The notes below the pieces were generated by a model, which worked only from the letters and a program-made list of their open reading frames with translations, did not search any database and had not been told where the DNA came from. The position numbers were made by a program, and so were the translations under genes. A DNA stretch of 64,000 nt. It comes from an uncultured Tenacibaculum sp. (GTDB taxonomy: Bacteria > Bacteroidota > Bacteroidia > Flavobacteriales > Flavobacteriaceae). Below, one piece after another: positions 1-64,000 of the stretch. The stretch is taken from NCBI GenBank assembly GCA_947492185.1, contig CANLMR010000006.1:148277-212276 (forward strand). The letters run 5' to 3'. How positions within the stretch are numbered: the first letter of the stretch is position 1; every line of letters begins with the position of its first letter.

Positions 1-342
1 AGATTTTTTTAATACTTTAATTGCTTCTTTATGCTTTTTGTGCTTAGAGAGGATAACTGCTTTTTGAAAAAAAAGCTCATCATTATTAGGTTCAACAGCC
101 TCTATTTCATTTATTAAAATTACTGCAGATTCAAAATCATTTTCGAAAATAAAAATTTCAATTTTCAATAACTTAAGTGCTATGCAATGTGGATGTTGGC
201 TTAATCCTAGCTGGATTGCTTTTTTTGCTAATGCGTGTTTTCCTATGTTTAAATAATGCTGAATAATCTGTTCAAATTCTGTAGCATCAAAAAAATACAC
301 GTCATTAGTTTTTAACATCGATTCAAACTTTGATAAAGACAT
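1..342 (-). CDS. Tetratricopeptide-like protein, 5' part only (C-terminus outside window)
   Basis: Minus-strand open frame from ATG at 342 to the window edge: MSLSKFESMLKTNDVYFFDATEFEQIIQHYLNIGKHALAKKAIQLGLSQHP...; helical repeat pattern. Missing from ORF track because no stop lies in the window. Confidence 0.75.
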   Translation of the reverse strand, partial: MSLSKFESMLKTNDVYFFDATEFEQIIQHYLNIGKHALAKKAIQLGLSQHPHCIALKLLKIEIFIFENDFESAVILINEIEAVEPNNDELFFQKAVILSKHKKHKEAIKVLKKS

Positions 343-512
343 AAGATGCAGATTTGAATTTCTTATATAAATCTACTACAAGAAGCCTCCTCTTATACAT
401 AACCACTATATAGTTTTCAACAAATTAATTAACAAAAACACTCACTAATACTATAACCAAATCATTAGCAACTATTTGTTACTATACAATTTGAAATACT
501 TAATTATTTTTC

Positions 513-520
513 TATATTTG
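513..520 (+). promoter_or_regulatory. Bacteroidetes -7 box TATATTTG
   Basis: Matches TAnnTTTG 40 bp upstream of the 560 start. Confidence 0.55.
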
Positions 521-559
521 GAAAGAGTTGAAATACAAATTAACTAAATAATTAAAATT

Positions 560-901
560 ATGAGCAAATTCGACGAAAAAGTAGAGCTGTACAAAAAGTT
601 TATGAATGACAAAGGATTAAGTTTTGATGCAGATTTATTGTCAGCAGTTACTAAAGGTTTAGGTCCTTCTATTTACAAAAAAGATGCTGAAACAGTTTCT
701 GGTAGTGATTCTAAAGAACTTGAAACCGTTAAGAAAAACTTCTTAATCAAAAAGTTAGGTTTAGCTGATGGACCAAAATTAGATGAAGGTATTGCAGATG
801 TAATGGAACAAGTTGGTAAATCTGAAAGAAACAAATATCGTGCAGTAGTATACTATCTTTTAGCTAAAAAGTTCGGTAAAGAATCTGTTTACGGAAAATA
901 A
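560..901 (+). CDS. DUF2853 family protein
   Basis: 113 aa ORF; MSKFDEKVELYKKFMNDKGLSFDADLLSAVTKGLGPSIYKKDAETV is typical of the family. Confidence 0.8.
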   Translation: MSKFDEKVELYKKFMNDKGLSFDADLLSAVTKGLGPSIYKKDAETVSGSDSKELETVKKNFLIKKLGLADGPKLDEGIADVMEQVGKSERNKYRAVVYYLLAKKFGKESVYGK

Positions 902-922
902 TTTCTTACTAGAATAAAATTT

Positions 923-956
923 AAAAACCTGTATTGTTTTCAATACAGGTTTTTTA
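923..956 (+). terminator. Rho-independent terminator
   Basis: AAAACCTGTATTG-tttt-CAATACAGGTTTTTT. Confidence 0.8.
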
Positions 957-989
957 TTTTTGTTATAACAAACAACGATTATATACATT

Positions 990-2414
990 ATGCATCAATT
1001 TATAAGTGTCTTTGACATGTTAAAAATTGGAGTTGGCCCATCCAGCTCTCATACTTTAGGTCCTTGGAGAGCTGCTCAAAATTGGATTCAAAAATTAAAG
1101 AACGAAAACCTTTTCGTAAATATTAATACTGTAAAAGTTGATTTGTACGGTTCTTTATCTCTAACAGGTAAAGGACATGCTACAGATTTAGCTATTGCAT
1201 TAGGACTAAGTGGTACAGATCCAGAATTTATTCCTATTGATGATATTAATAATATAATTGAAATTATAAAACTGAAGAATAAGCTTCAATTCAATGGATC
1301 TAAAGAAATAGATTTTTCTATGGACTCTATACTTTTTAATAGAGAATTCTTGCCCTTTCACTCAAACGGATTGACATTTAGAGGTTTTGATAGTAATAAG
1401 AAAGAAATTTCAAACGAAACATACTATTCTATTGGAGGTGGTTTTGTAATTCAAGAAGAAAATCAAAACATAAATCCAAAAGATACTCATGATAATTTCC
1501 CTTATCCAATTAACAAAGCAGTTGATTTAGACAAATACTGTAAGCAAGAACAAAAATCAATCTCTGAAATCGTATTAGAGAACGAGACTGTTCTTAAGAC
1601 TCAAGATGAAATATATTCTAAACTTGATCATATATGGAACACCATGTTGGAATGTATGTATATTGGATGTCATACCGAAGGAATTTTACCTGGAGGGTTA
1701 AATGTCAAAAGAAGAGCTTTTGCAACACATCAAAAGCTAATAAAAGACACTAAATATGATAACCTTAATGAATGGATTTCAGGAATTAGAAATACAGAAG
1801 TAAAATTTAGAGAAATTTTAAAATGGGTGAGTTGTTTAGCTTTAGCTGTTAATGAAGTAAATGCTTCATTAGGGAGAGTTGTAACTGCACCTACTAATGG
1901 AAGTGCGGGAGTAATACCTGCTGTATTAATGTATTATATGGTAATTGAAAACCATGAAGCTACCATTGATCATGTTCGAAAATTCTTATTAACAGCTGGA
2001 GAAATCGGAAGTTTATTCAAAAAGAATGCAACCATTTCAGCTGCAATGGGAGGTTGTCAAGCGGAAATAGGTGTTTCATCAGCAATGGCTGCAGCTGCGT
2101 TAACCGAATTATTAGGAGGAACACCATCTCAATGCTTAGAAGCTTCGGAAATTGCCATGGAGCATCACCTAGGATTGACTTGCGACCCAATTGGCGGATT
2201 GGTACAAATTCCTTGTATTGAACGTAATGCTATGGGGGCAATTAAAGCTATAAATGCAGCAGAATTAGCTTTAGAAAGAAATCCTGAAGATGCTGTAGTC
2301 CCTTTAGATAAAGTTATTGAAACGATGTGGGAAACTGCTAAAGACATGAACAGAAACTATAAAGAAACTTCTGAAGGAGGGTTAGCAATTACAGTTGGAT
2401 TAGCAGATTGCTAA
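990..2414 (+). CDS. sdaA: L-serine ammonia-lyase
   Basis: 474 aa; [15 protein letters not shown] and [16 protein letters not shown] motifs. Confidence 0.95.
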
Positions 2415-2428
2415 TCCAACCTGAAATT

Positions 2429-3187
2429 CTATCTTGTGAATACTAAATCGTGTTCTGTTGACATTTCTTCTGTATATCTGTATCCGTCAACATCAAAGTT
2501 TTTTAAACCTTCTAAATTTTCAATATTATTTTCAACTATATAACGAACCATTAAACCTCTAGCTTTTTTAGCGAAGGTCATAATAGTTTTGTATTGTCCA
2601 TTTTTAAAATCTTTAAAAATTGGAGTGATCATTGGTACTTTTAAAACCTTTTTTGGAAGTGCTTTAAAATATTCTGAACTCGCAAGATTAATTAATAATT
2701 CATCATCTTTTAATTCTTCATTTAAAGCATTTGCCAAAGTATCTCCCCAAAATTGATACAGATTATCTTTTCTACCAACCTTTAGTTTTGTCCCCATTTC
2801 TAAACGATATGGTTGAATTAAATCCAAAGGTTTTAACAAACCATAAAGTCCCGATAAAATTCTAAGTTTATTTTGTAATTCAGGTATCTTATCCTCTCCT
2901 AAAGTACTCACATCTATACCTCTAAACACTTCTCCAGTAAAACTATAGACTGCTTGTTTAGAATTATCAGGAGTAAAAGGCAATACCCAATTTTGATTCC
3001 TATCATAATTTAATAATGCAAGATCATTTGAAATCTTCATTAATTCCGATAACTTTTTTCTTGATATTGTTTTTAATTTTTTATTCAGTTTTTCAGATTG
3101 TTCTAAAAAACGAGACTGAGTGAATTCTTTTACATTTGGTTTAGTTTCAAAATCCAATGATTTTGCAGGAGAAATAATAATCTTCAT
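2429..3187 (-). CDS. yaaA: Peroxide stress protein YaaA
   Basis: MKIIISPAKSLDFE N-terminus; GLYGLLKPLDLIQPYRLEMGT. Confidence 0.93.
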   Translation of the reverse strand: MKIIISPAKSLDFETKPNVKEFTQSRFLEQSEKLNKKLKTISRKKLSELMKISNDLALLNYDRNQNWVLPFTPDNSKQAVYSFTGEVFRGIDVSTLGEDKIPELQNKLRILSGLYGLLKPLDLIQPYRLEMGTKLKVGRKDNLYQFWGDTLANALNEELKDDELLINLASSEYFKALPKKVLKVPMITPIFKDFKNGQYKTIMTFAKKARGLMVRYIVENNIENLEGLKNFDVDGYRYTEEMSTEHDLVFTR

Positions 3188-3305
3188 TAATTTTTAAATT
3201 TAATTCAATAAAATTACAATAGTTTTACGAAACTTTAAAATAGCTTAAGTAATTAATAATGAATACCTAAACTTCGATGACTAATTTCCATTTAAAAAAA
3301 AAAAC

Positions 3306-3313
3306 TATATTTG
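3306..3313 (+). promoter_or_regulatory. -7 box TATATTTG
   Basis: TAnnTTTG consensus upstream of 3350. Confidence 0.55.
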
Positions 3314-3349
3314 CCTTCAATAATTTAATAATCCTTAAAAACAAAAATT

Positions 3350-4042
3350 ATGAGGGGAACAATTTACGTTTTTATGTCATTATTATTATTAACCTTTATT
3401 GGTTGTAATAACAATGATGAATTGGTTGACAACCAAGAAAATGTTGAAAGCTCTTTTTTTCAACTTATTGAGAACACTAACAATTTAGCTGCAAAATCTT
3501 CTTCAGCTAAAGGAGTTGTTATTTTTCAAACAGACCTAATGGCTGGACAACACTATGTTGCTGGTTCTGTTACTATTTCAGTTGATAAAACTGATTTAAC
3601 AATTACTTATTCTACCAACGATGATTGGGTTTTAAATGAAACACATTTGTACGCTGGTGAAAAAGATTTAATTCCTGTTACTAAAAAAGGAAACCCTAAA
3701 ATTGGTAAATTTCCTTACAAAGGTGAACATGATGGTGTAAATGAATTTTCTTACTCTATTCCTTTAGCAGATTTAAAAGATATTGAATGTTTTACAGTTG
3801 CAGCTCATGCTGTTGTGACTAGAGTTTCTTCTAAAACCACTAGTGCTCAAGCTAGAGGTGGAAAAAAAGGAAGAAAGAAGAAAATTAAAAACTGTAACAA
3901 CGATGGAGGTTCAGGTACTGAAACCGCTTGGGGAGCTGGTACTCCTTTTGCTGGAAGAAGCTGGGCTATGTATACATCATTCTGCGACGACCCTGGAAAT
4001 GGCGGTGGTGGCGAAGGTGGTGGAGGTAACGACACCAACTAA
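3350..4042 (+). CDS. Secreted lipoprotein of unknown function with Gly-rich tail
   Basis: Lipobox LLLTFIGC; paralogous to the next gene; ends GNGGGGEGGGGNDTN. Confidence 0.7.
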   Translation: MRGTIYVFMSLLLLTFIGCNNNDELVDNQENVESSFFQLIENTNNLAAKSSSAKGVVIFQTDLMAGQHYVAGSVTISVDKTDLTITYSTNDDWVLNETHLYAGEKDLIPVTKKGNPKIGKFPYKGEHDGVNEFSYSIPLADLKDIECFTVAAHAVVTRVSSKTTSAQARGGKKGRKKKIKNCNNDGGSGTETAWGAGTPFAGRSWAMYTSFCDDPGNGGGGEGGGGNDTN

Positions 4043-4061
4043 GTCAAAATTATAAAATAAA

Positions 4062-4092
4062 AAAAACCTTGGTTAACACCAAGGTTTTTTTT
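4062..4092 (+). terminator. Rho-independent terminator
   Basis: AACCTTGGT-taac-ACCAAGGTT plus T run. Confidence 0.8.
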
Positions 4093-4124
4093 ATTTAAAC
4101 TCTATTTTTATATTATTTAAAACC

Positions 4125-4132
4125 TATATTTG
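4125..4132 (+). promoter_or_regulatory. -7 box TATATTTG
   Basis: TAnnTTTG consensus upstream of 4158. Confidence 0.55.
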
Positions 4133-4157
4133 TATCATAACAAAAAAAGAAATAAAG

Positions 4158-4709
4158 ATGAGAAATATTAATTTTTTATTAGTCATTTGTTTAACCTTTC
4201 TTTTTTCAAACTACACTACTCCAAAACAGATTAATACATTTAATCAAAAAATCACTAAAAATAACAACGATATTTTTACAGCAAAATTAATTGCTGAAAA
4301 TTATCATGTAGGAGACATTACTCTATCTTTACAAGATAAAAACAATGTTTTGGTTACTTACAAAATGAAAGATGGTTGGGTTTTAGATAAAAGTAATTTT
4401 TTCTTAGGAAATTCTAATTCCATTCCTAAAAAGAGTAATGGATGCCCTAATTTAAAGCTATTTAACAATAAAACCATTCATAGTCCATCTGTAACTGAGT
4501 ATACATATACAACTCCTATAAGCGTTTTAAAAGGTATTAAATGTGCTGCAATTGTAACTAAAGCAGTAGTTACCAAAGGTAGTCTTTGTTTAAATGCTTG
4601 GAGCGAAGGAAAAAACTTCACATGTAATAACGGGGCCAGTTATTCCGAAATTTGTGATGGCAATGGAAACGGAGAAGGCAATGGAAACGGAAGCGGAAAT
4701 ACGAATTAA
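4158..4709 (+). CDS. Secreted protein of unknown function, paralogue of 3350..4042
   Basis: Signal peptide; shared GWVLD/DWVLN block and C-terminal AW...CDGNGNGEGNGNGSGNTN. Confidence 0.7.
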   Translation: MRNINFLLVICLTFLFSNYTTPKQINTFNQKITKNNNDIFTAKLIAENYHVGDITLSLQDKNNVLVTYKMKDGWVLDKSNFFLGNSNSIPKKSNGCPNLKLFNNKTIHSPSVTEYTYTTPISVLKGIKCAAIVTKAVVTKGSLCLNAWSEGKNFTCNNGASYSEICDGNGNGEGNGNGSGNTN

Positions 4710-4742
4710 TTAAAGGTTTCTATATACATACTTAAAACATAC

Positions 4743-4774
4743 AAAAGCCTAATAATTATTATTAGGCTTTTTTT
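4743..4774. terminator. Bidirectional terminator between convergent genes
   Basis: AAAAGCCTAATAAT...ATTAGGCTTTTTT. Confidence 0.75.
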
Positions 4775-5711
4775 AGTTTAACATTTCGAGACTTATCCAC
4801 CAAAAAACAGGCAATGCTTCAACCCAAAAAGATGCATAATATTTTGATTGCTTTCTTTTTGCTCTTTGTAATAAAATTAAAAGCGAAATAAAAACCAATA
4901 GATACATAAACTTAAATTTACTATTAGGTGTGATTAAAAATTCAATTACCATAGTAAACACTAATAAAATAAACCCTATCTTTTTTGCTCTTTCTATACC
5001 AATAACTTGTGGTATAGTTTGAAGCTTTTTTATATCAAAACGTAAATCTCTAATATCAAAAGGAAGAGTTAAAACAATCACAAATAATAATCGCTGAATA
5101 AAACCTAAAACCACTCTTAAATCAATCTCTTTGTTTTTTATTAATAAGGGAACTAGGAAAGTTACTCCAGTCCAAACCAACGCAATAATTAAAATTTTTA
5201 ATGAAGCAACACTTCTTAGATTTATTGAGAACTTTTTTAAAATTGGCACTGCATAAAATAAAGTCAATAGACTAAAAGGTAGAAAATACAGAAGACTACT
5301 TATCTTTAATTGAAATGCATAAAAAATCATTAATAGAAATGCTACTAAAGAAAACAATTGAATTAGCCTTAAATTCTTAGTTAAACTTAAATGATGTAAC
5401 CCTGCAATACCTGCATATTTCACAAAATTATAACCTGTAATTGTTCCATAAAAAACAAAATAACAAAGTGATTCATTATATGGTAAATTAAAATATAGTT
5501 CTGTTATTCTTACCAAAGAATAAACAGCTAGAGCTACATGTAAACTTGAGTTAATGTAAAATTCAAAAATAGATCTTAATACTTTCACAATGTAAAGGTA
5601 ATTGAATTGCTTAAACCTACTTAAATCAGTTAATAATTTAAAACATTTGGTTAATAATTTAAAAAAATTGATTTTACAATATCTATAGTTTTGGTTATTT
5701 TTGCTTTCCAA
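4773..5711 (-). CDS. UbiA prenyltransferase-like membrane protein
   Basis: Multi-TM; DIRDLRFDIKKLQTIPQVIG resembles the second Asp motif of UbiA; first motif not recognisable. Confidence 0.55.
   Translation of the reverse strand: MESKNNQNYRYCKINFFKLLTKCFKLLTDLSRFKQFNYLYIVKVLRSIFEFYINSSLHVALAVYSLVRITELYFNLPYNESLCYFVFYGTITGYNFVKYAGIAGLHHLSLTKNLRLIQLFSLVAFLLMIFYAFQLKISSLLYFLPFSLLTLFYAVPILKKFSINLRSVASLKILIIALVWTGVTFLVPLLIKNKEIDLRVVLGFIQRLLFVIVLTLPFDIRDLRFDIKKLQTIPQVIGIERAKKIGFILLVFTMVIEFLITPNSKFKFMYLLVFISLLILLQRAKRKQSKYYASFWVEALPVFWWISLEMLN
5696..5703 (+). promoter_or_regulatory. -7 box TATTTTTG for gcvP
   Basis: TAnnTTTG consensus; overlaps the track ORF start, supporting ATG 5731. Confidence 0.5.
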
Positions 5712-5730
5712 AAATACAACAACACAATTA

Positions 5731-8586
5731 ATGAATACAAATTCGTTTCAATTACGTCACATTGGTCCTAGAACTAGCGAACAAGAAACTATGTTGAAAA
5801 CTGTTGAAGTAGACAGTTTAGACCAATTAATTTACGAAACAATACCAGACGAAATACGTTTGAAAAACACACTTGATTTACCTGAAGCTCTTAGTGAATA
5901 CGAATATTTAAATCATATTAACGAATTAGGAGCTAAAAACAAGGTTTTTAAAAGCTATATCGGTTTAGGATATCACGAAGCTATAATACCTAGTGTAATT
6001 CAAAGAAACATTTTAGAAAACCCAGGTTGGTATACGGCCTACACTCCTTATCAAGCAGAAATTGCTCAAGGTCGTTTAGAAGCTTTATTAAACTACCAAA
6101 CTATGGTTTGCGATTTAACAGGAATGGAATTGGCAAACGCTTCTCTTCTTGATGAAGGAACTGCTGCTGCTGAAGCTATGGCATTACTATTTGATGTTAG
6201 AGAGCGTTCTAAAAAGAAAGCAGGTGCAAATAAATTTTTTGTTTCAAAAGAAATTTTACCACAAACATTATCTGTTTTAAAAACAAGAGCTATTCCAATT
6301 GGAATCGAATTGATAATTGGTGATCACTCTAAATTTGATTTTGCAGACGATTTCTTTGGTGCTATTTTACAATATCCTGGTAAACATGGTGAAGTATTTG
6401 ATTATACGGATTTTGTTGCCAATGCTAATTCTAAAAACATTAAAGTAGCTGTCGCAGCCGATATCTTATCATTAGCTTTATTAAAAGCACCTGGAGAATT
6501 TGGGGTAGATGTTGTTGTTGGTACTACACAACGATTTGGTATTCCATTAGGCTATGGTGGTCCACATGCTGGATATTTTGCTACTAAAGAAGCTTATAAA
6601 AGAAGTATTCCAGGCAGGATCATTGGAGTCACTAAAGATACCAATGATAAGAGAGCGCTTAGAATGGCTTTACAAACTCGTGAACAGCATATTAAAAGAG
6701 AAAGAGCTACATCAAATATTTGTACAGCACAAGTACTATTAGCTGTTATGGCTGGTATGTATGCGGTTTATCATGGTAAAGAAGGAATTCAATTTATAGC
6801 AAATAAAGTTCATAGTACTGCTAACACATTAACTGCTGCTTTAGATAGATTAGGTTTTAAACAAAAGAACAGTTCATATTTTGATACTATTTTAGTTGAA
6901 GTTGAGGCTAAAAAATTAAAAACTACAGCTGAAACTAATGGCATTAATTTTAATTACGTTGATGAAAATCACGTTTCAATTTCTTTAAATGAAACCGTTG
7001 GTTTAAAAGAAATTAACGCCATCGTAGATTGTTTCGAACAAGCATTTAATATTCAAGATATTACAATTACAGAATTCACAAACTCTGATGTAATACCAAA
7101 TAATATTAAAAGAAATACGACTTTCTTAGAGAATGAGGTTTTCAATTCATATCATTCAGAAACAGATATGATGAGATATATTAAAAAATTAGAGCGTAAA
7201 GATTTAGCCTTAAATCATTCGATGATTTCTTTAGGATCATGTACAATGAAATTAAATGCGGCTTCAGAAATGTTACCTCTAAGTAATCCACAATGGGGAA
7301 ACATCCATCCTTTTGTTCCTTTAGATCAAGCAGAAGGATATCAAACTGTTCTTAAAAATTTAGAACATCAATTAAATATTGTAACTGGTTTTGCTGCAAC
7401 TTCTTTACAACCTAATTCAGGTGCTCAAGGAGAATTTGCTGGATTAATGGTTATAAGGGCTTACCATGAAGCTAATGGAAACACAAATAGAAACATTTGT
7501 TTAATTCCTGCTTCTGCTCATGGTACAAACCCAGCTTCTGCGGTAATGGCAGGAATGAAAGTTGTTGTTACAAAAACAGATGAAAGAGGAAATATTGATG
7601 TAGATGATTTAAGAACTAAAGCTGAATTACACAAAGACAATTTAGCTGCTCTAATGGTTACTTATCCTTCTACTCATGGTGTGTTTGAAAAAGCAATTAA
7701 AGAAATTACTCAAATCATTCACGATAACGGTGGACAGGTATATATGGATGGAGCTAACATGAATGCTCAAGTAGGATTAACTAACCCTGCAACAATTGGA
7801 GCTGATGTTTGTCACTTAAATTTACATAAAACATTTGCCATTCCTCATGGAGGAGGTGGACCTGGTGTTGGACCAATTTGTGTTGCTCCACAATTAGTTC
7901 CTTTCTTACCAACAAATCCTATTGTATCAACTGGTGGTGATAATCCAATTACTGCTATTTCAGCAGCTCCTTGGGGATCTGCACTAGCTTGCTTGATTTC
8001 TTATGGTTACATAACCATGCTAGGCGCAGATGGATTAACTAATTCAACTAAAACTGCAATTTTAAACGCAAATTACATGAAAGAGCGTTTACAAGGTCAT
8101 TTTAGTACTTTGTATACTGGTGAAATGGGTAGAGCTGCTCATGAAATGATTTTAGACTGTAGAGAATTTAAACAAAAAGGAATAGAAGTTGTTGATATTG
8201 CTAAAAGACTTATGGATTATGGATTCCATGCTCCTACTGTTTCATTTCCTGTAGCTGGTACTATTATGGTTGAGCCTACTGAAAGTGAAAGTATTGGAGA
8301 ATTAGATCGTTTTTGCGATGCACTTATTTCTATTCGTAAAGAAATTGAAACTGCAACTAAAGAAAATCCAAATAATGTACTTAAAAATGCTCCTCATACA
8401 CAAGAAATGTTAACTTCTGATTCTTGGGATTTACCTTACACTAGAAAAGAAGCAGCATTTCCATTGGATTATATAACTGAAAATAAGTTCTGGCCTTCAG
8501 TAAGAAGAGTTGATGATGCTTATGGTGATAGGAATTTAATTTGTTCATGCAATCCTATTGAAGATTATATGAAAGCTGAAGCATAA
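5731..8586 (+). CDS. gcvP: Aminomethyl-transferring glycine dehydrogenase (P protein)
   Basis: ~951 aa; MNTNSFQLRHIGPRTSEQETML; PLP motif HLNLHKTFAIPHGGGGPGVGP. Confidence 0.97.
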   Translation: MNTNSFQLRHIGPRTSEQETMLKTVEVDSLDQLIYETIPDEIRLKNTLDLPEALSEYEYLNHINELGAKNKVFKSYIGLGYHEAIIPSVIQRNILENPGWYTAYTPYQAEIAQGRLEALLNYQTMVCDLTGMELANASLLDEGTAAAEAMALLFDVRERSKKKAGANKFFVSKEILPQTLSVLKTRAIPIGIELIIGDHSKFDFADDFFGAILQYPGKHGEVFDYTDFVANANSKNIKVAVAADILSLALLKAPGEFGVDVVVGTTQRFGIPLGYGGPHAGYFATKEAYKRSIPGRIIGVTKDTNDKRALRMALQTREQHIKRERATSNICTAQVLLAVMAGMYAVYHGKEGIQFIANKVHSTANTLTAALDRLGFKQKNSSYFDTILVEVEAKKLKTTAETNGINFNYVDENHVSISLNETVGLKEINAIVDCFEQAFNIQDITITEFTNSDVIPNNIKRNTTFLENEVFNSYHSETDMMRYIKKLERKDLALNHSMISLGSCTMKLNAASEMLPLSNPQWGNIHPFVPLDQAEGYQTVLKNLEHQLNIVTGFAATSLQPNSGAQGEFAGLMVIRAYHEANGNTNRNICLIPASAHGTNPASAVMAGMKVVVTKTDERGNIDVDDLRTKAELHKDNLAALMVTYPSTHGVFEKAIKEITQIIHDNGGQVYMDGANMNAQVGLTNPATIGADVCHLNLHKTFAIPHGGGGPGVGPICVAPQLVPFLPTNPIVSTGGDNPITAISAAPWGSALACLISYGYITMLGADGLTNSTKTAILNANYMKERLQGHFSTLYTGEMGRAAHEMILDCREFKQKGIEVVDIAKRLMDYGFHAPTVSFPVAGTIMVEPTESESIGELDRFCDALISIRKEIETATKENPNNVLKNAPHTQEMLTSDSWDLPYTRKEAAFPLDYITENKFWPSVRRVDDAYGDRNLICSCNPIEDYMKAEA

Positions 8587-8645
8587 TACAAATAATACAT
8601 TTAACAGCCATTATAGTTTAACTATGGTGGCTTTTTTTATATAAA

Positions 8646-8675
8646 AACCGCAATTATTTAATAATAATTGCGGTC
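8646..8675 (-). terminator. Hairpin with T tract on minus strand
   Basis: ACCGCAATTAT-ttaata-ATAATTGCGGT, followed on the minus strand by TTTTTAT. Confidence 0.5.
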
Positions 8676-9013
8676 AAAAACTAATGTATGAGAAAAATTA
8701 ATACTAGTTAAACCCCTACTTATACCTAGTATTAAACTTGTATAGACTTCTTCACTTCATACTCGTGAAAAAAGTAATATCATCTACCATTTATCTTTAA
8801 ATAGTAAATCTATGATTATAAAAACAATTTATGAAAACATAGCAATGTCTTTCATAGCTACTGCAATTTAGTATTTTTATACCTTAACACAAAGAATAAA
8901 ATGTTAATAATATCCTAAGGTAAAATAAGATTTAAGAAGATCAATTTATATTATTTGGAGAGTTTATTAAATACTTATATTTTTAAAAAAATTAGATATA
9001 AAATTGCTTGTTC

Positions 9014-9808
9014 ATGAATAATTTATCTATTCAACTTACACAAAAAGAAAAAGAAGAATTATTACTTGCTAAAGAATTATTAGAAACCCCAGGTGTTGCA
9101 ATGAAAATAACCAATGTATTGGGCAGTCCTATACAAAAAGGATTGGGTCTTTTACCTAAAAATTGGAATGATAAACTTGGAGAAATTACATCCAATGCTC
9201 TTTTAAAAGCAGCTGATACTGCTATTTTTACTCTTAAAAAAGAGTCTCAAAAAGAATCCAAAAATTTATTTCATAAAATTACTGCTGGAGCTACTGGTGC
9301 AATGGGAGGCATTTTTGGCGTAGCAGGATTAGCTATTGAATTACCAATTACTACTACTATAATATTACGTTCTGTAGCAGATATAGCAAGATCTAACGGA
9401 GAAAATATTAGTAATATCGAAACTAAATTAGCTTGTCTAGAAGTGTTTGCTTTAGGTGGAAATAATTCTGATGAGAGCGCGCTAGAATCAGGGTATTATG
9501 CTACTCGAACTTTTTTATCTAACTCCATGAGTCAAGCTACAAAATATGTTACTGAACAAGGAATTATCAATGAAGGTGCTCCTATTTTTTTAAATATTAT
9601 TGGTAAAATTGCTAAAAAATTTGGAGTTCAAGTAACTGAAAAAACTATAGCACAATCTGTTCCTATTATTGGAGCTGCAGGAGGAGCTATAATTAACACC
9701 GTATTTATTAGTCACTTTCAAGATATGGCTAAAGGTCATTTTATAATCAGAAAACTCGAAAAAAAATACAATCAAGGAACAATTAAAACTTTTTATAACA
9801 AAATATAA
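9014..9808 (+). CDS. EcsC family protein
   Basis: MNNLSIQLTQKEKEELLLAKELLETPGVAMKITNVLG...; central hydrophobic GATGAMGGIFGVAGLAIELPITTTIILRSVADIA. Confidence 0.85.
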   Translation: MNNLSIQLTQKEKEELLLAKELLETPGVAMKITNVLGSPIQKGLGLLPKNWNDKLGEITSNALLKAADTAIFTLKKESQKESKNLFHKITAGATGAMGGIFGVAGLAIELPITTTIILRSVADIARSNGENISNIETKLACLEVFALGGNNSDESALESGYYATRTFLSNSMSQATKYVTEQGIINEGAPIFLNIIGKIAKKFGVQVTEKTIAQSVPIIGAAGGAIINTVFISHFQDMAKGHFIIRKLEKKYNQGTIKTFYNKI

Positions 9809-9819
9809 TTATACAAAAA

Positions 9820-9854
9820 AGACCTCTCTAACTGTTAATAGTATAGAGAGGTCT
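9820..9854 (-). terminator. Terminator for the minus-strand gene at 9878
   Basis: AGACCTCTCTA...TAGAGAGGTCT with T run on minus strand. Confidence 0.75.
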
Positions 9855-9877
9855 GCATTTACACTAAGCTTGTACTT

Positions 9878-10165
9878 TTATGCTACGCTTACTATTCTTT
9901 TTAAAGGAATTAAAGTTGCCTGTTTAAGTATTACAGATTTGTCTGTAAGCCCCCAAACAGTAGTTTCTACTCTTTTGTATCCATTATCATCAACAAATAC
10001 TATTTTAACCTTCTGTCGTTCAATATTTCCTAAAACTAAAGCTCTTTTTAATTCTATTGAACGATTAATTTGATCATTTTTCCGTTCTAAGATTTCATCA
10101 TTAGGAAATTTAAGAAAAGCTATTTGTTCTTTTTCTACATTTTTAATCGAGTAACTTAATTTCAT
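9878..10165 (-). CDS. Small conserved-looking hypothetical protein (95 aa)
   Basis: Complete ORF, followed by its own terminator. Confidence 0.7.
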   Translation of the reverse strand: MKLSYSIKNVEKEQIAFLKFPNDEILERKNDQINRSIELKRALVLGNIERQKVKIVFVDDNGYKRVETTVWGLTDKSVILKQATLIPLKRIVSVA

Positions 10166-10333
10166 GGTAATATTGGAATAGGGATTATAAATTATCTAGT
10201 CGTTTGTTTTACGAACTTGATAATAAATATACCCTTAAATCGAGCATTTGTTAACAAATATCTTTTAATAGTAGAGAATCATCGATAAGATGACTTTTTC
10301 CCTCGATTAACAAAAATTAATAACTAAAAAACA

Positions 10334-11425
10334 TTATATAATACAATTATATATAATAAACTTTGAGTTTTTACTTATTATTGAGACTTTAGAAAATAGT
10401 TTTTCTAAATGAGTTTTATAATTTAAATGAAGATTAGCCACCAGCATAAAGCGCCCTTCCTCTTTTAAACATTTTTTTATTTTTTTAAATAAATCAATAG
10501 TTATTTCAATATTATTTTCATGTTCAAAATGAAATGGTGGATTTGAAACTATCAAATCAAAATAATTGTTCTCAACACCTTCTATTGTATCTGTACAGAT
10601 AAATTTAGCTTTTCTATTGGGTAGATTCAGTTTTGAGGATTCAATAGCTAAATTAAAATCATCTACTAAAGTAACCGCAGCATTATTTTTTTGCTTTAAA
10701 ACTTCATATGAGATTATACCATTTCCTGAAGCAACATCTAAAACTTCATTTTCATTTTCTCTTATCTTTAAATGTTCCAGTAAAAATTGAGTACCAATAT
10801 CTATTTTATCTGAAGAAAAAACTCCATACAATTGTTTTAAAACAGTATCTTCCCATTTAATAGTATTGACAAACTCTTTTGCTTTAATAGTTTTTTTAGG
10901 TTTCTTTAAAATAAGTAACCTAGCTTTTTTCCATGCTTTTGTTTGAATTATACTTTCAAAATATTGTTCTGCAATTTTTAAATAAGCAGAAGAAAAATAT
11001 TTGGTCATGAAACCACAAACAACTTCAGTACCAACATGTGCTGATTGATATATTTGAAATAAAAATAATTCAAATAATTCTAAAGATTTTGGGATTTTTA
11101 GTAAAGCTACATCAACTTTATCCAATAAATCAAGAGGAGTATTAAAATTTACATCAACAGATAATTTATTCTTCTTTAAGTTGTTAATTATTGCTTTTTT
11201 TTGACTAGCATAAGTCCAAATAGTTTCTAATTCTTTCTCATGCAAAGTACAATTCCAAAACCCAAAACGATCATTAAACAAATGAAATCTGTTTTGCTTG
11301 TAGTCTTTAATATAATCTAACACCAAAAGTTCAGCATTACTCCAAGCACGCAAAGTATTATCCTTCGTTTCAGGATATCGAATCAATGTAAACTCTTCAG
11401 AGTTAATTTGTATATTTTTTTTCAA
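10334..11425 (-). CDS. Class I SAM methyltransferase, RsmC/RlmG-like
   Basis: VLDVASGNGIISYEVLK and VSNPPFHFEHENN motifs. Confidence 0.8.
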   Translation of the reverse strand: MKKNIQINSEEFTLIRYPETKDNTLRAWSNAELLVLDYIKDYKQNRFHLFNDRFGFWNCTLHEKELETIWTYASQKKAIINNLKKNKLSVDVNFNTPLDLLDKVDVALLKIPKSLELFELFLFQIYQSAHVGTEVVCGFMTKYFSSAYLKIAEQYFESIIQTKAWKKARLLILKKPKKTIKAKEFVNTIKWEDTVLKQLYGVFSSDKIDIGTQFLLEHLKIRENENEVLDVASGNGIISYEVLKQKNNAAVTLVDDFNLAIESSKLNLPNRKAKFICTDTIEGVENNYFDLIVSNPPFHFEHENNIEITIDLFKKIKKCLKEEGRFMLVANLHLNYKTHLEKLFSKVSIISKNSKFIIYNCII

Positions 11426-11454
11426 AAAGCATTAAGTTAACTAATAATATAATC

Positions 11455-12966
11455 TTAATTAAAATAAATTTGATCCAACGAAGTAATATCTCCAGCTTTA
11501 TTTCTTCTAAAAATATCTTTTGCCTTCACTTCCTCAATAGAATTTTTACCCATTGCAGAAACTACTTCTTTAACAGCAGCTATAGTTTTAGTATGATAAT
11601 TTTTTACTCTAATATTTTTATCTTCTACAACTAATGCTTCAACTAAATCTTCATCTTGAGTTGCTACTCCAACTGGACATGTATCTAGATTACATTCTCT
11701 AGCTTGAATACAGCCTAAACTTAACATAAAACTCCTAGCCATACCAATAGCATCAGCTCCCATTGCTTTTAATTTAATTATATCAAAAGCATCTACTGCT
11801 TTTCCGCTGGCTATAATTTTTATTTGATTTTTTAAATTATACTTTACAAGAGTTTTATAAACAAATGATAAACCATCTAATAATGGAGTACCAACATAAT
11901 TAGTAAATTCTAACGGTGCTGAACCGGTACCTCCTTCTCCTCCATCAACGGCAATAAAATCAGGGTAGTTCCCAGCTTCAGTAAAAGCTTTAATCATTTC
12001 TTCTATCTCTTCATTATTACCTACACAAAATTTAATCCCAATAGGTTTTCCATTACTCAATTCTCTTACTTTTTGAAGAAAAACTATCATCTCTTTAAAA
12101 TTAGAAAATGCCGAATGACTTGGTGGTGAATCTACTCTAGTAAAAGGCTCAACTGATCTAATTTTGGATATCTCTTCCGTATTTTTCTTTGCTGGCAAAA
12201 TACCTCCATGACCTGGTTTTGCTCCTTGAGACAGTTTAATCTCAATCATTTTTACCTCTGGTCTTACGGCATTTTCTCTAAATATTTCATCGTCAAAATA
12301 TCGCTTCCCTTCTATTGTTTTTCCTGCTCCAAAATATCCTGTTCCCACTTGAAAAATTAAATCTCCTCCTTGTAAATGATAAGGTGAAACTCCTCCTTCT
12401 CCAGTATTATGGGCAAAACCCCCCATTTTTGCTCCCTGGTTTAACGCCATAATGGCATTTTTACTTAAAGAACCAAAAGACATTGCTGAAATATTAATTA
12501 TTGAACTTTTATATTTCTGAGTACATTTATCAGAACCAAATTCAACTTCCTCTCCACCTACATTATGATGATCTGTTGGAAATATAGAATGCTTTACAAA
12601 TTCATAACCTTTTTCGTACAAATTATGTTGCGTTCCAAAAGGAATGGTTTCAATTTCTTTTTTAGCTCTTTGATAAACAATACTTCTCTTTTCTCTGTTG
12701 ATAGGAGTACCATTTAAATCATCTTCAATAAAATATTGTTGAATTTTTTCTCGTTCTTCCTCAAAAAACCATCTTAATCTTGCAACAATTGGAAATGCTC
12801 TCATTAACGAATGTTTTTTTTGAATAAACGCATCATAAATTGCCAATAAAGTAAAAGCAGAAGCTATAGTAAGAAGAATGTAGTTTCCTAAATCTGGAAT
12901 AAACCAAACTAATACTCCACATAAAACATTAATAACAATAACTATTGCTAAGATGGTATCTCTCAT
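11455..12966 (-). CDS. FMN-binding glutamate synthase family protein
   Basis: MRDTILAIVIVINVL start at 12966; QGAKPGHGGILPAKK, DGGEGGTGSAP, C..DTCPVGVATQ. Confidence 0.92.
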   Translation of the reverse strand: MRDTILAIVIVINVLCGVLVWFIPDLGNYILLTIASAFTLLAIYDAFIQKKHSLMRAFPIVARLRWFFEEEREKIQQYFIEDDLNGTPINREKRSIVYQRAKKEIETIPFGTQHNLYEKGYEFVKHSIFPTDHHNVGGEEVEFGSDKCTQKYKSSIINISAMSFGSLSKNAIMALNQGAKMGGFAHNTGEGGVSPYHLQGGDLIFQVGTGYFGAGKTIEGKRYFDDEIFRENAVRPEVKMIEIKLSQGAKPGHGGILPAKKNTEEISKIRSVEPFTRVDSPPSHSAFSNFKEMIVFLQKVRELSNGKPIGIKFCVGNNEEIEEMIKAFTEAGNYPDFIAVDGGEGGTGSAPLEFTNYVGTPLLDGLSFVYKTLVKYNLKNQIKIIASGKAVDAFDIIKLKAMGADAIGMARSFMLSLGCIQARECNLDTCPVGVATQDEDLVEALVVEDKNIRVKNYHTKTIAAVKEVVSAMGKNSIEEVKAKDIFRRNKAGDITSLDQIYFN

Positions 12967-13011
12967 TTTCTTTAAATTTTTAGTTGGATAAAAATACAAG
13001 ATTTCTTGTAT

Positions 13012-13046
13012 AAAAAAAGCTCTAACTTTTTTGTTAGAGCTTTTTA
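13012..13046 (-). terminator. Terminator downstream of rpmE2
   Basis: AAAAGCTCTAAC-tttttt-GTTAGAGCTTTTT. Confidence 0.75.
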
Positions 13047-13066
13047 ATATTATGCTAAAGTAAAAA

Positions 13067-13318
13067 TTACTTTTTGAACTTTGAATATTTGTTTTTGAAC
13101 TTATCAATACGTCCTGCTGTATCAACTAACTTAGACTTACCAGTATAAAACGGGTGAGAAGTTCTAGAAATTTCTAATTTTACTAATGGATACTCTACAC
13201 CATCTACATCTAAAGTTTCTTTAGTATTTGCTGTAGATCTTGTTAAAAATACATCTCCGTTTGACATATCTTTAAATGCTACCATTCTATAATTTTCTGG
13301 GTGTATACCTTTTTTCAT
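13067..13318 (-). CDS. rpmE2: 50S ribosomal protein L31 type B
   Basis: [30 protein letters not shown]...[25 protein letters not shown]. Confidence 0.97.
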
Positions 13319-13417
13319 CTTTATAAACTTTTAATTTAATGTGAATTTGTTTAAAATTGGTAAGGTTTCAAACGCCTTCAGAAAAATCAAAAAACCTGCA
13401 ATGGCTATTTGAGGGTG

Positions 13418-13425
13418 CAAATTTA
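13418..13425 (-). promoter_or_regulatory. -7 box TAAATTTG for rpmE2
   Basis: TAnnTTTG on minus strand, ~100 nt upstream of the start. Confidence 0.5.
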
Positions 13426-13504
13426 ACCCTTTTTTTTAAATTGCAAACAAATAAATTAGTTTATTTGTATTTAAATTACACAAAAAATCCGCAACCAAAG
13501 TAAT

Positions 13505-14548
13505 ATGAAATTTATCAAACAAGCTTCAATCCTTAGTTTACTTCTTTTAACTTTAAATTCTTGTGGAGAAGCAAGTTACCGTTTTAAAATAAATGTTCCT
13601 AACAAAACCTCGTTAGGAAAAACAATTAACATAAAATTTGAACAGTTAGAAGGTAATAAAATAGATAGTGTTCACTTGTATGCTGGCACCAAACGTTTAA
13701 CATTAGAAAATAACTCTACAACTCTAAACACAAATATACTTGGAGTAGGTAAACATCCAGTTACTGCATTAGCTTTTATACCCGGAAAGGTTAAAAGAGT
13801 CAACAATTCAGTCGAGGTATTTTCAAACAAAAAATATGATAACTATACATATAAAATCATAAATACATATCCACACGATAGTAAAGCTTTTACACAAGGG
13901 CTTGAATATCATAATGGGTTCTTGTATGAAACTACTGGACGAAATGGACAATCTTGGTTACGTAAAGTAGAACTTAAAACAGGAAAAGTTTTACAACAAT
14001 ATGACTTAAGTGATAAGTATTTTGGAGAAGGAATGACAATTGTAGATAATCAAATTTTTTGGTTGACTTGGAAAGCTGGTAAAGGTTTTATCTTTGATTT
14101 GGATACTTTTAAAATCATAAGAGAATTTAAGTACAAAAAAAGTATTGAAGGATGGGGATTAACACACTCTGAAACTCAATTAATAAAGTCAGATGGAACG
14201 AATAAAATTTGGTTTTTAAATCCTAAAACGCAAAGAGAAGAAAGAAGCATTCAAGTATATACTCCAAAGGTAACTTTAGAAAAATTGAACGAATTAGAGT
14301 ATATAAACGGAAAAATATATGCGAATTATTGGCAACAACCGTTTATAGCTATAATAAATCCTGACAATGGTGTAGTTGATGGTGTTGTTGTTTTAAAAGA
14401 TTTAGTAACAGAAATCAAGAAAACTCAAAAAATTTCTGACGGTGATGATGTATTAAATGGAATTGCTTTTGATAAGGAGAATAATCGTTTATTTGTTACT
14501 GGAAAAAATTGGGGTAAATTATTTGAAATAGAAATCATTAAGAAATAA
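13505..14548 (+). CDS. Glutaminyl-peptide cyclotransferase lipoprotein
   Basis: Lipobox LTLNSC; FTQGLEYHNGFLYETTGRNGQSWLRKVEL typical of glutamine cyclotransferases. Confidence 0.9.
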   Translation: MKFIKQASILSLLLLTLNSCGEASYRFKINVPNKTSLGKTINIKFEQLEGNKIDSVHLYAGTKRLTLENNSTTLNTNILGVGKHPVTALAFIPGKVKRVNNSVEVFSNKKYDNYTYKIINTYPHDSKAFTQGLEYHNGFLYETTGRNGQSWLRKVELKTGKVLQQYDLSDKYFGEGMTIVDNQIFWLTWKAGKGFIFDLDTFKIIREFKYKKSIEGWGLTHSETQLIKSDGTNKIWFLNPKTQREERSIQVYTPKVTLEKLNELEYINGKIYANYWQQPFIAIINPDNGVVDGVVVLKDLVTEIKKTQKISDGDDVLNGIAFDKENNRLFVTGKNWGKLFEIEIIKK

Positions 14549-14556
14549 TCGATATT

Positions 14557-16065
14557 ATGAAGTATATACAGACTGTTCTTATTTTAGTAGTTATCATTGC
14601 TATTAGTTCTTGTAGAAAAGATTTCAGTACAATTGCTAGTTCTGGTAAATTAGAATTTTCTAAGGACACTGTATTTTTAGATACTATTTTCAGTAATATT
14701 GGCTCTTCAACTTATAACTTAAAAGTATATAATCGTAGTAATAATGCTATTAGTATTCCTGAAATTCGTTTAGAAAATGGAATTACCTCTAACTACCGTT
14801 TAAATGTTGATGGAATTCCTGGTAAAATTTTTCAGGATATTGAAATTTTAGCAAACGATAGTATGTTTGTATTTGTTGAAACCACTATTGATTTTAATGC
14901 AGTACCAGATCCTTTATATATCGATAAAATTTTATTTGACAACGGAGATAATCAACAAGATGTTGATTTAGTTACTCTTGTACAAGATGCTACTTTTATT
15001 TTCCCAGAAAGAGACCCTATAACTATGGAAATAGACCAACTAAGCTTAAATGGTCAAGCCACCACAATTCAAGGACGGTATTTAGAAGATAGCGAACTAA
15101 CTTTTACAAACGAAAAACCTTATGTTATTTACGGATATGCAGCAGTACCAGCCAATAAAACATTAACTATAGAAGCTGGTGCTAAAATTCATTTCCACGA
15201 CAATTCGGGATTAATTATTGATAATGAAGGAACTTTAAAAGTGAATGGAACTTTAAATGAAAAAGTAACTTTTGAAGGAGATAGATTGGAACCCTTTTTT
15301 GATAACGTTCCTGGACAATGGGGAACAATCTGGATGCGTGCAGGTAGTAAAGATAATGAACTAAATAACACAATAATTAAAAACGGGATTATAGGTGTTT
15401 TAGTTGATAGTTTAGGAACAGCCGGAGTACCAACTCTTAAAATAGATAATACAGAAATTTATAATAATTCTAGTTTTGGAATTTTAGGTAGAGAAGCACA
15501 AATAGAAGGAAACAACGTTGTAGTTGGTGATGCTGGTCAAGCTTCTTTAGCGGGTACAGTTGGTGGTTCATATAATTTTACACATTCTACCTTTGCAAAC
15601 TATTGGAACAACAGCTTACGTTCTTTACCTGCGGTTTTAATAAATAACTTTTTTGTTTTTGAAAACGATCAAGGACAAGAAGTAACTGCTACTAGAGATT
15701 TAATTGCCGCTAATTTTACTAATTGTATTATTAATGGTGGTAATAATATTGAATTTGTTTTAGATAAAGTTGATGGTGGACTTTTTAATTATTTTATTGA
15801 AAACTGTTTAATTCAATTTGATGATTTCAACAATTCTTTTGCTAATAATAACGAGTTAAATTTTAATGATACTTCGCATTATTTAAACAACATTATTAAT
15901 GGAAATCCTGATTTTATTGGAAGGTTTGATGAAGATTTTAGAATAAGTGATCAAAGTGATGCGATTAACAAAGCAAAAGCGACTTCTATATCTCAAGATT
16001 TGTTAGGAATGGATAGAACAACTTCTCCAGATATTGGCGCTTATCAATACATAATTTCTAATTAA
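14557..16065 (+). CDS. Lipoprotein with right-handed beta-helix-like repeats
   Basis: Lipobox IAISSC; repeated short strands; C-terminal DIGAYQY. Confidence 0.75.
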   Translation: MKYIQTVLILVVIIAISSCRKDFSTIASSGKLEFSKDTVFLDTIFSNIGSSTYNLKVYNRSNNAISIPEIRLENGITSNYRLNVDGIPGKIFQDIEILANDSMFVFVETTIDFNAVPDPLYIDKILFDNGDNQQDVDLVTLVQDATFIFPERDPITMEIDQLSLNGQATTIQGRYLEDSELTFTNEKPYVIYGYAAVPANKTLTIEAGAKIHFHDNSGLIIDNEGTLKVNGTLNEKVTFEGDRLEPFFDNVPGQWGTIWMRAGSKDNELNNTIIKNGIIGVLVDSLGTAGVPTLKIDNTEIYNNSSFGILGREAQIEGNNVVVGDAGQASLAGTVGGSYNFTHSTFANYWNNSLRSLPAVLINNFFVFENDQGQEVTATRDLIAANFTNCIINGGNNIEFVLDKVDGGLFNYFIENCLIQFDDFNNSFANNNELNFNDTSHYLNNIINGNPDFIGRFDEDFRISDQSDAINKAKATSISQDLLGMDRTTSPDIGAYQYIISN

Positions 16066-16251
16066 TCTATTTAATCTTTTTAGTTTAACTAAACACTTCC
16101 TACCGTTTATCGAATTTTAGCTAAAACACTGAAGTTCTGCCGTATATTTGTATCAAAGTTTGTTTCATTATAATTATTTATAGTAGTTAATTTGGTTTGT
16201 AAAGGACTATTTGTTGAGGACAATGAGTAGTCCTTTCTATTTTCATATATT

Positions 16252-17247
16252 TTATCTACTACAAATATCTGCAAAACATTGTTTATCATCCAACATTAAA
16301 GCTAATGCTTTAGTTTGTTTTTTGATTCCATATACACTTTCATATTCTACAAGTTCCTTAAAATATATAATGGTGTTATGTCCACTCAATTTTCCTAAAA
16401 AAGAAAGATATTGAATACTATTATCTTCTATATCTTTTGAAGTCAACGCTACTCTTTCAATATTACCAGTTTTTATTACAGCTTTACCAGCAAATCCAAA
16501 TCGTAATAAAACTTCTTTCTTCTCTTCATTGTAAACTATTGGTCTTTTTGAAATTGACTTAAAAAGTGCAATCAACTGAAATAAAGTATATACACTTAAA
16601 ACAGTTAAAACCCAAGCTAAACTTATACTCCATTTAGAAACTAATACATGTAAAACAAAAGTTTCTATTAGAATCACAAGTATTATACCTAATATAACAC
16701 CATTATAGCTTCCTTCTTTGTTGTAAGTGAAAGTATTTTTTCTAGATTTATGTTTCTTCCAGTCAAAAAACACATAATAAAAAACTGTAAGTTCTGTTGC
16801 AAAAAAATGAGCAATCTTTTCCGGAAGAATATCCTTTACAGCTATTTGAATAGCATCATAAAAATCCAAATTAGCTTTACTCGTTTTAAAAGCTTTAAAA
16901 ATTAAACTAGCTTTATAAATAACAAAACTAAATACACCTAGTTCTATAAAGGGTATTACAAAACCTTTAACCCAACTTAGTAATTCTTGATCCTCTATAG
17001 GAATTAATAAACTTGCTATAATAGTACAAATAACAAAAACGGTAAGAATTGTGATTTTAGGAACTTCTTTATTTCTGATAAAAAAGAAATAAATTAAAGG
17101 TATTGTAAATAGAAAATCTATAGTTATATACACAGACAAATCATTACTATAATAACTAGATTTTAACAACACAATAAGGCTCAATAAAAGTAAAGCAGGA
17201 ATAATTATAAAATTAAACCTGCTTAAATATTTATATGATGTAAACAT
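16252..17247 (-). CDS. Hypothetical multi-TM membrane protein
   Basis: 331 aa ORF with several hydrophobic segments. Confidence 0.65.
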   Translation of the reverse strand: MFTSYKYLSRFNFIIIPALLLLSLIVLLKSSYYSNDLSVYITIDFLFTIPLIYFFFIRNKEVPKITILTVFVICTIIASLLIPIEDQELLSWVKGFVIPFIELGVFSFVIYKASLIFKAFKTSKANLDFYDAIQIAVKDILPEKIAHFFATELTVFYYVFFDWKKHKSRKNTFTYNKEGSYNGVILGIILVILIETFVLHVLVSKWSISLAWVLTVLSVYTLFQLIALFKSISKRPIVYNEEKKEVLLRFGFAGKAVIKTGNIERVALTSKDIEDNSIQYLSFLGKLSGHNTIIYFKELVEYESVYGIKKQTKALALMLDDKQCFADICSR

Positions 17248-17320
17248 AACTACTTATTTATATCTATTAGTAGATATTTTAGATAGTTTGTTACGTTTTA
17301 AATCATTTAATTTTAACATT

Positions 17321-18604
17321 TTATTCATTCTTATAAACAACACCATTTTTCATCACAAAAACTACATTTTCCATAGTCTTGATGTTTTTCGTAGGATCTT
17401 CGTCTACAGCAATAATATCTGCAAAAAAGCCTTTTTTAATTTGCCCCACTTCATTTTCCATTTTTAAAATTTTAGCATTAGTTATTGTAGCAGATTGAAT
17501 AGTTTCCATAGCTGGCATTCCAGCTTCTACCATATAACCAAATTCTTTACTATTATTTCCATGTTTAAACACTCCAGCATCAGTACCAAAAGCAATACCT
17601 ACTCCTCTTTTGTATGCTTTTGTAAACGTACCTTGAATTTGAGGACCAACTGCTAATGCTTTAGGTACAACTATTTCTGGAAAATATCCTTTTACTTTAG
17701 CTTTTTCTACAACTTCCTTTCCTGCAGTAATAGTAGGCACTAAATAAACATTATACTTTTTCATTAAATCCATAGTAGCCTCACTCATATAAGTTCCGTG
17801 CTCTATAGTTTTTACACCTCCAATTATAGCACGTTGCATTCCTTCATCTCCATGAGCATGAGCAGCCACATGCATTCCATAATCTTTAGCTGTTTCACAA
17901 ATAGCTTTTACTTCTTCAATAGTAAATTGAGGATTATCTCCGCTTTTTGCTACACTTAAAACACCTCCAGTAGCCGTAATTTTGATACAATCTGCTCCGT
18001 TTTTATATCGTTGTCGAACCGCTTTCTTAGCATCTTCAACACTATTTACTATACCCTCTTTTGGTCCAGGATCTCCTATTAAAACTCTTCTACTTCCATT
18101 TGTCGGATCAGCATGACCTCCTGTAGTCGCTAAAGCTTTTCCAGCAGTAAACACTCTTGGACCTGGAATTTTCCCTGCATCAATTGCTTTTCTAATAGAA
18201 ATATTCACTCCTGTTCCACCTAAATCTCTAACTGTAGTAAATCCTTTTAATAAAGTGGTCTTGGCAAAACCAACCGAATTAAAAGCTACATCTGCTTCGT
18301 CTAAAACATATCTTTCTAATCTAGTTCTTGGTCCAAATTCGTTTTCAATATGGACATGCATATCTATTAAACCAGGCATAACTACCTTATTTTTTAAATC
18401 TATAAGCTTATCTGTTTTGTTTCTAGGAATTGCATATCCGTCCAAAACATTTATAATTTTATTATTAATTACAACTATGGTTTGTTTGGTTTTAATTGTT
18501 CCAGATTTAGTATCAATTAATTTACCACAAAGTATATATGTAGTTTGCCCAACTAAACAAATTGTAGAAAATAAAAAAAGACAAAGAAGAAGTAGTTTTC
18601 TCAT
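17321..18604 (-). CDS. Secreted amidohydrolase family protein
   Basis: Signal peptide; VMPGLIDMHVHIE, ATGGHADP, AHAHGDEG, GTDAGV. Confidence 0.92.
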   Translation of the reverse strand: MRKLLLLCLFLFSTICLVGQTTYILCGKLIDTKSGTIKTKQTIVVINNKIINVLDGYAIPRNKTDKLIDLKNKVVMPGLIDMHVHIENEFGPRTRLERYVLDEADVAFNSVGFAKTTLLKGFTTVRDLGGTGVNISIRKAIDAGKIPGPRVFTAGKALATTGGHADPTNGSRRVLIGDPGPKEGIVNSVEDAKKAVRQRYKNGADCIKITATGGVLSVAKSGDNPQFTIEEVKAICETAKDYGMHVAAHAHGDEGMQRAIIGGVKTIEHGTYMSEATMDLMKKYNVYLVPTITAGKEVVEKAKVKGYFPEIVVPKALAVGPQIQGTFTKAYKRGVGIAFGTDAGVFKHGNNSKEFGYMVEAGMPAMETIQSATITNAKILKMENEVGQIKKGFFADIIAVDEDPTKNIKTMENVVFVMKNGVVYKNE

Positions 18605-18722
18605 TTTTAATAAAAAATTAAGTTTAATAGAACTCTAAAATAGATAATTTCGTAATAAAAAGGCAAAAGTTGTGTAACAGAAAATAAAATCGCAATTTTG
18701 GTTTATTAATAGCAAACTATTT

Positions 18723-19694
18723 ATGGAAGGTTTTTCTGGACTTTTTTCGGATAAAAAACAAATTAATTATTTTGGAAAAGGGAGTGAATTTGTACTCATT
18801 TATTTCAAAAATATACTCTTAACAATAATTACACTAGGAATTTATTATCCTTGGGCTAAGGTTGAAATACTTAACTATCATTATAAATCGACAGAAATAG
18901 ATAAAAATTCATTTGTTTTTCATGGAACAGGTAAAGAGGTATTTGTTGGATTTATTAAAGTCTATACCGTTCTATTACTTTTCTATTCTTTTTTATTTTA
19001 TGGAGCATTTACTAATAACCCAACTTTTACAGCAATTACAGTTGGAGTGTTTTATTTATTACTCATTTTATTAATACCTTTTGCTATTCATGGTGCTATT
19101 CGATATAGATCTTCTAGAAGTTCATGGAAAAGTATTCATTTTTCTTATTTAGGAGATAAAATGGAATTATTTTGGAAATGTATCATTGGAACATTACTTA
19201 CAATTTTAACTTTAGGTATTTATGGAGCCTGGTTTAGTGTTGATTTAAGAAAATATATATTTAGTCATTTACGTTTTGGAAATCTTTCATTTGATTTTAA
19301 AGGAAAGGGAGATACTTTATTCTGGATTAACCTAAAATTCTTTTTCCTCTTTTTTCTTACTCTTGGAATTTACACGATATGGTATATCAAAGAATTATAC
19401 ACGTTTTATGCTGAAAACACAAAAATCACTCAAAACGGAAGAGACATTAGTTTTAACTTTACAGCTAAAGCGGGAGATGTTTTTGAGTTATTAATTGTAA
19501 ATTTTTTACTTGCTATTTTAACTTTTGGATTAGCAACTCCTTGGATCATCATAAGAACCCATGCATTTATTTTTAGATTTTTAGAGATAGAAGAAGGCTT
19601 GAATACGGATACAATCCAGAAAATAAATTACGATAATTATAGCAATGCTACAGGAGATAGTTTTTTGGATTTCCTAGAACTTGATCTTTTATAA
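18723..19694 (+). CDS. YjgN/DUF898 family membrane protein
   Basis: Repeated LLTILTLGIYGAWFSVDLRKYIFSH pattern. Confidence 0.85.
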   Translation: MEGFSGLFSDKKQINYFGKGSEFVLIYFKNILLTIITLGIYYPWAKVEILNYHYKSTEIDKNSFVFHGTGKEVFVGFIKVYTVLLLFYSFLFYGAFTNNPTFTAITVGVFYLLLILLIPFAIHGAIRYRSSRSSWKSIHFSYLGDKMELFWKCIIGTLLTILTLGIYGAWFSVDLRKYIFSHLRFGNLSFDFKGKGDTLFWINLKFFFLFFLTLGIYTIWYIKELYTFYAENTKITQNGRDISFNFTAKAGDVFELLIVNFLLAILTFGLATPWIIIRTHAFIFRFLEIEEGLNTDTIQKINYDNYSNATGDSFLDFLELDLL

Positions 19695-19705
19695 ATCTCA
19701 TTTTG

Positions 19706-20389
19706 ATGAAAAAAAACATTGTAATTACAGGAACAAGCAGAGGAATTGGTTATGAATTAGCACAACAGTTTGCTGAAAAAGGTCACCAAGTAATTGCCTT
19801 ATCAAGAAATAATATTCCTTTAGAAAAATTAAATCACCCTAACATACATGCAATTGCAACTGATTTAATGGAAGAAACTTCTCTTGAAAAATCAGCTTCA
19901 ATAATTATTGAAAAATACAAACAAGTTGATATCCTAATCAATAATGCAGGAATGCTAATTAATAAACCTTTTGAAGAATTAACCACGACTGATTTTTTAA
20001 ATGTATATAAGGTTAATGTTTTTGCTGTTGCACAATTGACACAAAAATTAATTCCGTATATGAAACATGAAAGTCATGTGGTTACTATTAGTAGTATGGG
20101 CGGAATTCAAGGAAGTATGAAATTCCCAGGATTAGCAGCTTACAGTTCAGCTAAAGGAGCAGCCATCACTTTGTCTGAATTATTAGCAGAAGAATACAAA
20201 GAAAAAGGCATTGCCTTTAATGTTTTAGCTTTAGGAGCAGTACAAACCGAAATGTTAGAAGAAGCATTTCCTGGATATCAAGCTCCAATAACTGCAAAAG
20301 AAATGGCAGACTACATTTTTAATTTTGCATTAACTGGAAACAAAATTTATAACGGTAAAGTATTACAGGTTTCCAGTTCAACACCATAA
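19706..20389 (+). CDS. SDR family oxidoreductase
   Basis: TGTSRGIGYELA, NNAGMLINK, YSSAKGAA. Confidence 0.93.
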   Translation: MKKNIVITGTSRGIGYELAQQFAEKGHQVIALSRNNIPLEKLNHPNIHAIATDLMEETSLEKSASIIIEKYKQVDILINNAGMLINKPFEELTTTDFLNVYKVNVFAVAQLTQKLIPYMKHESHVVTISSMGGIQGSMKFPGLAAYSSAKGAAITLSELLAEEYKEKGIAFNVLALGAVQTEMLEEAFPGYQAPITAKEMADYIFNFALTGNKIYNGKVLQVSSSTP

Positions 20390-20398
20390 AAAATCCCA

Positions 20399-20992
20399 TT
20401 GACAAACACCTTACAGAAATACATTGCTAACAAAGCAATCCCTTTAGTTATTTACCTTATTAACGAACATAAAGTAAATCTTAAAATAGTTAATCAACGA
20501 CAAACCAAACATGGTGATTTTAGAACATTATCTAATGGTAAAACACAAATTACTGTTAATAACAACCTAAACAAGCATCAGTTTTTACTGACCTTAATAC
20601 ATGAAATCGCGCATCACGTAACCTATAAAAAATTTGGACGCGTACAACCACATGGTAAAGAATGGAAAACTATATTTCAGCATTTAATGTTGCCTTTTTT
20701 ACAACCTGAAATTTATCCTCCAGCTATCCTTCCTTATTTAGCAAACTATCTAAAAAACCCAAAAGCTAGTACCGATGCTGATGTAAAATTATCATTAGCC
20801 TTAAGAGAAGGTATGGCAGAACCGGGAAAGAGTTTTATATTTGAACTTCCGAAAGAAAGTGTATTTCAATACAAAAACACACTTTATAAACGTGGAAATA
20901 AAAGAAGAACACGCTACGAGTGTTTGAATTTAACAAATAAACGCGTTTATCTTTTTAATCAAAATATTGAAGTTTTACCGATAAAACAATAA
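20399..20992 (+). CDS. SprT-like zinc metalloprotease domain protein
   Basis: LIHEIAHHVTYKKFGRVQPHGKEWK; TTG start. Confidence 0.87.
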   Translation: MTNTLQKYIANKAIPLVIYLINEHKVNLKIVNQRQTKHGDFRTLSNGKTQITVNNNLNKHQFLLTLIHEIAHHVTYKKFGRVQPHGKEWKTIFQHLMLPFLQPEIYPPAILPYLANYLKNPKASTDADVKLSLALREGMAEPGKSFIFELPKESVFQYKNTLYKRGNKRRTRYECLNLTNKRVYLFNQNIEVLPIKQ

Positions 20993-21006
20993 AATCAAAC
21001 TTTCTA

Positions 21007-22083
21007 ATGAAGAATAATTTTTATGCAGTAATCATGGCCGGTGGAGTCGGATCAAGATTCTGGCCAGTAAGTACGCAGAAATTCCCAAAGCAGTTTCACG
21101 ATATGTTAGGAACTGGACAATCGCTTATTCAACGTACTTTTGAGCGTATTAACGAACTTGTTCCTACAAACAATATCTTAATTGCTACTAATGAAAACTA
21201 CGAAAAATTAGTGCTTCAACAAATCCCTCAGCTTAATACAAAACAATTGTTATTAGAGCCTGTAATGCGAAATACAGCTCCTTGTATTTTATATGCTGCA
21301 TTAAAAATATATAACCAAAACCCAGATGCTGTAATTTTAGTTGCTCCTTCTGATCATTGGATTAAAGATGAAGGTGAGTTTTTAAGAAATATTCAAACTT
21401 CATTTGAAGCTTGTGCTAAGGATGAAATTTTAATGACATTAGGTATTCAACCTGACCAACCTAATACAGGATACGGATATATACAATATGAAAATGTAAA
21501 TACTGAAATAAAAAAAGTAAAAAACTTTACAGAAAAACCTGATTTAAAAACTGCTGAATCTTTTTTAGAAAGTGGAGACTATTTATGGAATGCAGGAATT
21601 TTTGTATGGTCTGCAAAAAGTATTTTAAAAGCTTTTAAAGAATTTTTACCAGATATGGTTGATGTTCTTGACGATGGAAATAATGTATATAACTCAGATT
21701 TTGAAGATGACTTCATAAAAAGTAATTATAAAAACTGCGAAAACATTTCTATTGATTTTGGAATTATGGAACGTGCAAATAACGTACACGTACTACCTGT
21801 TGATTTTGGCTGGAACGACCTTGGAACTTGGGGATCTTTATATGGAAAACTCAAGAAAGACGACGACGACAATGCAGTAGTTGGTGCTAATGTAATATTT
21901 AGAGACGCTAAAGGAAACATGATTCGTACTGAAAACGGAAAACGAGTAGTTATTCAAGGTTTAGAAGACTTTATTGTGGTAGAGAAAAAAGATATCATCA
22001 TGATTTGCCCAAGAAAAGATGATCAAGACATTAAGAAAATAATGGCTGAAGCAAGAGAATCTTTTGGCAAGAAATTTGTTTAA
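21007..22083 (+). CDS. Mannose-1-phosphate guanylyltransferase
   Basis: VIMAGGVGSRFWPVSTQKFPKQF, FTEKPDLKTAE. Confidence 0.95.
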   Translation: MKNNFYAVIMAGGVGSRFWPVSTQKFPKQFHDMLGTGQSLIQRTFERINELVPTNNILIATNENYEKLVLQQIPQLNTKQLLLEPVMRNTAPCILYAALKIYNQNPDAVILVAPSDHWIKDEGEFLRNIQTSFEACAKDEILMTLGIQPDQPNTGYGYIQYENVNTEIKKVKNFTEKPDLKTAESFLESGDYLWNAGIFVWSAKSILKAFKEFLPDMVDVLDDGNNVYNSDFEDDFIKSNYKNCENISIDFGIMERANNVHVLPVDFGWNDLGTWGSLYGKLKKDDDDNAVVGANVIFRDAKGNMIRTENGKRVVIQGLEDFIVVEKKDIIMICPRKDDQDIKKIMAEARESFGKKFV

Positions 22084-22225
22084 CAACAAATATCACCAAG
22101 TTAGTATTTATAACTAATAAGTTATTTACGCATTATAATCCTTATTTACTAATAGAAAAAATACTTAATTCCAAAACAAATCCTCATATTTTTTAACGAA
22201 AATTAGAATAAGAACAATTTTATAT

Positions 22226-22233
22226 TAATTTTG
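22226..22233 (+). promoter_or_regulatory. -7 box TAATTTTG
   Basis: TAnnTTTG consensus upstream of the structured leader. Confidence 0.5.
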
Positions 22234-22246
22234 CCGTTAACCTTTA

Positions 22247-22305
22247 AGATTGATTGGGGAATCAATCTATGAAGTAAGACCAAATAAAAATGAGAGTCAT
22301 AGATT
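22247..22305 (+). promoter_or_regulatory. Structured 5' leader with two alternative stems
   Basis: AGATTGATT/AATCAATCT (22247-22255/22260-22268) versus AATCTATGA/TCATAGATT (22264-22272/22297-22305). Confidence 0.5.
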
Positions 22306-22328
22306 TTTGATCTTTGGCTGGGGGAAAA

Positions 22329-24200
22329 ATGAAAAATAAACTTTTACTACTAGCATTTGCTATTTCTTTAGTAGCAAGTGCGCAACAATACACCTACGGT
22401 ATTTATTTTCCTGATGGGGACAGAGAAAATAAATGTAATACGTTTACTAAGGTTTTTAAACAAAAACCTAGCTACGTAAGATTTGGTGTGCGCTTAGAAG
22501 ATAACAAGCTATATTTTGAGGTAAACAATAAAAGTTGGTACAACGCTTTATTTAAAGAAAAAGGCGATGGTATTGCAGTAGATATTGTTAGAAGAAAACG
22601 TTATTCTTGTGACAAAGAAGTAAAATCCTCACAAATACGAGGTGTACTTTTACCTCCTGTTTATGAAATAAATAAACCAGGAAAACTAAAAAGTACTGGA
22701 CGAAATAGATATCGTGTTTATATCGGTAAGGTTCCTCTTAACCTTCAAAAAGAGGAGATCGAGTTCAATTTATTGTTTTTACATAACAAAACATTTTGTA
22801 AATATTATACTATTTATAACCTAGAAAAATACCCAAGAGAATTATTGGATATGGGAGTATACTTAGATGACATTACTTATAAAAACAAAAAAATAACTTC
22901 TAATAAAAACAATATTGTAACGAAATACAAAAAGTTAACGTTTTCAATTCCGTTTGAAAAAGATAAATGGGAATATAAGCCAGAAGATATCAAACCCCTT
23001 TACGATTCTTTAAAGCTTACCGATTATAACATTAAAAAAATTAACATTAATGCATATGCATCTGTAGAGGGGAGTTCTGAAAGAAATTTTATTTTACAAA
23101 AGCAACGTGCAAAAAGTATTGCTGGATCTTTGCAATCTTTTCAAGAGCCTAGCATTATTACGAAAATAGCTACTTCTGAGAATTGGGTAGATTTTTTTAA
23201 TGACATCAAAAAAACAAAACATAAAAAACTAGTTACTTTACCAAAGAAAAAAGTAAAATCTAAATTGATTCATGAATACGCTACTAACTTAGAACCTATC
23301 CTAAGAAATCACAGAAAAGCGGTTGTGGTATTATCTTTAGAAAAGAAAGATGAATATAAAAAATTTCATATTGATCAACTTGTAACACTTTTTAATAAAG
23401 CAGTTAAAGCCGACAAAATAGAAGAAGCTTGCGCTATTCAAAATTCAATTTTAGATAGACTTCGTGATAAATTCAAACCACATGTATTGAAAAACATGAA
23501 GATTCCAAAAAGCAAAAGATACCTAAGATTACTTACTAAAAATTGTATCTTCAAGTACTTTGTTGATTTAAGACAAACTTTAAACGTTGAAAAAGAATTA
23601 CTGCAACTTGAAAAACTAGAACCAAATGATAAACGTTTAAAATACAATTTAGCTGTATTAAAATTTATTATTTGGAAGCATAAAGTTAGAAAAATAAACA
23701 GAGATCAGTTTAAAAAAGAGATTTTAAACTTAAAAGAGTACGGGGTTTCTAAAGAGCTTATTAACAAAATGATTGTTAATTACCATATTATTAAAGCAGA
23801 AGAAGATTTAAGAAAAAATGATTATGACGGCAAAGACAGCTCTGTTGGTTATGTTCTAAAATCATATCAAGATTTAGTGCTTTCAGATTTTGATTATTTA
23901 AGTATTGCTCAGTTCTTTACATATTATTCAAGCATTTATGATGCAATTAATACAATTGAAGACAAAGTAAACGATATTACTGTTGATGAAGATTTATTAT
24001 TCTATTACTTAAATCTAACGATTACAAAAGAAGAATTAACAAGTAATGAAACTTATAGAACAGTAATGTTAAATGCTATAAACATGAACAAAAAACGTTT
24101 TTGTTCTTTATACAATTCTGCATTAAAAAAAGGAGTCACTTTTCAGTTGTTAGAAGATGAATACTTAAGAACTACTTACTGTGAAAATTGTAGTAAGTAA
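22329..24200 (+). CDS. Secreted protein with OmpA-like segment
   Basis: Signal peptide MKNKLLLLAFAISLVASAQQ; INAYASVEGSSERNFILQKQRAKSI. ATG 22329 preferred over TTG 22314. Confidence 0.7.
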   Translation: MKNKLLLLAFAISLVASAQQYTYGIYFPDGDRENKCNTFTKVFKQKPSYVRFGVRLEDNKLYFEVNNKSWYNALFKEKGDGIAVDIVRRKRYSCDKEVKSSQIRGVLLPPVYEINKPGKLKSTGRNRYRVYIGKVPLNLQKEEIEFNLLFLHNKTFCKYYTIYNLEKYPRELLDMGVYLDDITYKNKKITSNKNNIVTKYKKLTFSIPFEKDKWEYKPEDIKPLYDSLKLTDYNIKKININAYASVEGSSERNFILQKQRAKSIAGSLQSFQEPSIITKIATSENWVDFFNDIKKTKHKKLVTLPKKKVKSKLIHEYATNLEPILRNHRKAVVVLSLEKKDEYKKFHIDQLVTLFNKAVKADKIEEACAIQNSILDRLRDKFKPHVLKNMKIPKSKRYLRLLTKNCIFKYFVDLRQTLNVEKELLQLEKLEPNDKRLKYNLAVLKFIIWKHKVRKINRDQFKKEILNLKEYGVSKELINKMIVNYHIIKAEEDLRKNDYDGKDSSVGYVLKSYQDLVLSDFDYLSIAQFFTYYSSIYDAINTIEDKVNDITVDEDLLFYYLNLTITKEELTSNETYRTVMLNAINMNKKRFCSLYNSALKKGVTFQLLEDEYLRTTYCENCSK

Positions 24201-24211
24201 TTTTTGAAAAT

Positions 24212-24664
24212 TTATTTAAACTGATTAGCTATTTCTTCAAAGAAAGGGAAATAATATTCAGGTAAATACGATCCACTTTTTCTTCCAAATTCAGCACCAG
24301 TATCATCTATAAACAAAATAGTAGGAAAAGAAGATTGCCCATATTTTTCGCTTAATTGCTTATTAATTTCTCTATTTTCCTTAGAAACTAAATCTTTATT
24401 CATAGGGAAATCTGCCATATATAAAACTAAATTCTCATCAGAAAATTTTTTAAATTTTTCAGTATGAAATAAGCTTCTATCTAAGTTTATACAAGGACCA
24501 CACCAATCTGATCCTGTAAAATACACTAAAATAGGCTTGTTTTCTTCTTTGGATTTTTTAATAGCTGTTTCCAAAGTAGGTTGCCAATTGATATGAATGG
24601 TTTCTTGAGCTAACACTGAAGAAATCGAAAAAAATAATACTACAGAAAGCAAAAAGTGTTTCAT
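24212..24664 (-). CDS. Secreted thioredoxin-family protein
   Basis: Signal peptide; FTGSDWCGPCINL active site. Confidence 0.92.
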   Translation of the reverse strand: MKHFLLSVVLFFSISSVLAQETIHINWQPTLETAIKKSKEENKPILVYFTGSDWCGPCINLDRSLFHTEKFKKFSDENLVLYMADFPMNKDLVSKENREINKQLSEKYGQSSFPTILFIDDTGAEFGRKSGSYLPEYYFPFFEEIANQFK

Positions 24665-24718
24665 CTAAAAAAATCTTTACAACTTAAATCTTTACAAAAA
24701 CAATGCCAATATACAAAA

Positions 24719-25735
24719 TTAACTGGCTATATACTTTTGAATTTCAGTAGTAAAAGATTTTTGTCTATTAAGAAAGGAATTATGTATTTCTAAGAAATAT
24801 AAATTATCTATCTTTTCTTTTAACCTAACAAAGTCTTTTTCAGTAGTTAATACTATTTTATTTTTTGACTTTAATTTATTCTGAATCTCTTGTATTTTTA
24901 TTATATCTTGTTCAGAAAAATTATGATGGTCGGGATATTTTAAATGGGTAAAGCTTATTTTTTTGCTTTTTAAGTATTTCAATAAACTTGATGGATTAGC
25001 AATTCCAGTTACTAGCACAATCTCCTCATTTATATCTTCTAAAACTACTTTATTCTCACCTTTTAGCTCTTTATTATATTCTATTTTAGTAAAATACAAC
25101 TGTTGCTTTTCTGATAATTTTAATTTCATTTCAATAGATTGCATTTTATCTTCAGATAAATCATCGGGGCATTTAGTAACAATAATAATATTTGCACGTT
25201 TAGCACCTCTTTTACTCTCTCTTAAATTACCTGTAGGTAATAAAAAATCATTAACGAATAAATCATTATACTTAGTTAAAAGAATATAAAAACCCGCTTT
25301 TACTTTTCTATGTTGATAGGCATCATCTAGTAATACTACTTCAGGATTAACTCTAGATAGTAATTCCTTAATCCCATTCGTTCTATCTGCATCCACAGCA
25401 ACATCAATACCATCGAATTTAGAAAAAAACTGTAATGGTTCGTCTCCAACATCCTCTGCTATATGATTTTTGTTTATTAACTGGAAACCTTTGGTTTTTC
25501 GTTTATAACCTCTACTCAATACAGCTACTTTATATTGATCTTTTAATAATCTAATTAAATACTCAATTTGAGGTGTTTTTCCAGTTCCTCCAACTGTTAA
25601 ATTACCAACAGCAATTACTGGAATATCAAATGAAGTTGATTTTAAAATATTTGTATCAAACAAAAAGTTTCTCAAACGTGTTATAAAATCATATATAATT
25701 GCAAATGGAAATAATAAAAAACGAATTAATTTCAT
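24719..25735 (-). CDS. lpxK: Tetraacyldisaccharide 4'-kinase
   Basis: VIAVGNLTVGGTGKTPQIEYL, LLDDAYQHRKV. Confidence 0.95.
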   Translation of the reverse strand: MKLIRFLLFPFAIIYDFITRLRNFLFDTNILKSTSFDIPVIAVGNLTVGGTGKTPQIEYLIRLLKDQYKVAVLSRGYKRKTKGFQLINKNHIAEDVGDEPLQFFSKFDGIDVAVDADRTNGIKELLSRVNPEVVLLDDAYQHRKVKAGFYILLTKYNDLFVNDFLLPTGNLRESKRGAKRANIIIVTKCPDDLSEDKMQSIEMKLKLSEKQQLYFTKIEYNKELKGENKVVLEDINEEIVLVTGIANPSSLLKYLKSKKISFTHLKYPDHHNFSEQDIIKIQEIQNKLKSKNKIVLTTEKDFVRLKEKIDNLYFLEIHNSFLNRQKSFTTEIQKYIAS

Positions 25736-25760
25736 TAGAACGAAAATACATTAAAAATCT

Positions 25761-25768
25761 TAACTTTG
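25761..25768 (+). promoter_or_regulatory. -7 box TAACTTTG
   Basis: TAnnTTTG consensus 20 bp before the 25788 start. Confidence 0.5.
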
Positions 25769-25787
25769 ATATCGATAAATTCATACG

Positions 25788-26882
25788 ATGACAATTAGAG
25801 ATATAACAAATCATATTGAAGAAATTGCTCCGCTTTCTTATGCAGAAGATTTTGATAATGTTGGCTTATTAGTAGGAGATTATAACACCGAAGTACTTGG
25901 TGTTTTAGTTACTCTAGACACTTTAGAGGAAACTATAGACGAAGCCATTGCTAACAACTGTAATTTAATAGTAAGTTTTCATCCTATTATTTTTAGTGGA
26001 TTAAAAAAATTAAACGGAAATAACTACGTAGAACGCACCGTTTTAAAAGCTATTAAAAATAATATTGCTATCTACGCAACACATACTGCTTTAGACAATT
26101 CTAAAGTTGGAGTGTCAGCTAAAATGTGTGAAGTTTTACAACTTCAGAATACTAAAGTGTTAATTCCCAAAAAAGGAATTATAAAAAAACTAACTACATA
26201 TGTTCCATATGCTGACGCAAATAATTTAAGAGAAAAACTTTTTGAAGTTGGAGCCGGAACAATAGGCAATTATGATAATTGTTCTTTTAATGTTGAAGGA
26301 AGAGGAAGTTATAGGGGAAATGAACATTCAAATCCAACTGTAGGAAAAAAAGGAGAAATTCAATATGAAGAAGAAACCTGCATTACAGTAACTTTCGAAA
26401 ATCATCTTGAAAGAAAAATCTTAAGCCAACTTTTCCAACATCATCCATATGAAGAAGTAGCTTATGAAGTAATTACATTAAACAACAAACATCAGAATGT
26501 AGGAATGGGAATGATTGGAGAGTTTGAAAGCCCGATTGATGAAACCGATTTTTTAAAATTAATAAAATCAACCTTTAAAACTGGCTGTGTAAGACATTCT
26601 AAATTACTTGGGAAATCAATAAAAAAAGTAGCCGTTTTAGGTGGTTCAGGAAGTTTTGCCATCTCGAATGCTATTCGAGAAAAAGCAGATGCATATGTAA
26701 GTGCAGACTTTAAATATCATGAATTTTATAAGGCTGAAGATCGCATTTTATTAGCTGATGTTGGACATTATGAAAGTGAACAGTTTACAAAAAAACTTTT
26801 AGTTGACCATCTTATAAAAAAATTCACTAATTTTGCAATTCGTTTAAGCGAAAAGAGTACAAATCCAATACATTATATTTAA
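25788..26882 (+). CDS. Nif3-like dinuclear metal centre hexameric protein
   Basis: EEIAPLSYAEDFDNVGLLVGD, SFHPIIFSGLKKL, HTALDNSK. Confidence 0.94.
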   Translation: MTIRDITNHIEEIAPLSYAEDFDNVGLLVGDYNTEVLGVLVTLDTLEETIDEAIANNCNLIVSFHPIIFSGLKKLNGNNYVERTVLKAIKNNIAIYATHTALDNSKVGVSAKMCEVLQLQNTKVLIPKKGIIKKLTTYVPYADANNLREKLFEVGAGTIGNYDNCSFNVEGRGSYRGNEHSNPTVGKKGEIQYEEETCITVTFENHLERKILSQLFQHHPYEEVAYEVITLNNKHQNVGMGMIGEFESPIDETDFLKLIKSTFKTGCVRHSKLLGKSIKKVAVLGGSGSFAISNAIREKADAYVSADFKYHEFYKAEDRILLADVGHYESEQFTKKLLVDHLIKKFTNFAIRLSEKSTNPIHYI

Positions 26883-26888
26883 TAGACA

Positions 26889-27659
26889 ATGGCAAAAAAA
26901 GAAGTAACGGTAGAACAAAAATTAAGAGCGCTATACGACTTACAATTAATTGACTCTAGAATTGATGAAATCAGAAGCGTTCGAGGAGAATTACCTTTAG
27001 AAGTAGAAGATTTAGAAGATGAAGTTGCCGGATTAAATACTAGACTTTCAAATTTATCACAAGATATAGATAACTTAAATACTGATATTAGTAACAAAAA
27101 GTTAGCTATTGAAGAGTCTAAAGCATTGATTAAAAAATACACAGAACAACAAAAAAATGTTCGAAACAACAGAGAGTTTGATTCTTTAAGCAAAGAAACT
27201 GAATATCAAGAATTAGAAATTCAATTAGCTGAAAAGAGAATCAAAGAATTCAAAGCTAAAATAGCTCAGAAAAAACAAGTTGTTGATTCTACTAAAGATA
27301 AATTAACTCAGCAAGAAGGTCATTTAAATGGAAAGAAATCTGAGTTAGATGCTATCTTAAAAGAAACCGAGAAAGAAGAAAAATTATTGATTGAAAAATC
27401 AGAAGAGTTTTCTCAATCTATAGATAAGCATTTATTAACAGCTTACAATAGAATTCGTAATAAAGTTAAAAACGGATTAGCTGTTGTATCGATTGAGCGT
27501 GGAGCTGCTGGAGGTTCTTTCTTTACTATCCCACCACAAGTTCAGTTAGAAATTGCCAACAGAAAGAAAATTACTATTGATGAGCATAGTGGACGTATCT
27601 TGGTAGATTCTGCCCTTGCTGCTGAGGAGAAGGAAAAAATAGACAATTTAATCTCTTAA
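26889..27659 (+). CDS. CdsZ/C4-type zinc-ribbon family coiled-coil protein with Cys-less ribbon
   Basis: Long coiled coil; C-terminal IPPQVQLEIANRKKITIDEHSGRILVD. Confidence 0.85.
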   Translation: MAKKEVTVEQKLRALYDLQLIDSRIDEIRSVRGELPLEVEDLEDEVAGLNTRLSNLSQDIDNLNTDISNKKLAIEESKALIKKYTEQQKNVRNNREFDSLSKETEYQELEIQLAEKRIKEFKAKIAQKKQVVDSTKDKLTQQEGHLNGKKSELDAILKETEKEEKLLIEKSEEFSQSIDKHLLTAYNRIRNKVKNGLAVVSIERGAAGGSFFTIPPQVQLEIANRKKITIDEHSGRILVDSALAAEEKEKIDNLIS

Positions 27660-27680
27660 AAAGAGATACTATATAATTTA

Positions 27681-27710
27681 AAAGCGACTTACCTAAAAAG
27701 TCGCTTTTTT
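27681..27710 (+). terminator. Rho-independent terminator
   Basis: AAAGCGACTT-acctaaa-AAGTCGCTTTTTT. Confidence 0.85.
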
Positions 27711-27851
27711 TATTTTACAAATACTATAAAACTCTTTTTTTAAGTTGATAGTAACATTTATCTTCATTTAGGAACAATAGATAAATCCTTAATTACAAAA
27801 ATTTTAAAAAGAGTAAAATAGGGTTCATAATCTTTTTCGCGAAAGATCATA

Positions 27852-27884
27852 AAAAAGGCACAGTTTTCAACTGTGCCTTTTTAT
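27852..27884. terminator. Bidirectional terminator (3' of folE)
   Basis: AAGGCACAGTT-ttc-AACTGTGCCTTTTT. Confidence 0.8.
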
Positions 27885-27906
27885 ATTCTATTTTTTTGAT
27901 TAATTT

Positions 27907-28596
27907 TTAATCAAAATCTGTATCCATTTTTAAATAGTCTAAAAACTCTCTTTTCGTGTCTCTTTCCTTAAACTTACCTCCAAACTCCGCCGTTACAGTA
28001 GAACTTTCAATATCTTTAACTCCTCTTGAATTTACACATAAATGCTTAGCATCTATAACACATGCAACATCTTTAGTTCCTAATGCTTCTTGCATTGCTT
28101 GAACAACCTGCATTGTTAAACGCTCTTGCACTTGTGGACGCTTAGCAAAATACTCTACAATACGGTTCATTTTAGATAAACCAATAACCTTTCCATCTGA
28201 AATGTAAGCTACATGAGCACGTCCTACGATTGGTAATAAGTGATGTTCACAAGTAGAATACACAACAATATTCTTCTCTACTAACATTTCACCATACTTG
28301 TAGTTATTGTCAAAAGTAGAAGCTTTAGGCATATTTTTAGGGTTTAACCCCATGAAGATTTCATTAACAAAAGCTTTAGCTACACGCTTAGGTGTACCTT
28401 GTAAACTATCATCGGTTAAATCCATACCTAAAGTTTCAAGTATTTCTTTTACGTTCTCTTGAATTTTTTCAATCTTTTCTTCGTCCGAAATATCAAATGC
28501 ATCAGCACGCAAAGGTGTTTTAGCAGATGTTCCTACGTGGTTCTCTCCTATTTCGTCTATTCTTTCGTCTCTCATATTGTTATTAATCTCGAACAT
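27907..28596 (-). CDS. folE: GTP cyclohydrolase I
   Basis: YSTCEHHLLPIVGRAHVAYI, QVQERLTMQ. Confidence 0.97.
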   Translation of the reverse strand: MFEINNNMRDERIDEIGENHVGTSAKTPLRADAFDISDEEKIEKIQENVKEILETLGMDLTDDSLQGTPKRVAKAFVNEIFMGLNPKNMPKASTFDNNYKYGEMLVEKNIVVYSTCEHHLLPIVGRAHVAYISDGKVIGLSKMNRIVEYFAKRPQVQERLTMQVVQAMQEALGTKDVACVIDAKHLCVNSRGVKDIESSTVTAEFGGKFKERDTKREFLDYLKMDTDFD

Positions 28597-28644
28597 TCTT
28601 TTTTGTTTAATGTTTTAATATAAAGATAAAACAAAAAGTTGTCT

Positions 28645-30009
28645 TTATTCTACAAATTTAATTATTTCTTGTATTGTAAGTAGTTGTTCTTTTCTAGTTT
28701 GTGTATTCTTTAACTTGAATTTATCATTTTCAACCGATGTAACCACAAAATCAATAGCACGTTTATCAACATATTTCCATTGTTTTTTTTGCTGGTTATT
28801 GCTAACTGCTACATCTGGATACAATTCAGATTTAATTCCATTGGATCTTAATTCCGCTATTGCTTTCATTTTGATTAATGATTCACTTTCATCAAAATTT
28901 AGAAACAATACTTTAGGTTTTGGTAACTCAACATCTTCAAACAATCCAAGTTCTTCCATTACCAAATAAATACGGTCTAAACCAAACGAAATACCAACTC
29001 CACTTACATCTTTCAATCCAAATATTCCTGTTAAATCATCGTATCTTCCTCCACCTCCAATAGAACCAATTTTTACTTCTTTTGGTGCAGCTACTTCAAA
29101 AATTGCACCAGTATAGTAATTTAATCCTCTTGCTAATGTTACATCTAATTCTAAATTAGCAGTTTGTAAACCTAGACCTTTAATGTTGTTAATTACAAAA
29201 CGTAACTCTTCTACTCCTTTTGTTCCTTCTTCTGATTCAGATAACATATTAGCCAAAGAATTCAGTTTATCATCATTTGTTCCAGTGAAATCAAATAATG
29301 GTTGAACTTTTTTAATTGCTTCTTCGTCTATTCCTTTAGCCAACATTTCATTTACTACACCCTCTTTACCAATTTTATCAAGTTTATCTAAAGCAACTGT
29401 AAAATCAATTAATTTATCTTTAGCTCCAATAACTTCAGCTATTCCAGATAATATTTTACGATTGTTAATCTTAATCGTCGTGCCTTGAACATTTAACTTA
29501 CTAAAAACAGCATCATATAATTGTATAAATTCTATTTCTTGCCATAACGATTTACTACCTACAACATCTGCATCACATTGATAAAACTCTCTAAAACGTC
29601 CTTTTTGAGGTTTGTCAGCTCTCCATACTGGTTGAATTTGATAACGCTTAAACGGAAATGTAATCTCATTTTGATGCTGCACAACGTAACGAGCAAAAGG
29701 CACCGTTAAATCGTATCGTAACGCTTTTTCAGAAATTTGGTTAGTAACTTTATTGCTATTTTTTTCAGATAGCAAGGTCTCATCTACTTTGTTTAAATAA
29801 TCACCAGAATTTAAAATCTTAAAAATTAATCGATCTCCTTCTTCTCCGTACTTACCCATAAGAGTTGAAGAATTCTCAAAACTTGGTGTTTCAATAGGCT
29901 GAAAACCAAACAACTCAAAAGAATGCTTTATGGTATTGAATATAAAGTTTCTTCTGGCTACTTGAGTAGATGAAAAGTCTCTTGTTCCTTTTGGAATACC
30001 TGGTTTCAT
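28645..30009 (-). CDS. hisS: Histidyl-tRNA synthetase
   Basis: KGTRDF, RYDLTVPFARYV, QPVWRADKPQKGRFREFYQCD, GGGGRYD. Confidence 0.97.
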   Translation of the reverse strand: MKPGIPKGTRDFSSTQVARRNFIFNTIKHSFELFGFQPIETPSFENSSTLMGKYGEEGDRLIFKILNSGDYLNKVDETLLSEKNSNKVTNQISEKALRYDLTVPFARYVVQHQNEITFPFKRYQIQPVWRADKPQKGRFREFYQCDADVVGSKSLWQEIEFIQLYDAVFSKLNVQGTTIKINNRKILSGIAEVIGAKDKLIDFTVALDKLDKIGKEGVVNEMLAKGIDEEAIKKVQPLFDFTGTNDDKLNSLANMLSESEEGTKGVEELRFVINNIKGLGLQTANLELDVTLARGLNYYTGAIFEVAAPKEVKIGSIGGGGRYDDLTGIFGLKDVSGVGISFGLDRIYLVMEELGLFEDVELPKPKVLFLNFDESESLIKMKAIAELRSNGIKSELYPDVAVSNNQQKKQWKYVDKRAIDFVVTSVENDKFKLKNTQTRKEQLLTIQEIIKFVE

Positions 30010-30078
30010 AACTAATAAATCGATTTTAAAATAAACAGTGGTTATTTAAGCCTGCAAATATCTGAATTTATTGCCGAA

Positions 30079-31008
30079 TTATGAAGTTTTATTTCTACGT
30101 TTTAACTGGTAAATAGATGCGTTTAATTCAAAACCAAGTAATAACACAATTGCATTCAACCAAACAAACAACATTAAAATCAACAAAGTACCAATAGAAC
30201 CATATAATTGGTTATACTTTGCAAACTTAACTACATATATTCCGAAGAGATAAAATGTGAATAAAGAAACAACAGTAGTTAATATAGCTCCGGGAGAAAA
30301 AAATTTAATTTGTTTTCCTTGTTTAGTTCCATATCTAAACAATAAAGAGACAATTGTATAAATCATAATCAAAAACAACAAACCTCTTCCCAGATAAAAC
30401 AAATTCATTTCACCTGGATCAAACCAACCTATTTCATCTATTTTTGACAAACCAATTTGATATAGAATGATTAGAGAAACGGTAATAATCAGGAAGAATG
30501 ACATTAACAAAGAAACACCAAGAGAAACAACATAAGTTCTAAATACATTTCTAAATTCTTGTACATGATAGGAGTATTCAAAACCACCAAAAATAGCATT
30601 TACACCATTAGTCATTAGAAATATTGATGCTAAAAAACCGAATGATAATAATCCGCCGTATTGGTTGTTTAAAATATCTTTAATCACACCATTAACCGCA
30701 TCAAAAGTTTTAGGTGGCAAACCTTCTCTTATTAAAGAAAATAAACCTTCTTGAAAACCATCGATAGGCAAATATGGAATCAAAGTAAGAATGAAAAGTA
30801 AAAAAGGAAAAATTGCCATAAAAAAACTAAATGCAATACCTCCTGCTCTTGTAGTTAATGCACCTTTTACAATTCCGATAACATACATTTCAAGTACATC
30901 ATAAAGAGATAGACCTTCTAGACCTGGAATTTTAATTTGTTTTCCAAACCTTACTAACCAATTAATTACTGGTATTTTTTCTAGATTTTGTTCTATTTCT
31001 TTTGACAT
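30079..31008 (-). CDS. YihY/BrkB family inner membrane protein
   Basis: Multi-TM; RAGGIAFSFFMAIFPFLLFILTLIPYLP; start set at MSKEIEQ. Confidence 0.9.
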   Translation of the reverse strand: MSKEIEQNLEKIPVINWLVRFGKQIKIPGLEGLSLYDVLEMYVIGIVKGALTTRAGGIAFSFFMAIFPFLLFILTLIPYLPIDGFQEGLFSLIREGLPPKTFDAVNGVIKDILNNQYGGLLSFGFLASIFLMTNGVNAIFGGFEYSYHVQEFRNVFRTYVVSLGVSLLMSFFLIITVSLIILYQIGLSKIDEIGWFDPGEMNLFYLGRGLLFLIMIYTIVSLLFRYGTKQGKQIKFFSPGAILTTVVSLFTFYLFGIYVVKFAKYNQLYGSIGTLLILMLFVWLNAIVLLLGFELNASIYQLKRRNKTS

Positions 31009-31063
31009 TAGTTTTTGCAATAACTCCTGATTGTAAATTTACTTTGTTTTTTTAAGTTTCAAT

Positions 31064-31405
31064 TTATGTAGGCATATTAAATGTTGCGTTATTTACATAT
31101 TGAATATCGCTATGATGAGTTTCATGAAAAATATTTTTCACCTCTTCTTCGCCATAAAAATAACTATCAAGATAAATTGATTCTTTTTTAAGATATTTAA
31201 AAGTAGAGAAATATTTAAAAAACCTTTTTTTTAAAGCTTTTTCAGAAGCATTTAAAATTACTTCTTTAGCCACTTTCAATTCTTCAAGTCTATGCAAACA
31301 ATACTTAACGACTTTAGGTTCGTATTTATCTATTGACTCAATGATTTCAACCAAATCATAAACATCTAATCCTCCATAATACTTTTCAAAATCAATCATC
31401 TGCAA
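31064..31405 (-). CDS. Hypothetical protein
   Basis: 113 aa ORF with start near the end of the upstream gene in the same direction. Confidence 0.6.
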   Translation of the reverse strand: MQMIDFEKYYGGLDVYDLVEIIESIDKYEPKVVKYCLHRLEELKVAKEVILNASEKALKKRFFKYFSTFKYLKKESIYLDSYFYGEEEVKNIFHETHHSDIQYVNNATFNMPT

Positions 31406-31431
31406 TTTTTTAATTCAATTTTATCTAAAAA

Positions 31432-32001
31432 TTACTCTAACTTAATTTTATATTTTTCTAATAAATTAGCAACATTATCTTTAGAAAACACGGCTTTTTC
31501 TATTCTATTAGTTTCAACATCTATCGAAAAGTTACGTGATGTTCTAAAATTTACACTTCGTAAATCTGTTTCTTCGAAAATAGAACCCAGTAAATCACAG
31601 TTATCAAAATATGAAAACTGAACATCTGCTTCTGTAAAATCAACTTCCTTTATACTAGAATCTACAAATTGAAAATTCTGCATTTTTAATTGAAAGAACG
31701 AAGAATAATCTAATTGACAATCTTTAAAATTAATTCTAAGTAAAAACGGGTCAACTTCATAAAATTTAACTCCTAATAACTTAGAATTATAAAAATGAGT
31801 ATCCTTAAAACTCGAATCTTTTAAACGAGCATTACTCAAATTACAATCTATAAATTCACATTCTAAAAATTCTGAATTGTTGATATGCAATTCAGAAAAA
31901 TCACAATTCTTAAACTCACAAGAATCAAAGTCAGTTCTACTAAGTTGTTCACTAGTAAAACTGACTTTGATAAAAGTTTCATTATCAAAATAATCGTTCA
32001 T
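31432..32001 (-). CDS. Pentapeptide-repeat protein
   Basis: Repeated A(D/N)LxF-like units: FDSCEFKNCDFSELHINNSEFLECEFIDCNLSNARLKDSSF. Confidence 0.9.
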   Translation of the reverse strand: MNDYFDNETFIKVSFTSEQLSRTDFDSCEFKNCDFSELHINNSEFLECEFIDCNLSNARLKDSSFKDTHFYNSKLLGVKFYEVDPFLLRINFKDCQLDYSSFFQLKMQNFQFVDSSIKEVDFTEADVQFSYFDNCDLLGSIFEETDLRSVNFRTSRNFSIDVETNRIEKAVFSKDNVANLLEKYKIKLE

Positions 32002-32054
32002 TATTTATCAATTATAAACTTAAATATTGATCTATTTTCTTTGTTAAGAATTAT

Positions 32055-34157
32055 TTATTTTAACCCTCTTGCTTTTAACATTGGTTCTGCTTTTGGATCT
32101 CTTCCTGCGAAAATTTTATACATTTCTGCATAATCCATTGTACTTCCTCTAGATAAAACTTCTTTACGGAATTTATCACCATTAGCTCTAGTTAATAATC
32201 CATTATTTTTGAACCAATCGTAAGCATCATGACTCAACATTTCCGTCCATAAATACGAATAGTAACCTGCTGCATAACCTCCGCTGAAAATATGAGCAAA
32301 ATATGTAGAACGATATCTTGGTGGAATTTCATCCACATTTAATTTCATTTTTTCTAGGGCTTCTTTTTCAAACTTAGCAACATCATCTACATTAGTATCT
32401 ACACTAATTGTATGCCATTGCATATCTAAATTTGATGAACATAAATTTTCAATAATTGAATATCCTTGATTGAAAGTTCCAGCATCTTTTATTTTCTTTA
32501 ATAAAGCTTCTGGAATTACTTCTCCAGTTTTATGGTGTATAGCATAGTTATTTAACACATCTGGGTGTGTTGACCAGTTTTCATTTACCTGAGATGGAAA
32601 TTCCACAAAATCTCTTGCTGTGCTTGTTCCTGAAATTGAAGCATATTGTTGATCTCCAAATAAACCATGTAAAGCATGACCAAATTCATGGAACATAGTT
32701 TCTACCTCATCAAAACTAATTAAGGCTGGTTCTCCATCTGCTGGTTTTGGAGAATTACACACATTGTAAATCACTGGCTTTTGGTTACGTAATTTTGATT
32801 GCTTTACAAAAGCACTCATCCAAGCTCCTCCTCTTTTACTATCTCTAGAAAAGAAATCTCCATAGTACAAGCCTAATTTACTTCCATCTTCTTCAAAAAT
32901 TTCATACACCACAACATCTGGATGATATACAGGAATATCTGTTCTCTTTTTAAATGATAAACCATATAATTTATTAGCTGCAAAGAACACTCCTTTTTCT
33001 AATACATTATTAATCTCGAAGTACTGCTTTACTTCTTCTTCATCTAAACTATACTTAGACTTACGAACTTTTTCAGCATAAAAATTCCAATCGTACGGTG
33101 TTAATTTAAAATCTCCTCCATTCTTTTTAATTTCAGCTTGAATTTCTTTTACTTCTGAAGCAGCCTTCTCTAAAGAACCAGGTATTAAGTTATTAAACAT
33201 GTTAAAAACCTTATCTGGCGTAGAAGCCATAGTTCCTTGTAAACTCCAACTTGCATAATTATCAAAACCTAAAATTTTAGCTTTTTTAGCACGTAACACT
33301 ACCATTTCTTTAACTAAGTCAGAAGTATCATACTCTCCTCCCTCAGTTCTACAAATAGATTTTTTGAATAATTTTTCTCTAACTTTTCTGTCCGCTAAAG
33401 TTTGTAAAGATGGTTGTTGTGTAGTGTTAATTAATTGGATTTCATATTTCCCCTCTTTTTCTAAAGATTTAATTTTTTCATCAGAAAAACCTTTCAACTT
33501 ATCTTTACTATCAACAACTACTCCTCCTTTTTTACTTGCATCTAACAATTTCTTTCCAAAATCGTTAGATAAACTAGCTAGTTTAGCGTTGATATCTTTT
33601 AGTTTCGCTTTATCTTCTTCTGATAAATTAGCACCCGCTTTTGCAAATCTTTTAAATGTTTCTTTTACTAACTGTTTAGATTCAGCATCTAAGTTTAAAC
33701 TCTCTAAATTATTATGAACGGTTTTTATTCTTTCAAACAACTTGGTATTTAATAAAATCTCGTCGTTGTGCTTTGAAAATTTTGGAGCAAGTTCTTTCTG
33801 ATTTTCTTTAATTACATCATTTGTATGCGCTCCTGCTAATGCATAAAATACTGCAGTTACATTATCTAATGTTTTACTACTTTCTTCTAAAGCTAAAATT
33901 GTGTTTTCAAAAGTAGGTGCATCTGTATTAGCAACTATTTTCGTAATTTCTTCATTTTGAACTTCCATACCTTTTAAAATAGCTGGCATAAAATGTTCAT
34001 TTTTGATTTTTGTAAAATCAGGAGCTCCATAGTCTAAAGTACTTTTTACTAATAATGGGTTTTCTGAAGTACTCATATCATTTGCGTCTTTTTTTGATTC
34101 TTTGGTATTACAACTAAAAGCAAAAACTAGTGTTGCAATAAAAATATATTTCTTCAT
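32055..34157 (-). CDS. M3 family metallopeptidase (dipeptidyl carboxypeptidase-like) lipoprotein
   Basis: Lipobox VFAFSC; MFHEFGHALHGLFGDQQY. Confidence 0.95.
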   Translation of the reverse strand: MKKYIFIATLVFAFSCNTKESKKDANDMSTSENPLLVKSTLDYGAPDFTKIKNEHFMPAILKGMEVQNEEITKIVANTDAPTFENTILALEESSKTLDNVTAVFYALAGAHTNDVIKENQKELAPKFSKHNDEILLNTKLFERIKTVHNNLESLNLDAESKQLVKETFKRFAKAGANLSEEDKAKLKDINAKLASLSNDFGKKLLDASKKGGVVVDSKDKLKGFSDEKIKSLEKEGKYEIQLINTTQQPSLQTLADRKVREKLFKKSICRTEGGEYDTSDLVKEMVVLRAKKAKILGFDNYASWSLQGTMASTPDKVFNMFNNLIPGSLEKAASEVKEIQAEIKKNGGDFKLTPYDWNFYAEKVRKSKYSLDEEEVKQYFEINNVLEKGVFFAANKLYGLSFKKRTDIPVYHPDVVVYEIFEEDGSKLGLYYGDFFSRDSKRGGAWMSAFVKQSKLRNQKPVIYNVCNSPKPADGEPALISFDEVETMFHEFGHALHGLFGDQQYASISGTSTARDFVEFPSQVNENWSTHPDVLNNYAIHHKTGEVIPEALLKKIKDAGTFNQGYSIIENLCSSNLDMQWHTISVDTNVDDVAKFEKEALEKMKLNVDEIPPRYRSTYFAHIFSGGYAAGYYSYLWTEMLSHDAYDWFKNNGLLTRANGDKFRKEVLSRGSTMDYAEMYKIFAGRDPKAEPMLKARGLK

Positions 34158-34172
34158 TTGTTAAGTATTTGA

Positions 34173-35033
34173 TTAATCTATTGCTTTTAGACTTAAATCT
34201 AAATTATATACTGAATGTGTAAGTGCACCAGAAGAGATAAAATCTACTCCACATTCGGCATACTTACGAATTGTTTTCTCATTAATTCCACCAGAACTTT
34301 CAGTCAAACATTGCTTCCCAATAAGTTTAACTGCCTTACGAGTGTCTTCGTAATTAAAGTTATCTATTAAAATACGATATACTCCTTCATTAGATAAAAT
34401 TTCTTTGATTTCTTCTAAATCTCTAGCCTCTACTATAATTTTAATGTCAAGTTCTTTTTCTTTTAAATACTTTTTGGTTTTAGTAATAGCTTGAGTTATA
34501 CCACCAGCAAAATCAATATGATTATCTTTAATCATAACCATATCATATAAGGCGAAACGATGGTTTTCTCCTCCTCCAATTTTTACTGCCCATTTTTCTA
34601 AAGCCCTAATTCCAGGAGTAGTTTTACGTGTATCTAAAACTTTTGTTTTAGTTCCATCAAGTAAATCCATAAAAAAACGCGTTTTAGTAGCAATAGCACT
34701 CATACGTTGCATAGCATTTAAAACTAATCGTTCAGCTTGTAAAATAGATTGTGATTTCCCTGAAACATAAAATACTATATCTCCATATTTTACTTTTTCA
34801 CCATCATTAATTAAAGTTTCTACTTTAAGATTAGCATCAACATAGGAAAATACCATTTTAGCAAATTCAACTCCTGCTATAATTCCTTCATCTTTTACTA
34901 ATAATTTTGCCTTACCTGTAGCATCATCTGGTATACATGATAACGAAGTATGATCTCCATCTCCAATATCTTCGCGTATAGCATTTGAAATAATTAAATC
35001 GAGTTCTTTATTAAATTGTTCTTGTGATATCAT
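34173..35033 (-). CDS. nadC: Nicotinate-nucleotide diphosphorylase (carboxylating)
   Basis: REDIGDGDHTSL, DTRKTTPGIRALEKWAVKIGGGENHRFALYDMVMIKDNH. Confidence 0.97.
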   Translation of the reverse strand: MISQEQFNKELDLIISNAIREDIGDGDHTSLSCIPDDATGKAKLLVKDEGIIAGVEFAKMVFSYVDANLKVETLINDGEKVKYGDIVFYVSGKSQSILQAERLVLNAMQRMSAIATKTRFFMDLLDGTKTKVLDTRKTTPGIRALEKWAVKIGGGENHRFALYDMVMIKDNHIDFAGGITQAITKTKKYLKEKELDIKIIVEARDLEEIKEILSNEGVYRILIDNFNYEDTRKAVKLIGKQCLTESSGGINEKTIRKYAECGVDFISSGALTHSVYNLDLSLKAID

Positions 35034-35070
35034 TCTTTTATTCTTATTGATGTAAAAATAGCATTTTTAC

Positions 35071-35149
35071 AATTACGAGTTAAGAATTGATAATTACGAA
35101 TTAATTTATACATGAAAAATTCGTAATTCATAATTCAACATTCGTAATT
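35071..35149. repeat. AATTACGA repeat cluster (two direct, two inverted copies)
   Basis: AATTACGA at 35071 and 35092; TCGTAATT at 35121 and 35142; 11-bp perfect inverted pair AATTACGAATT/AATTCGTAATT. Confidence 0.8.
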
Positions 35150-35152
35150 TTG
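35145..35152 (+). promoter_or_regulatory. -7 box TAATTTTG for rlmH
   Basis: TAnnTTTG ending 5 nt before ATG 35157. Confidence 0.5.
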
Positions 35153-35156
35153 GAAT

Positions 35157-35630
35157 ATGAAAATCAAATTACTCGCTGTTGGGAAAACTGATGATAAAAA
35201 TTTAAATCAGTTAATAGAATTATATCAAAATCGATTAAAACACTATGTAAAATTCGAGATAGAAATTATTCCTGATATTAAGAATGTAAAAAATCTATCC
35301 GAAGCACAACAAAGAGAAAAGGAAGGTGATTTTATTCTTGCTAAACTTCAAAACACAGATCAACTTATTTTATTGGATGACAAAGGAAAACAATACACTT
35401 CTATCGAATTTTCTCAATTTCTACAAAAAAAAATGAACTCTGGAATTAAACAATTAGTTCTGGTTATTGGCGGACCTTATGGTTTTTCAGATGCAGTATA
35501 TAAAAAGGCAAATGGAAAATTATCATTATCAAAAATGACGTTTTCTCACCAAATGATTCGTTTGTTTATAGTTGAGCAAATTTATCGTGGTTTTACCATT
35601 CTTAAGAATGAACCTTATCATCATGAGTAA
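35157..35630 (+). CDS. rlmH: 23S rRNA (pseudouridine1915-N3)-methyltransferase
   Basis: MKIKLLAVGKT, VIGGPYGFSDAVY, SKMTFSHQMIRLFIVEQIYRG. Confidence 0.97.
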   Translation: MKIKLLAVGKTDDKNLNQLIELYQNRLKHYVKFEIEIIPDIKNVKNLSEAQQREKEGDFILAKLQNTDQLILLDDKGKQYTSIEFSQFLQKKMNSGIKQLVLVIGGPYGFSDAVYKKANGKLSLSKMTFSHQMIRLFIVEQIYRGFTILKNEPYHHE

Positions 35631-35655
35631 TTATCATTGAATATTATTAAATACC

Positions 35656-35663
35656 TATATTTG
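35656..35663 (+). promoter_or_regulatory. -7 box TATATTTG
   Basis: Lies inside the track ORF, supporting the ATG at 35691. Confidence 0.55.
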
Positions 35664-35690
35664 AATCTCAACAATAAATTTAATAAGATT

Positions 35691-36122
35691 ATGAAAAAAT
35701 TTATCTTATCTATCGTATTCATGGGATTATTCTCATTAACAACAAGTGCACAAGAAGTTGGTATTCGTTTTGGAGACGTTACTGGTGGAAAGGTTGCTAT
35801 TGATGCTGTTTTTTCTGCAGGAAAATATAGCAGAATTCATGCTGATGTATCTTTTGGTGATGGTGTTGGTGTGGATGTATTATGGGACTTTATCTACAGA
35901 CCTCTTGGTGACGACGGACTAAAATGGTATTTAGGTGTTGGTCCAAATGCTTATTTAAGTAATCCTTTTGCACTAGGAGTTGTTGGTGAAATTGGTCTTG
36001 AATACCGATTCAAAAAAGCTCCAATTGTTATTGGCGCAGATTGGAGACCTAACTTTATTCTTATTGAAACAACAGATTTTGTGGCTGATAAATTCGGTCT
36101 GAATATCAGATATGTATTCTAG
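35691..36122 (+). CDS. Small outer-membrane-beta-barrel-like protein
   Basis: Signal peptide MKKFILSIVFMGLFSLTTSAQ; ends in aromatic residue F; alternating strands. Confidence 0.7.
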   Translation: MKKFILSIVFMGLFSLTTSAQEVGIRFGDVTGGKVAIDAVFSAGKYSRIHADVSFGDGVGVDVLWDFIYRPLGDDGLKWYLGVGPNAYLSNPFALGVVGEIGLEYRFKKAPIVIGADWRPNFILIETTDFVADKFGLNIRYVF

Positions 36123-36149
36123 AGATTTATAAAAATATACACTACTACT

Positions 36150-36177
36150 AAAAAGATGTACTTAGGTACATCTTTTT
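36150..36177 (+). terminator. Rho-independent terminator
   Basis: AAAAAGATGTAC-ttag-GTACATCTTTTT. Confidence 0.8.
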
Positions 36178-36196
36178 GTTTTATAAAACAATACAC

Positions 36197-36204
36197 TACT
36201 TTTG
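36197..36204 (+). promoter_or_regulatory. -7 box TACTTTTG for rdgB
   Basis: TAnnTTTG 20 bp upstream of ATG 36224. Confidence 0.5.
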
Positions 36205-36223
36205 CTGCTTTACCAAATTATCT

Positions 36224-36799
36224 ATGAAACTTGTATTTGCAACCAATAACCTAAACAAACTCAAAGAGGTTCAAGAAATGTTACCTGAATCTATAGAACT
36301 ATTATCGTTAAAAGATATTGGTTGTTTTGAAGATATTGAAGAAACTGCTACTACCTTAGAAGGCAATGCACAAATTAAAGCAAATCATATTACTAATAAG
36401 TATAAATATAATTGTTTTGCAGATGATACTGGACTAGAAGTTATGGCTTTAAACGGTGAACCTGGAGTTTACTCTGCTCGTTACGCTGGAGAACCAGCCA
36501 ATGCAGAGAAAAACATGCAAAAGTTACTTCAAAACTTAAACTCTAACACAAAAAGAGATGCTCATTTTAAGACTTCAATTTGTTTAAATCTAGATGGAAA
36601 ACAATACCTATTTAATGGTATTTGTAAAGGGGGAATTTTAACTGAAAAGAAAGGTGAAAAAGGTTTTGGTTATGATCCTATTTTTCAACCAGAAGGATAT
36701 GAAAAGTCGTTTGCTGAAATGAGTTCTGAAGAAAAAAATAAAATTAGCCACAGAGGTTTAGCCATCAAAAAACTTATTGATTTTTTAAAAACGTATTAA
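36224..36799 (+). CDS. rdgB: RdgB/HAM1 family non-canonical purine NTP pyrophosphatase
   Basis: [41 protein letters not shown]. Confidence 0.96.
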
Positions 36800-36826
36800 T
36801 CCACTTACTTTACAGTAAATCTTAAA

Positions 36827-37858
36827 ATGGAGAATCATAAAACTTATATTAAACAATTTACTCTACTCGGAATCCTATTGATTTTGATAAGTTTTTTTAA
36901 TATTAGTATTGGTTCTATATACATTCCATTGCCAGAAATTTTCAAAACACTAGTAGGGCAAACACCTGTAAAATCAAGCTGGGAAACAATTATCCTAAAT
37001 TACAGATTACCAAAAACAATTACTGCAATATTAGTAGGTTCTGGGCTTGCTGTTAGCGGTTTATTGATGCAAACATTATTTAGAAACCCACTTGCAGGTC
37101 CTTTTGTATTAGGTATATCTTCTGGTGCAAGTTTAGGTGTTGCCTTATTTTTATTAGGCAGTAGTCTTTTAGGTGGCCTTTTTAGTTTTTCTGCTTTTTT
37201 AAGTTGGGGTTTACCACTAGCATCAAGCTTTGGAGCTTTTATGGTTTTACTCGCTGTAATAATTGCCTCCAACAAAGTAAGAAACACTATGTCTATTTTA
37301 ATTATCGGGTTAATGTTTGGCTCATTAGCTTCAGCTTTAATTAGTGTACTCTCTTTTTTTAGTGAGGCTGAACAAATTAAACAATTTGTATTTTGGGGAT
37401 TTGGAAGTTTAGGGAATTTAACCTGGAATGAAATCTTAATTTTCTTCGGAATATTTAGTATTGCAGCTCTAGGTATATTTATTTCTATAAAACCATTAAA
37501 TAGTTTTTTACTTGGAGAAAACTATGCAAAAAGCTTAGGAATCAACACCAAGAAAAGCAGAAATATTATTTTAATTATAACAAGTTTATTAACTGGTGTT
37601 ATCACAGCATTTTGTGGTCCAATTGCTTTTATTGGTTTAGCTGTTCCACATATTACCAAATTGATATTTAAAACCTCAAATCATAAAATTTTAGTTCCTG
37701 CTGTGGCAATATTAGGAGGAATCATTTTATTACTTTGTGATAGTATTGCTCAGTTACCAAACAATGAATTTACATTGCCAATTAATGCTATTACTTCTTT
37801 ATTTGGAGCACCAGTAGTAATATGGTTATTAATTAGAAAAAAGAAAATATACGTTTAA
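36827..37858 (+). CDS. FecCD family ABC transporter permease (siderophore/haem/B12-type)
   Basis: YRLPKTITAILVGSGLAVSGLLMQTLFRNPLAGPFVLGISSGASLG; GPIAFIGLAVPHI. Confidence 0.95.
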   Translation: MENHKTYIKQFTLLGILLILISFFNISIGSIYIPLPEIFKTLVGQTPVKSSWETIILNYRLPKTITAILVGSGLAVSGLLMQTLFRNPLAGPFVLGISSGASLGVALFLLGSSLLGGLFSFSAFLSWGLPLASSFGAFMVLLAVIIASNKVRNTMSILIIGLMFGSLASALISVLSFFSEAEQIKQFVFWGFGSLGNLTWNEILIFFGIFSIAALGIFISIKPLNSFLLGENYAKSLGINTKKSRNIILIITSLLTGVITAFCGPIAFIGLAVPHITKLIFKTSNHKILVPAVAILGGIILLLCDSIAQLPNNEFTLPINAITSLFGAPVVIWLLIRKKKIYV

Positions 37859-37875
37859 AATAAATCTATAAAAGT

Positions 37876-38673
37876 ATTTCAAACAAAAACGAACATATAA
37901 TTTTACAAACTCAGAATTTATCTATAGGATATATTTCTAAAAAAACTAAAAAAGTACTGCTTGATTCTATTAACTTAGATATCAAAAAAGGTGAATTTGT
38001 TGCTTTACTTGGGAAAAATGGAGCTGGAAAATCTACCTTGTTAAGAACAATAAGTAAAGTTCAAGATAAATTAGTCGGTAACATTATTATTAATCAAAAA
38101 AAACTAGACGATTATTCTCAACATGAATTAGCTAAAACTATGAGTGTAGTTTTAACAGAACGTTTACCTGAGAGTCAATTAACTGTATTTGAAATTGTTG
38201 CACTAGGGAGACAACCCTACACAAATTGGTTGGATAAATTATCAAAAGAAGATATTAAAAAAGTACTTCATGCATTAGAACTTACTAATGTTTTACATTT
38301 AAAAGACCGCCCTTTTTACAAGTTAAGTGATGGACAATTACAACGCGTACTTATAGCTAGAGCATTAGCTCAAGATACAGAAATCATTATACTTGACGAA
38401 CCTACAGCACATCTAGACATTCATCATACTTATAAGATATTCTCACTGTTACAAGAACTGGTAAAAACAACAAAAAAAACAATACTTATTTCAACTCATG
38501 AAGTAAATCTAGCCTTAAAACTTGCTGATTCATTTGTACTAATCTCAAATGAAAAGTTGCATAGTGGTAATGCAAAAGAATTGATGAAACAAAATGCTTT
38601 TTCAACATTATTTCCTAAAGAACTTATTAGTTTTAACAAAAATTTACAACAGTTCGTCATCAACAAAAATTAA
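37876..38673 (+). CDS. ABC transporter ATP-binding protein, partner of the FecCD permease; apparent ATT start
   Basis: Frame open from TAA at 37861: ISNKNEHIILQTQNLSIGYISKKTKKVLLDSINLDIKKGEFVALLGKNGAGKSTLL; LSDGQLQRVLIARALAQDTEIIILDEPTAHLD. Confidence 0.85.
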   Translation: MSNKNEHIILQTQNLSIGYISKKTKKVLLDSINLDIKKGEFVALLGKNGAGKSTLLRTISKVQDKLVGNIIINQKKLDDYSQHELAKTMSVVLTERLPESQLTVFEIVALGRQPYTNWLDKLSKEDIKKVLHALELTNVLHLKDRPFYKLSDGQLQRVLIARALAQDTEIIILDEPTAHLDIHHTYKIFSLLQELVKTTKKTILISTHEVNLALKLADSFVLISNEKLHSGNAKELMKQNAFSTLFPKELISFNKNLQQFVINKN

Positions 38674-38697
38674 ATTTGAGACTGCAAAAGATTTAAG

Positions 38698-38705
38698 TAT
38701 TTTTG
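38698..38705 (+). promoter_or_regulatory. -7 box TATTTTTG
   Basis: TAnnTTTG upstream of 38746. Confidence 0.5.
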
Positions 38706-38745
38706 ATAACACATTAATTAGCTTAACAAAAGAATTTTAATTTAA

Positions 38746-39783
38746 ATGAAAAAAATAATTTTAGCTACTTGGGCATTAGCTGCTGTTGCATGTAGTACTA
38801 GTCAAAATGCCACTAAAAACACTAGTAGCAAAAAAACCGATAACAACCCTACAACATACGCAGAAACTATTACTGCTAAAGATTTAGGAAAACATTTATT
38901 CGTATACGCATCTGATGAATTTGAAGGCCGTAATACTGGTGAACCAGGACAAAAGAAAGCTGTTAATTATCTAAAAGATTTTTATATCAGTAAGGGAATA
39001 GCATCACCTTTAGGGGGAAATGATTACTTCCAAAAAGTACCTTCTTCTTATTTGAGTAATAATAGAAGAGGAATGAAGTTAAACGACTCTGAAAATGTTG
39101 TTGCATTTATTAAAGGAACTGAAAAACCTGATGAGATTATTGTAATTTCAGCACATTTAGATCACGAAGGAGTAAAAAATGGTGAAGTATATAATGGAGC
39201 TGATGATGACGGTTCTGGTACTGTTGCTATCTTAGAAATTGCAGAGGCATTCAAAAAAGCTGCAGAAGACGGAAACGGACCTAAACGTTCTATCTTATTT
39301 TTACACGTAACTGGTGAAGAAAAAGGTTTATTAGGTTCTAAATACTATACTGAGAATCCTATTTTCCCATTAAAAAACACAGTTACTGATTTAAATATAG
39401 ATATGATTGGTAGAATTGATGCTCGTCATAAAGGAAATCCAAACTATGTGTATTTGATTGGTTCAGATAAATTAAGTACTGAATTACATGAGCTTTCAGA
39501 ATCGGTAAATAAAAAATATATGAACATCGATTTAGATTATAAATACAATGATGAGAACGATCCAAATCGTTTTTATTATCGTTCAGACCATTATAATTTT
39601 GCTAAACATAACATTCCAATTATATTTTATTTTAATGGAACTCATGCTGATTACCATAGACCAACAGATACTCCAGATAAAATTAATTACGATTTATTAG
39701 AGAACAGAACACGTTTAGTTTTCTATACTGCTTGGGAAGTTGCAAACAGAGAAAATCGTATTGTAGTAGATAAGGCAAACTAA
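38746..39783 (+). CDS. M28 family metallopeptidase lipoprotein
   Basis: Lipobox AAVAC; ISAHLDHEG, GADDDGSGT, TGEEKGLLGSKYY. Confidence 0.95.
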   Translation: MKKIILATWALAAVACSTSQNATKNTSSKKTDNNPTTYAETITAKDLGKHLFVYASDEFEGRNTGEPGQKKAVNYLKDFYISKGIASPLGGNDYFQKVPSSYLSNNRRGMKLNDSENVVAFIKGTEKPDEIIVISAHLDHEGVKNGEVYNGADDDGSGTVAILEIAEAFKKAAEDGNGPKRSILFLHVTGEEKGLLGSKYYTENPIFPLKNTVTDLNIDMIGRIDARHKGNPNYVYLIGSDKLSTELHELSESVNKKYMNIDLDYKYNDENDPNRFYYRSDHYNFAKHNIPIIFYFNGTHADYHRPTDTPDKINYDLLENRTRLVFYTAWEVANRENRIVVDKAN

Positions 39784-39802
39784 TTAACAGAAACATTTTT
39801 TG

Positions 39803-39832
39803 AAAAACTCGCTTATTTGCGAGTTTTTTTTA
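39803..39832 (+). terminator. Rho-independent terminator
   Basis: AAAACTCGC-ttatt-GCGAGTTTTTTTT. Confidence 0.8.
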
Positions 39833-39856
39833 TTTTTAAGGTAAACTAATCAACGT

Positions 39857-40219
39857 ATGGATTTAATAATAAAAGTTCTAATAGGAATTATCGCTGTATT
39901 TCATATTTATATTTTATGGTTTGAAATGTTTGCTTGGGAAACAAGAGGAAGAAAAGTTTTTAAACACTTTCCCGCTGAATTATTCCCTAAGACTAAAACA
40001 TTAGCAGCAAATCAAGGTTTGTATAATGGTTTTTTAGCGGCTGGACTAATTTGGACATTTTTTATTGAAAATGTAGAATGGAAAACTAATGTTTCTATTT
40101 TCTTTCTGAGCTGTGTTGCTACAGCAGGGGTATATGGAGCGTTATCTGCTAGTAAGAAAATTTTCTTCGTACAAGGATTACCAGCTATTATTGCTTTAAT
40201 CTTAATTTTATTAAAATAA
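39857..40219 (+). CDS. DUF1304 family membrane protein
   Basis: HIYILWFEMFAWETRGRKVF, NQGLYNGFLAAGLIW. Confidence 0.9.
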   Translation: MDLIIKVLIGIIAVFHIYILWFEMFAWETRGRKVFKHFPAELFPKTKTLAANQGLYNGFLAAGLIWTFFIENVEWKTNVSIFFLSCVATAGVYGALSASKKIFFVQGLPAIIALILILLK

Positions 40220-40224
40220 AAACG

Positions 40225-40291
40225 GTCATTACGAAGTCTTTAAGACTGAAGTAATCTTTTATAGAGATTGCTTTATTTTATTCGCAATGAC
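40225..40291. repeat. REP-like imperfect inverted repeat element
   Basis: GTCATTACGAA ... TTCGCAATGAC with inner AAGTAATCT/AGATTGCTT arms. Confidence 0.7.
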
Positions 40292-40300
40292 TATACTATG

Positions 40301-41101
40301 TTATTTACTAATTGTTCGTAATCCTCTTTTTATTATATAGGCTGTTTCTTTCGAAGAAGATTCTTTTTCCCAACGATTGCAAACAGCTAAAACCCAATCT
40401 GGTTTAGATTTACTTGCATCGTTTAACCAATTTGCAACTGCATCTCTTACATATTTAGAATTATCTGACTTTAAAGGCTCTAAAAGTTCAATTCCCTTTT
40501 CTGGGTTTTCTTGAAATTCAGCAATCTTTTTTGTCCATACACCTACCGGACGCAATGACTCAACAGCATATCTTCTAACATTTTCATCTTCATTACTAGT
40601 CCATTCTGTTAATATTGAAATCGCCGTATCTAAATCTTCAATCATTCTCTCTTTAGTTGCAAATATCACAACTTCTCTGACTCCGAAATGAGTATCTGCT
40701 GCGTATTGTTGCATCACAGGTAGTAACGTTGAAACTTCATCATAATGTAAGCTTTCTGCCCAACACGACCAACAACGAACAACATCTGAAGTGTGATTCT
40801 TTAGAACTTTATATATTTCTTGATTTTGAGTTAATACTCCAAAATTTTGCCCAATAACTTTGGTATTACTATTAGCTGTAGGTTTTTTTTGTTGATTAAC
40901 TGCTGCTTGGAAATCAGAAAACCATTCAATTTTACCTAAATCATTCAACACTAATCTTAACAAAGCTAGTTGATCAACAGCTAACCATTCCATTAAGTTT
41001 TTGGTTTCTATTAAACCTTTATTCAAGTATTCAATAGCTTCTGGATTTAAATCTTTGATGCTTCTCGCTCCTTTTCTATTTAATATATATTCTGGTATCA
41101 T
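40301..41101 (-). CDS. DNA alkylation repair (HEAT-like) protein
   Basis: RCWSCWAESLHYDEVSTLLPVMQQYAADTHFGVREVVIFATKERMIED; NVRRYAVESLRPVGVW. Confidence 0.85.
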   Translation of the reverse strand: MIPEYILNRKGARSIKDLNPEAIEYLNKGLIETKNLMEWLAVDQLALLRLVLNDLGKIEWFSDFQAAVNQQKKPTANSNTKVIGQNFGVLTQNQEIYKVLKNHTSDVVRCWSCWAESLHYDEVSTLLPVMQQYAADTHFGVREVVIFATKERMIEDLDTAISILTEWTSNEDENVRRYAVESLRPVGVWTKKIAEFQENPEKGIELLEPLKSDNSKYVRDAVANWLNDASKSKPDWVLAVCNRWEKESSSKETAYIIKRGLRTISK

Positions 41102-41130
41102 AATTTTACATTAACAAAAAATTTAACATC

Positions 41131-41226
41131 TGTCAAACTGTCCCGTCCCGAAGTTTCGGGATCGGGAATTTCAGTTTCTCATTAAGTTTAAGGATTATCA
41201 GATTCTGAAATAAATTCAGAATGACG
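41131..41226. repeat. REP-like inverted repeat element
   Basis: CCCGAAGTTTCGGG palindrome and right arm CTGAAATAAATTCAGAATGACG. Confidence 0.65.
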
Positions 41227-41246
41227 TTAAAAAAAATTCCCTTCTA

Positions 41247-42167
41247 TTATAAGATTGGCATACTTATATCGGTAATTAACTCTTCTGGAGCAGTATTTGA
41301 AGGATCATTATGATAAATCTCCATTGGAGAAGCTTTTTTATTTTTCTTAAATTCTTTATTACGCTCCATCATCATTACTGTAGTCCATGCATTACCTAAA
41401 TGATCGTACTTTCCTTTATGACGAACCGTATGCATTTTTAATTTTGGTAACGTTCCATAAAAAAAGTTCTCTGGAAGGTTTTCTGGTTTTGATCTTACAG
41501 GAAAACCCGCTACATAAACCACTTTATCTTTTACTAAATTAAACTTTTGATATTCTGAGAAAGGTAATCCAGAAACTTCAATATTATTTTTTCCAATAAA
41601 CTCGTTCAAATCGTTAAAATCTTTCTCCATAGCTTTATCTATATTAGAAAAAGGTGTGGTAGTTTTTATCCCGATAAAATCACAACCATCAAATTCATTA
41701 TCTCCAACAAATTCTAATTTACTATTAATTTTTCCATGTTCCAATTCTTCTTTAAGCATTTTAAGTCCTCTATCATAATCCATTCCTACATAAGTCTCCA
41801 TTGCTTTTTTCATCCAAAACATAAAAAATGGTAATGAACTATCCATTGTCCAGTTTACTTGAGTTTCATTTCCTTTTCCACTAAAGTTAAAAGCTACTTT
41901 AGCTTTAGATTTCCAAGGTTTTAAAAAAGTCAAATCATAATCTATTCGATTATCTTTTTCAGCAGTAACTTTCATTTCTCCACTACCTACTCTATTACCA
42001 TCCCATTTATAATATTTACCATCATTAGTATAGTTTATAGATGCATCTGGTTCACAAATTAGCCATGGTGACCAATTTTTCCAGTTATGAAAATCAGCTA
42101 AGAATTCTTTTACTTTTTTTTGAGAAGCATTAATAGTAATACTTTTATTTACATTCATTTTAGGCAT
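41247..42167 (-). CDS. SRPBCC domain fused to GyrI-like effector-binding domain
   Basis: N-terminal INASQKKVKEFLADFHNWKNWSPWL; C-terminal GyrI-like region. Confidence 0.8.
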   Translation of the reverse strand: MPKMNVNKSITINASQKKVKEFLADFHNWKNWSPWLICEPDASINYTNDGKYYKWDGNRVGSGEMKVTAEKDNRIDYDLTFLKPWKSKAKVAFNFSGKGNETQVNWTMDSSLPFFMFWMKKAMETYVGMDYDRGLKMLKEELEHGKINSKLEFVGDNEFDGCDFIGIKTTTPFSNIDKAMEKDFNDLNEFIGKNNIEVSGLPFSEYQKFNLVKDKVVYVAGFPVRSKPENLPENFFYGTLPKLKMHTVRHKGKYDHLGNAWTTVMMMERNKEFKKNKKASPMEIYHNDPSNTAPEELITDISMPIL

Positions 42168-42227
42168 GGCAGTAGATTTTAGTTTCCTATAAAGTTATAA
42201 AAAAAGCCAATATCTAAACGTTAAAAA

Positions 42228-42680
42228 TTATACATCAAACTGAGTTAAATGATGATCTAAATGTTTATAAAATAAATTATTCCATTCTTGTTTGGTAAGT
42301 TTTCCAAAGGAATGTGATTCTTTTCCATCAAAATGAGCTTCTCCCAATTCTTGAGTTTTAACTATATAATCTATCAACCGTTTCTTTTCAGCTTCAAAAT
42401 TTCGTTCATCAGTTATTAAAAACTGCGGAGCAGTTCTACCATTTTTAGGATATGGTTTTTCTGAAACTACTTGTTTCTTCACCAATAACTTCAAGATAAA
42501 CTTTGTAAATCCATTTGGTTTAGGATGCTTGTCCGTATATACTCCTTCATAAGAAACCGAACAATGCGCCATCATTTGAGCAACATTCATTTTCCCCCAT
42601 TGAGGCTGTGTTTCTGTTGTAAGATTATTGATTCTTCCAACTACTTCATCAGTAACTTTTTTTGTGAAAATACTTTTCAT
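42228..42680 (-). CDS. DUF1569 family protein (DinB-like)
   Basis: QPQWGKMNVAQMMAHCSVSYEGV; FGKLTKQEWNNLFYKHLDHHLTQF. Confidence 0.88.
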   Translation of the reverse strand: MKSIFTKKVTDEVVGRINNLTTETQPQWGKMNVAQMMAHCSVSYEGVYTDKHPKPNGFTKFILKLLVKKQVVSEKPYPKNGRTAPQFLITDERNFEAEKKRLIDYIVKTQELGEAHFDGKESHSFGKLTKQEWNNLFYKHLDHHLTQFDV

Positions 42681-42705
42681 AATGTAATGGAATTTTAATT
42701 TTAAG

Positions 42706-43707
42706 TTAATGCAATATTTTAAATATTAATTCTTTTAAAATATCTCCATGTGTTTGGTTTGCTCCTACTCCTTTACTTTTTACATCAGCGTCACGTAAAA
42801 CACCAATTATTTGAGATACTTTACGCATTGGATAATTTCTTGATGCAGTAACATAATCATCAACAAAATAAGGATTCACACCTAATGCTCGTGCAACAGA
42901 TGCTTTCGACTTATCCTTTAATCCGTGATACAATAACATTTGAGTAAAAAAACTATTTAATAAAGAAATCGTCATTACCAAAGGATTGTTTTTTGGATTC
43001 TGACTAAAGTAGTTTATAATTCTATTTGCTTTAACCACATCTTTATTTCCTACTGCTTTTCGTAACTCAAAATTATTAAAGTCTTTAGAAATACCTATAT
43101 TTTCTTCTACATGTACCGGAGTTATAATCGTGCTCTCAGGTAACACTGAAATAAGTTTATCAAGCTCATTACTAATCTTACTCAAATCAGTACCCAAAAA
43201 TTCAACTAGCATTTGGCTTGCTTTTGGTTCAATAGCATATTTCTTTCCTCTTAATTCTTTAACAATCCAATCACCAACTTGATTTTCGTATAACTTTTTG
43301 CTCTCGTAAATTAATCCACTTTTCGCGACGGCCTTATAAACCTTTTTACGTTTATCAAGTTTTTTATACTTATAATTAAACACTAAAATAGTTGAAGGTT
43401 GCGGATTAGCCGCATAATTTTCTAATTTATCAATAGTTCTACTTAAATCTTGTGCTTCTTTTACAATAATTACTTGATGATCCGCCATCATTGGAAATCG
43501 TTTTGCTGAAGAGATAATTTCATCTATAGATACATCTCTACCATACATAACAATTTGATTAAATCCTTTTTCGGACTCATCTAAAATAGAATTCTCAATA
43601 AAATTTGAAATTTTATCAATATAATAAGGCTCCTCTCCCATTAAAAAATAAATAGGTTTTAATTTGCCTTGTTTAATATTATCAACTATTAGCTTAACGT
43701 CGTTCAT
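42706..43707 (-). CDS. holA: DNA polymerase III subunit delta
   Basis: PIYFLMGEEPYYIDKI; NELDKLISVLPESTIITPVHVEENIG. Confidence 0.92.
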   Translation of the reverse strand: MNDVKLIVDNIKQGKLKPIYFLMGEEPYYIDKISNFIENSILDESEKGFNQIVMYGRDVSIDEIISSAKRFPMMADHQVIIVKEAQDLSRTIDKLENYAANPQPSTILVFNYKYKKLDKRKKVYKAVAKSGLIYESKKLYENQVGDWIVKELRGKKYAIEPKASQMLVEFLGTDLSKISNELDKLISVLPESTIITPVHVEENIGISKDFNNFELRKAVGNKDVVKANRIINYFSQNPKNNPLVMTISLLNSFFTQMLLYHGLKDKSKASVARALGVNPYFVDDYVTASRNYPMRKVSQIIGVLRDADVKSKGVGANQTHGDILKELIFKILH

Positions 43708-43738
43708 TAATTTTTAAGTAGCGTATTTAAAAGATTGT

Positions 43739-43746
43739 TACTTTTG
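43739..43746 (+). promoter_or_regulatory. -7 box TACTTTTG
   Basis: TAnnTTTG ending 5 nt before ATG 43751. Confidence 0.5.
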
Positions 43747-43750
43747 AATA

Positions 43751-44197
43751 ATGGAAAAACTGAATTTACCTTCATATCCTTTCAGAATCAAAAATAACGA
43801 AAAACACTATCTAATTTTTGATGAAATCCGAAAAAAATATATTGTTCTCACTCCAGAAGAATGGGTACGACAACATTATATCCATTTTTTATTGAAAGAA
43901 AAAAACTATCCAACATCTTTAGTTGCTGTAGAAAAACAATTTACCATAAACAACTTAAAAAAACGAACTGATATATTAGTTTTTTCTCGTGAAGGAACTG
44001 TTAATATTATTGTAGAATGTAAAGCTCCACATATAAAAATAACACAAGAAACTTTCGACCAAATAGCTCGGTATAATTTAAAACTTAATGCAAACTACTT
44101 AATTGTAACTAATGGGCTAGAACATTATTACTGTAAATTGGATACAGAAAATGAAACTTATGTTTTTTTAAAAGATATTCCTACTTATAAAATTTAA
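43751..44197 (+). CDS. HsdR_N-like (type I restriction enzyme R N-terminal domain) protein
   Basis: RTDILVFSREGTVNIIVECKAPHIKITQETFDQIARYN nuclease-fold core, stand-alone. Confidence 0.85.
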   Translation: MEKLNLPSYPFRIKNNEKHYLIFDEIRKKYIVLTPEEWVRQHYIHFLLKEKNYPTSLVAVEKQFTINNLKKRTDILVFSREGTVNIIVECKAPHIKITQETFDQIARYNLKLNANYLIVTNGLEHYYCKLDTENETYVFLKDIPTYKI

Positions 44198-44231
44198 TAC
44201 TTCTTTACATTTTAAAACCAGATTAATAGTG

Positions 44232-44239
44232 TAAGTTTG
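44232..44239 (+). promoter_or_regulatory. -7 box TAAGTTTG
   Basis: TAnnTTTG ending 6 nt before TTG 44245. Confidence 0.5.
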
Positions 44240-44244
44240 CGGAC

Positions 44245-45243
44245 TTGAAAACTGCTGTAGTCATATTAAATTGGAACGGTAAACAATTACTTGAACAGTT
44301 TCTCCCATCTATTGTAAATTATAATGAAGGAGATACTGAAATTTACGTTGCTGACAATGCTTCTACTGATGATTCTATTAATTTTGTTAAAGCTAACTTT
44401 CCTTCAGTAAAGATTGTTGTAAACAATGAAAATGGTGGATACGCAAAAGGGTATAACGATGCTTTACAACACATTCAAGCAGATATTTATTGCTTAATAA
44501 ATTCAGATATTGAAGTTACTCCAAATTGGCTGCAACCAATAATTGAGGTTTTCGAAAATGAGCCAAATACAGCTATTATCCAACCAAAATTATTGGATTT
44601 TAAAAACAAGGAAAAATTTGAATATGCTGGTGCTGGCGGTGGTTTTGTAGATTATTTCGGATATCCATATTGTAGAGGACGTGTTTTTAACTTTTTAGAA
44701 AAAGACAATGGTCAGTTTGATGATATTTCAGAAATATTTTGGGCATCTGGAGCTTGCTTTTTTATTAGAAGCGAGGTGTTTCATAAATTAAATGGTTTTG
44801 ATGAACACTACTTTGCACATCAAGAAGAAATAGATTTATGTTGGCGTTCACAAAACGAAGGTTATGATGTTAAATATGTAGGAGCCTCAACCGTTTATCA
44901 TGTCGGTGGTGCCACTTTACAAGAATCTAATCCAAGAAAAACATTTTTAAATTTTAGAAATAGTTTATTTACTATTTTAAAAAATGTTCCAAGAAAAAAT
45001 TTAATTCAAGTAATTTTTATTCGTTTAGTTTTAGATGGTATTGCTGGTTTAAAATTCATTTTGGAGTTAAGACCAGTACATACATGGTCTGTATTAAAAG
45101 CCCACCTAAGCTTTTACAAAAACTTAAGAAAGTTTATTAAAAAGAGAAGACAAATTCAACGAAAATCGAACTATAGTATTCATACTTCTGTTGTTTGGCA
45201 ACATTTTGTTTTAGGAAAAACAGAGTTTAAAAAACTCCAATAA
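44245..45243 (+). CDS. Glycosyltransferase family 2
   Basis: AVVILNWNGKQLLEQFLPSIV, VADNASTDDS; TTG start. Confidence 0.93.
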   Translation: MKTAVVILNWNGKQLLEQFLPSIVNYNEGDTEIYVADNASTDDSINFVKANFPSVKIVVNNENGGYAKGYNDALQHIQADIYCLINSDIEVTPNWLQPIIEVFENEPNTAIIQPKLLDFKNKEKFEYAGAGGGFVDYFGYPYCRGRVFNFLEKDNGQFDDISEIFWASGACFFIRSEVFHKLNGFDEHYFAHQEEIDLCWRSQNEGYDVKYVGASTVYHVGGATLQESNPRKTFLNFRNSLFTILKNVPRKNLIQVIFIRLVLDGIAGLKFILELRPVHTWSVLKAHLSFYKNLRKFIKKRRQIQRKSNYSIHTSVVWQHFVLGKTEFKKLQ

Positions 45244-45266
45244 ATAGAATTTAATCTAAAAACAAA

Positions 45267-45361
45267 CGTCATTCCGGTCTCGAAAAATCGGGAAAAGGAA
45301 TCTCATAAACTTTAAGTTAATAATTTAGAGATTACTTCAAACTAAAGTTTTCGTAATGACG
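45267..45361. repeat. REP-like inverted repeat element
   Basis: CGTCATTCCGG...GGAATCTC...GAGATTACTTC...CGTAATGACG. Confidence 0.7.
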
Positions 45362-45412
45362 TAAAGTTTATTTTTATTAGGCTTTATTTTTATATTATAA
45401 TTAATATTTTAG

Positions 45413-45495
45413 CGTCATTCCGAATTTATTTCGAAATCCCATAATACTATTAAATACTATTTATATTGAGAACCTGAAATAAATTCAGGTTGACG
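45413..45495. repeat. REP-like inverted repeat element
   Basis: CGTCATTCCGAATTTATTTCGAAATC ... AACCTGAAATAAATTCAGGTTGACG. Confidence 0.75.
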
Positions 45496-45503
45496 TTTTT
45501 ATA

Positions 45504-45974
45504 TTATGTATTTTTCACAGATATATAAATCGGAACTTTAGTATCTTCTGAAGGGATAACATTTTCAGGATAAATTTCAAAATCAGCTTGATATTCTCGG
45601 TTCAATTCTGACTGCCAAATTTCCATCCATTTATTATAAACAATATTATCATTTAATTTTCCTTCTGCAATAAACTCTTCATAAGAGGTTGCTGGAATTT
45701 CTAATGCTGACATCTCTGAAGGCACTTCATTTAAACTGTAAACTTTACAGCCTATAATCATATCATAAGCTCCTCTATAATCACTTTCGTAATTTGTATA
45801 AATTGCATACAAATCATTTTTCTCTTTATTTGGAATTTTCTCTCTTATATTTTTAGTCATAAATTGTTCCCACAACGCAGGAATGTCTTTAGCGGCTTGC
45901 ATATTTTCATTAGTGGTTCTTACTTTAATTCCTATTACTTTAAAAGAATTCATTCGTGTTGTTTTCATTATCAT
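45504..45974 (-). CDS. GyrI-like/AraC effector-binding domain protein
   Basis: FKVIGIKVRTTNENMQAAKDIPALWEQFM; stand-alone effector-binding fold pattern. Confidence 0.85.
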   Translation of the reverse strand: MIMKTTRMNSFKVIGIKVRTTNENMQAAKDIPALWEQFMTKNIREKIPNKEKNDLYAIYTNYESDYRGAYDMIIGCKVYSLNEVPSEMSALEIPATSYEEFIAEGKLNDNIVYNKWMEIWQSELNREYQADFEIYPENVIPSEDTKVPIYISVKNT

Positions 45975-46007
45975 TATTTTTAGTTACAACACAAAATTAT
46001 TGAGCAA

Positions 46008-46730
46008 CTATGTCAACGGTTTGTCAGGGGTGTTTGATAAATTTTTGACGCACTCTTCGAAGTACTCTTGTAAAGTCATTTCATGTGGAGTAAAACGTTC
46101 ATGAAGTAATGATATATTCTCAATATAATCGATTCGAAAAACTCTAAAGCTTTTTCTTAACCTACAGTAAGCTACTAATAACCAATTCTCATTGGTACTA
46201 TACAATGCGAAAGGCTCAATTATTCTCTTGGTAAATTCACCTCCAATTGAGTTATAGCTGATTTGAGTTAGCTGAAAATTAGTGATTGCAGATTGAATCT
46301 TAGCTAAATTTGAACTTGTAATTTCATTTTTTGGATTATATCTAAAAGCAATTCTTTCTGATAATAAATTTATTTTTTCTTTTTGAGCGGAACGAAAAAC
46401 AGATTTGATTTTTGTTATAGCACTTTGATAAGCTTCTACCAAAGATTTATCTTTATTTTTATTAATAAGGTGTTCTGCAGTAATTAATGCGTTTGCTTCT
46501 TCTTCAGAAAACATAACTGGAGGTAAATTATAACCTTCCATTAAAGAGTATCCTTTTCCTTCTTCCGTGAAAACGGGAATTCCGGAAGCTTCCAATGTTC
46601 TAATATCCCGATAAATAGTTCTAACACTTACATTATACTTTGCAGCTAATTCTGTAGCTGTTACTATCTTTTTAGATTGTAAATGAGTTAAAATTGCAGT
46701 AAGCCTGGATATACGAGGTTTATTTTTCAT
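46008..46730 (-). CDS. YafY-type HTH/WYL-domain transcriptional regulator
   Basis: SRLTAILTHLQSKKIVTATELAAKYNVSVRTIYRDIRTLEASGIPV; FALYSTNENWLLVAYCRLRKSFRVFRIDYI. Confidence 0.93.
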   Translation of the reverse strand: MKNKPRISRLTAILTHLQSKKIVTATELAAKYNVSVRTIYRDIRTLEASGIPVFTEEGKGYSLMEGYNLPPVMFSEEEANALITAEHLINKNKDKSLVEAYQSAITKIKSVFRSAQKEKINLLSERIAFRYNPKNEITSSNLAKIQSAITNFQLTQISYNSIGGEFTKRIIEPFALYSTNENWLLVAYCRLRKSFRVFRIDYIENISLLHERFTPHEMTLQEYFEECVKNLSNTPDKPLT

Positions 46731-47421
46731 CTAATAAAAATTCGTTATCCTTATAAATATAATTCAGGAGAAAAAATACAGCTATACCTCCAAATGTATG
46801 CCAAAGCCAATGTGTTCCCATTGGTAAAACGGGATCTAAATCTCCTTTTACTACAAGATTATCTAGTGTTCTAAAAGTAACTGCAAGTGCAAAAACCAAG
46901 AATCCAATTAAAATCAATTTTGCGTTTTTCCAGTTGGTTAAATATGCATACCAAATAAATGGACCAACTACAGTTAAAGCTGTAATAAAATAACCAAAAG
47001 AAATGCGATATGTATTTGGTATTGGAAGCATTCTAGGAATAATAGATAACGTAAGAATTCCTAAAAACAATAAAATCCTCATCCACCATTTTTTCTTTAT
47101 TTTTCCAATAAAATAAATAATCCCTCCTAAACAAACTATCATTATAGGTAGCCAATCAAGTACTAACCAGAACTCATGACTTCTAGTTCCATGAAACATA
47201 GTTCCTCCTATCCAACTGATAAAAATTACAGGAATAGCAAATAAAAAAAATGGATGTTGTTTGGGTACTTTGTAGATTTTATGCCCAAAATAAATCAGAA
47301 TTACAATAAAAATTAAATTACTAAACGTATTAAAAGGTTCAACAGGTAATCTTCCTTCTATCGTTTCTTGATAAATAGGTCCACTGTCATTAGGAAATTT
47401 TAATAAAAATCTAAATAACAT
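46720..47421 (-). CDS. Ceramidase/CREST-superfamily-like membrane protein
   Basis: EPFNTFSNLIFIV, GGTMFHGTRSHEFWLVLDWLPIM, GTHWLWHTFGG. Confidence 0.65.
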   Translation of the reverse strand: MLFRFLLKFPNDSGPIYQETIEGRLPVEPFNTFSNLIFIVILIYFGHKIYKVPKQHPFFLFAIPVIFISWIGGTMFHGTRSHEFWLVLDWLPIMIVCLGGIIYFIGKIKKKWWMRILLFLGILTLSIIPRMLPIPNTYRISFGYFITALTVVGPFIWYAYLTNWKNAKLILIGFLVFALAVTFRTLDNLVVKGDLDPVLPMGTHWLWHTFGGIAVFFLLNYIYKDNEFLLDEK

Positions 47422-48031
47422 CGATACTACCTTTACCTTCTCTTATAATTTCTGGTTCATCTTGAGTTAAATCGATTACTGTCGATGCATAGTTATCACC
47501 ATATCCGCCATCTATAACTAGATCAACAATATTCTGCCATTTTTCAAATATCAATTCTGGATCTGTTGTATATTCAATAACTTCATCTTCATCATGAATA
47601 GAAGTAGACACAATAGGATTCCCTAGTTGTTCAACAATAGTTCTAGCTATATTATTATCCGGAATACGAATACCAACTGTTTTCCTTTTTTTAAACACTT
47701 TTGGCAAGTTTGTACTTCCTGGTAACACAAATGTATATGGCCCTGGTAAAGCTCTCCTTAGAATCTTATATACAGGTGTAGAGATTTGTTTCACATAATC
47801 AGACAAATGGCTTAAATCATTACAAACAAATGAGAAATTGGCTTTTTCTAATTTTACACCTTTTATTTTAGCGATTTTTTCAAGAGCTTTAGTATTGGTA
47901 ATATCACACCCCAATCCGTAAACAGTATCTGTAGGATAAATAACTAATCCTCCAGATTGTAAAACTTTTACAACCTTTTCAATTTCTTTTGGATTTGGAT
48001 TTTCATTATAAATCTTAATAAACTGTGCCAT
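47411..48031 (-). CDS. YrdC/Sua5 family L-threonylcarbamoyladenylate synthase-like protein
   Basis: GGLVIYPTDTVYGLGCDITN, RALPGPYTFVLPGS; start set at MAQFIKIY. Confidence 0.93.
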   Translation of the reverse strand: MAQFIKIYNENPNPKEIEKVVKVLQSGGLVIYPTDTVYGLGCDITNTKALEKIAKIKGVKLEKANFSFVCNDLSHLSDYVKQISTPVYKILRRALPGPYTFVLPGSTNLPKVFKKRKTVGIRIPDNNIARTIVEQLGNPIVSTSIHDEDEVIEYTTDPELIFEKWQNIVDLVIDGGYGDNYASTVIDLTQDEPEIIREGKGSIDVI

Positions 48032-48060
48032 CTTTCTTTTGCTAGGTTTTAAAAATAAAA

Positions 48061-48088
48061 AAACTTCCAACAAAAATGTTGGAAGTTT
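48061..48088 (-). terminator. Terminator downstream of response regulator
   Basis: AACTTCCAACA-aaaa-TGTTGGAAGTT, T run on minus strand. Confidence 0.75.
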
Positions 48089-48105
48089 AAAATATTTTCA
48101 AGTAG

Positions 48106-48807
48106 TTATGCTTCGTTTTCGATAAGTCTGAAACCTTCACCATGGATATTTAAAATTTCAACTTGTTCGTCTAACTTTAAATACTTCCTCAGTTTGGCTA
48201 TATAGACATCCATACTTCTAGATGTAAAATAATTATCATCTCTCCATATTTTTGTTAATGCAAGCTCTCTTGGCATTAAATCATTCTTATGAATAGCTAA
48301 CATTCTTAAAAGCTTACTTTCTTTTGGAGATAATTTTTGGGGATCGTCTCCATTAAAAGAAAGGTGTCTTAATTTAGAATTAAAAGCGAATCTTCCAATA
48401 GTAAATTCAAACTGATCATCATCTTTAGATTTTTCAGTTTCTTTACGTTGAAGAATTGCTTTAATCTTGTGTAATAAAACCTCTGAATCAAAAGGTTTAT
48501 TCAAATAGTCATCTGCTCCTACTTGATATCCTTTTAATACATCTTCTTTTAACGTTTTAGCTGTTAAAAAAATAATTGGCACTTCTTTATTTGTTGACCT
48601 GATGTCTTCAGCTAAAGAAAAACCATCTTTTCTTGGCATCATAACGTCTAATATGCATAAATCATACTCAGAATTTTTAAACATAATTAAACCTTCAATA
48701 CCGTCTTTAGCATGTGTTACATTGTAATCATTTAATGCTAAATAATCTTTTAAGACTGTTCCAAAATTTGGATCATCTTCTACTAATAGAATTTTTCTTG
48801 TTCCCAT
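48106..48807 (-). CDS. OmpR/PhoB-type response regulator
   Basis: ILLVEDDPNFGTVLKDYL, CILDVMMPRKDGFSLAE; C-terminal winged helix. Confidence 0.95.
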   Translation of the reverse strand: MGTRKILLVEDDPNFGTVLKDYLALNDYNVTHAKDGIEGLIMFKNSEYDLCILDVMMPRKDGFSLAEDIRSTNKEVPIIFLTAKTLKEDVLKGYQVGADDYLNKPFDSEVLLHKIKAILQRKETEKSKDDDQFEFTIGRFAFNSKLRHLSFNGDDPQKLSPKESKLLRMLAIHKNDLMPRELALTKIWRDDNYFTSRSMDVYIAKLRKYLKLDEQVEILNIHGEGFRLIENEA

Positions 48808-48824
48808 TTATGTACCCTTCAAAT

Positions 48825-50393
48825 TTATATTAATGGTAATTTTACTGTAAACGTACTCCCTTTCCCTTTTTCACTTTCCACGTAAACGGTTCCGTGATGG
48901 TTGTCTACAATTTCCTTCACATAAGCTAAACCTAGTCCATGACCTTTAACATTGTGAATATTTCCCTTATGTTCTCTGTAAAATTTATTGAAAACATATT
49001 TTTGAGCATTTTTACTCATTCCAATTCCTTCATCTTTAATCTTAAAAATGAAAAATTTATTCGTATTTTCTGTATATACATTTATTTTAGGTGCTTCATC
49101 TGAATATTTTATAGCATTTTCTAACATATTTACCATAACATTCGTTAAATGAAACTTATTCCCTAAAACCTCAGACGATATTGCATTAAATTGCACATCT
49201 ATAGCACCTTGCTTATCTGAAACTAACAAGCTCACATGATCAATAGCCTCCTCTATTATGTCGTGAATTTCTACAGCTTCTTTCGTAATATCAATCTGAT
49301 TCTTTTCTAATTTAGATATTCTAAGAACATTTTCTACCTGACCATGCATACGTTTGTTCTCATCTCTAATCATCTGAACGTAACGTTTTACTTTATCTTC
49401 ATCATTAATTATCTTAGGGTTTTTAATAGCATCTAAAGCTAAATTTATTGTAGCGATAGGTGTTTTAAATTCATGCGTCATATTATTGATGAAATCTGTC
49501 TTTATTTCAGAAATTTTCTTTTGACGTATTAATTGATATAATGAAGTTGAAAATGCGGCAATAATTATTCCTATAAATAGAATTGATAATAATAATGCTT
49601 TTATCATACTAGAAAGCAAGTTTTTTCTTTCATCTGGAAAAGAAACATATAGCTTATAATTACTATTTCCTTTATCATCTTCAAAAAGTGGAAAAAAATA
49701 ATTATCCTCTTCATCAATTTTAAAATACCCAGACTTTATAGGTGTTGCTAGACCTCCTTCATATACACCAAATTTAAATTTTTGTTTGATGTTCATCTTA
49801 GCTAATTCATCTTTCAATGTGTTGTTTAGCTCTCTGCTACTAATTCGTTTATGTATTGGCGTAAATTTTTTATTTTGACTAAATAAATATTCAAATTGGT
49901 CTTTTTCCCAACTAGGATATTCTCTATAAATTGAATATCTATTTTCATCAGTAAAAGTTTTAAACTTACTATCTTCTGTACCATACGTTTTTGTATAAAG
50001 AAAATCTTCTTTACCCGTAAATCGTTTTATAATAATGGTATCATTACCTAAAAAATCGACAGGAATTTTGAAATTCTCTTCCAAAATAGTAGCTCCGAAC
50101 GTAAACTTTTGTTTACTAGCAGTATCTATTTGCTGAAATAAATAATTCTTTATCTCTGCATGAGATCTGGCTTTATTGTTTTCAAAGAACGATCTGTGTT
50201 TATCTACAAACTCATCATACTCTCTTTTCTTAATTCTCTCAGAAGTTTTAGCAAGAGCTATAGTAACATTATTTTCAAATTCTAATTGTTTACTATTCAC
50301 AGCATCATTAACCCAATACAGCTGAACAGCAATAATTCCGATCAACGAAATACTCATCAAAACCACAATTAGAGTAAAAATTCTCCTTCCCAT
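48825..50393 (-). CDS. Membrane sensor histidine kinase
   Basis: FINNMTHEFKTPIATINLALDAI; NMLENAIKYS; GHGLGLAYVKEIV. Confidence 0.96.
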   Translation of the reverse strand: MGRRIFTLIVVLMSISLIGIIAVQLYWVNDAVNSKQLEFENNVTIALAKTSERIKKREYDEFVDKHRSFFENNKARSHAEIKNYLFQQIDTASKQKFTFGATILEENFKIPVDFLGNDTIIIKRFTGKEDFLYTKTYGTEDSKFKTFTDENRYSIYREYPSWEKDQFEYLFSQNKKFTPIHKRISSRELNNTLKDELAKMNIKQKFKFGVYEGGLATPIKSGYFKIDEEDNYFFPLFEDDKGNSNYKLYVSFPDERKNLLSSMIKALLLSILFIGIIIAAFSTSLYQLIRQKKISEIKTDFINNMTHEFKTPIATINLALDAIKNPKIINDEDKVKRYVQMIRDENKRMHGQVENVLRISKLEKNQIDITKEAVEIHDIIEEAIDHVSLLVSDKQGAIDVQFNAISSEVLGNKFHLTNVMVNMLENAIKYSDEAPKINVYTENTNKFFIFKIKDEGIGMSKNAQKYVFNKFYREHKGNIHNVKGHGLGLAYVKEIVDNHHGTVYVESEKGKGSTFTVKLPLI

Positions 50394-50508
50394 TATTCAA
50401 ATGTACTTTTTTAAGCTAAAGGTAGAAATGCTTTTAACTTAGATTAACAAAGATAATGTGTTTTTAAGAAAAAATTAAGATTTATGTTAAAATATCAACA
50501 ACCGGAGA

Positions 50509-51093
50509 CTAATTTTTTGTTAATTTATTATGAATTTTAACTAACTGTTCTTTAACAGTTGTAATATCCAGATTATGAATCACATAGTGAGACTGAATTG
50601 TTTTCTTTTCATTAAGCCATTGATTCTTTATTCTGTTTTTTACATCTTTTTCACTAGCATTATCTCTTTTCATTACACGTTGAATTCTTAATTTTTCAGG
50701 AGCTGTAACTGTTAATATTTTATCGCAAAAAAGATTACTTCCATTTTCAAAAAGGATAGCATTTTCATACAAAACATAGCTTTTGTCTTCATGTTTTTTA
50801 ACAAAATCTTTTAGATGATTATTCACAACTGGATGAACAATCGAATTAAGTATTTTCAGCTTTTCTTTATTATTAAAAACAATATTAGCTAAGAAAGAAC
50901 GATTTAAAATTCCGTCTTTATATACTTCATTCGTAAATTTTTCTACTAGTTTACTAATAATTTCTTGAGAGGTATTCATCATTTTTTTAGCTTCTTCATC
51001 TGCATAATACACTTTTATATTATTAAATTCAGACAACATTTTTGCAATTGTAGTTTTACCACTACCAATACCACCTGTTAAGCCTACTAACAT
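50509..51093 (-). CDS. coaE: Dephospho-CoA kinase
   Basis: LVGLTGGIGSGKTTIAKML; YADEEAKKMM. Confidence 0.95.
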   Translation of the reverse strand: MLVGLTGGIGSGKTTIAKMLSEFNNIKVYYADEEAKKMMNTSQEIISKLVEKFTNEVYKDGILNRSFLANIVFNNKEKLKILNSIVHPVVNNHLKDFVKKHEDKSYVLYENAILFENGSNLFCDKILTVTAPEKLRIQRVMKRDNASEKDVKNRIKNQWLNEKKTIQSHYVIHNLDITTVKEQLVKIHNKLTKN

Positions 51094-51103
51094 TTTTTAA
51101 ATT

Positions 51104-52036
51104 TTATTTTTGAATTAAAAAATCGATTTTCTGAGGAGAAATTCTCACTGAAGAAACTAAGTTAGATTTTTTCTTAAAATAAGGAACTAAGTATGTTAAT
51201 CCTTTATCTAAAGAAGATTGATAGTCGCATACCACTTCAAAAGAATCTTCAGTAATTTTACTATAATTCTTTAAACCAACTTTGTAAATTACTGTAACTT
51301 TTTTAGGATATACTTTTAAATCTAATTTTAAAGGCATATTAATTATTTTAATAGGTAATTCAAAAGTTCCTTCAGTATATTTATCTATAAAAATTTGAGC
51401 TTCTACATTTTTATCACTTAACTTAATATTTTTAAAGCTTTCTGAAATATTTAAATCAACTTTAATATTTACATCTTCAGAAACATCTTCAAGCTCAAGG
51501 CTATTGGTTGTTAAATTATTTATTGCATCAATTTCATCTTGCGGACCAGAAATTACAACACTATCGGGCTTAATTTTAACACCAGACAAACCATAACCCA
51601 ATTTAAATTTTATTGTATTTGTAAATTTTACAGGTACTTTTTTAGTTCTAAAGGTACCCAAATCCAAATGTATTGTATCATCTAAAACATCTAATAATTC
51701 TAATCCAGATTTTAACTGATTTTGTATTTCTGAACTTTGTTCATCGGTTAACAAATAATATTTTCTCTTTTTTCTTTTATACTTATCAATAGATAATTTT
51801 ATCTTCTTACTAAAAAGATTATTAGAAAAAAGCTTAAAACCATTTCCTTTAATCAGTAATCTAATCTGATTTATTGGAATTTCTCTAAACACTTTTTCTT
51901 GTGGTAATTTTTCATAATCTAAATCGAACACAACTTCTGTTTTATATTCTTTAGATAAATTAATTAAAAACCACATCAAGAAAGAAGCAACTAAGAAACT
52001 TAGAAATATTTTAGGTATGTTTTTTAAAGTCTTCAA
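51104..52036 (-). CDS. YbbR-like domain protein
   Basis: N-terminal TM plus repeated PDSVVISGPQDEIDAI-type units; genomic context. Confidence 0.82.
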   Translation of the reverse strand: MKTLKNIPKIFLSFLVASFLMWFLINLSKEYKTEVVFDLDYEKLPQEKVFREIPINQIRLLIKGNGFKLFSNNLFSKKIKLSIDKYKRKKRKYYLLTDEQSSEIQNQLKSGLELLDVLDDTIHLDLGTFRTKKVPVKFTNTIKFKLGYGLSGVKIKPDSVVISGPQDEIDAINNLTTNSLELEDVSEDVNIKVDLNISESFKNIKLSDKNVEAQIFIDKYTEGTFELPIKIINMPLKLDLKVYPKKVTVIYKVGLKNYSKITEDSFEVVCDYQSSLDKGLTYLVPYFKKKSNLVSSVRISPQKIDFLIQK

Positions 52037-52069
52037 ATAAAATATTTATTGCAATCTAACCAAAAACAA

Positions 52070-52092
52070 AAAAGTGAGCAAAAAGCTCACTT
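52070..52092 (-). terminator. Terminator downstream of yajC
   Basis: AAAGTGAGC-aaaaa-GCTCACTTT. Confidence 0.6.
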
Positions 52093-52115
52093 TATATATT
52101 TAAAAATATTGAAAT

Positions 52116-52424
52116 TTATTTTTCAATTTGTTTCTGTGTAAGCTCCATTGAAATAGCAGCTCTCTCAAATCTAATTTTTCCTGCTCCAGTTTCAATTACA
52201 ACTGTGTTATTCTTATCATTAATTTCAACTATTCTTCCATGAATTCCACTAGTAGTAACCACTTTAGCTCCTTTTTTAATTTCTGCTCTAAACAGTTTTT
52301 CTTTCTTTTGACGGTTTATTTGTGGACGAATCATAAAAAAATATAAAACTCCTAACATTGCTACAAATGGTAACATTTGCATTAAACTACCTGCATCTGC
52401 TTGTAAAATTATTGTTTGTAACAT
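52116..52424 (-). CDS. yajC: Preprotein translocase subunit YajC
   Basis: FFMIRPQINRQKKEKLFRAEIKKGAKVVTTSGIHGRI. Confidence 0.95.
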   Translation of the reverse strand: MLQTIILQADAGSLMQMLPFVAMLGVLYFFMIRPQINRQKKEKLFRAEIKKGAKVVTTSGIHGRIVEINDKNNTVVIETGAGKIRFERAAISMELTQKQIEK

Positions 52425-52888
52425 TAAGCTTTACTTTTTGGAGTTACCATTCCAGTAACTTTAACTTGCTCCTGACCTTTAGCCGTGTTTGTAGTTAATG
52501 TTACTGTTTTACTTTGTTTATTTGGCTTGCCGGATGTATTAAACTTTACTTGGATTTCAGCTGTTGCTCCTGGTTTAATTGGTTCTTTTGGCCAAGTTGG
52601 AACAGTACAACCACATGTAGCTTTAGCATCTGTTATTACTAAATCAGATTTACCTGTATTAGTTACTTTAAATGAAGTTTCAACAACAAAACCTTCTTCA
52701 ACTACACCAAAGTCGTGTGTTTCTTTATCAAAAGCTATTTCAGGAGCTCCTTGATTAATTTCTTTATCTCTTTGATTAGCTATTGTTACATTTTCTTGCT
52801 TTACTTTAGCTGCTGCATTTCCTTTTTTACAAGAAACTATAGTACTAAATGAAACCGCTAATGCTAAAATTCCTATTGTTTTTCTCAT
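52424..52888 (-). CDS. DUF1573 lipoprotein
   Basis: Lipobox STIVSC; THDFGVVEEGFVVETSFKVTNTGKSDLVITDAKATCGCTVPTWPKEPIKPG. Confidence 0.93.
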   Translation of the reverse strand: MRKTIGILALAVSFSTIVSCKKGNAAAKVKQENVTIANQRDKEINQGAPEIAFDKETHDFGVVEEGFVVETSFKVTNTGKSDLVITDAKATCGCTVPTWPKEPIKPGATAEIQVKFNTSGKPNKQSKTVTLTTNTAKGQEQVKVTGMVTPKSKA

Positions 52889-52928
52889 TATTATTTGGTT
52901 TTTTACTTGAACAAAAATATTCTTTTTT

Positions 52929-53867
52929 TTATAATAATCCTCTTCCTATTTTCACCATCTTATTACTCTCCAGATAATCTTTAGCAAGTTTATCTAAAAC
53001 CCCATTAATGAAGTAACCACTTTTATTAGTAGAATAATCTTTAGCTAATTCAATATATTCATTGATAGACACTCTACTAGGTATTGATGAAAAATGCAAA
53101 AATTCAGTAATTGCCATCTTTATCAAGATCATGTCTATATCGGCAATCCTATCTGTTTCCCAGTTAGGTGTTTTTTCCTTTATATCTTCTTCATATTTGT
53201 GATGGTTTAACATCACCTTATTAAATAAGTCAGAAACAAACTTTTTATCCTCGTCATCTTTATACAACTGACCTAAAACAAATGGACTATCTTTCTTTTG
53301 CTTATTTAACGTTTTTACTATCCAAGTATTCACAAAAGGTATATCATCAACCCAAGAAATCATAGTATCTTCATAATAATCTGCTAACTTCTCATTGGGA
53401 GCTACAATTTCTTTGAAAAAGTTTACTATAAAAATTCGATCTTCATGATATGAATCCTCGGAAGAATTCATATAATCTTCATAAAGTTTACTTTTATTTA
53501 ATTTTTCCCAAATGATTTTCACATACTCCTCTTCTAAATCCCAGTTATTTAACTTATTTAATTCTATATAACCTTCTAAACTAACACTCTCTTTAATTTG
53601 ATTTAGTAACCTATTATCAAGAAATTTAATATTAGGGTTTAAATCGTCTTTAGTAGCTAAAATTTTCTTTTTAGAAAGTTCTATTTTTTTTGAGGCTAAT
53701 TTCTGTACTTCAACAAGAAGTTGAAGATTTAAGACGTATAAATCATACATTTTTTGAATGCTAAACTTCAAAAACTTTTCTTCTTTTATTAAATCAGAAG
53801 TATTTGACTGATGCATTGCATACACTGATTGCATGACTTTTAAACGAATATGTCTTCTATTTATCAT
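52929..53867 (-). CDS. nusB: Transcription antitermination factor NusB
   Basis: INRRHIRLKVMQSVYAMHQS; IADIDMILIKMAITEFLHFSSIPSRVSINEYIELAKDY. Confidence 0.93.
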   Translation of the reverse strand: MINRRHIRLKVMQSVYAMHQSNTSDLIKEEKFLKFSIQKMYDLYVLNLQLLVEVQKLASKKIELSKKKILATKDDLNPNIKFLDNRLLNQIKESVSLEGYIELNKLNNWDLEEEYVKIIWEKLNKSKLYEDYMNSSEDSYHEDRIFIVNFFKEIVAPNEKLADYYEDTMISWVDDIPFVNTWIVKTLNKQKKDSPFVLGQLYKDDEDKKFVSDLFNKVMLNHHKYEEDIKEKTPNWETDRIADIDMILIKMAITEFLHFSSIPSRVSINEYIELAKDYSTNKSGYFINGVLDKLAKDYLESNKMVKIGRGLL

Positions 53868-53887
53868 TAAATGAGGAACTTTAAAAA

Positions 53888-53914
53888 AGGCGATAGAAAA
53901 TGTTTCTATCGCCT
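53888..53914 (-). terminator. Terminator of dehydrogenase gene
   Basis: AGGCGATAGAAA-atg-TTTCTATCGCCT, T6 run on minus strand. Confidence 0.8.
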
Positions 53915-53943
53915 CGCAAAAATAAAATATTTATTGGTTTGTT

Positions 53944-55044
53944 CTAGCTATTTTGTTCTTTTTTACGGTCGTCAATTCTTCTTTGTGCAATATTAAACGC
54001 CGCTCGATGAGTAGTGATGTTTTCTTTCTCTGCTAACTCAAAAATCTCCAATGTTGTATTATAAATATTTTCAGTTCTCTTTAAACTTTCAGCTTTATCA
54101 TATCCAACAACTTCAGCATAAACATTAATAATTCCACCTGCATTAATTAAGAAATCTGGAGCATAAGCTATTCCTTTTTCTCTAAGCATTTTTCCATGCT
54201 TAACTTCGTTAGCTAATTGATTATTAGCCGCGCCTGCTATAATTGATGCTTTTAATTTAGAAATACTTTCATCATTAATTGTAGCTCCTAAAGCACATGG
54301 TGCATAAATATCTAAATCTAATCCGTAGATATCATTACCTAATACTACGTTAGCATTATACTTTTTACTTAATTCTTCTAAACGAGCTTCGTTAATATCG
54401 TTTAAGATTACTTGGGCTCCTTCATCAGTAATATGCTTAACTAAAGTTTCACCTACATGACCAACCCCTTGCACTAATACTTTTTTACCTTCTAAATTAT
54501 CAGATCCATATTTATATTTAGCAGCAGCTTTCATTCCCATATATACTCCATAAGCTGTTACAGGAGATGGGTTTCCAGATCCACCAATAGCTTCAGAAAC
54601 TCCAGTTACATGAGGAGTAACTTCTCTAATAATATCCATATCACGTGTTTCCATTCCCACATCTTCTGCTGTAATATATTTTCCGCTTAAAGAATTAACA
54701 AACTCACCAAACTTACGCATTAACGCATCATTCTTTTGTGTTTTTGCATCTCCAATAATTACTGCTTTACCACCACCTAAATTTAAACCTGTAATAGCTG
54801 ATTTATATGTCATCCCACGTGACAAACGTAAAACATCATTTAATGCCTCCCACTCTGTTTTGTACTGCCACATTCTAGTACCTCCTAAAGCAGGTCCTAA
54901 AGTTGTATTGTGAATACCAATAATTGCTTTTAATCCTGTATCTTCGTCATTGCAAAAAACGATTTGCTCGTGACCATCGAAAGATAGTTGCCCAAAAACA
55001 GGATCGTTTTTAAGGTCTTTAGTATCAATAATTTCAGACATCAT
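53944..55044 (-). CDS. Glu/Leu/Phe/Val (leucine-type) dehydrogenase
   Basis: GPALGGTRMWQY, GLNLGGGKAVIIGD, YAPDFLINAGGIINVYAE. Confidence 0.93.
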   Translation of the reverse strand: MMSEIIDTKDLKNDPVFGQLSFDGHEQIVFCNDEDTGLKAIIGIHNTTLGPALGGTRMWQYKTEWEALNDVLRLSRGMTYKSAITGLNLGGGKAVIIGDAKTQKNDALMRKFGEFVNSLSGKYITAEDVGMETRDMDIIREVTPHVTGVSEAIGGSGNPSPVTAYGVYMGMKAAAKYKYGSDNLEGKKVLVQGVGHVGETLVKHITDEGAQVILNDINEARLEELSKKYNANVVLGNDIYGLDLDIYAPCALGATINDESISKLKASIIAGAANNQLANEVKHGKMLREKGIAYAPDFLINAGGIINVYAEVVGYDKAESLKRTENIYNTTLEIFELAEKENITTHRAAFNIAQRRIDDRKKEQNS

Positions 55045-55213
55045 AATAGTGTTTATTTTAAATGAAGAAAATTATCATTCTTCAAATTAATAGGTAACAA
55101 AAATACGAATTTCATAATTACCAAGCAATATTGGATCCTGAAATTAAGAATATTATAACAACCTTGTTTGAATTTTATCAAATTATCATATTTCTTTTAA
55201 TATTATTAAAAAA

Positions 55214-56968
55214 TTGAAAGCATTACAATATCTTAACAAATATTTTATCAAATACAAATGGCGATTGTTTATTGGTATAATTATCACTATTTTATCAAAA
55301 CTTCTCGCCTTAAAGATTCCTGAAATCATAAAAAACTCATTAAATATTGTTGAAGATTATGTTAAAGGAAAAGAAACAGATCTTTCTCTTGTTAAACATG
55401 AATTGTTAATTAACATTTTAATGATTATTGGAGTAACATTGCTAGCTGGTTTTTTTACTTTTTTAATGCGACAAACAATTATAGTAGTTTCTAGATTAAT
55501 AGAATTTGATTTAAAAAATGAGATTTACCAACAATACCAAAATCTATCCGTAAATTTTTATAAAAAAAACAGAACAGGAGATTTAATGAATCGTATTTCT
55601 GAGGATGTTTCTAAAGTGCGAATGTATTTTGGGCCAGCAATAATGTATTCTTTAAATATGATTGTGCTTTTTGCTATTGGTTTTACTAAAATGCTAAACA
55701 CCGATTACGAACTTACTTTATACACACTAATTCCCTTTCCAGTTTTATCATTATCTATTTTTCTTTTAAGTAGAGAAATAAATAAAAAGACAACTATTGT
55801 ACAACAGTATTTATCAAAATTAACAACTTTTAATCAAGAATTTTTCTCTGGAATAAATGTAGTTAAATCATATGCTATTGAAAATTCAGTTTTTTCAAAT
55901 TTTAATCAGTTAGCAGATGAAGCAAAAGAAAAGAATATTGAATTATCTAAAGTACAAGCTTTATTTTTTCCTTTAATGATACTTTTAATAGGAATAAGTA
56001 ACATATTAGTATTATACATTGGTGGAAAACAATATATCGCTGGAGAAATTCAAATTGGAGTTATAGCAGAGTTTATATTATATGTAAATATACTAACATG
56101 GCCAGTAGCTATTGTTGGATGGGTTACTTCTATTATTCAACAAGCTGAAGCATCTCAAACCAGAATAAATGAATTCTTAGAACAAGTTCCTGAAATTATA
56201 AACACTGCTTCTGAAAGAACAAATATTGATGGCAAAGTCACTTTCAGTAATGTATCACTTACTTATGATGATACTAACATAACGGCATTAGATAATATTA
56301 GTTTTTCGATTGAAAAAGGAGAAACACTAGCTATTATGGGTAAAACTGGTAGCGGAAAATCATCAATAGTTAATATGATTGCAAGAATGTACGATGCTAC
56401 AGAAGGAACTGTATTAATAGACAACAAACCTATTAAAGAATTAAATCTAAATGACGTAAGAGATCAAATAGGTTTTGTACCTCAAGATCCATTTTTATTC
56501 TCCGATACAATTGAAAACAATATTAAATTCGGTAAGGATGACGCAACTAAAGAAGAAATAATAACAGCTGCTAAAAATGCTGTTATTCATGAAAACATCA
56601 TTGATTTTACAGATGATTATAAAACCGTATTAGGAGAACGCGGCGTTACCTTATCAGGAGGTCAAAAACAAAGAACCTCTATTGCAAGAGCAATTATAAA
56701 AGACCCAAAAATTTTAATCTTTGATGATTGTTTATCTGCAGTAGATACAGAAACAGAAGAACGAATTTTATCTAACTTAGAAAAGGTATCAAAAGACAAA
56801 ACAACATTCATTATTAGTCACAGAGTTTCTTCAGCAAAAAACGCTGATAAGATTATCATCTTAGAAGACGGAAAAATAATAGAACAAGGGACTCACAATC
56901 AGCTAATAACAGAGAACGGGACCTATAAAAATTTATACGAACAACAACTTCTAGAAAAAGAAATTTAG
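55214..56968 (+). CDS. ABC exporter, fused permease-ATPase (MsbA-like)
   Basis: GKTGSGKSSIVNM; LSGGQKQRTSIARAIIKDPKILIFDDCLSAVDTETE; TTG start. Confidence 0.95.
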   Translation: MKALQYLNKYFIKYKWRLFIGIIITILSKLLALKIPEIIKNSLNIVEDYVKGKETDLSLVKHELLINILMIIGVTLLAGFFTFLMRQTIIVVSRLIEFDLKNEIYQQYQNLSVNFYKKNRTGDLMNRISEDVSKVRMYFGPAIMYSLNMIVLFAIGFTKMLNTDYELTLYTLIPFPVLSLSIFLLSREINKKTTIVQQYLSKLTTFNQEFFSGINVVKSYAIENSVFSNFNQLADEAKEKNIELSKVQALFFPLMILLIGISNILVLYIGGKQYIAGEIQIGVIAEFILYVNILTWPVAIVGWVTSIIQQAEASQTRINEFLEQVPEIINTASERTNIDGKVTFSNVSLTYDDTNITALDNISFSIEKGETLAIMGKTGSGKSSIVNMIARMYDATEGTVLIDNKPIKELNLNDVRDQIGFVPQDPFLFSDTIENNIKFGKDDATKEEIITAAKNAVIHENIIDFTDDYKTVLGERGVTLSGGQKQRTSIARAIIKDPKILIFDDCLSAVDTETEERILSNLEKVSKDKTTFIISHRVSSAKNADKIIILEDGKIIEQGTHNQLITENGTYKNLYEQQLLEKEI

Positions 56969-56998
56969 AGTTTTATGTGTTCAAGTAAAATATTTTGT

Positions 56999-57006
56999 TA
57001 GATTTG
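56999..57006 (+). promoter_or_regulatory. -7 box TAGATTTG
   Basis: TAnnTTTG upstream of 57052. Confidence 0.5.
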
Positions 57007-57051
57007 TTTACGTAAAAACGAAATAAACTACGATTTTTAAGACTTCGAATT

Positions 57052-57414
57052 ATGAGCGAGAGAGTAGAACAAGAAGAAATCTTTTCACAAGTATTAAGAG
57101 CAGGAAGAAGAACATATTTTTTTGACGTAAGAGCAACTAAAGCCGACGATTATTACTTAACCGTTACTGAAAGTAAAAAGTTTACTCACGATGATGGTTC
57201 TTTCCATTATCAAAAGCATAAAATATATCTTTACAAAGAAGATTTTACTGATTTTAAAGAGATGCTGAACAAAGCAACTGATTTTATTATTGATAATAAA
57301 GGAAGTGAAGTTATTAGCGAACGTCACCAAAAAGATTTTAAGAAACAAGATGAAAACGGATATGTTGAGCAAGCAACTGAAAGCTTCACGGACGTTTCAT
57401 TTGATGATATATAA
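57052..57414 (+). CDS. PUR-family (DUF3276) nucleic-acid-binding protein
   Basis: EEIFSQVLRAGRRTYFFDVRATKADDYYLTVTESKK. Confidence 0.92.
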   Translation: MSERVEQEEIFSQVLRAGRRTYFFDVRATKADDYYLTVTESKKFTHDDGSFHYQKHKIYLYKEDFTDFKEMLNKATDFIIDNKGSEVISERHQKDFKKQDENGYVEQATESFTDVSFDDI

Positions 57415-57494
57415 AATTTTAATTCAAATTCAATTTACACAAAGTAAAAGCCACTTAAGTAGTTGTTTTAACAACTTTTTGGTGGTTTTTCTTT

Positions 57495-58550
57495 TTACAA
57501 TACATTTTTCATTGCTAATGATTTAGCAACAGTCTCTTCCCATTCTTTTTCAGAATCACTATCCTTTGTTACACCTCCACCAATATAAATTTTAACTGAA
57601 GATTCAGATGTTATTTCCATACATCTTAAGTTAACATACAAGTTAGACAAAGAGCTCTTCTCATTATTTTCAAGATTTAACTCTCCTAAAAATCCGGTAT
57701 AAAACTTACGATTATAACCTTCTTGGTGTAAAATAAAATCTTTAGTCTGATTCTTAGGAAAACCACAAACAGCTGGTGTCGGATGAAGTACCTCTATTAA
57801 TTTAGAGATATTACCATCTACCTTTCCTGAAATCAAAGTTCTTAAATGCAATAAATTTCCAATTTTTATCGTTTCAATTTCATTTACAAATAAATTGTTA
57901 ACAACAACACTTAACTTGGATTTTATATAATCCGTAACTATATATTGTTCTTCAATTTCTTTAGGAGACCAATTAGCTTTTTTCTCTTCATTATATAACT
58001 GAGTTCCTGCCAAAGACATTGTCTTAAACTCCTTGTTTTTTACCTCTAAAAGTGTTTCAGGTGTTGCTCCCATCCATTTTCCAACTTTAGGATGGTACCA
58101 CAAGTACACAAATGCAGTTGGGTATTTTTTTATTAATCTTTTAAGAGTTAATTGATCATTAAAGTCAGATTTTAACTCTAAACTCTCTCTTCTAGATAAA
58201 ACTACTTTCTTAAAATTCGCATTAACAATTTTCTGAATTCCTTTTTCTACTAAATTAACATGATGCTTTTTCTGAGAATCATCTGGAGCATATTTGTTTT
58301 TTTGAGGAAAGTCAACATTAAAATTGATTTTCTCTTTTTCAAAAATAGATTTTTCATTTGGAATTAAAATCGCTTCCTGCTGATTATCAAAAGGAGCAAA
58401 AACAAAACCAGACTCTAAATAATCCGATGGGTTATAAAGATTACTATCCCTTTGAAAAAAGGCTTTTATATAATCAGAATTAGGAGTTTTATAAACAACA
58501 AAAGGCAACTCTCTTAAAAGTGCATTTTGAATATCATCAAATATTTTCAA
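57495..58550 (-). CDS. Chorismate-binding protein (isochorismate synthase-like)
   Basis: VVLSRRESLEL, GATPETLLEV, HPTPAVCGFPK, YTGFLGEL, YIGGGVTKDSDSEKEWEETVAKS. Confidence 0.92.
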   Translation of the reverse strand: MKIFDDIQNALLRELPFVVYKTPNSDYIKAFFQRDSNLYNPSDYLESGFVFAPFDNQQEAILIPNEKSIFEKEKINFNVDFPQKNKYAPDDSQKKHHVNLVEKGIQKIVNANFKKVVLSRRESLELKSDFNDQLTLKRLIKKYPTAFVYLWYHPKVGKWMGATPETLLEVKNKEFKTMSLAGTQLYNEEKKANWSPKEIEEQYIVTDYIKSKLSVVVNNLFVNEIETIKIGNLLHLRTLISGKVDGNISKLIEVLHPTPAVCGFPKNQTKDFILHQEGYNRKFYTGFLGELNLENNEKSSLSNLYVNLRCMEITSESSVKIYIGGGVTKDSDSEKEWEETVAKSLAMKNVL

Positions 58551-59392
58551 TCTCTATACTTTAATAATTGTTCTTTAATAAAATCAAAGTTAGACCAAAC
58601 TAAACCATGATTTCCTTTGTCTAAATCAACTAGGTTAAATTGTTTTTTATCAAATTGTTCTTCAAGCATTTTTGAATTTTCATAAGGCACAATCCAATCG
58701 CTAGTTCCATGAATACTTACAACTTCATTTGGTGTAATATTCCAATTAGATTCGAACTTTTTTAAATCTTCTCTATGTGAAATTTTCTCTTTAGAAGCTT
58801 GTTTCCAAACCTTAGGAACCAACCATCTTGTTATTCTCCATTTATAAAAATTCAGCATCCAAGGCATAGGCTCAACTTTACTATGTACAGCTGGAGCTAA
58901 TAAAATTATTCTTTTTAGCTTTTCTTTTACTGACAAAGCAATTGGTCCTCCATATGAATATCCAACAAGAACAACTTTATCTTTAGGTAAACCATTAATT
59001 AAATCTAAAAGTAAATCTCTTTCAAAAGCAATACTTTCTTGAACTGGGTTTTTATCTTCATAATTATACCCAACTCTATCATAAGCAATCATATTAAACT
59101 TGCTTTGAAGTAAACTATCTGCCATGTATTTCGAAAAATCATTTAGAGATCCTATAGTGCCATGCACAAAAACTAAGGTTGGCAGAACTGTATCGTTTTG
59201 TACTATTATTTTTCTGTAAGAAAATTCTTTAAACTCTTCTTGAGTTAATTTAGGACTTATTTTACTTTCTGAATACGCGTCTAAAACTGCTTTATTAGAT
59301 TTTGGTGCAGTAAAAACTGTAAAAACAACATACAACCCAATCAACAAGATAAATAGAACAACTGAAATGATTTTGAATATTTTTTTAAACAC
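58547..59392 (-). CDS. Membrane-anchored alpha/beta hydrolase
   Basis: N-terminal TM; LVFVHGTIGSLNDF, VLVGYSYGGPIAL. Confidence 0.9.
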   Translation of the reverse strand: MFKKIFKIISVVLFILLIGLYVVFTVFTAPKSNKAVLDAYSESKISPKLTQEEFKEFSYRKIIVQNDTVLPTLVFVHGTIGSLNDFSKYMADSLLQSKFNMIAYDRVGYNYEDKNPVQESIAFERDLLLDLINGLPKDKVVLVGYSYGGPIALSVKEKLKRIILLAPAVHSKVEPMPWMLNFYKWRITRWLVPKVWKQASKEKISHREDLKKFESNWNITPNEVVSIHGTSDWIVPYENSKMLEEQFDKKQFNLVDLDKGNHGLVWSNFDFIKEQLLKYRD

Positions 59393-59395
59393 AAA

Positions 59396-59815
59396 TTACT
59401 GTTTTTTATCCAAAATTATATTGGTGAGTTTACATAACGAAATCAAATTCCCTTCTTCATCTACCACTCTAATTTCCCATAAATGAGTAGTCCTTCCTTT
59501 GTGAACTGGCCTAGCAGTTCCAAATACAAAACCTTCTTTTTTACTTTTTAAATGATTAATACTAAGATCAATTCCTTTAACTATTTTATCATTTGACTTT
59601 AAAAAAAAAGCTGAGGCTAAGCTTCCCACTGTTTCAGCAAGTGCAGCAGTTGCTCCTCCATGCAATATACCATACGGTTGATGTACTTTTGAATTTACTG
59701 GCATTTTAGCTGTAATAAAGTCTTCACCTACGTCTACAAACTCTATATTTAGAGTTTCCATTAATGTATTTGCATTATATGAATTAAGCTTTTTTAAAAT
59801 CTCCTCTTTTGTCAT
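59396..59815 (-). CDS. PaaI-type hotdog thioesterase
   Basis: VHQPYGILHGGATAALAETVGSLAS. Confidence 0.93.
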   Translation of the reverse strand: MTKEEILKKLNSYNANTLMETLNIEFVDVGEDFITAKMPVNSKVHQPYGILHGGATAALAETVGSLASAFFLKSNDKIVKGIDLSINHLKSKKEGFVFGTARPVHKGRTTHLWEIRVVDEEGNLISLCKLTNIILDKKQ

Positions 59816-59860
59816 TTATCAATAAAATGTTCAAATCCTTAAATAAGCAGTAAAAATACG

Positions 59861-59868
59861 TATTTTTG
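59861..59868 (+). promoter_or_regulatory. -7 box TATTTTTG
   Basis: TAnnTTTG upstream of 59890. Confidence 0.5.
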
Positions 59869-59889
59869 TAGTCTATTAAAAATTAAGAA

Positions 59890-60390
59890 ATGTATAAAGT
59901 TCGTGCTATTTTAGATGTTGAAGAAGATGTAATCAGAACTCTAATGTTCGATGAAAATTCATCTTTAGAAAAATTACATTTCGACATCGCCAAAGCCTTC
60001 GATTTAGAAGGAAACGAAATGGCTTCATTTTATAAAAGTGATCATGAATGGAATCAAGGTTTAGAAATTCCATTATTTAACATGGCTGAAGCTGGAGAAG
60101 AATTATCTATGGCTTCATGTATTACTAAAGATATATTAGCTAACAAAAACGACAAACTAATTTACGTTTATGATTTTCTTCAAATGTGGACTTTTTATAT
60201 CGAATTAATAGAAACTTCAAACGAAATTATTTCTGAAACAAAAACAATACTTAGTGTTGGAGAAATGCCTAATGAAGCACCTGAAAAAGTTTTTGAATCT
60301 GATCAATTACTAAATGATTTTAATGATGATAATCATGATATGTTTAATGATTTTGAAGATTTAGATAGTCTAGATTTAGACAACTTCTAG
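59890..60390 (+). CDS. pRiA4b ORF-3-like / IS1096 passenger TnpR-family domain protein
   Basis: LEKLHFDIAKAFDLEGNEMASFYKSDHEWNQG; LIYVYDFLQMWTFYIELIE; acidic tail. Confidence 0.85.
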   Translation: MYKVRAILDVEEDVIRTLMFDENSSLEKLHFDIAKAFDLEGNEMASFYKSDHEWNQGLEIPLFNMAEAGEELSMASCITKDILANKNDKLIYVYDFLQMWTFYIELIETSNEIISETKTILSVGEMPNEAPEKVFESDQLLNDFNDDNHDMFNDFEDLDSLDLDNF

Positions 60391-60488
60391 TCATACATTT
60401 AATAATAAGATTAAATTCTCTTCTTAAAAATTCCGTAACATTTTGGTATCTTGTTCGTCGAATAGGAAATTGACTAAACTTTATACCA

Positions 60489-61385
60489 TTGGATACCATT
60501 TTATCTATTAAGAATCTCGACAAAAAATTTGGACGAGTTCATGCTGTAAAAAACCTTTCTTTTGACATTGAAAAAGGGAATGTATACGGAATACTAGGAC
60601 CAAACGGAAGTGGAAAATCTACAACCTTAGGAATTATTTTAAATGTCGTAAATAAAACCTCTGGAGAATTCTCTTGGTTTGGAGGAACTATGTCTACACA
60701 CAATGCTTTGAAAAAAGTAGGTGCTATAATTGAAAGACCAAACTTTTATCCATACATGACAGCCGTTCAAAACTTACAATTGATATGTAAGATTAAAGGT
60801 GTTCCTTATAGTAATATTGAAGATAAGCTTAAAACAGTAAATCTTTACGAACGAAGAAATAGCAAATTCAAAACCTATTCATTAGGTATGAAACAAAGAT
60901 TAGCTATTGCTTCTGCTTTATTAAATAATCCTGAAATTTTAATTCTTGACGAGCCTACAAATGGTTTAGATCCTCAAGGTATTCATGAAATAAGACAAAT
61001 CATAAGGAAAATTGCTAAAAATGGAACAACTATACTACTAGCTTCTCACCTTTTAGATGAAGTTGAAAAAGTATGCTCCCATGTAGTTGTAATAAGAAAC
61101 GGATTAAAATTGTACAGTGGTAGAGTTGAAAACATGGTGGCTTCGAATGGAATTATAGAGGTTAAAACTGATGGAGATCAAGAGCTATTAGTAAACACAC
61201 TAAAGAACTATTATGACATTGCTACAGTTAATGTTGAAGATGATTTAATTATTGCACGTTTAGAAAATGAAACTACAGCTTCAGAAATTAACAAATACTT
61301 GTTTGAAAAAGGAATCATTGTCTCTCATTTAGTTATGCGTAAACCAAGTTTAGAAGAACAATTCTTAAACCTTACTAATAACTAA
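60489..61385 (+). CDS. ABC transporter ATP-binding protein
   Basis: GILGPNGSGKSTTLGIIL; YSLGMKQRLAIASALLNNPEILILDEPTNGLDP; TTG start. Confidence 0.95.
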   Translation: MDTILSIKNLDKKFGRVHAVKNLSFDIEKGNVYGILGPNGSGKSTTLGIILNVVNKTSGEFSWFGGTMSTHNALKKVGAIIERPNFYPYMTAVQNLQLICKIKGVPYSNIEDKLKTVNLYERRNSKFKTYSLGMKQRLAIASALLNNPEILILDEPTNGLDPQGIHEIRQIIRKIAKNGTTILLASHLLDEVEKVCSHVVVIRNGLKLYSGRVENMVASNGIIEVKTDGDQELLVNTLKNYYDIATVNVEDDLIIARLENETTASEINKYLFEKGIIVSHLVMRKPSLEEQFLNLTNN

Positions 61386-61396
61386 TCAAAACTACT

Positions 61397-62251
61397 ATGA
61401 ACATGTTACGTCTATTAAATATTGAATTTCATAAACTAAAAAATAATAGAGCCAGTAGAGTTTTATCTATCATCTACTTTGGCTTACTTACATCAATTGC
61501 CTTAATCGCTGCCATAAAATTTGATATCGGCCCTATAAAATTTCATTTGGCAGAACAAGGAATTTTTAATTTCCCATACATTTGGCACTTTAACACATAT
61601 ATTGCCGCAACATTAAAATTCTTTCTTTTACTGGTTATTGTTTCAATGATGGCTAATGAATATAGTTATAAAACCTTAAAACAAAATCTTATCGACGGTT
61701 TAAGTAAAAAGGAGTTTATCCTTTCAAAGTTTTATACTGCAATAGCTTTTGCTGCTATTTCAACTGTATTCGTGTTCTTTGTTTCTTTAACTTTAGGTTT
61801 TATCTATTCTGATTTTAATGAGCTTTCTATTATTTTTTCAGATTTAGAATACTTATTTGCATTCTTTGTAAAACTTGTCGGATTCTTTTCTTTTGGTTTA
61901 TTCTTAGGTATTTTAATTAAAAGATCTGCATTTGCCGTAGCTGGCATGATTGTTTGGCTGATAGTAGAAAGTATTTTTAAAGGCTACTTAATATGGACTT
62001 TTAAAGATTTAAAGGAAGGATCTTTAGCAGAAGCAAATGAGATTATGCGGTTCTTTCCTCTTGAAGCCATGGCCAACTTAATTAAAGAACCTTTTACTCG
62101 TTTGGGAGCTGTAAAATCTGTAGCAAAACAAATTGGAGAAAATTTTGTTAAAGATTATTCTGTAAGCTTTATTGATATAATTATTGTTAGTATTTGGACT
62201 TTTATTTTTATCTATTTATCATATAGTTTATTAAAGAAAAGAGACTTATAA
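61397..62251 (+). CDS. ABC transporter permease (ABC-2 type)
   Basis: Six hydrophobic segments; SMMANEYSYKTLKQNLIDGLSKKEFILSKF; adjacent to ATPase. Confidence 0.9.
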   Translation: MNMLRLLNIEFHKLKNNRASRVLSIIYFGLLTSIALIAAIKFDIGPIKFHLAEQGIFNFPYIWHFNTYIAATLKFFLLLVIVSMMANEYSYKTLKQNLIDGLSKKEFILSKFYTAIAFAAISTVFVFFVSLTLGFIYSDFNELSIIFSDLEYLFAFFVKLVGFFSFGLFLGILIKRSAFAVAGMIVWLIVESIFKGYLIWTFKDLKEGSLAEANEIMRFFPLEAMANLIKEPFTRLGAVKSVAKQIGENFVKDYSVSFIDIIIVSIWTFIFIYLSYSLLKKRDL

Positions 62252-62345
62252 AATATCTTATTACAATTTGATAATATTTAATGCAATTTCCAGGTAGGGT
62301 TTTACGTTGTTTAATTGTTTTATATCTAGTTGTTAATACCTAAAA

Positions 62346-62371
62346 TAACGTCAATTTTTGACGTTTTTTTT
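62346..62371 (+). terminator. Rho-independent terminator
   Basis: AACGTCAA-ttt-TTGACGTTTTTTTT. Confidence 0.7.
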
Positions 62372-62402
62372 AGTAAATTGTCAGCCTTTTTTAATCAATT
62401 AT

Positions 62403-64000
62403 ATGAACAGAACGAAAATTACTCTCTTAGTTGTATTATTAATATGTTTTACTGGTTTAAACGCTCAGGTAGATGTAAATAACAATGCTGAACCTGAATC
62501 AAGTTTTAACCCTGAACAGTTAATTTCTGATGTTCTTATAACAGGGTCCTGTAACACGGTATCTAATGTAACTTCAGCTGTTAGTGGTACCCCAACTGAT
62601 CAACCAACAAAAAACTATGGTTTCTTTAAACGTCAGGCTGGAAGTTCTTTCCCTTTTGAAGAAGGAATAGTTTTAACATCTGGAATTGCAAATAGAATTC
62701 AAGCTGGAGCTACAGGTGGTGCGTTAAGTACAGCTACAACAGGAAATACAGATGCTGATTTAGCAAATGCAATTGGTGTTCTTCCTGCTCAGATTTCTGA
62801 TGCCGCTGTTATTGAGTTTGATTTTGTTCCTAGATCTACTAGAATTAGTTTTAGATATATAATGGCATCTCAAGAATACCAAGGGAATTTCCCTTGTAAT
62901 TTTGCTGATAGTTTTGCCTTTTTATTAAGACAAAGTACAGCTACTGTATATGAGAATATTGCTTTAGTACCAGGAACAACAACTCCTGTAAGCGTTACAA
63001 ATGTTCATGCTGAAATTCCTACTACTGGAGGAGCAGCTGGTTGTGCTGCTCAAAACGAAAGCTTTTTTGCTGGAACTGATGCTGGAGAAACAGGTTTTGT
63101 AGGTAGAACAGTAGTACTTACCGCTCAAGCTAATGTTATCCCGAATGTTACATACCATATTAAATTAGTCGTAGCCGATTTTAGCGATCAGGTTGTTGAT
63201 ACTGCTGTTTTTCTAGAAAAAGGTAGTTTTAATTTAGGATTAAATTTAGGAAATGATTTAACAATAGCTGGATCAAATTCAGTATGTGGAAATTCAACTT
63301 TACTGACTGCAAATGTTACAGCTACTTCATATAAATGGCTAAAAGATGGAGTTGAAATTCCTGGAGAAACTAGCCAGACATACTTAGCAAACTTAGGAAA
63401 CGGAACCTACACTTGTGAAATTGATGATGCCGGATGTACAGATAGTGATGATATTATATTAGAATTTTCCGAACCGGCTACTGCTGTACCTCCTATCTCA
63501 GATTTATCTAACTGTGAAAACAATGTATTTGATTTAACCACAAGAACAGCTGAAATACTTGATGGACAAGATCCCGCTACTTTTGAGGTTTTATTTTTTT
63601 CTGATGCTGCTTATTTAAATGAAATTACAACTCCAAATAATTTCACAAGTCCAAGTAATGATGAGACCGTTTACGTTAGAAAACGAAATAGAACAGCTAA
63701 TCATTGTTTTACTGATGGTTCTTTTAAGGTATTAAATTTTGCCAATCCTGTTGGACAAACTGCTGTAGATTATGAAGCATGTGATGATGTAGTTAGTGGT
63801 GGTGATACTGATGGATTCTTTAATAATTATATTTTATCCACTAAAGATACTGAGGTTTTAGGAAGCCTTTCTCCTACTCAGTTTAATGTGTCTTATCATA
63901 CAACATTAACAGGTGCACAAACCGATGCTACTACAGATGTAATTGATAAGAATACTCCGTATAGAAATACAACTATTAATTCGCAAACCATCTATGTTAG
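62403..64000 (+). CDS. Choice-of-anchor L domain surface protein, 5' part only
   Basis: ATG 62403, open to window end: signal peptide MNRTKITLLVVLLICFTGLNAQ; FPFEEGIVLTSGIAN, FRYIMASQEYQGNFPCNFADSFAFLLR; later Ig-like repeats. Absent from track because no stop lies in the window. Confidence 0.9.
   Translation, partial: MNRTKITLLVVLLICFTGLNAQVDVNNNAEPESSFNPEQLISDVLITGSCNTVSNVTSAVSGTPTDQPTKNYGFFKRQAGSSFPFEEGIVLTSGIANRIQAGATGGALSTATTGNTDADLANAIGVLPAQISDAAVIEFDFVPRSTRISFRYIMASQEYQGNFPCNFADSFAFLLRQSTATVYENIALVPGTTTPVSVTNVHAEIPTTGGAAGCAAQNESFFAGTDAGETGFVGRTVVLTAQANVIPNVTYHIKLVVADFSDQVVDTAVFLEKGSFNLGLNLGNDLTIAGSNSVCGNSTLLTANVTATSYKWLKDGVEIPGETSQTYLANLGNGTYTCEIDDAGCTDSDDIILEFSEPATAVPPISDLSNCENNVFDLTTRTAEILDGQDPATFEVLFFSDAAYLNEITTPNNFTSPSNDETVYVRKRNRTANHCFTDGSFKVLNFANPVGQTAVDYEACDDVVSGGDTDGFFNNYILSTKDTEVLGSLSPTQFNVSYHTTLTGAQTDATTDVIDKNTPYRNTTINSQTIYV

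Follow-up and report, generated by a model that had tools for sequence, protein, structure and literature searches.

Two-site leaders of the CsrA/RsmA type present G-rich motifs on paired hairpins, with one motif near the start codon. In Staphylococcus aureus, the RNAIII targets rot and coa carry G-rich loops that are bound by C-rich loops of the small RNA (PMC2837412), and in E. coli, elements of the ompA 5' UTR are known to stabilise the mRNA (PMC2777011). Structured 5' regions, Flavo-1 RNA (RF01705) among them, have also been described in the Flavobacteriaceae (PMC9723704), a family in which post-transcriptional control is little understood. In Flavobacteriales, sequences resembling a Shine-Dalgarno (SD) site are reportedly selected against, SD pairing is rare, and the anti-SD is sequestered (PMC9976891).

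Here we describe a structured leader in the genome of an uncultured Tenacibaculum sp.; the window, as the term is used below, is the whole stretch of 64,000 nucleotides that was analysed. The -7 box, stem A, stem B, the GGGGG tract, and the ATG all lie where the initial annotation had placed them (Table 1). The -7 box is of the TAnnTTTG type, the sigma-A consensus that a mapped flavobacterium carries at -12 to -5 (PMC9723704), and from its position we infer a transcription start at about 22238. The resulting leader of about 91 nt is long, because 5' UTRs of F. psychrophilum have a median length of 24 nt (PMC9723704). The TTTTGNCGTT context of the box is kept in four orthologous loci of 88-92% identity and in L005, and is degenerate in L006. 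Two upstream ORFs in the window leader, ATGAAGTAA and ATGAGAGTC..., were rejected; they have no counterpart in L055, L005, or L006.

Table 1. Features of the leader and its gene, in window coordinates.
Feature	Position	Strand	Sequence and basis
-7 promoter box (TAnnTTTG type)	22226-22233	+	TAATTTTG; read directly from the sequence
5' untranslated leader (inferred), about 91 nt	22238-22328	+	interval between the -7 box and ATG 22329
HP1 (stem A of the initial annotation), 9 bp	22247-22268	+	AGATTGATT-GGGG-AATCAATCT
First GGGG tract	22256-22259	+	HP1 loop; lies 3' of HP1 in L005, L006, and L056
Stem B	22264-22305	+	AATCTATGA (22264-22272) with TCATAGATT (22297-22305); perfect pairing in the window sequence
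HP2	22295-22319	+	AGTCATAGAT/ATCTTTGGCT, 22295-22304 with 22310-22319; 10-bp frame, one internal mismatch
Second G tract, GGGGG	22320-22324	+	-9 to -5 of the start codon
Gene for a 623-aa secreted OmpA-like protein	22329-24200	+	signal-peptide-like N-terminus

The downstream gene had been described as encoding an OmpA-like secreted protein. Its start does resemble a signal peptide; the OmpA label is fair but weak, because the match to Pfam OmpA, over residues 219-272, scores 18.7 bits and falls below the 27.2 cut-off, and matches to OmpA-like domains in the PDB are likewise weak. Orthologues of 48-60% identity occur across the Flavobacteriaceae (Polaribacter, Winogradskyella, Tamlana, and others; L057, L058, L007, L094-L127), and orthologues share invariant cysteines near the C-terminus, which form part of a CENC motif in the window protein. 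A second BLAST match, L002, shares signal-peptide similarity only and was set aside. The gene is flanked by manC and by a thioredoxin-like/lpxK-like cluster. On the opposite strand, at 24212-24664 of the window, lies a gene for a thioredoxin-like secreted protein related to DsbH, with an NCBIfam score of 90.6 bits that stays below the cut-off; this gene adjoins the OmpA-like gene in L056, is separated from it by one gene in L053 and L006, and is missing between the OmpA-like and lpxK-like genes in L004, L054, and L055. The orthologue occupies other genomic positions in L057, L007, and L010. Unrelated ORFs take the place of manC upstream in L054 and L055, where promoter and leader still accompany the gene.

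Relatives were drawn from a genus set of 168 genomes, in which Polaribacter and Tenacibaculum stand under one genus label; the close relatives are Tenacibaculum (e.g., T. skagerrakense DSM 14836, strain M341). An orthologue at E <= 1e-100 is present in 32 of the 168 genomes and reaches at least 71% identity in eight, the window's own genome included. All eight carry the leader before this gene, conserved as a unit, and it is absent from genus orthologues of at most 60% identity wherever the leader was read; six further loci (L079-L084) have no recognisable leader. Flavobacteriaceae orthologues of at most 60% identity with a readable start are all without the leader as well, and none has a GGGG within 100 nt of that start. 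A covariance model, R1, built from the five closest leaders, scores 35-111 bits over the eight (27.7 bits for one interrupted by a contig end), including 41 bits for L005 and 35 bits for L006, both outside the model-building set. R1 found no second convincing copy in the genus set or in the window's own genome, and because it convincingly matches these leaders alone, we regard the leader as specific to one gene and one clade. Weak extra matches (contig C7 of the same genome, L085, L086, and L088) are unrelated terminator-like hairpins.

Simpler patterns gave a similar picture. Of 30 inspected genome-wide matches to TTGGGG-N-ATG, most lie away from gene starts. At C1:136609 in the same genome (L025), a GGGGG stands 4 nt before an ATG that may start a glutamine-synthetase-like ORF; it is, besides the leader, the only start-proximal match of those 30 to combine a long ORF with a stop immediately upstream. 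For spaced double-GGGG patterns, this leader alone fits as a leader, the remaining matches having been viewed without detail. No Rfam family reaches its gathering score on the leader (best TEG147, 23.6 bits versus 56.1 needed). The leader is thus a genuine conserved RNA element of modest scope that is absent from Rfam.

Its minimum free energy fold consists of two hairpins, HP1 and HP2, at -20.7 kcal/mol, more stable than shuffled sequence (z -2.4). The pairing of HP1 is preserved in relatives, with 97.8% of cells paired and compensatory A-U/G-C, G-C/A-U, and U-A/A-U changes at three pairs. HP2, which the initial annotation overlooked, covers nearly all of the 3' arm of stem B, is preserved by evolution, and ends directly beside the second G tract. 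It shows double-sided pair changes at two positions in the five closest leaders and at four across all eight; in L006 its helix is shifted but intact, kept via a bulge. In L005, HP2 is capped by C(UUCG)G, a classic RNA tetraloop, which points to HP2 acting as RNA rather than DNA. In the five-row alignment, 93.7% of HP1 and HP2 cells are paired, compared with 87.5% in shuffles, and five pairs are changed on both sides; the covariation score of 0.337 (0.189 in shuffles) was reached by none of 500 shuffles, and all measures collapse when pairing partners are slid by one to three columns. The eight-row alignment gives the same result. These counts come from seven distinct full sequences of one clade, related rows that represent few evolutionary events, and the alignments include sequences used to derive the structure, so that pair counts are biased towards it. 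Because the structure was derived from these same, related sequences, we grade maintenance of both hairpins by compensatory change below proven, as strongly supported by the alignments. Compensatory helices thus stand before orthologous genes, as in a conserved cis-acting leader RNA, and the structured leader of about 90 nt that had been proposed is borne out as an element under selection. In the window leader, HP1 and HP2 both lack a trailing U tract, which excludes an intrinsic terminator or attenuator.

The first GGGG is present in 8/8 leaders. Five of them have it within the HP1 loop and the other three on the 3' side of HP1, so the tract was retained while the surrounding hairpin was remodelled; in the five closest leaders it is predicted to be unpaired (0.97-1.0). 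The second, correctly reported as a G-rich tract at the ribosome site, has an invariant GGGG in all eight, with weak, non-conserved pairings predicted in several species. No CCCC or C-rich partner for either tract exists within the leader. Because SD pairing is rare and avoided in flavobacteria (PMC9976891), a G tract in this position needs another reason. Its predicted pairing with a 16S tail amounts to -5.7 to -8.4 kcal/mol; a generic tail was used here, since a pattern search did not locate the 3' terminus of the host's 16S. An SD-dependent leader of the rpsU type pairs at below -13 kcal/mol (PMC9976891), a value that these energies do not reach. Given such weak pairing and the avoidance of SD sites, the second tract is unlikely to be an ordinary ribosome-binding site.

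The initial annotation read the leader as a translational switch or thermosensor in which stems A and B exclude each other and gate the ribosome site. The coexistence of two perfect 9-bp stems is indeed beyond chance: none of 3000 dinucleotide shuffles of the 91-nt leader contained such a pair, and when the window is cut into 1421 tiles of 91 nt, one tile holds an overlapping perfect pair, a tile that may be the leader itself. The switch was staked on homologous leaders preserving both pairings, and they preserve stem A but not stem B. Stem B is broken in L053, L054, L004, and L055, has no matching helix in L005 or L006, and shows 66.7% of cells paired with covariation no higher than in shuffles; when the corresponding regions of the remaining leaders are paired as well as possible, they do no better than shuffled sequence. 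Enforcing it yields -12.6 instead of -20.7 kcal/mol, a cost of 8.1 kcal/mol at 37 C, stem B is predicted to pair with a probability of about 1e-5 at 4-37 C, and the start region lies outside it. A further alternative, in which the 3' arm of HP1 pairs with the 5' arm or loop of HP2, was also rejected, relatives being no better than shuffles. As for temperature, no conserved sequestration of the start region was predicted, the unpaired fractions at 4-45 C shifting little and inconsistently. Stem B is therefore a coincidental or unused pairing, and because it is broken in relatives and energetically disfavoured, a switch or thermosensor is unsupported and, in our estimation, very improbable. The original observation was right, as was half of the proposed structure; the switch was wrong.

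Other explanations keep the two hairpins and differ in what they ask of them. HP1 and HP2 could stabilise the 5' end in the manner of E. coli ompA, shielding a highly expressed envelope-protein mRNA without sensing anything, with the GGGG tracts serving loop stability or ribosome contacts. With HP1 at about +10, close to the inferred 5' end, and HP2 shortly before the initiation region, the layout fits this reading, as do arms that drift in sequence while their pairing is conserved and the precedent of the ompA elements (PMC2777011); it leaves unexplained why GGGG is retained in 8/8 leaders, even outside the HP1 loop, and we think it unlikely, if well short of far-fetched. Binding of a small molecule or ion at the GGGG tracts would be in keeping with two conserved helices, invariant unpaired Gs, and an expression platform near the start. 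A riboswitch is nevertheless improbable for an element so small and simple, in which few unpaired positions are invariant and no alternative fold is conserved. No Rfam family reaches its gathering score on it, and it is tied to a single gene whose other orthologues are without it. We give equally little credence to HP1 being a DNA operator for a dimeric transcription regulator. A near-perfect inverted repeat just past the start site, spanning about +10 to +31, is what such an operator would look like, and symmetrical changes would preserve its palindrome, but the half-site sequence differs between species while the pairing is kept, and HP2, with its unrelated sequence and its UUCG loop in L005, would go unexplained. 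The genome also holds no second copy of the element, in a model search that is blind to isolated half-sites.

Most likely, the leader serves translational control or mRNA stability, its unpaired GGGG tracts being putative docking sites for a trans-acting factor. We propose, with a probability of roughly 0.4, a cis-acting leader in which both GGGG tracts are recognised by a putative factor that tunes synthesis of the OmpA-like protein; the factor and the role are suggested by the hairpin structure and by the tracts kept across relatives. In the transcript, HP1 would form close to the 5' end and HP2 immediately ahead of the initiation region, so that one unpaired GGGG would be displayed on or beside HP1 and the other between HP2 and the AUG. 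Both sites may be read together, either by an RNA that exposes a C-rich loop or by an RNA-binding protein. HP1 would then serve as the anchor. With the AUG-proximal GGGG occupied, 30S loading would be prevented (or favoured), which would tune protein synthesis at the level of translation or mRNA decay.

This proposal makes sense of several results at once: eight leaders recognised by R1 beside eight close orthologues, covariation of both hairpins beyond shuffles, G tracts kept in every leader without a CCCC to pair with, the RNA-like loop of L005, and the persistence of promoter and leader with the gene in L054 and L055. It would also account for a G tract at -9 to -5 in a group where SD pairing is rare (PMC9976891). 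Several points weigh against it. CsrA (PF02599), Hfq, and the RbpB-type RRM_1 (PF00076) were not found in this genome, although the controls, from Bacteroides for RRM_1, were positive; the element is single-copy and tied to one gene, so no regulon points to a regulator. The relocation of the first GGGG relative to HP1 in three leaders, the weak pairings predicted for the second tract, and the few evolutionary events behind the covariation also count against it. A stronger version, in which the tandem-hairpin GGGG pair is read by an RNA or protein as a new form of translational control, in a bacterium whose class of ribosomes ignores SD sequences and in whose genome none of Hfq, CsrA, and RRM proteins was found, we consider possible but doubtful. 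Although so far confined to a single gene of one clade, a leader that covaries and places a G tract beside the start codon offers a compact handle for finding the factor that acts there, in a genome where the usual RNA-binding regulators were not found.

Among described systems, the two-site leaders of CsrA/RsmA are similar in their paired hairpins and G-rich motifs, one of them start-proximal; they differ in motif, which is ANGGA there and GGGG here, and in depending on a protein that this genome appears to lack. Flavo-1 RNA comes from the same family and is likewise a structured 5' leader (PMC9723704), but has no match in our leader even at E <= 5. The E. coli ompA 5' UTR combines a 5'-end hairpin with structure before the ribosome site on an envelope-protein mRNA (PMC2777011), and differs in having no sequence relation to our leader and no GGGG tracts; Hfq was not found in the present genome. 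The RNAIII targets, in turn, belong to another phylum and have a true SD at the ribosome site, and a partner RNA for our leader would be putative. The resemblance to them is one of layout only: they too carry a G-rich hairpin loop and, apart from it, a G-rich ribosome site (PMC2837412).
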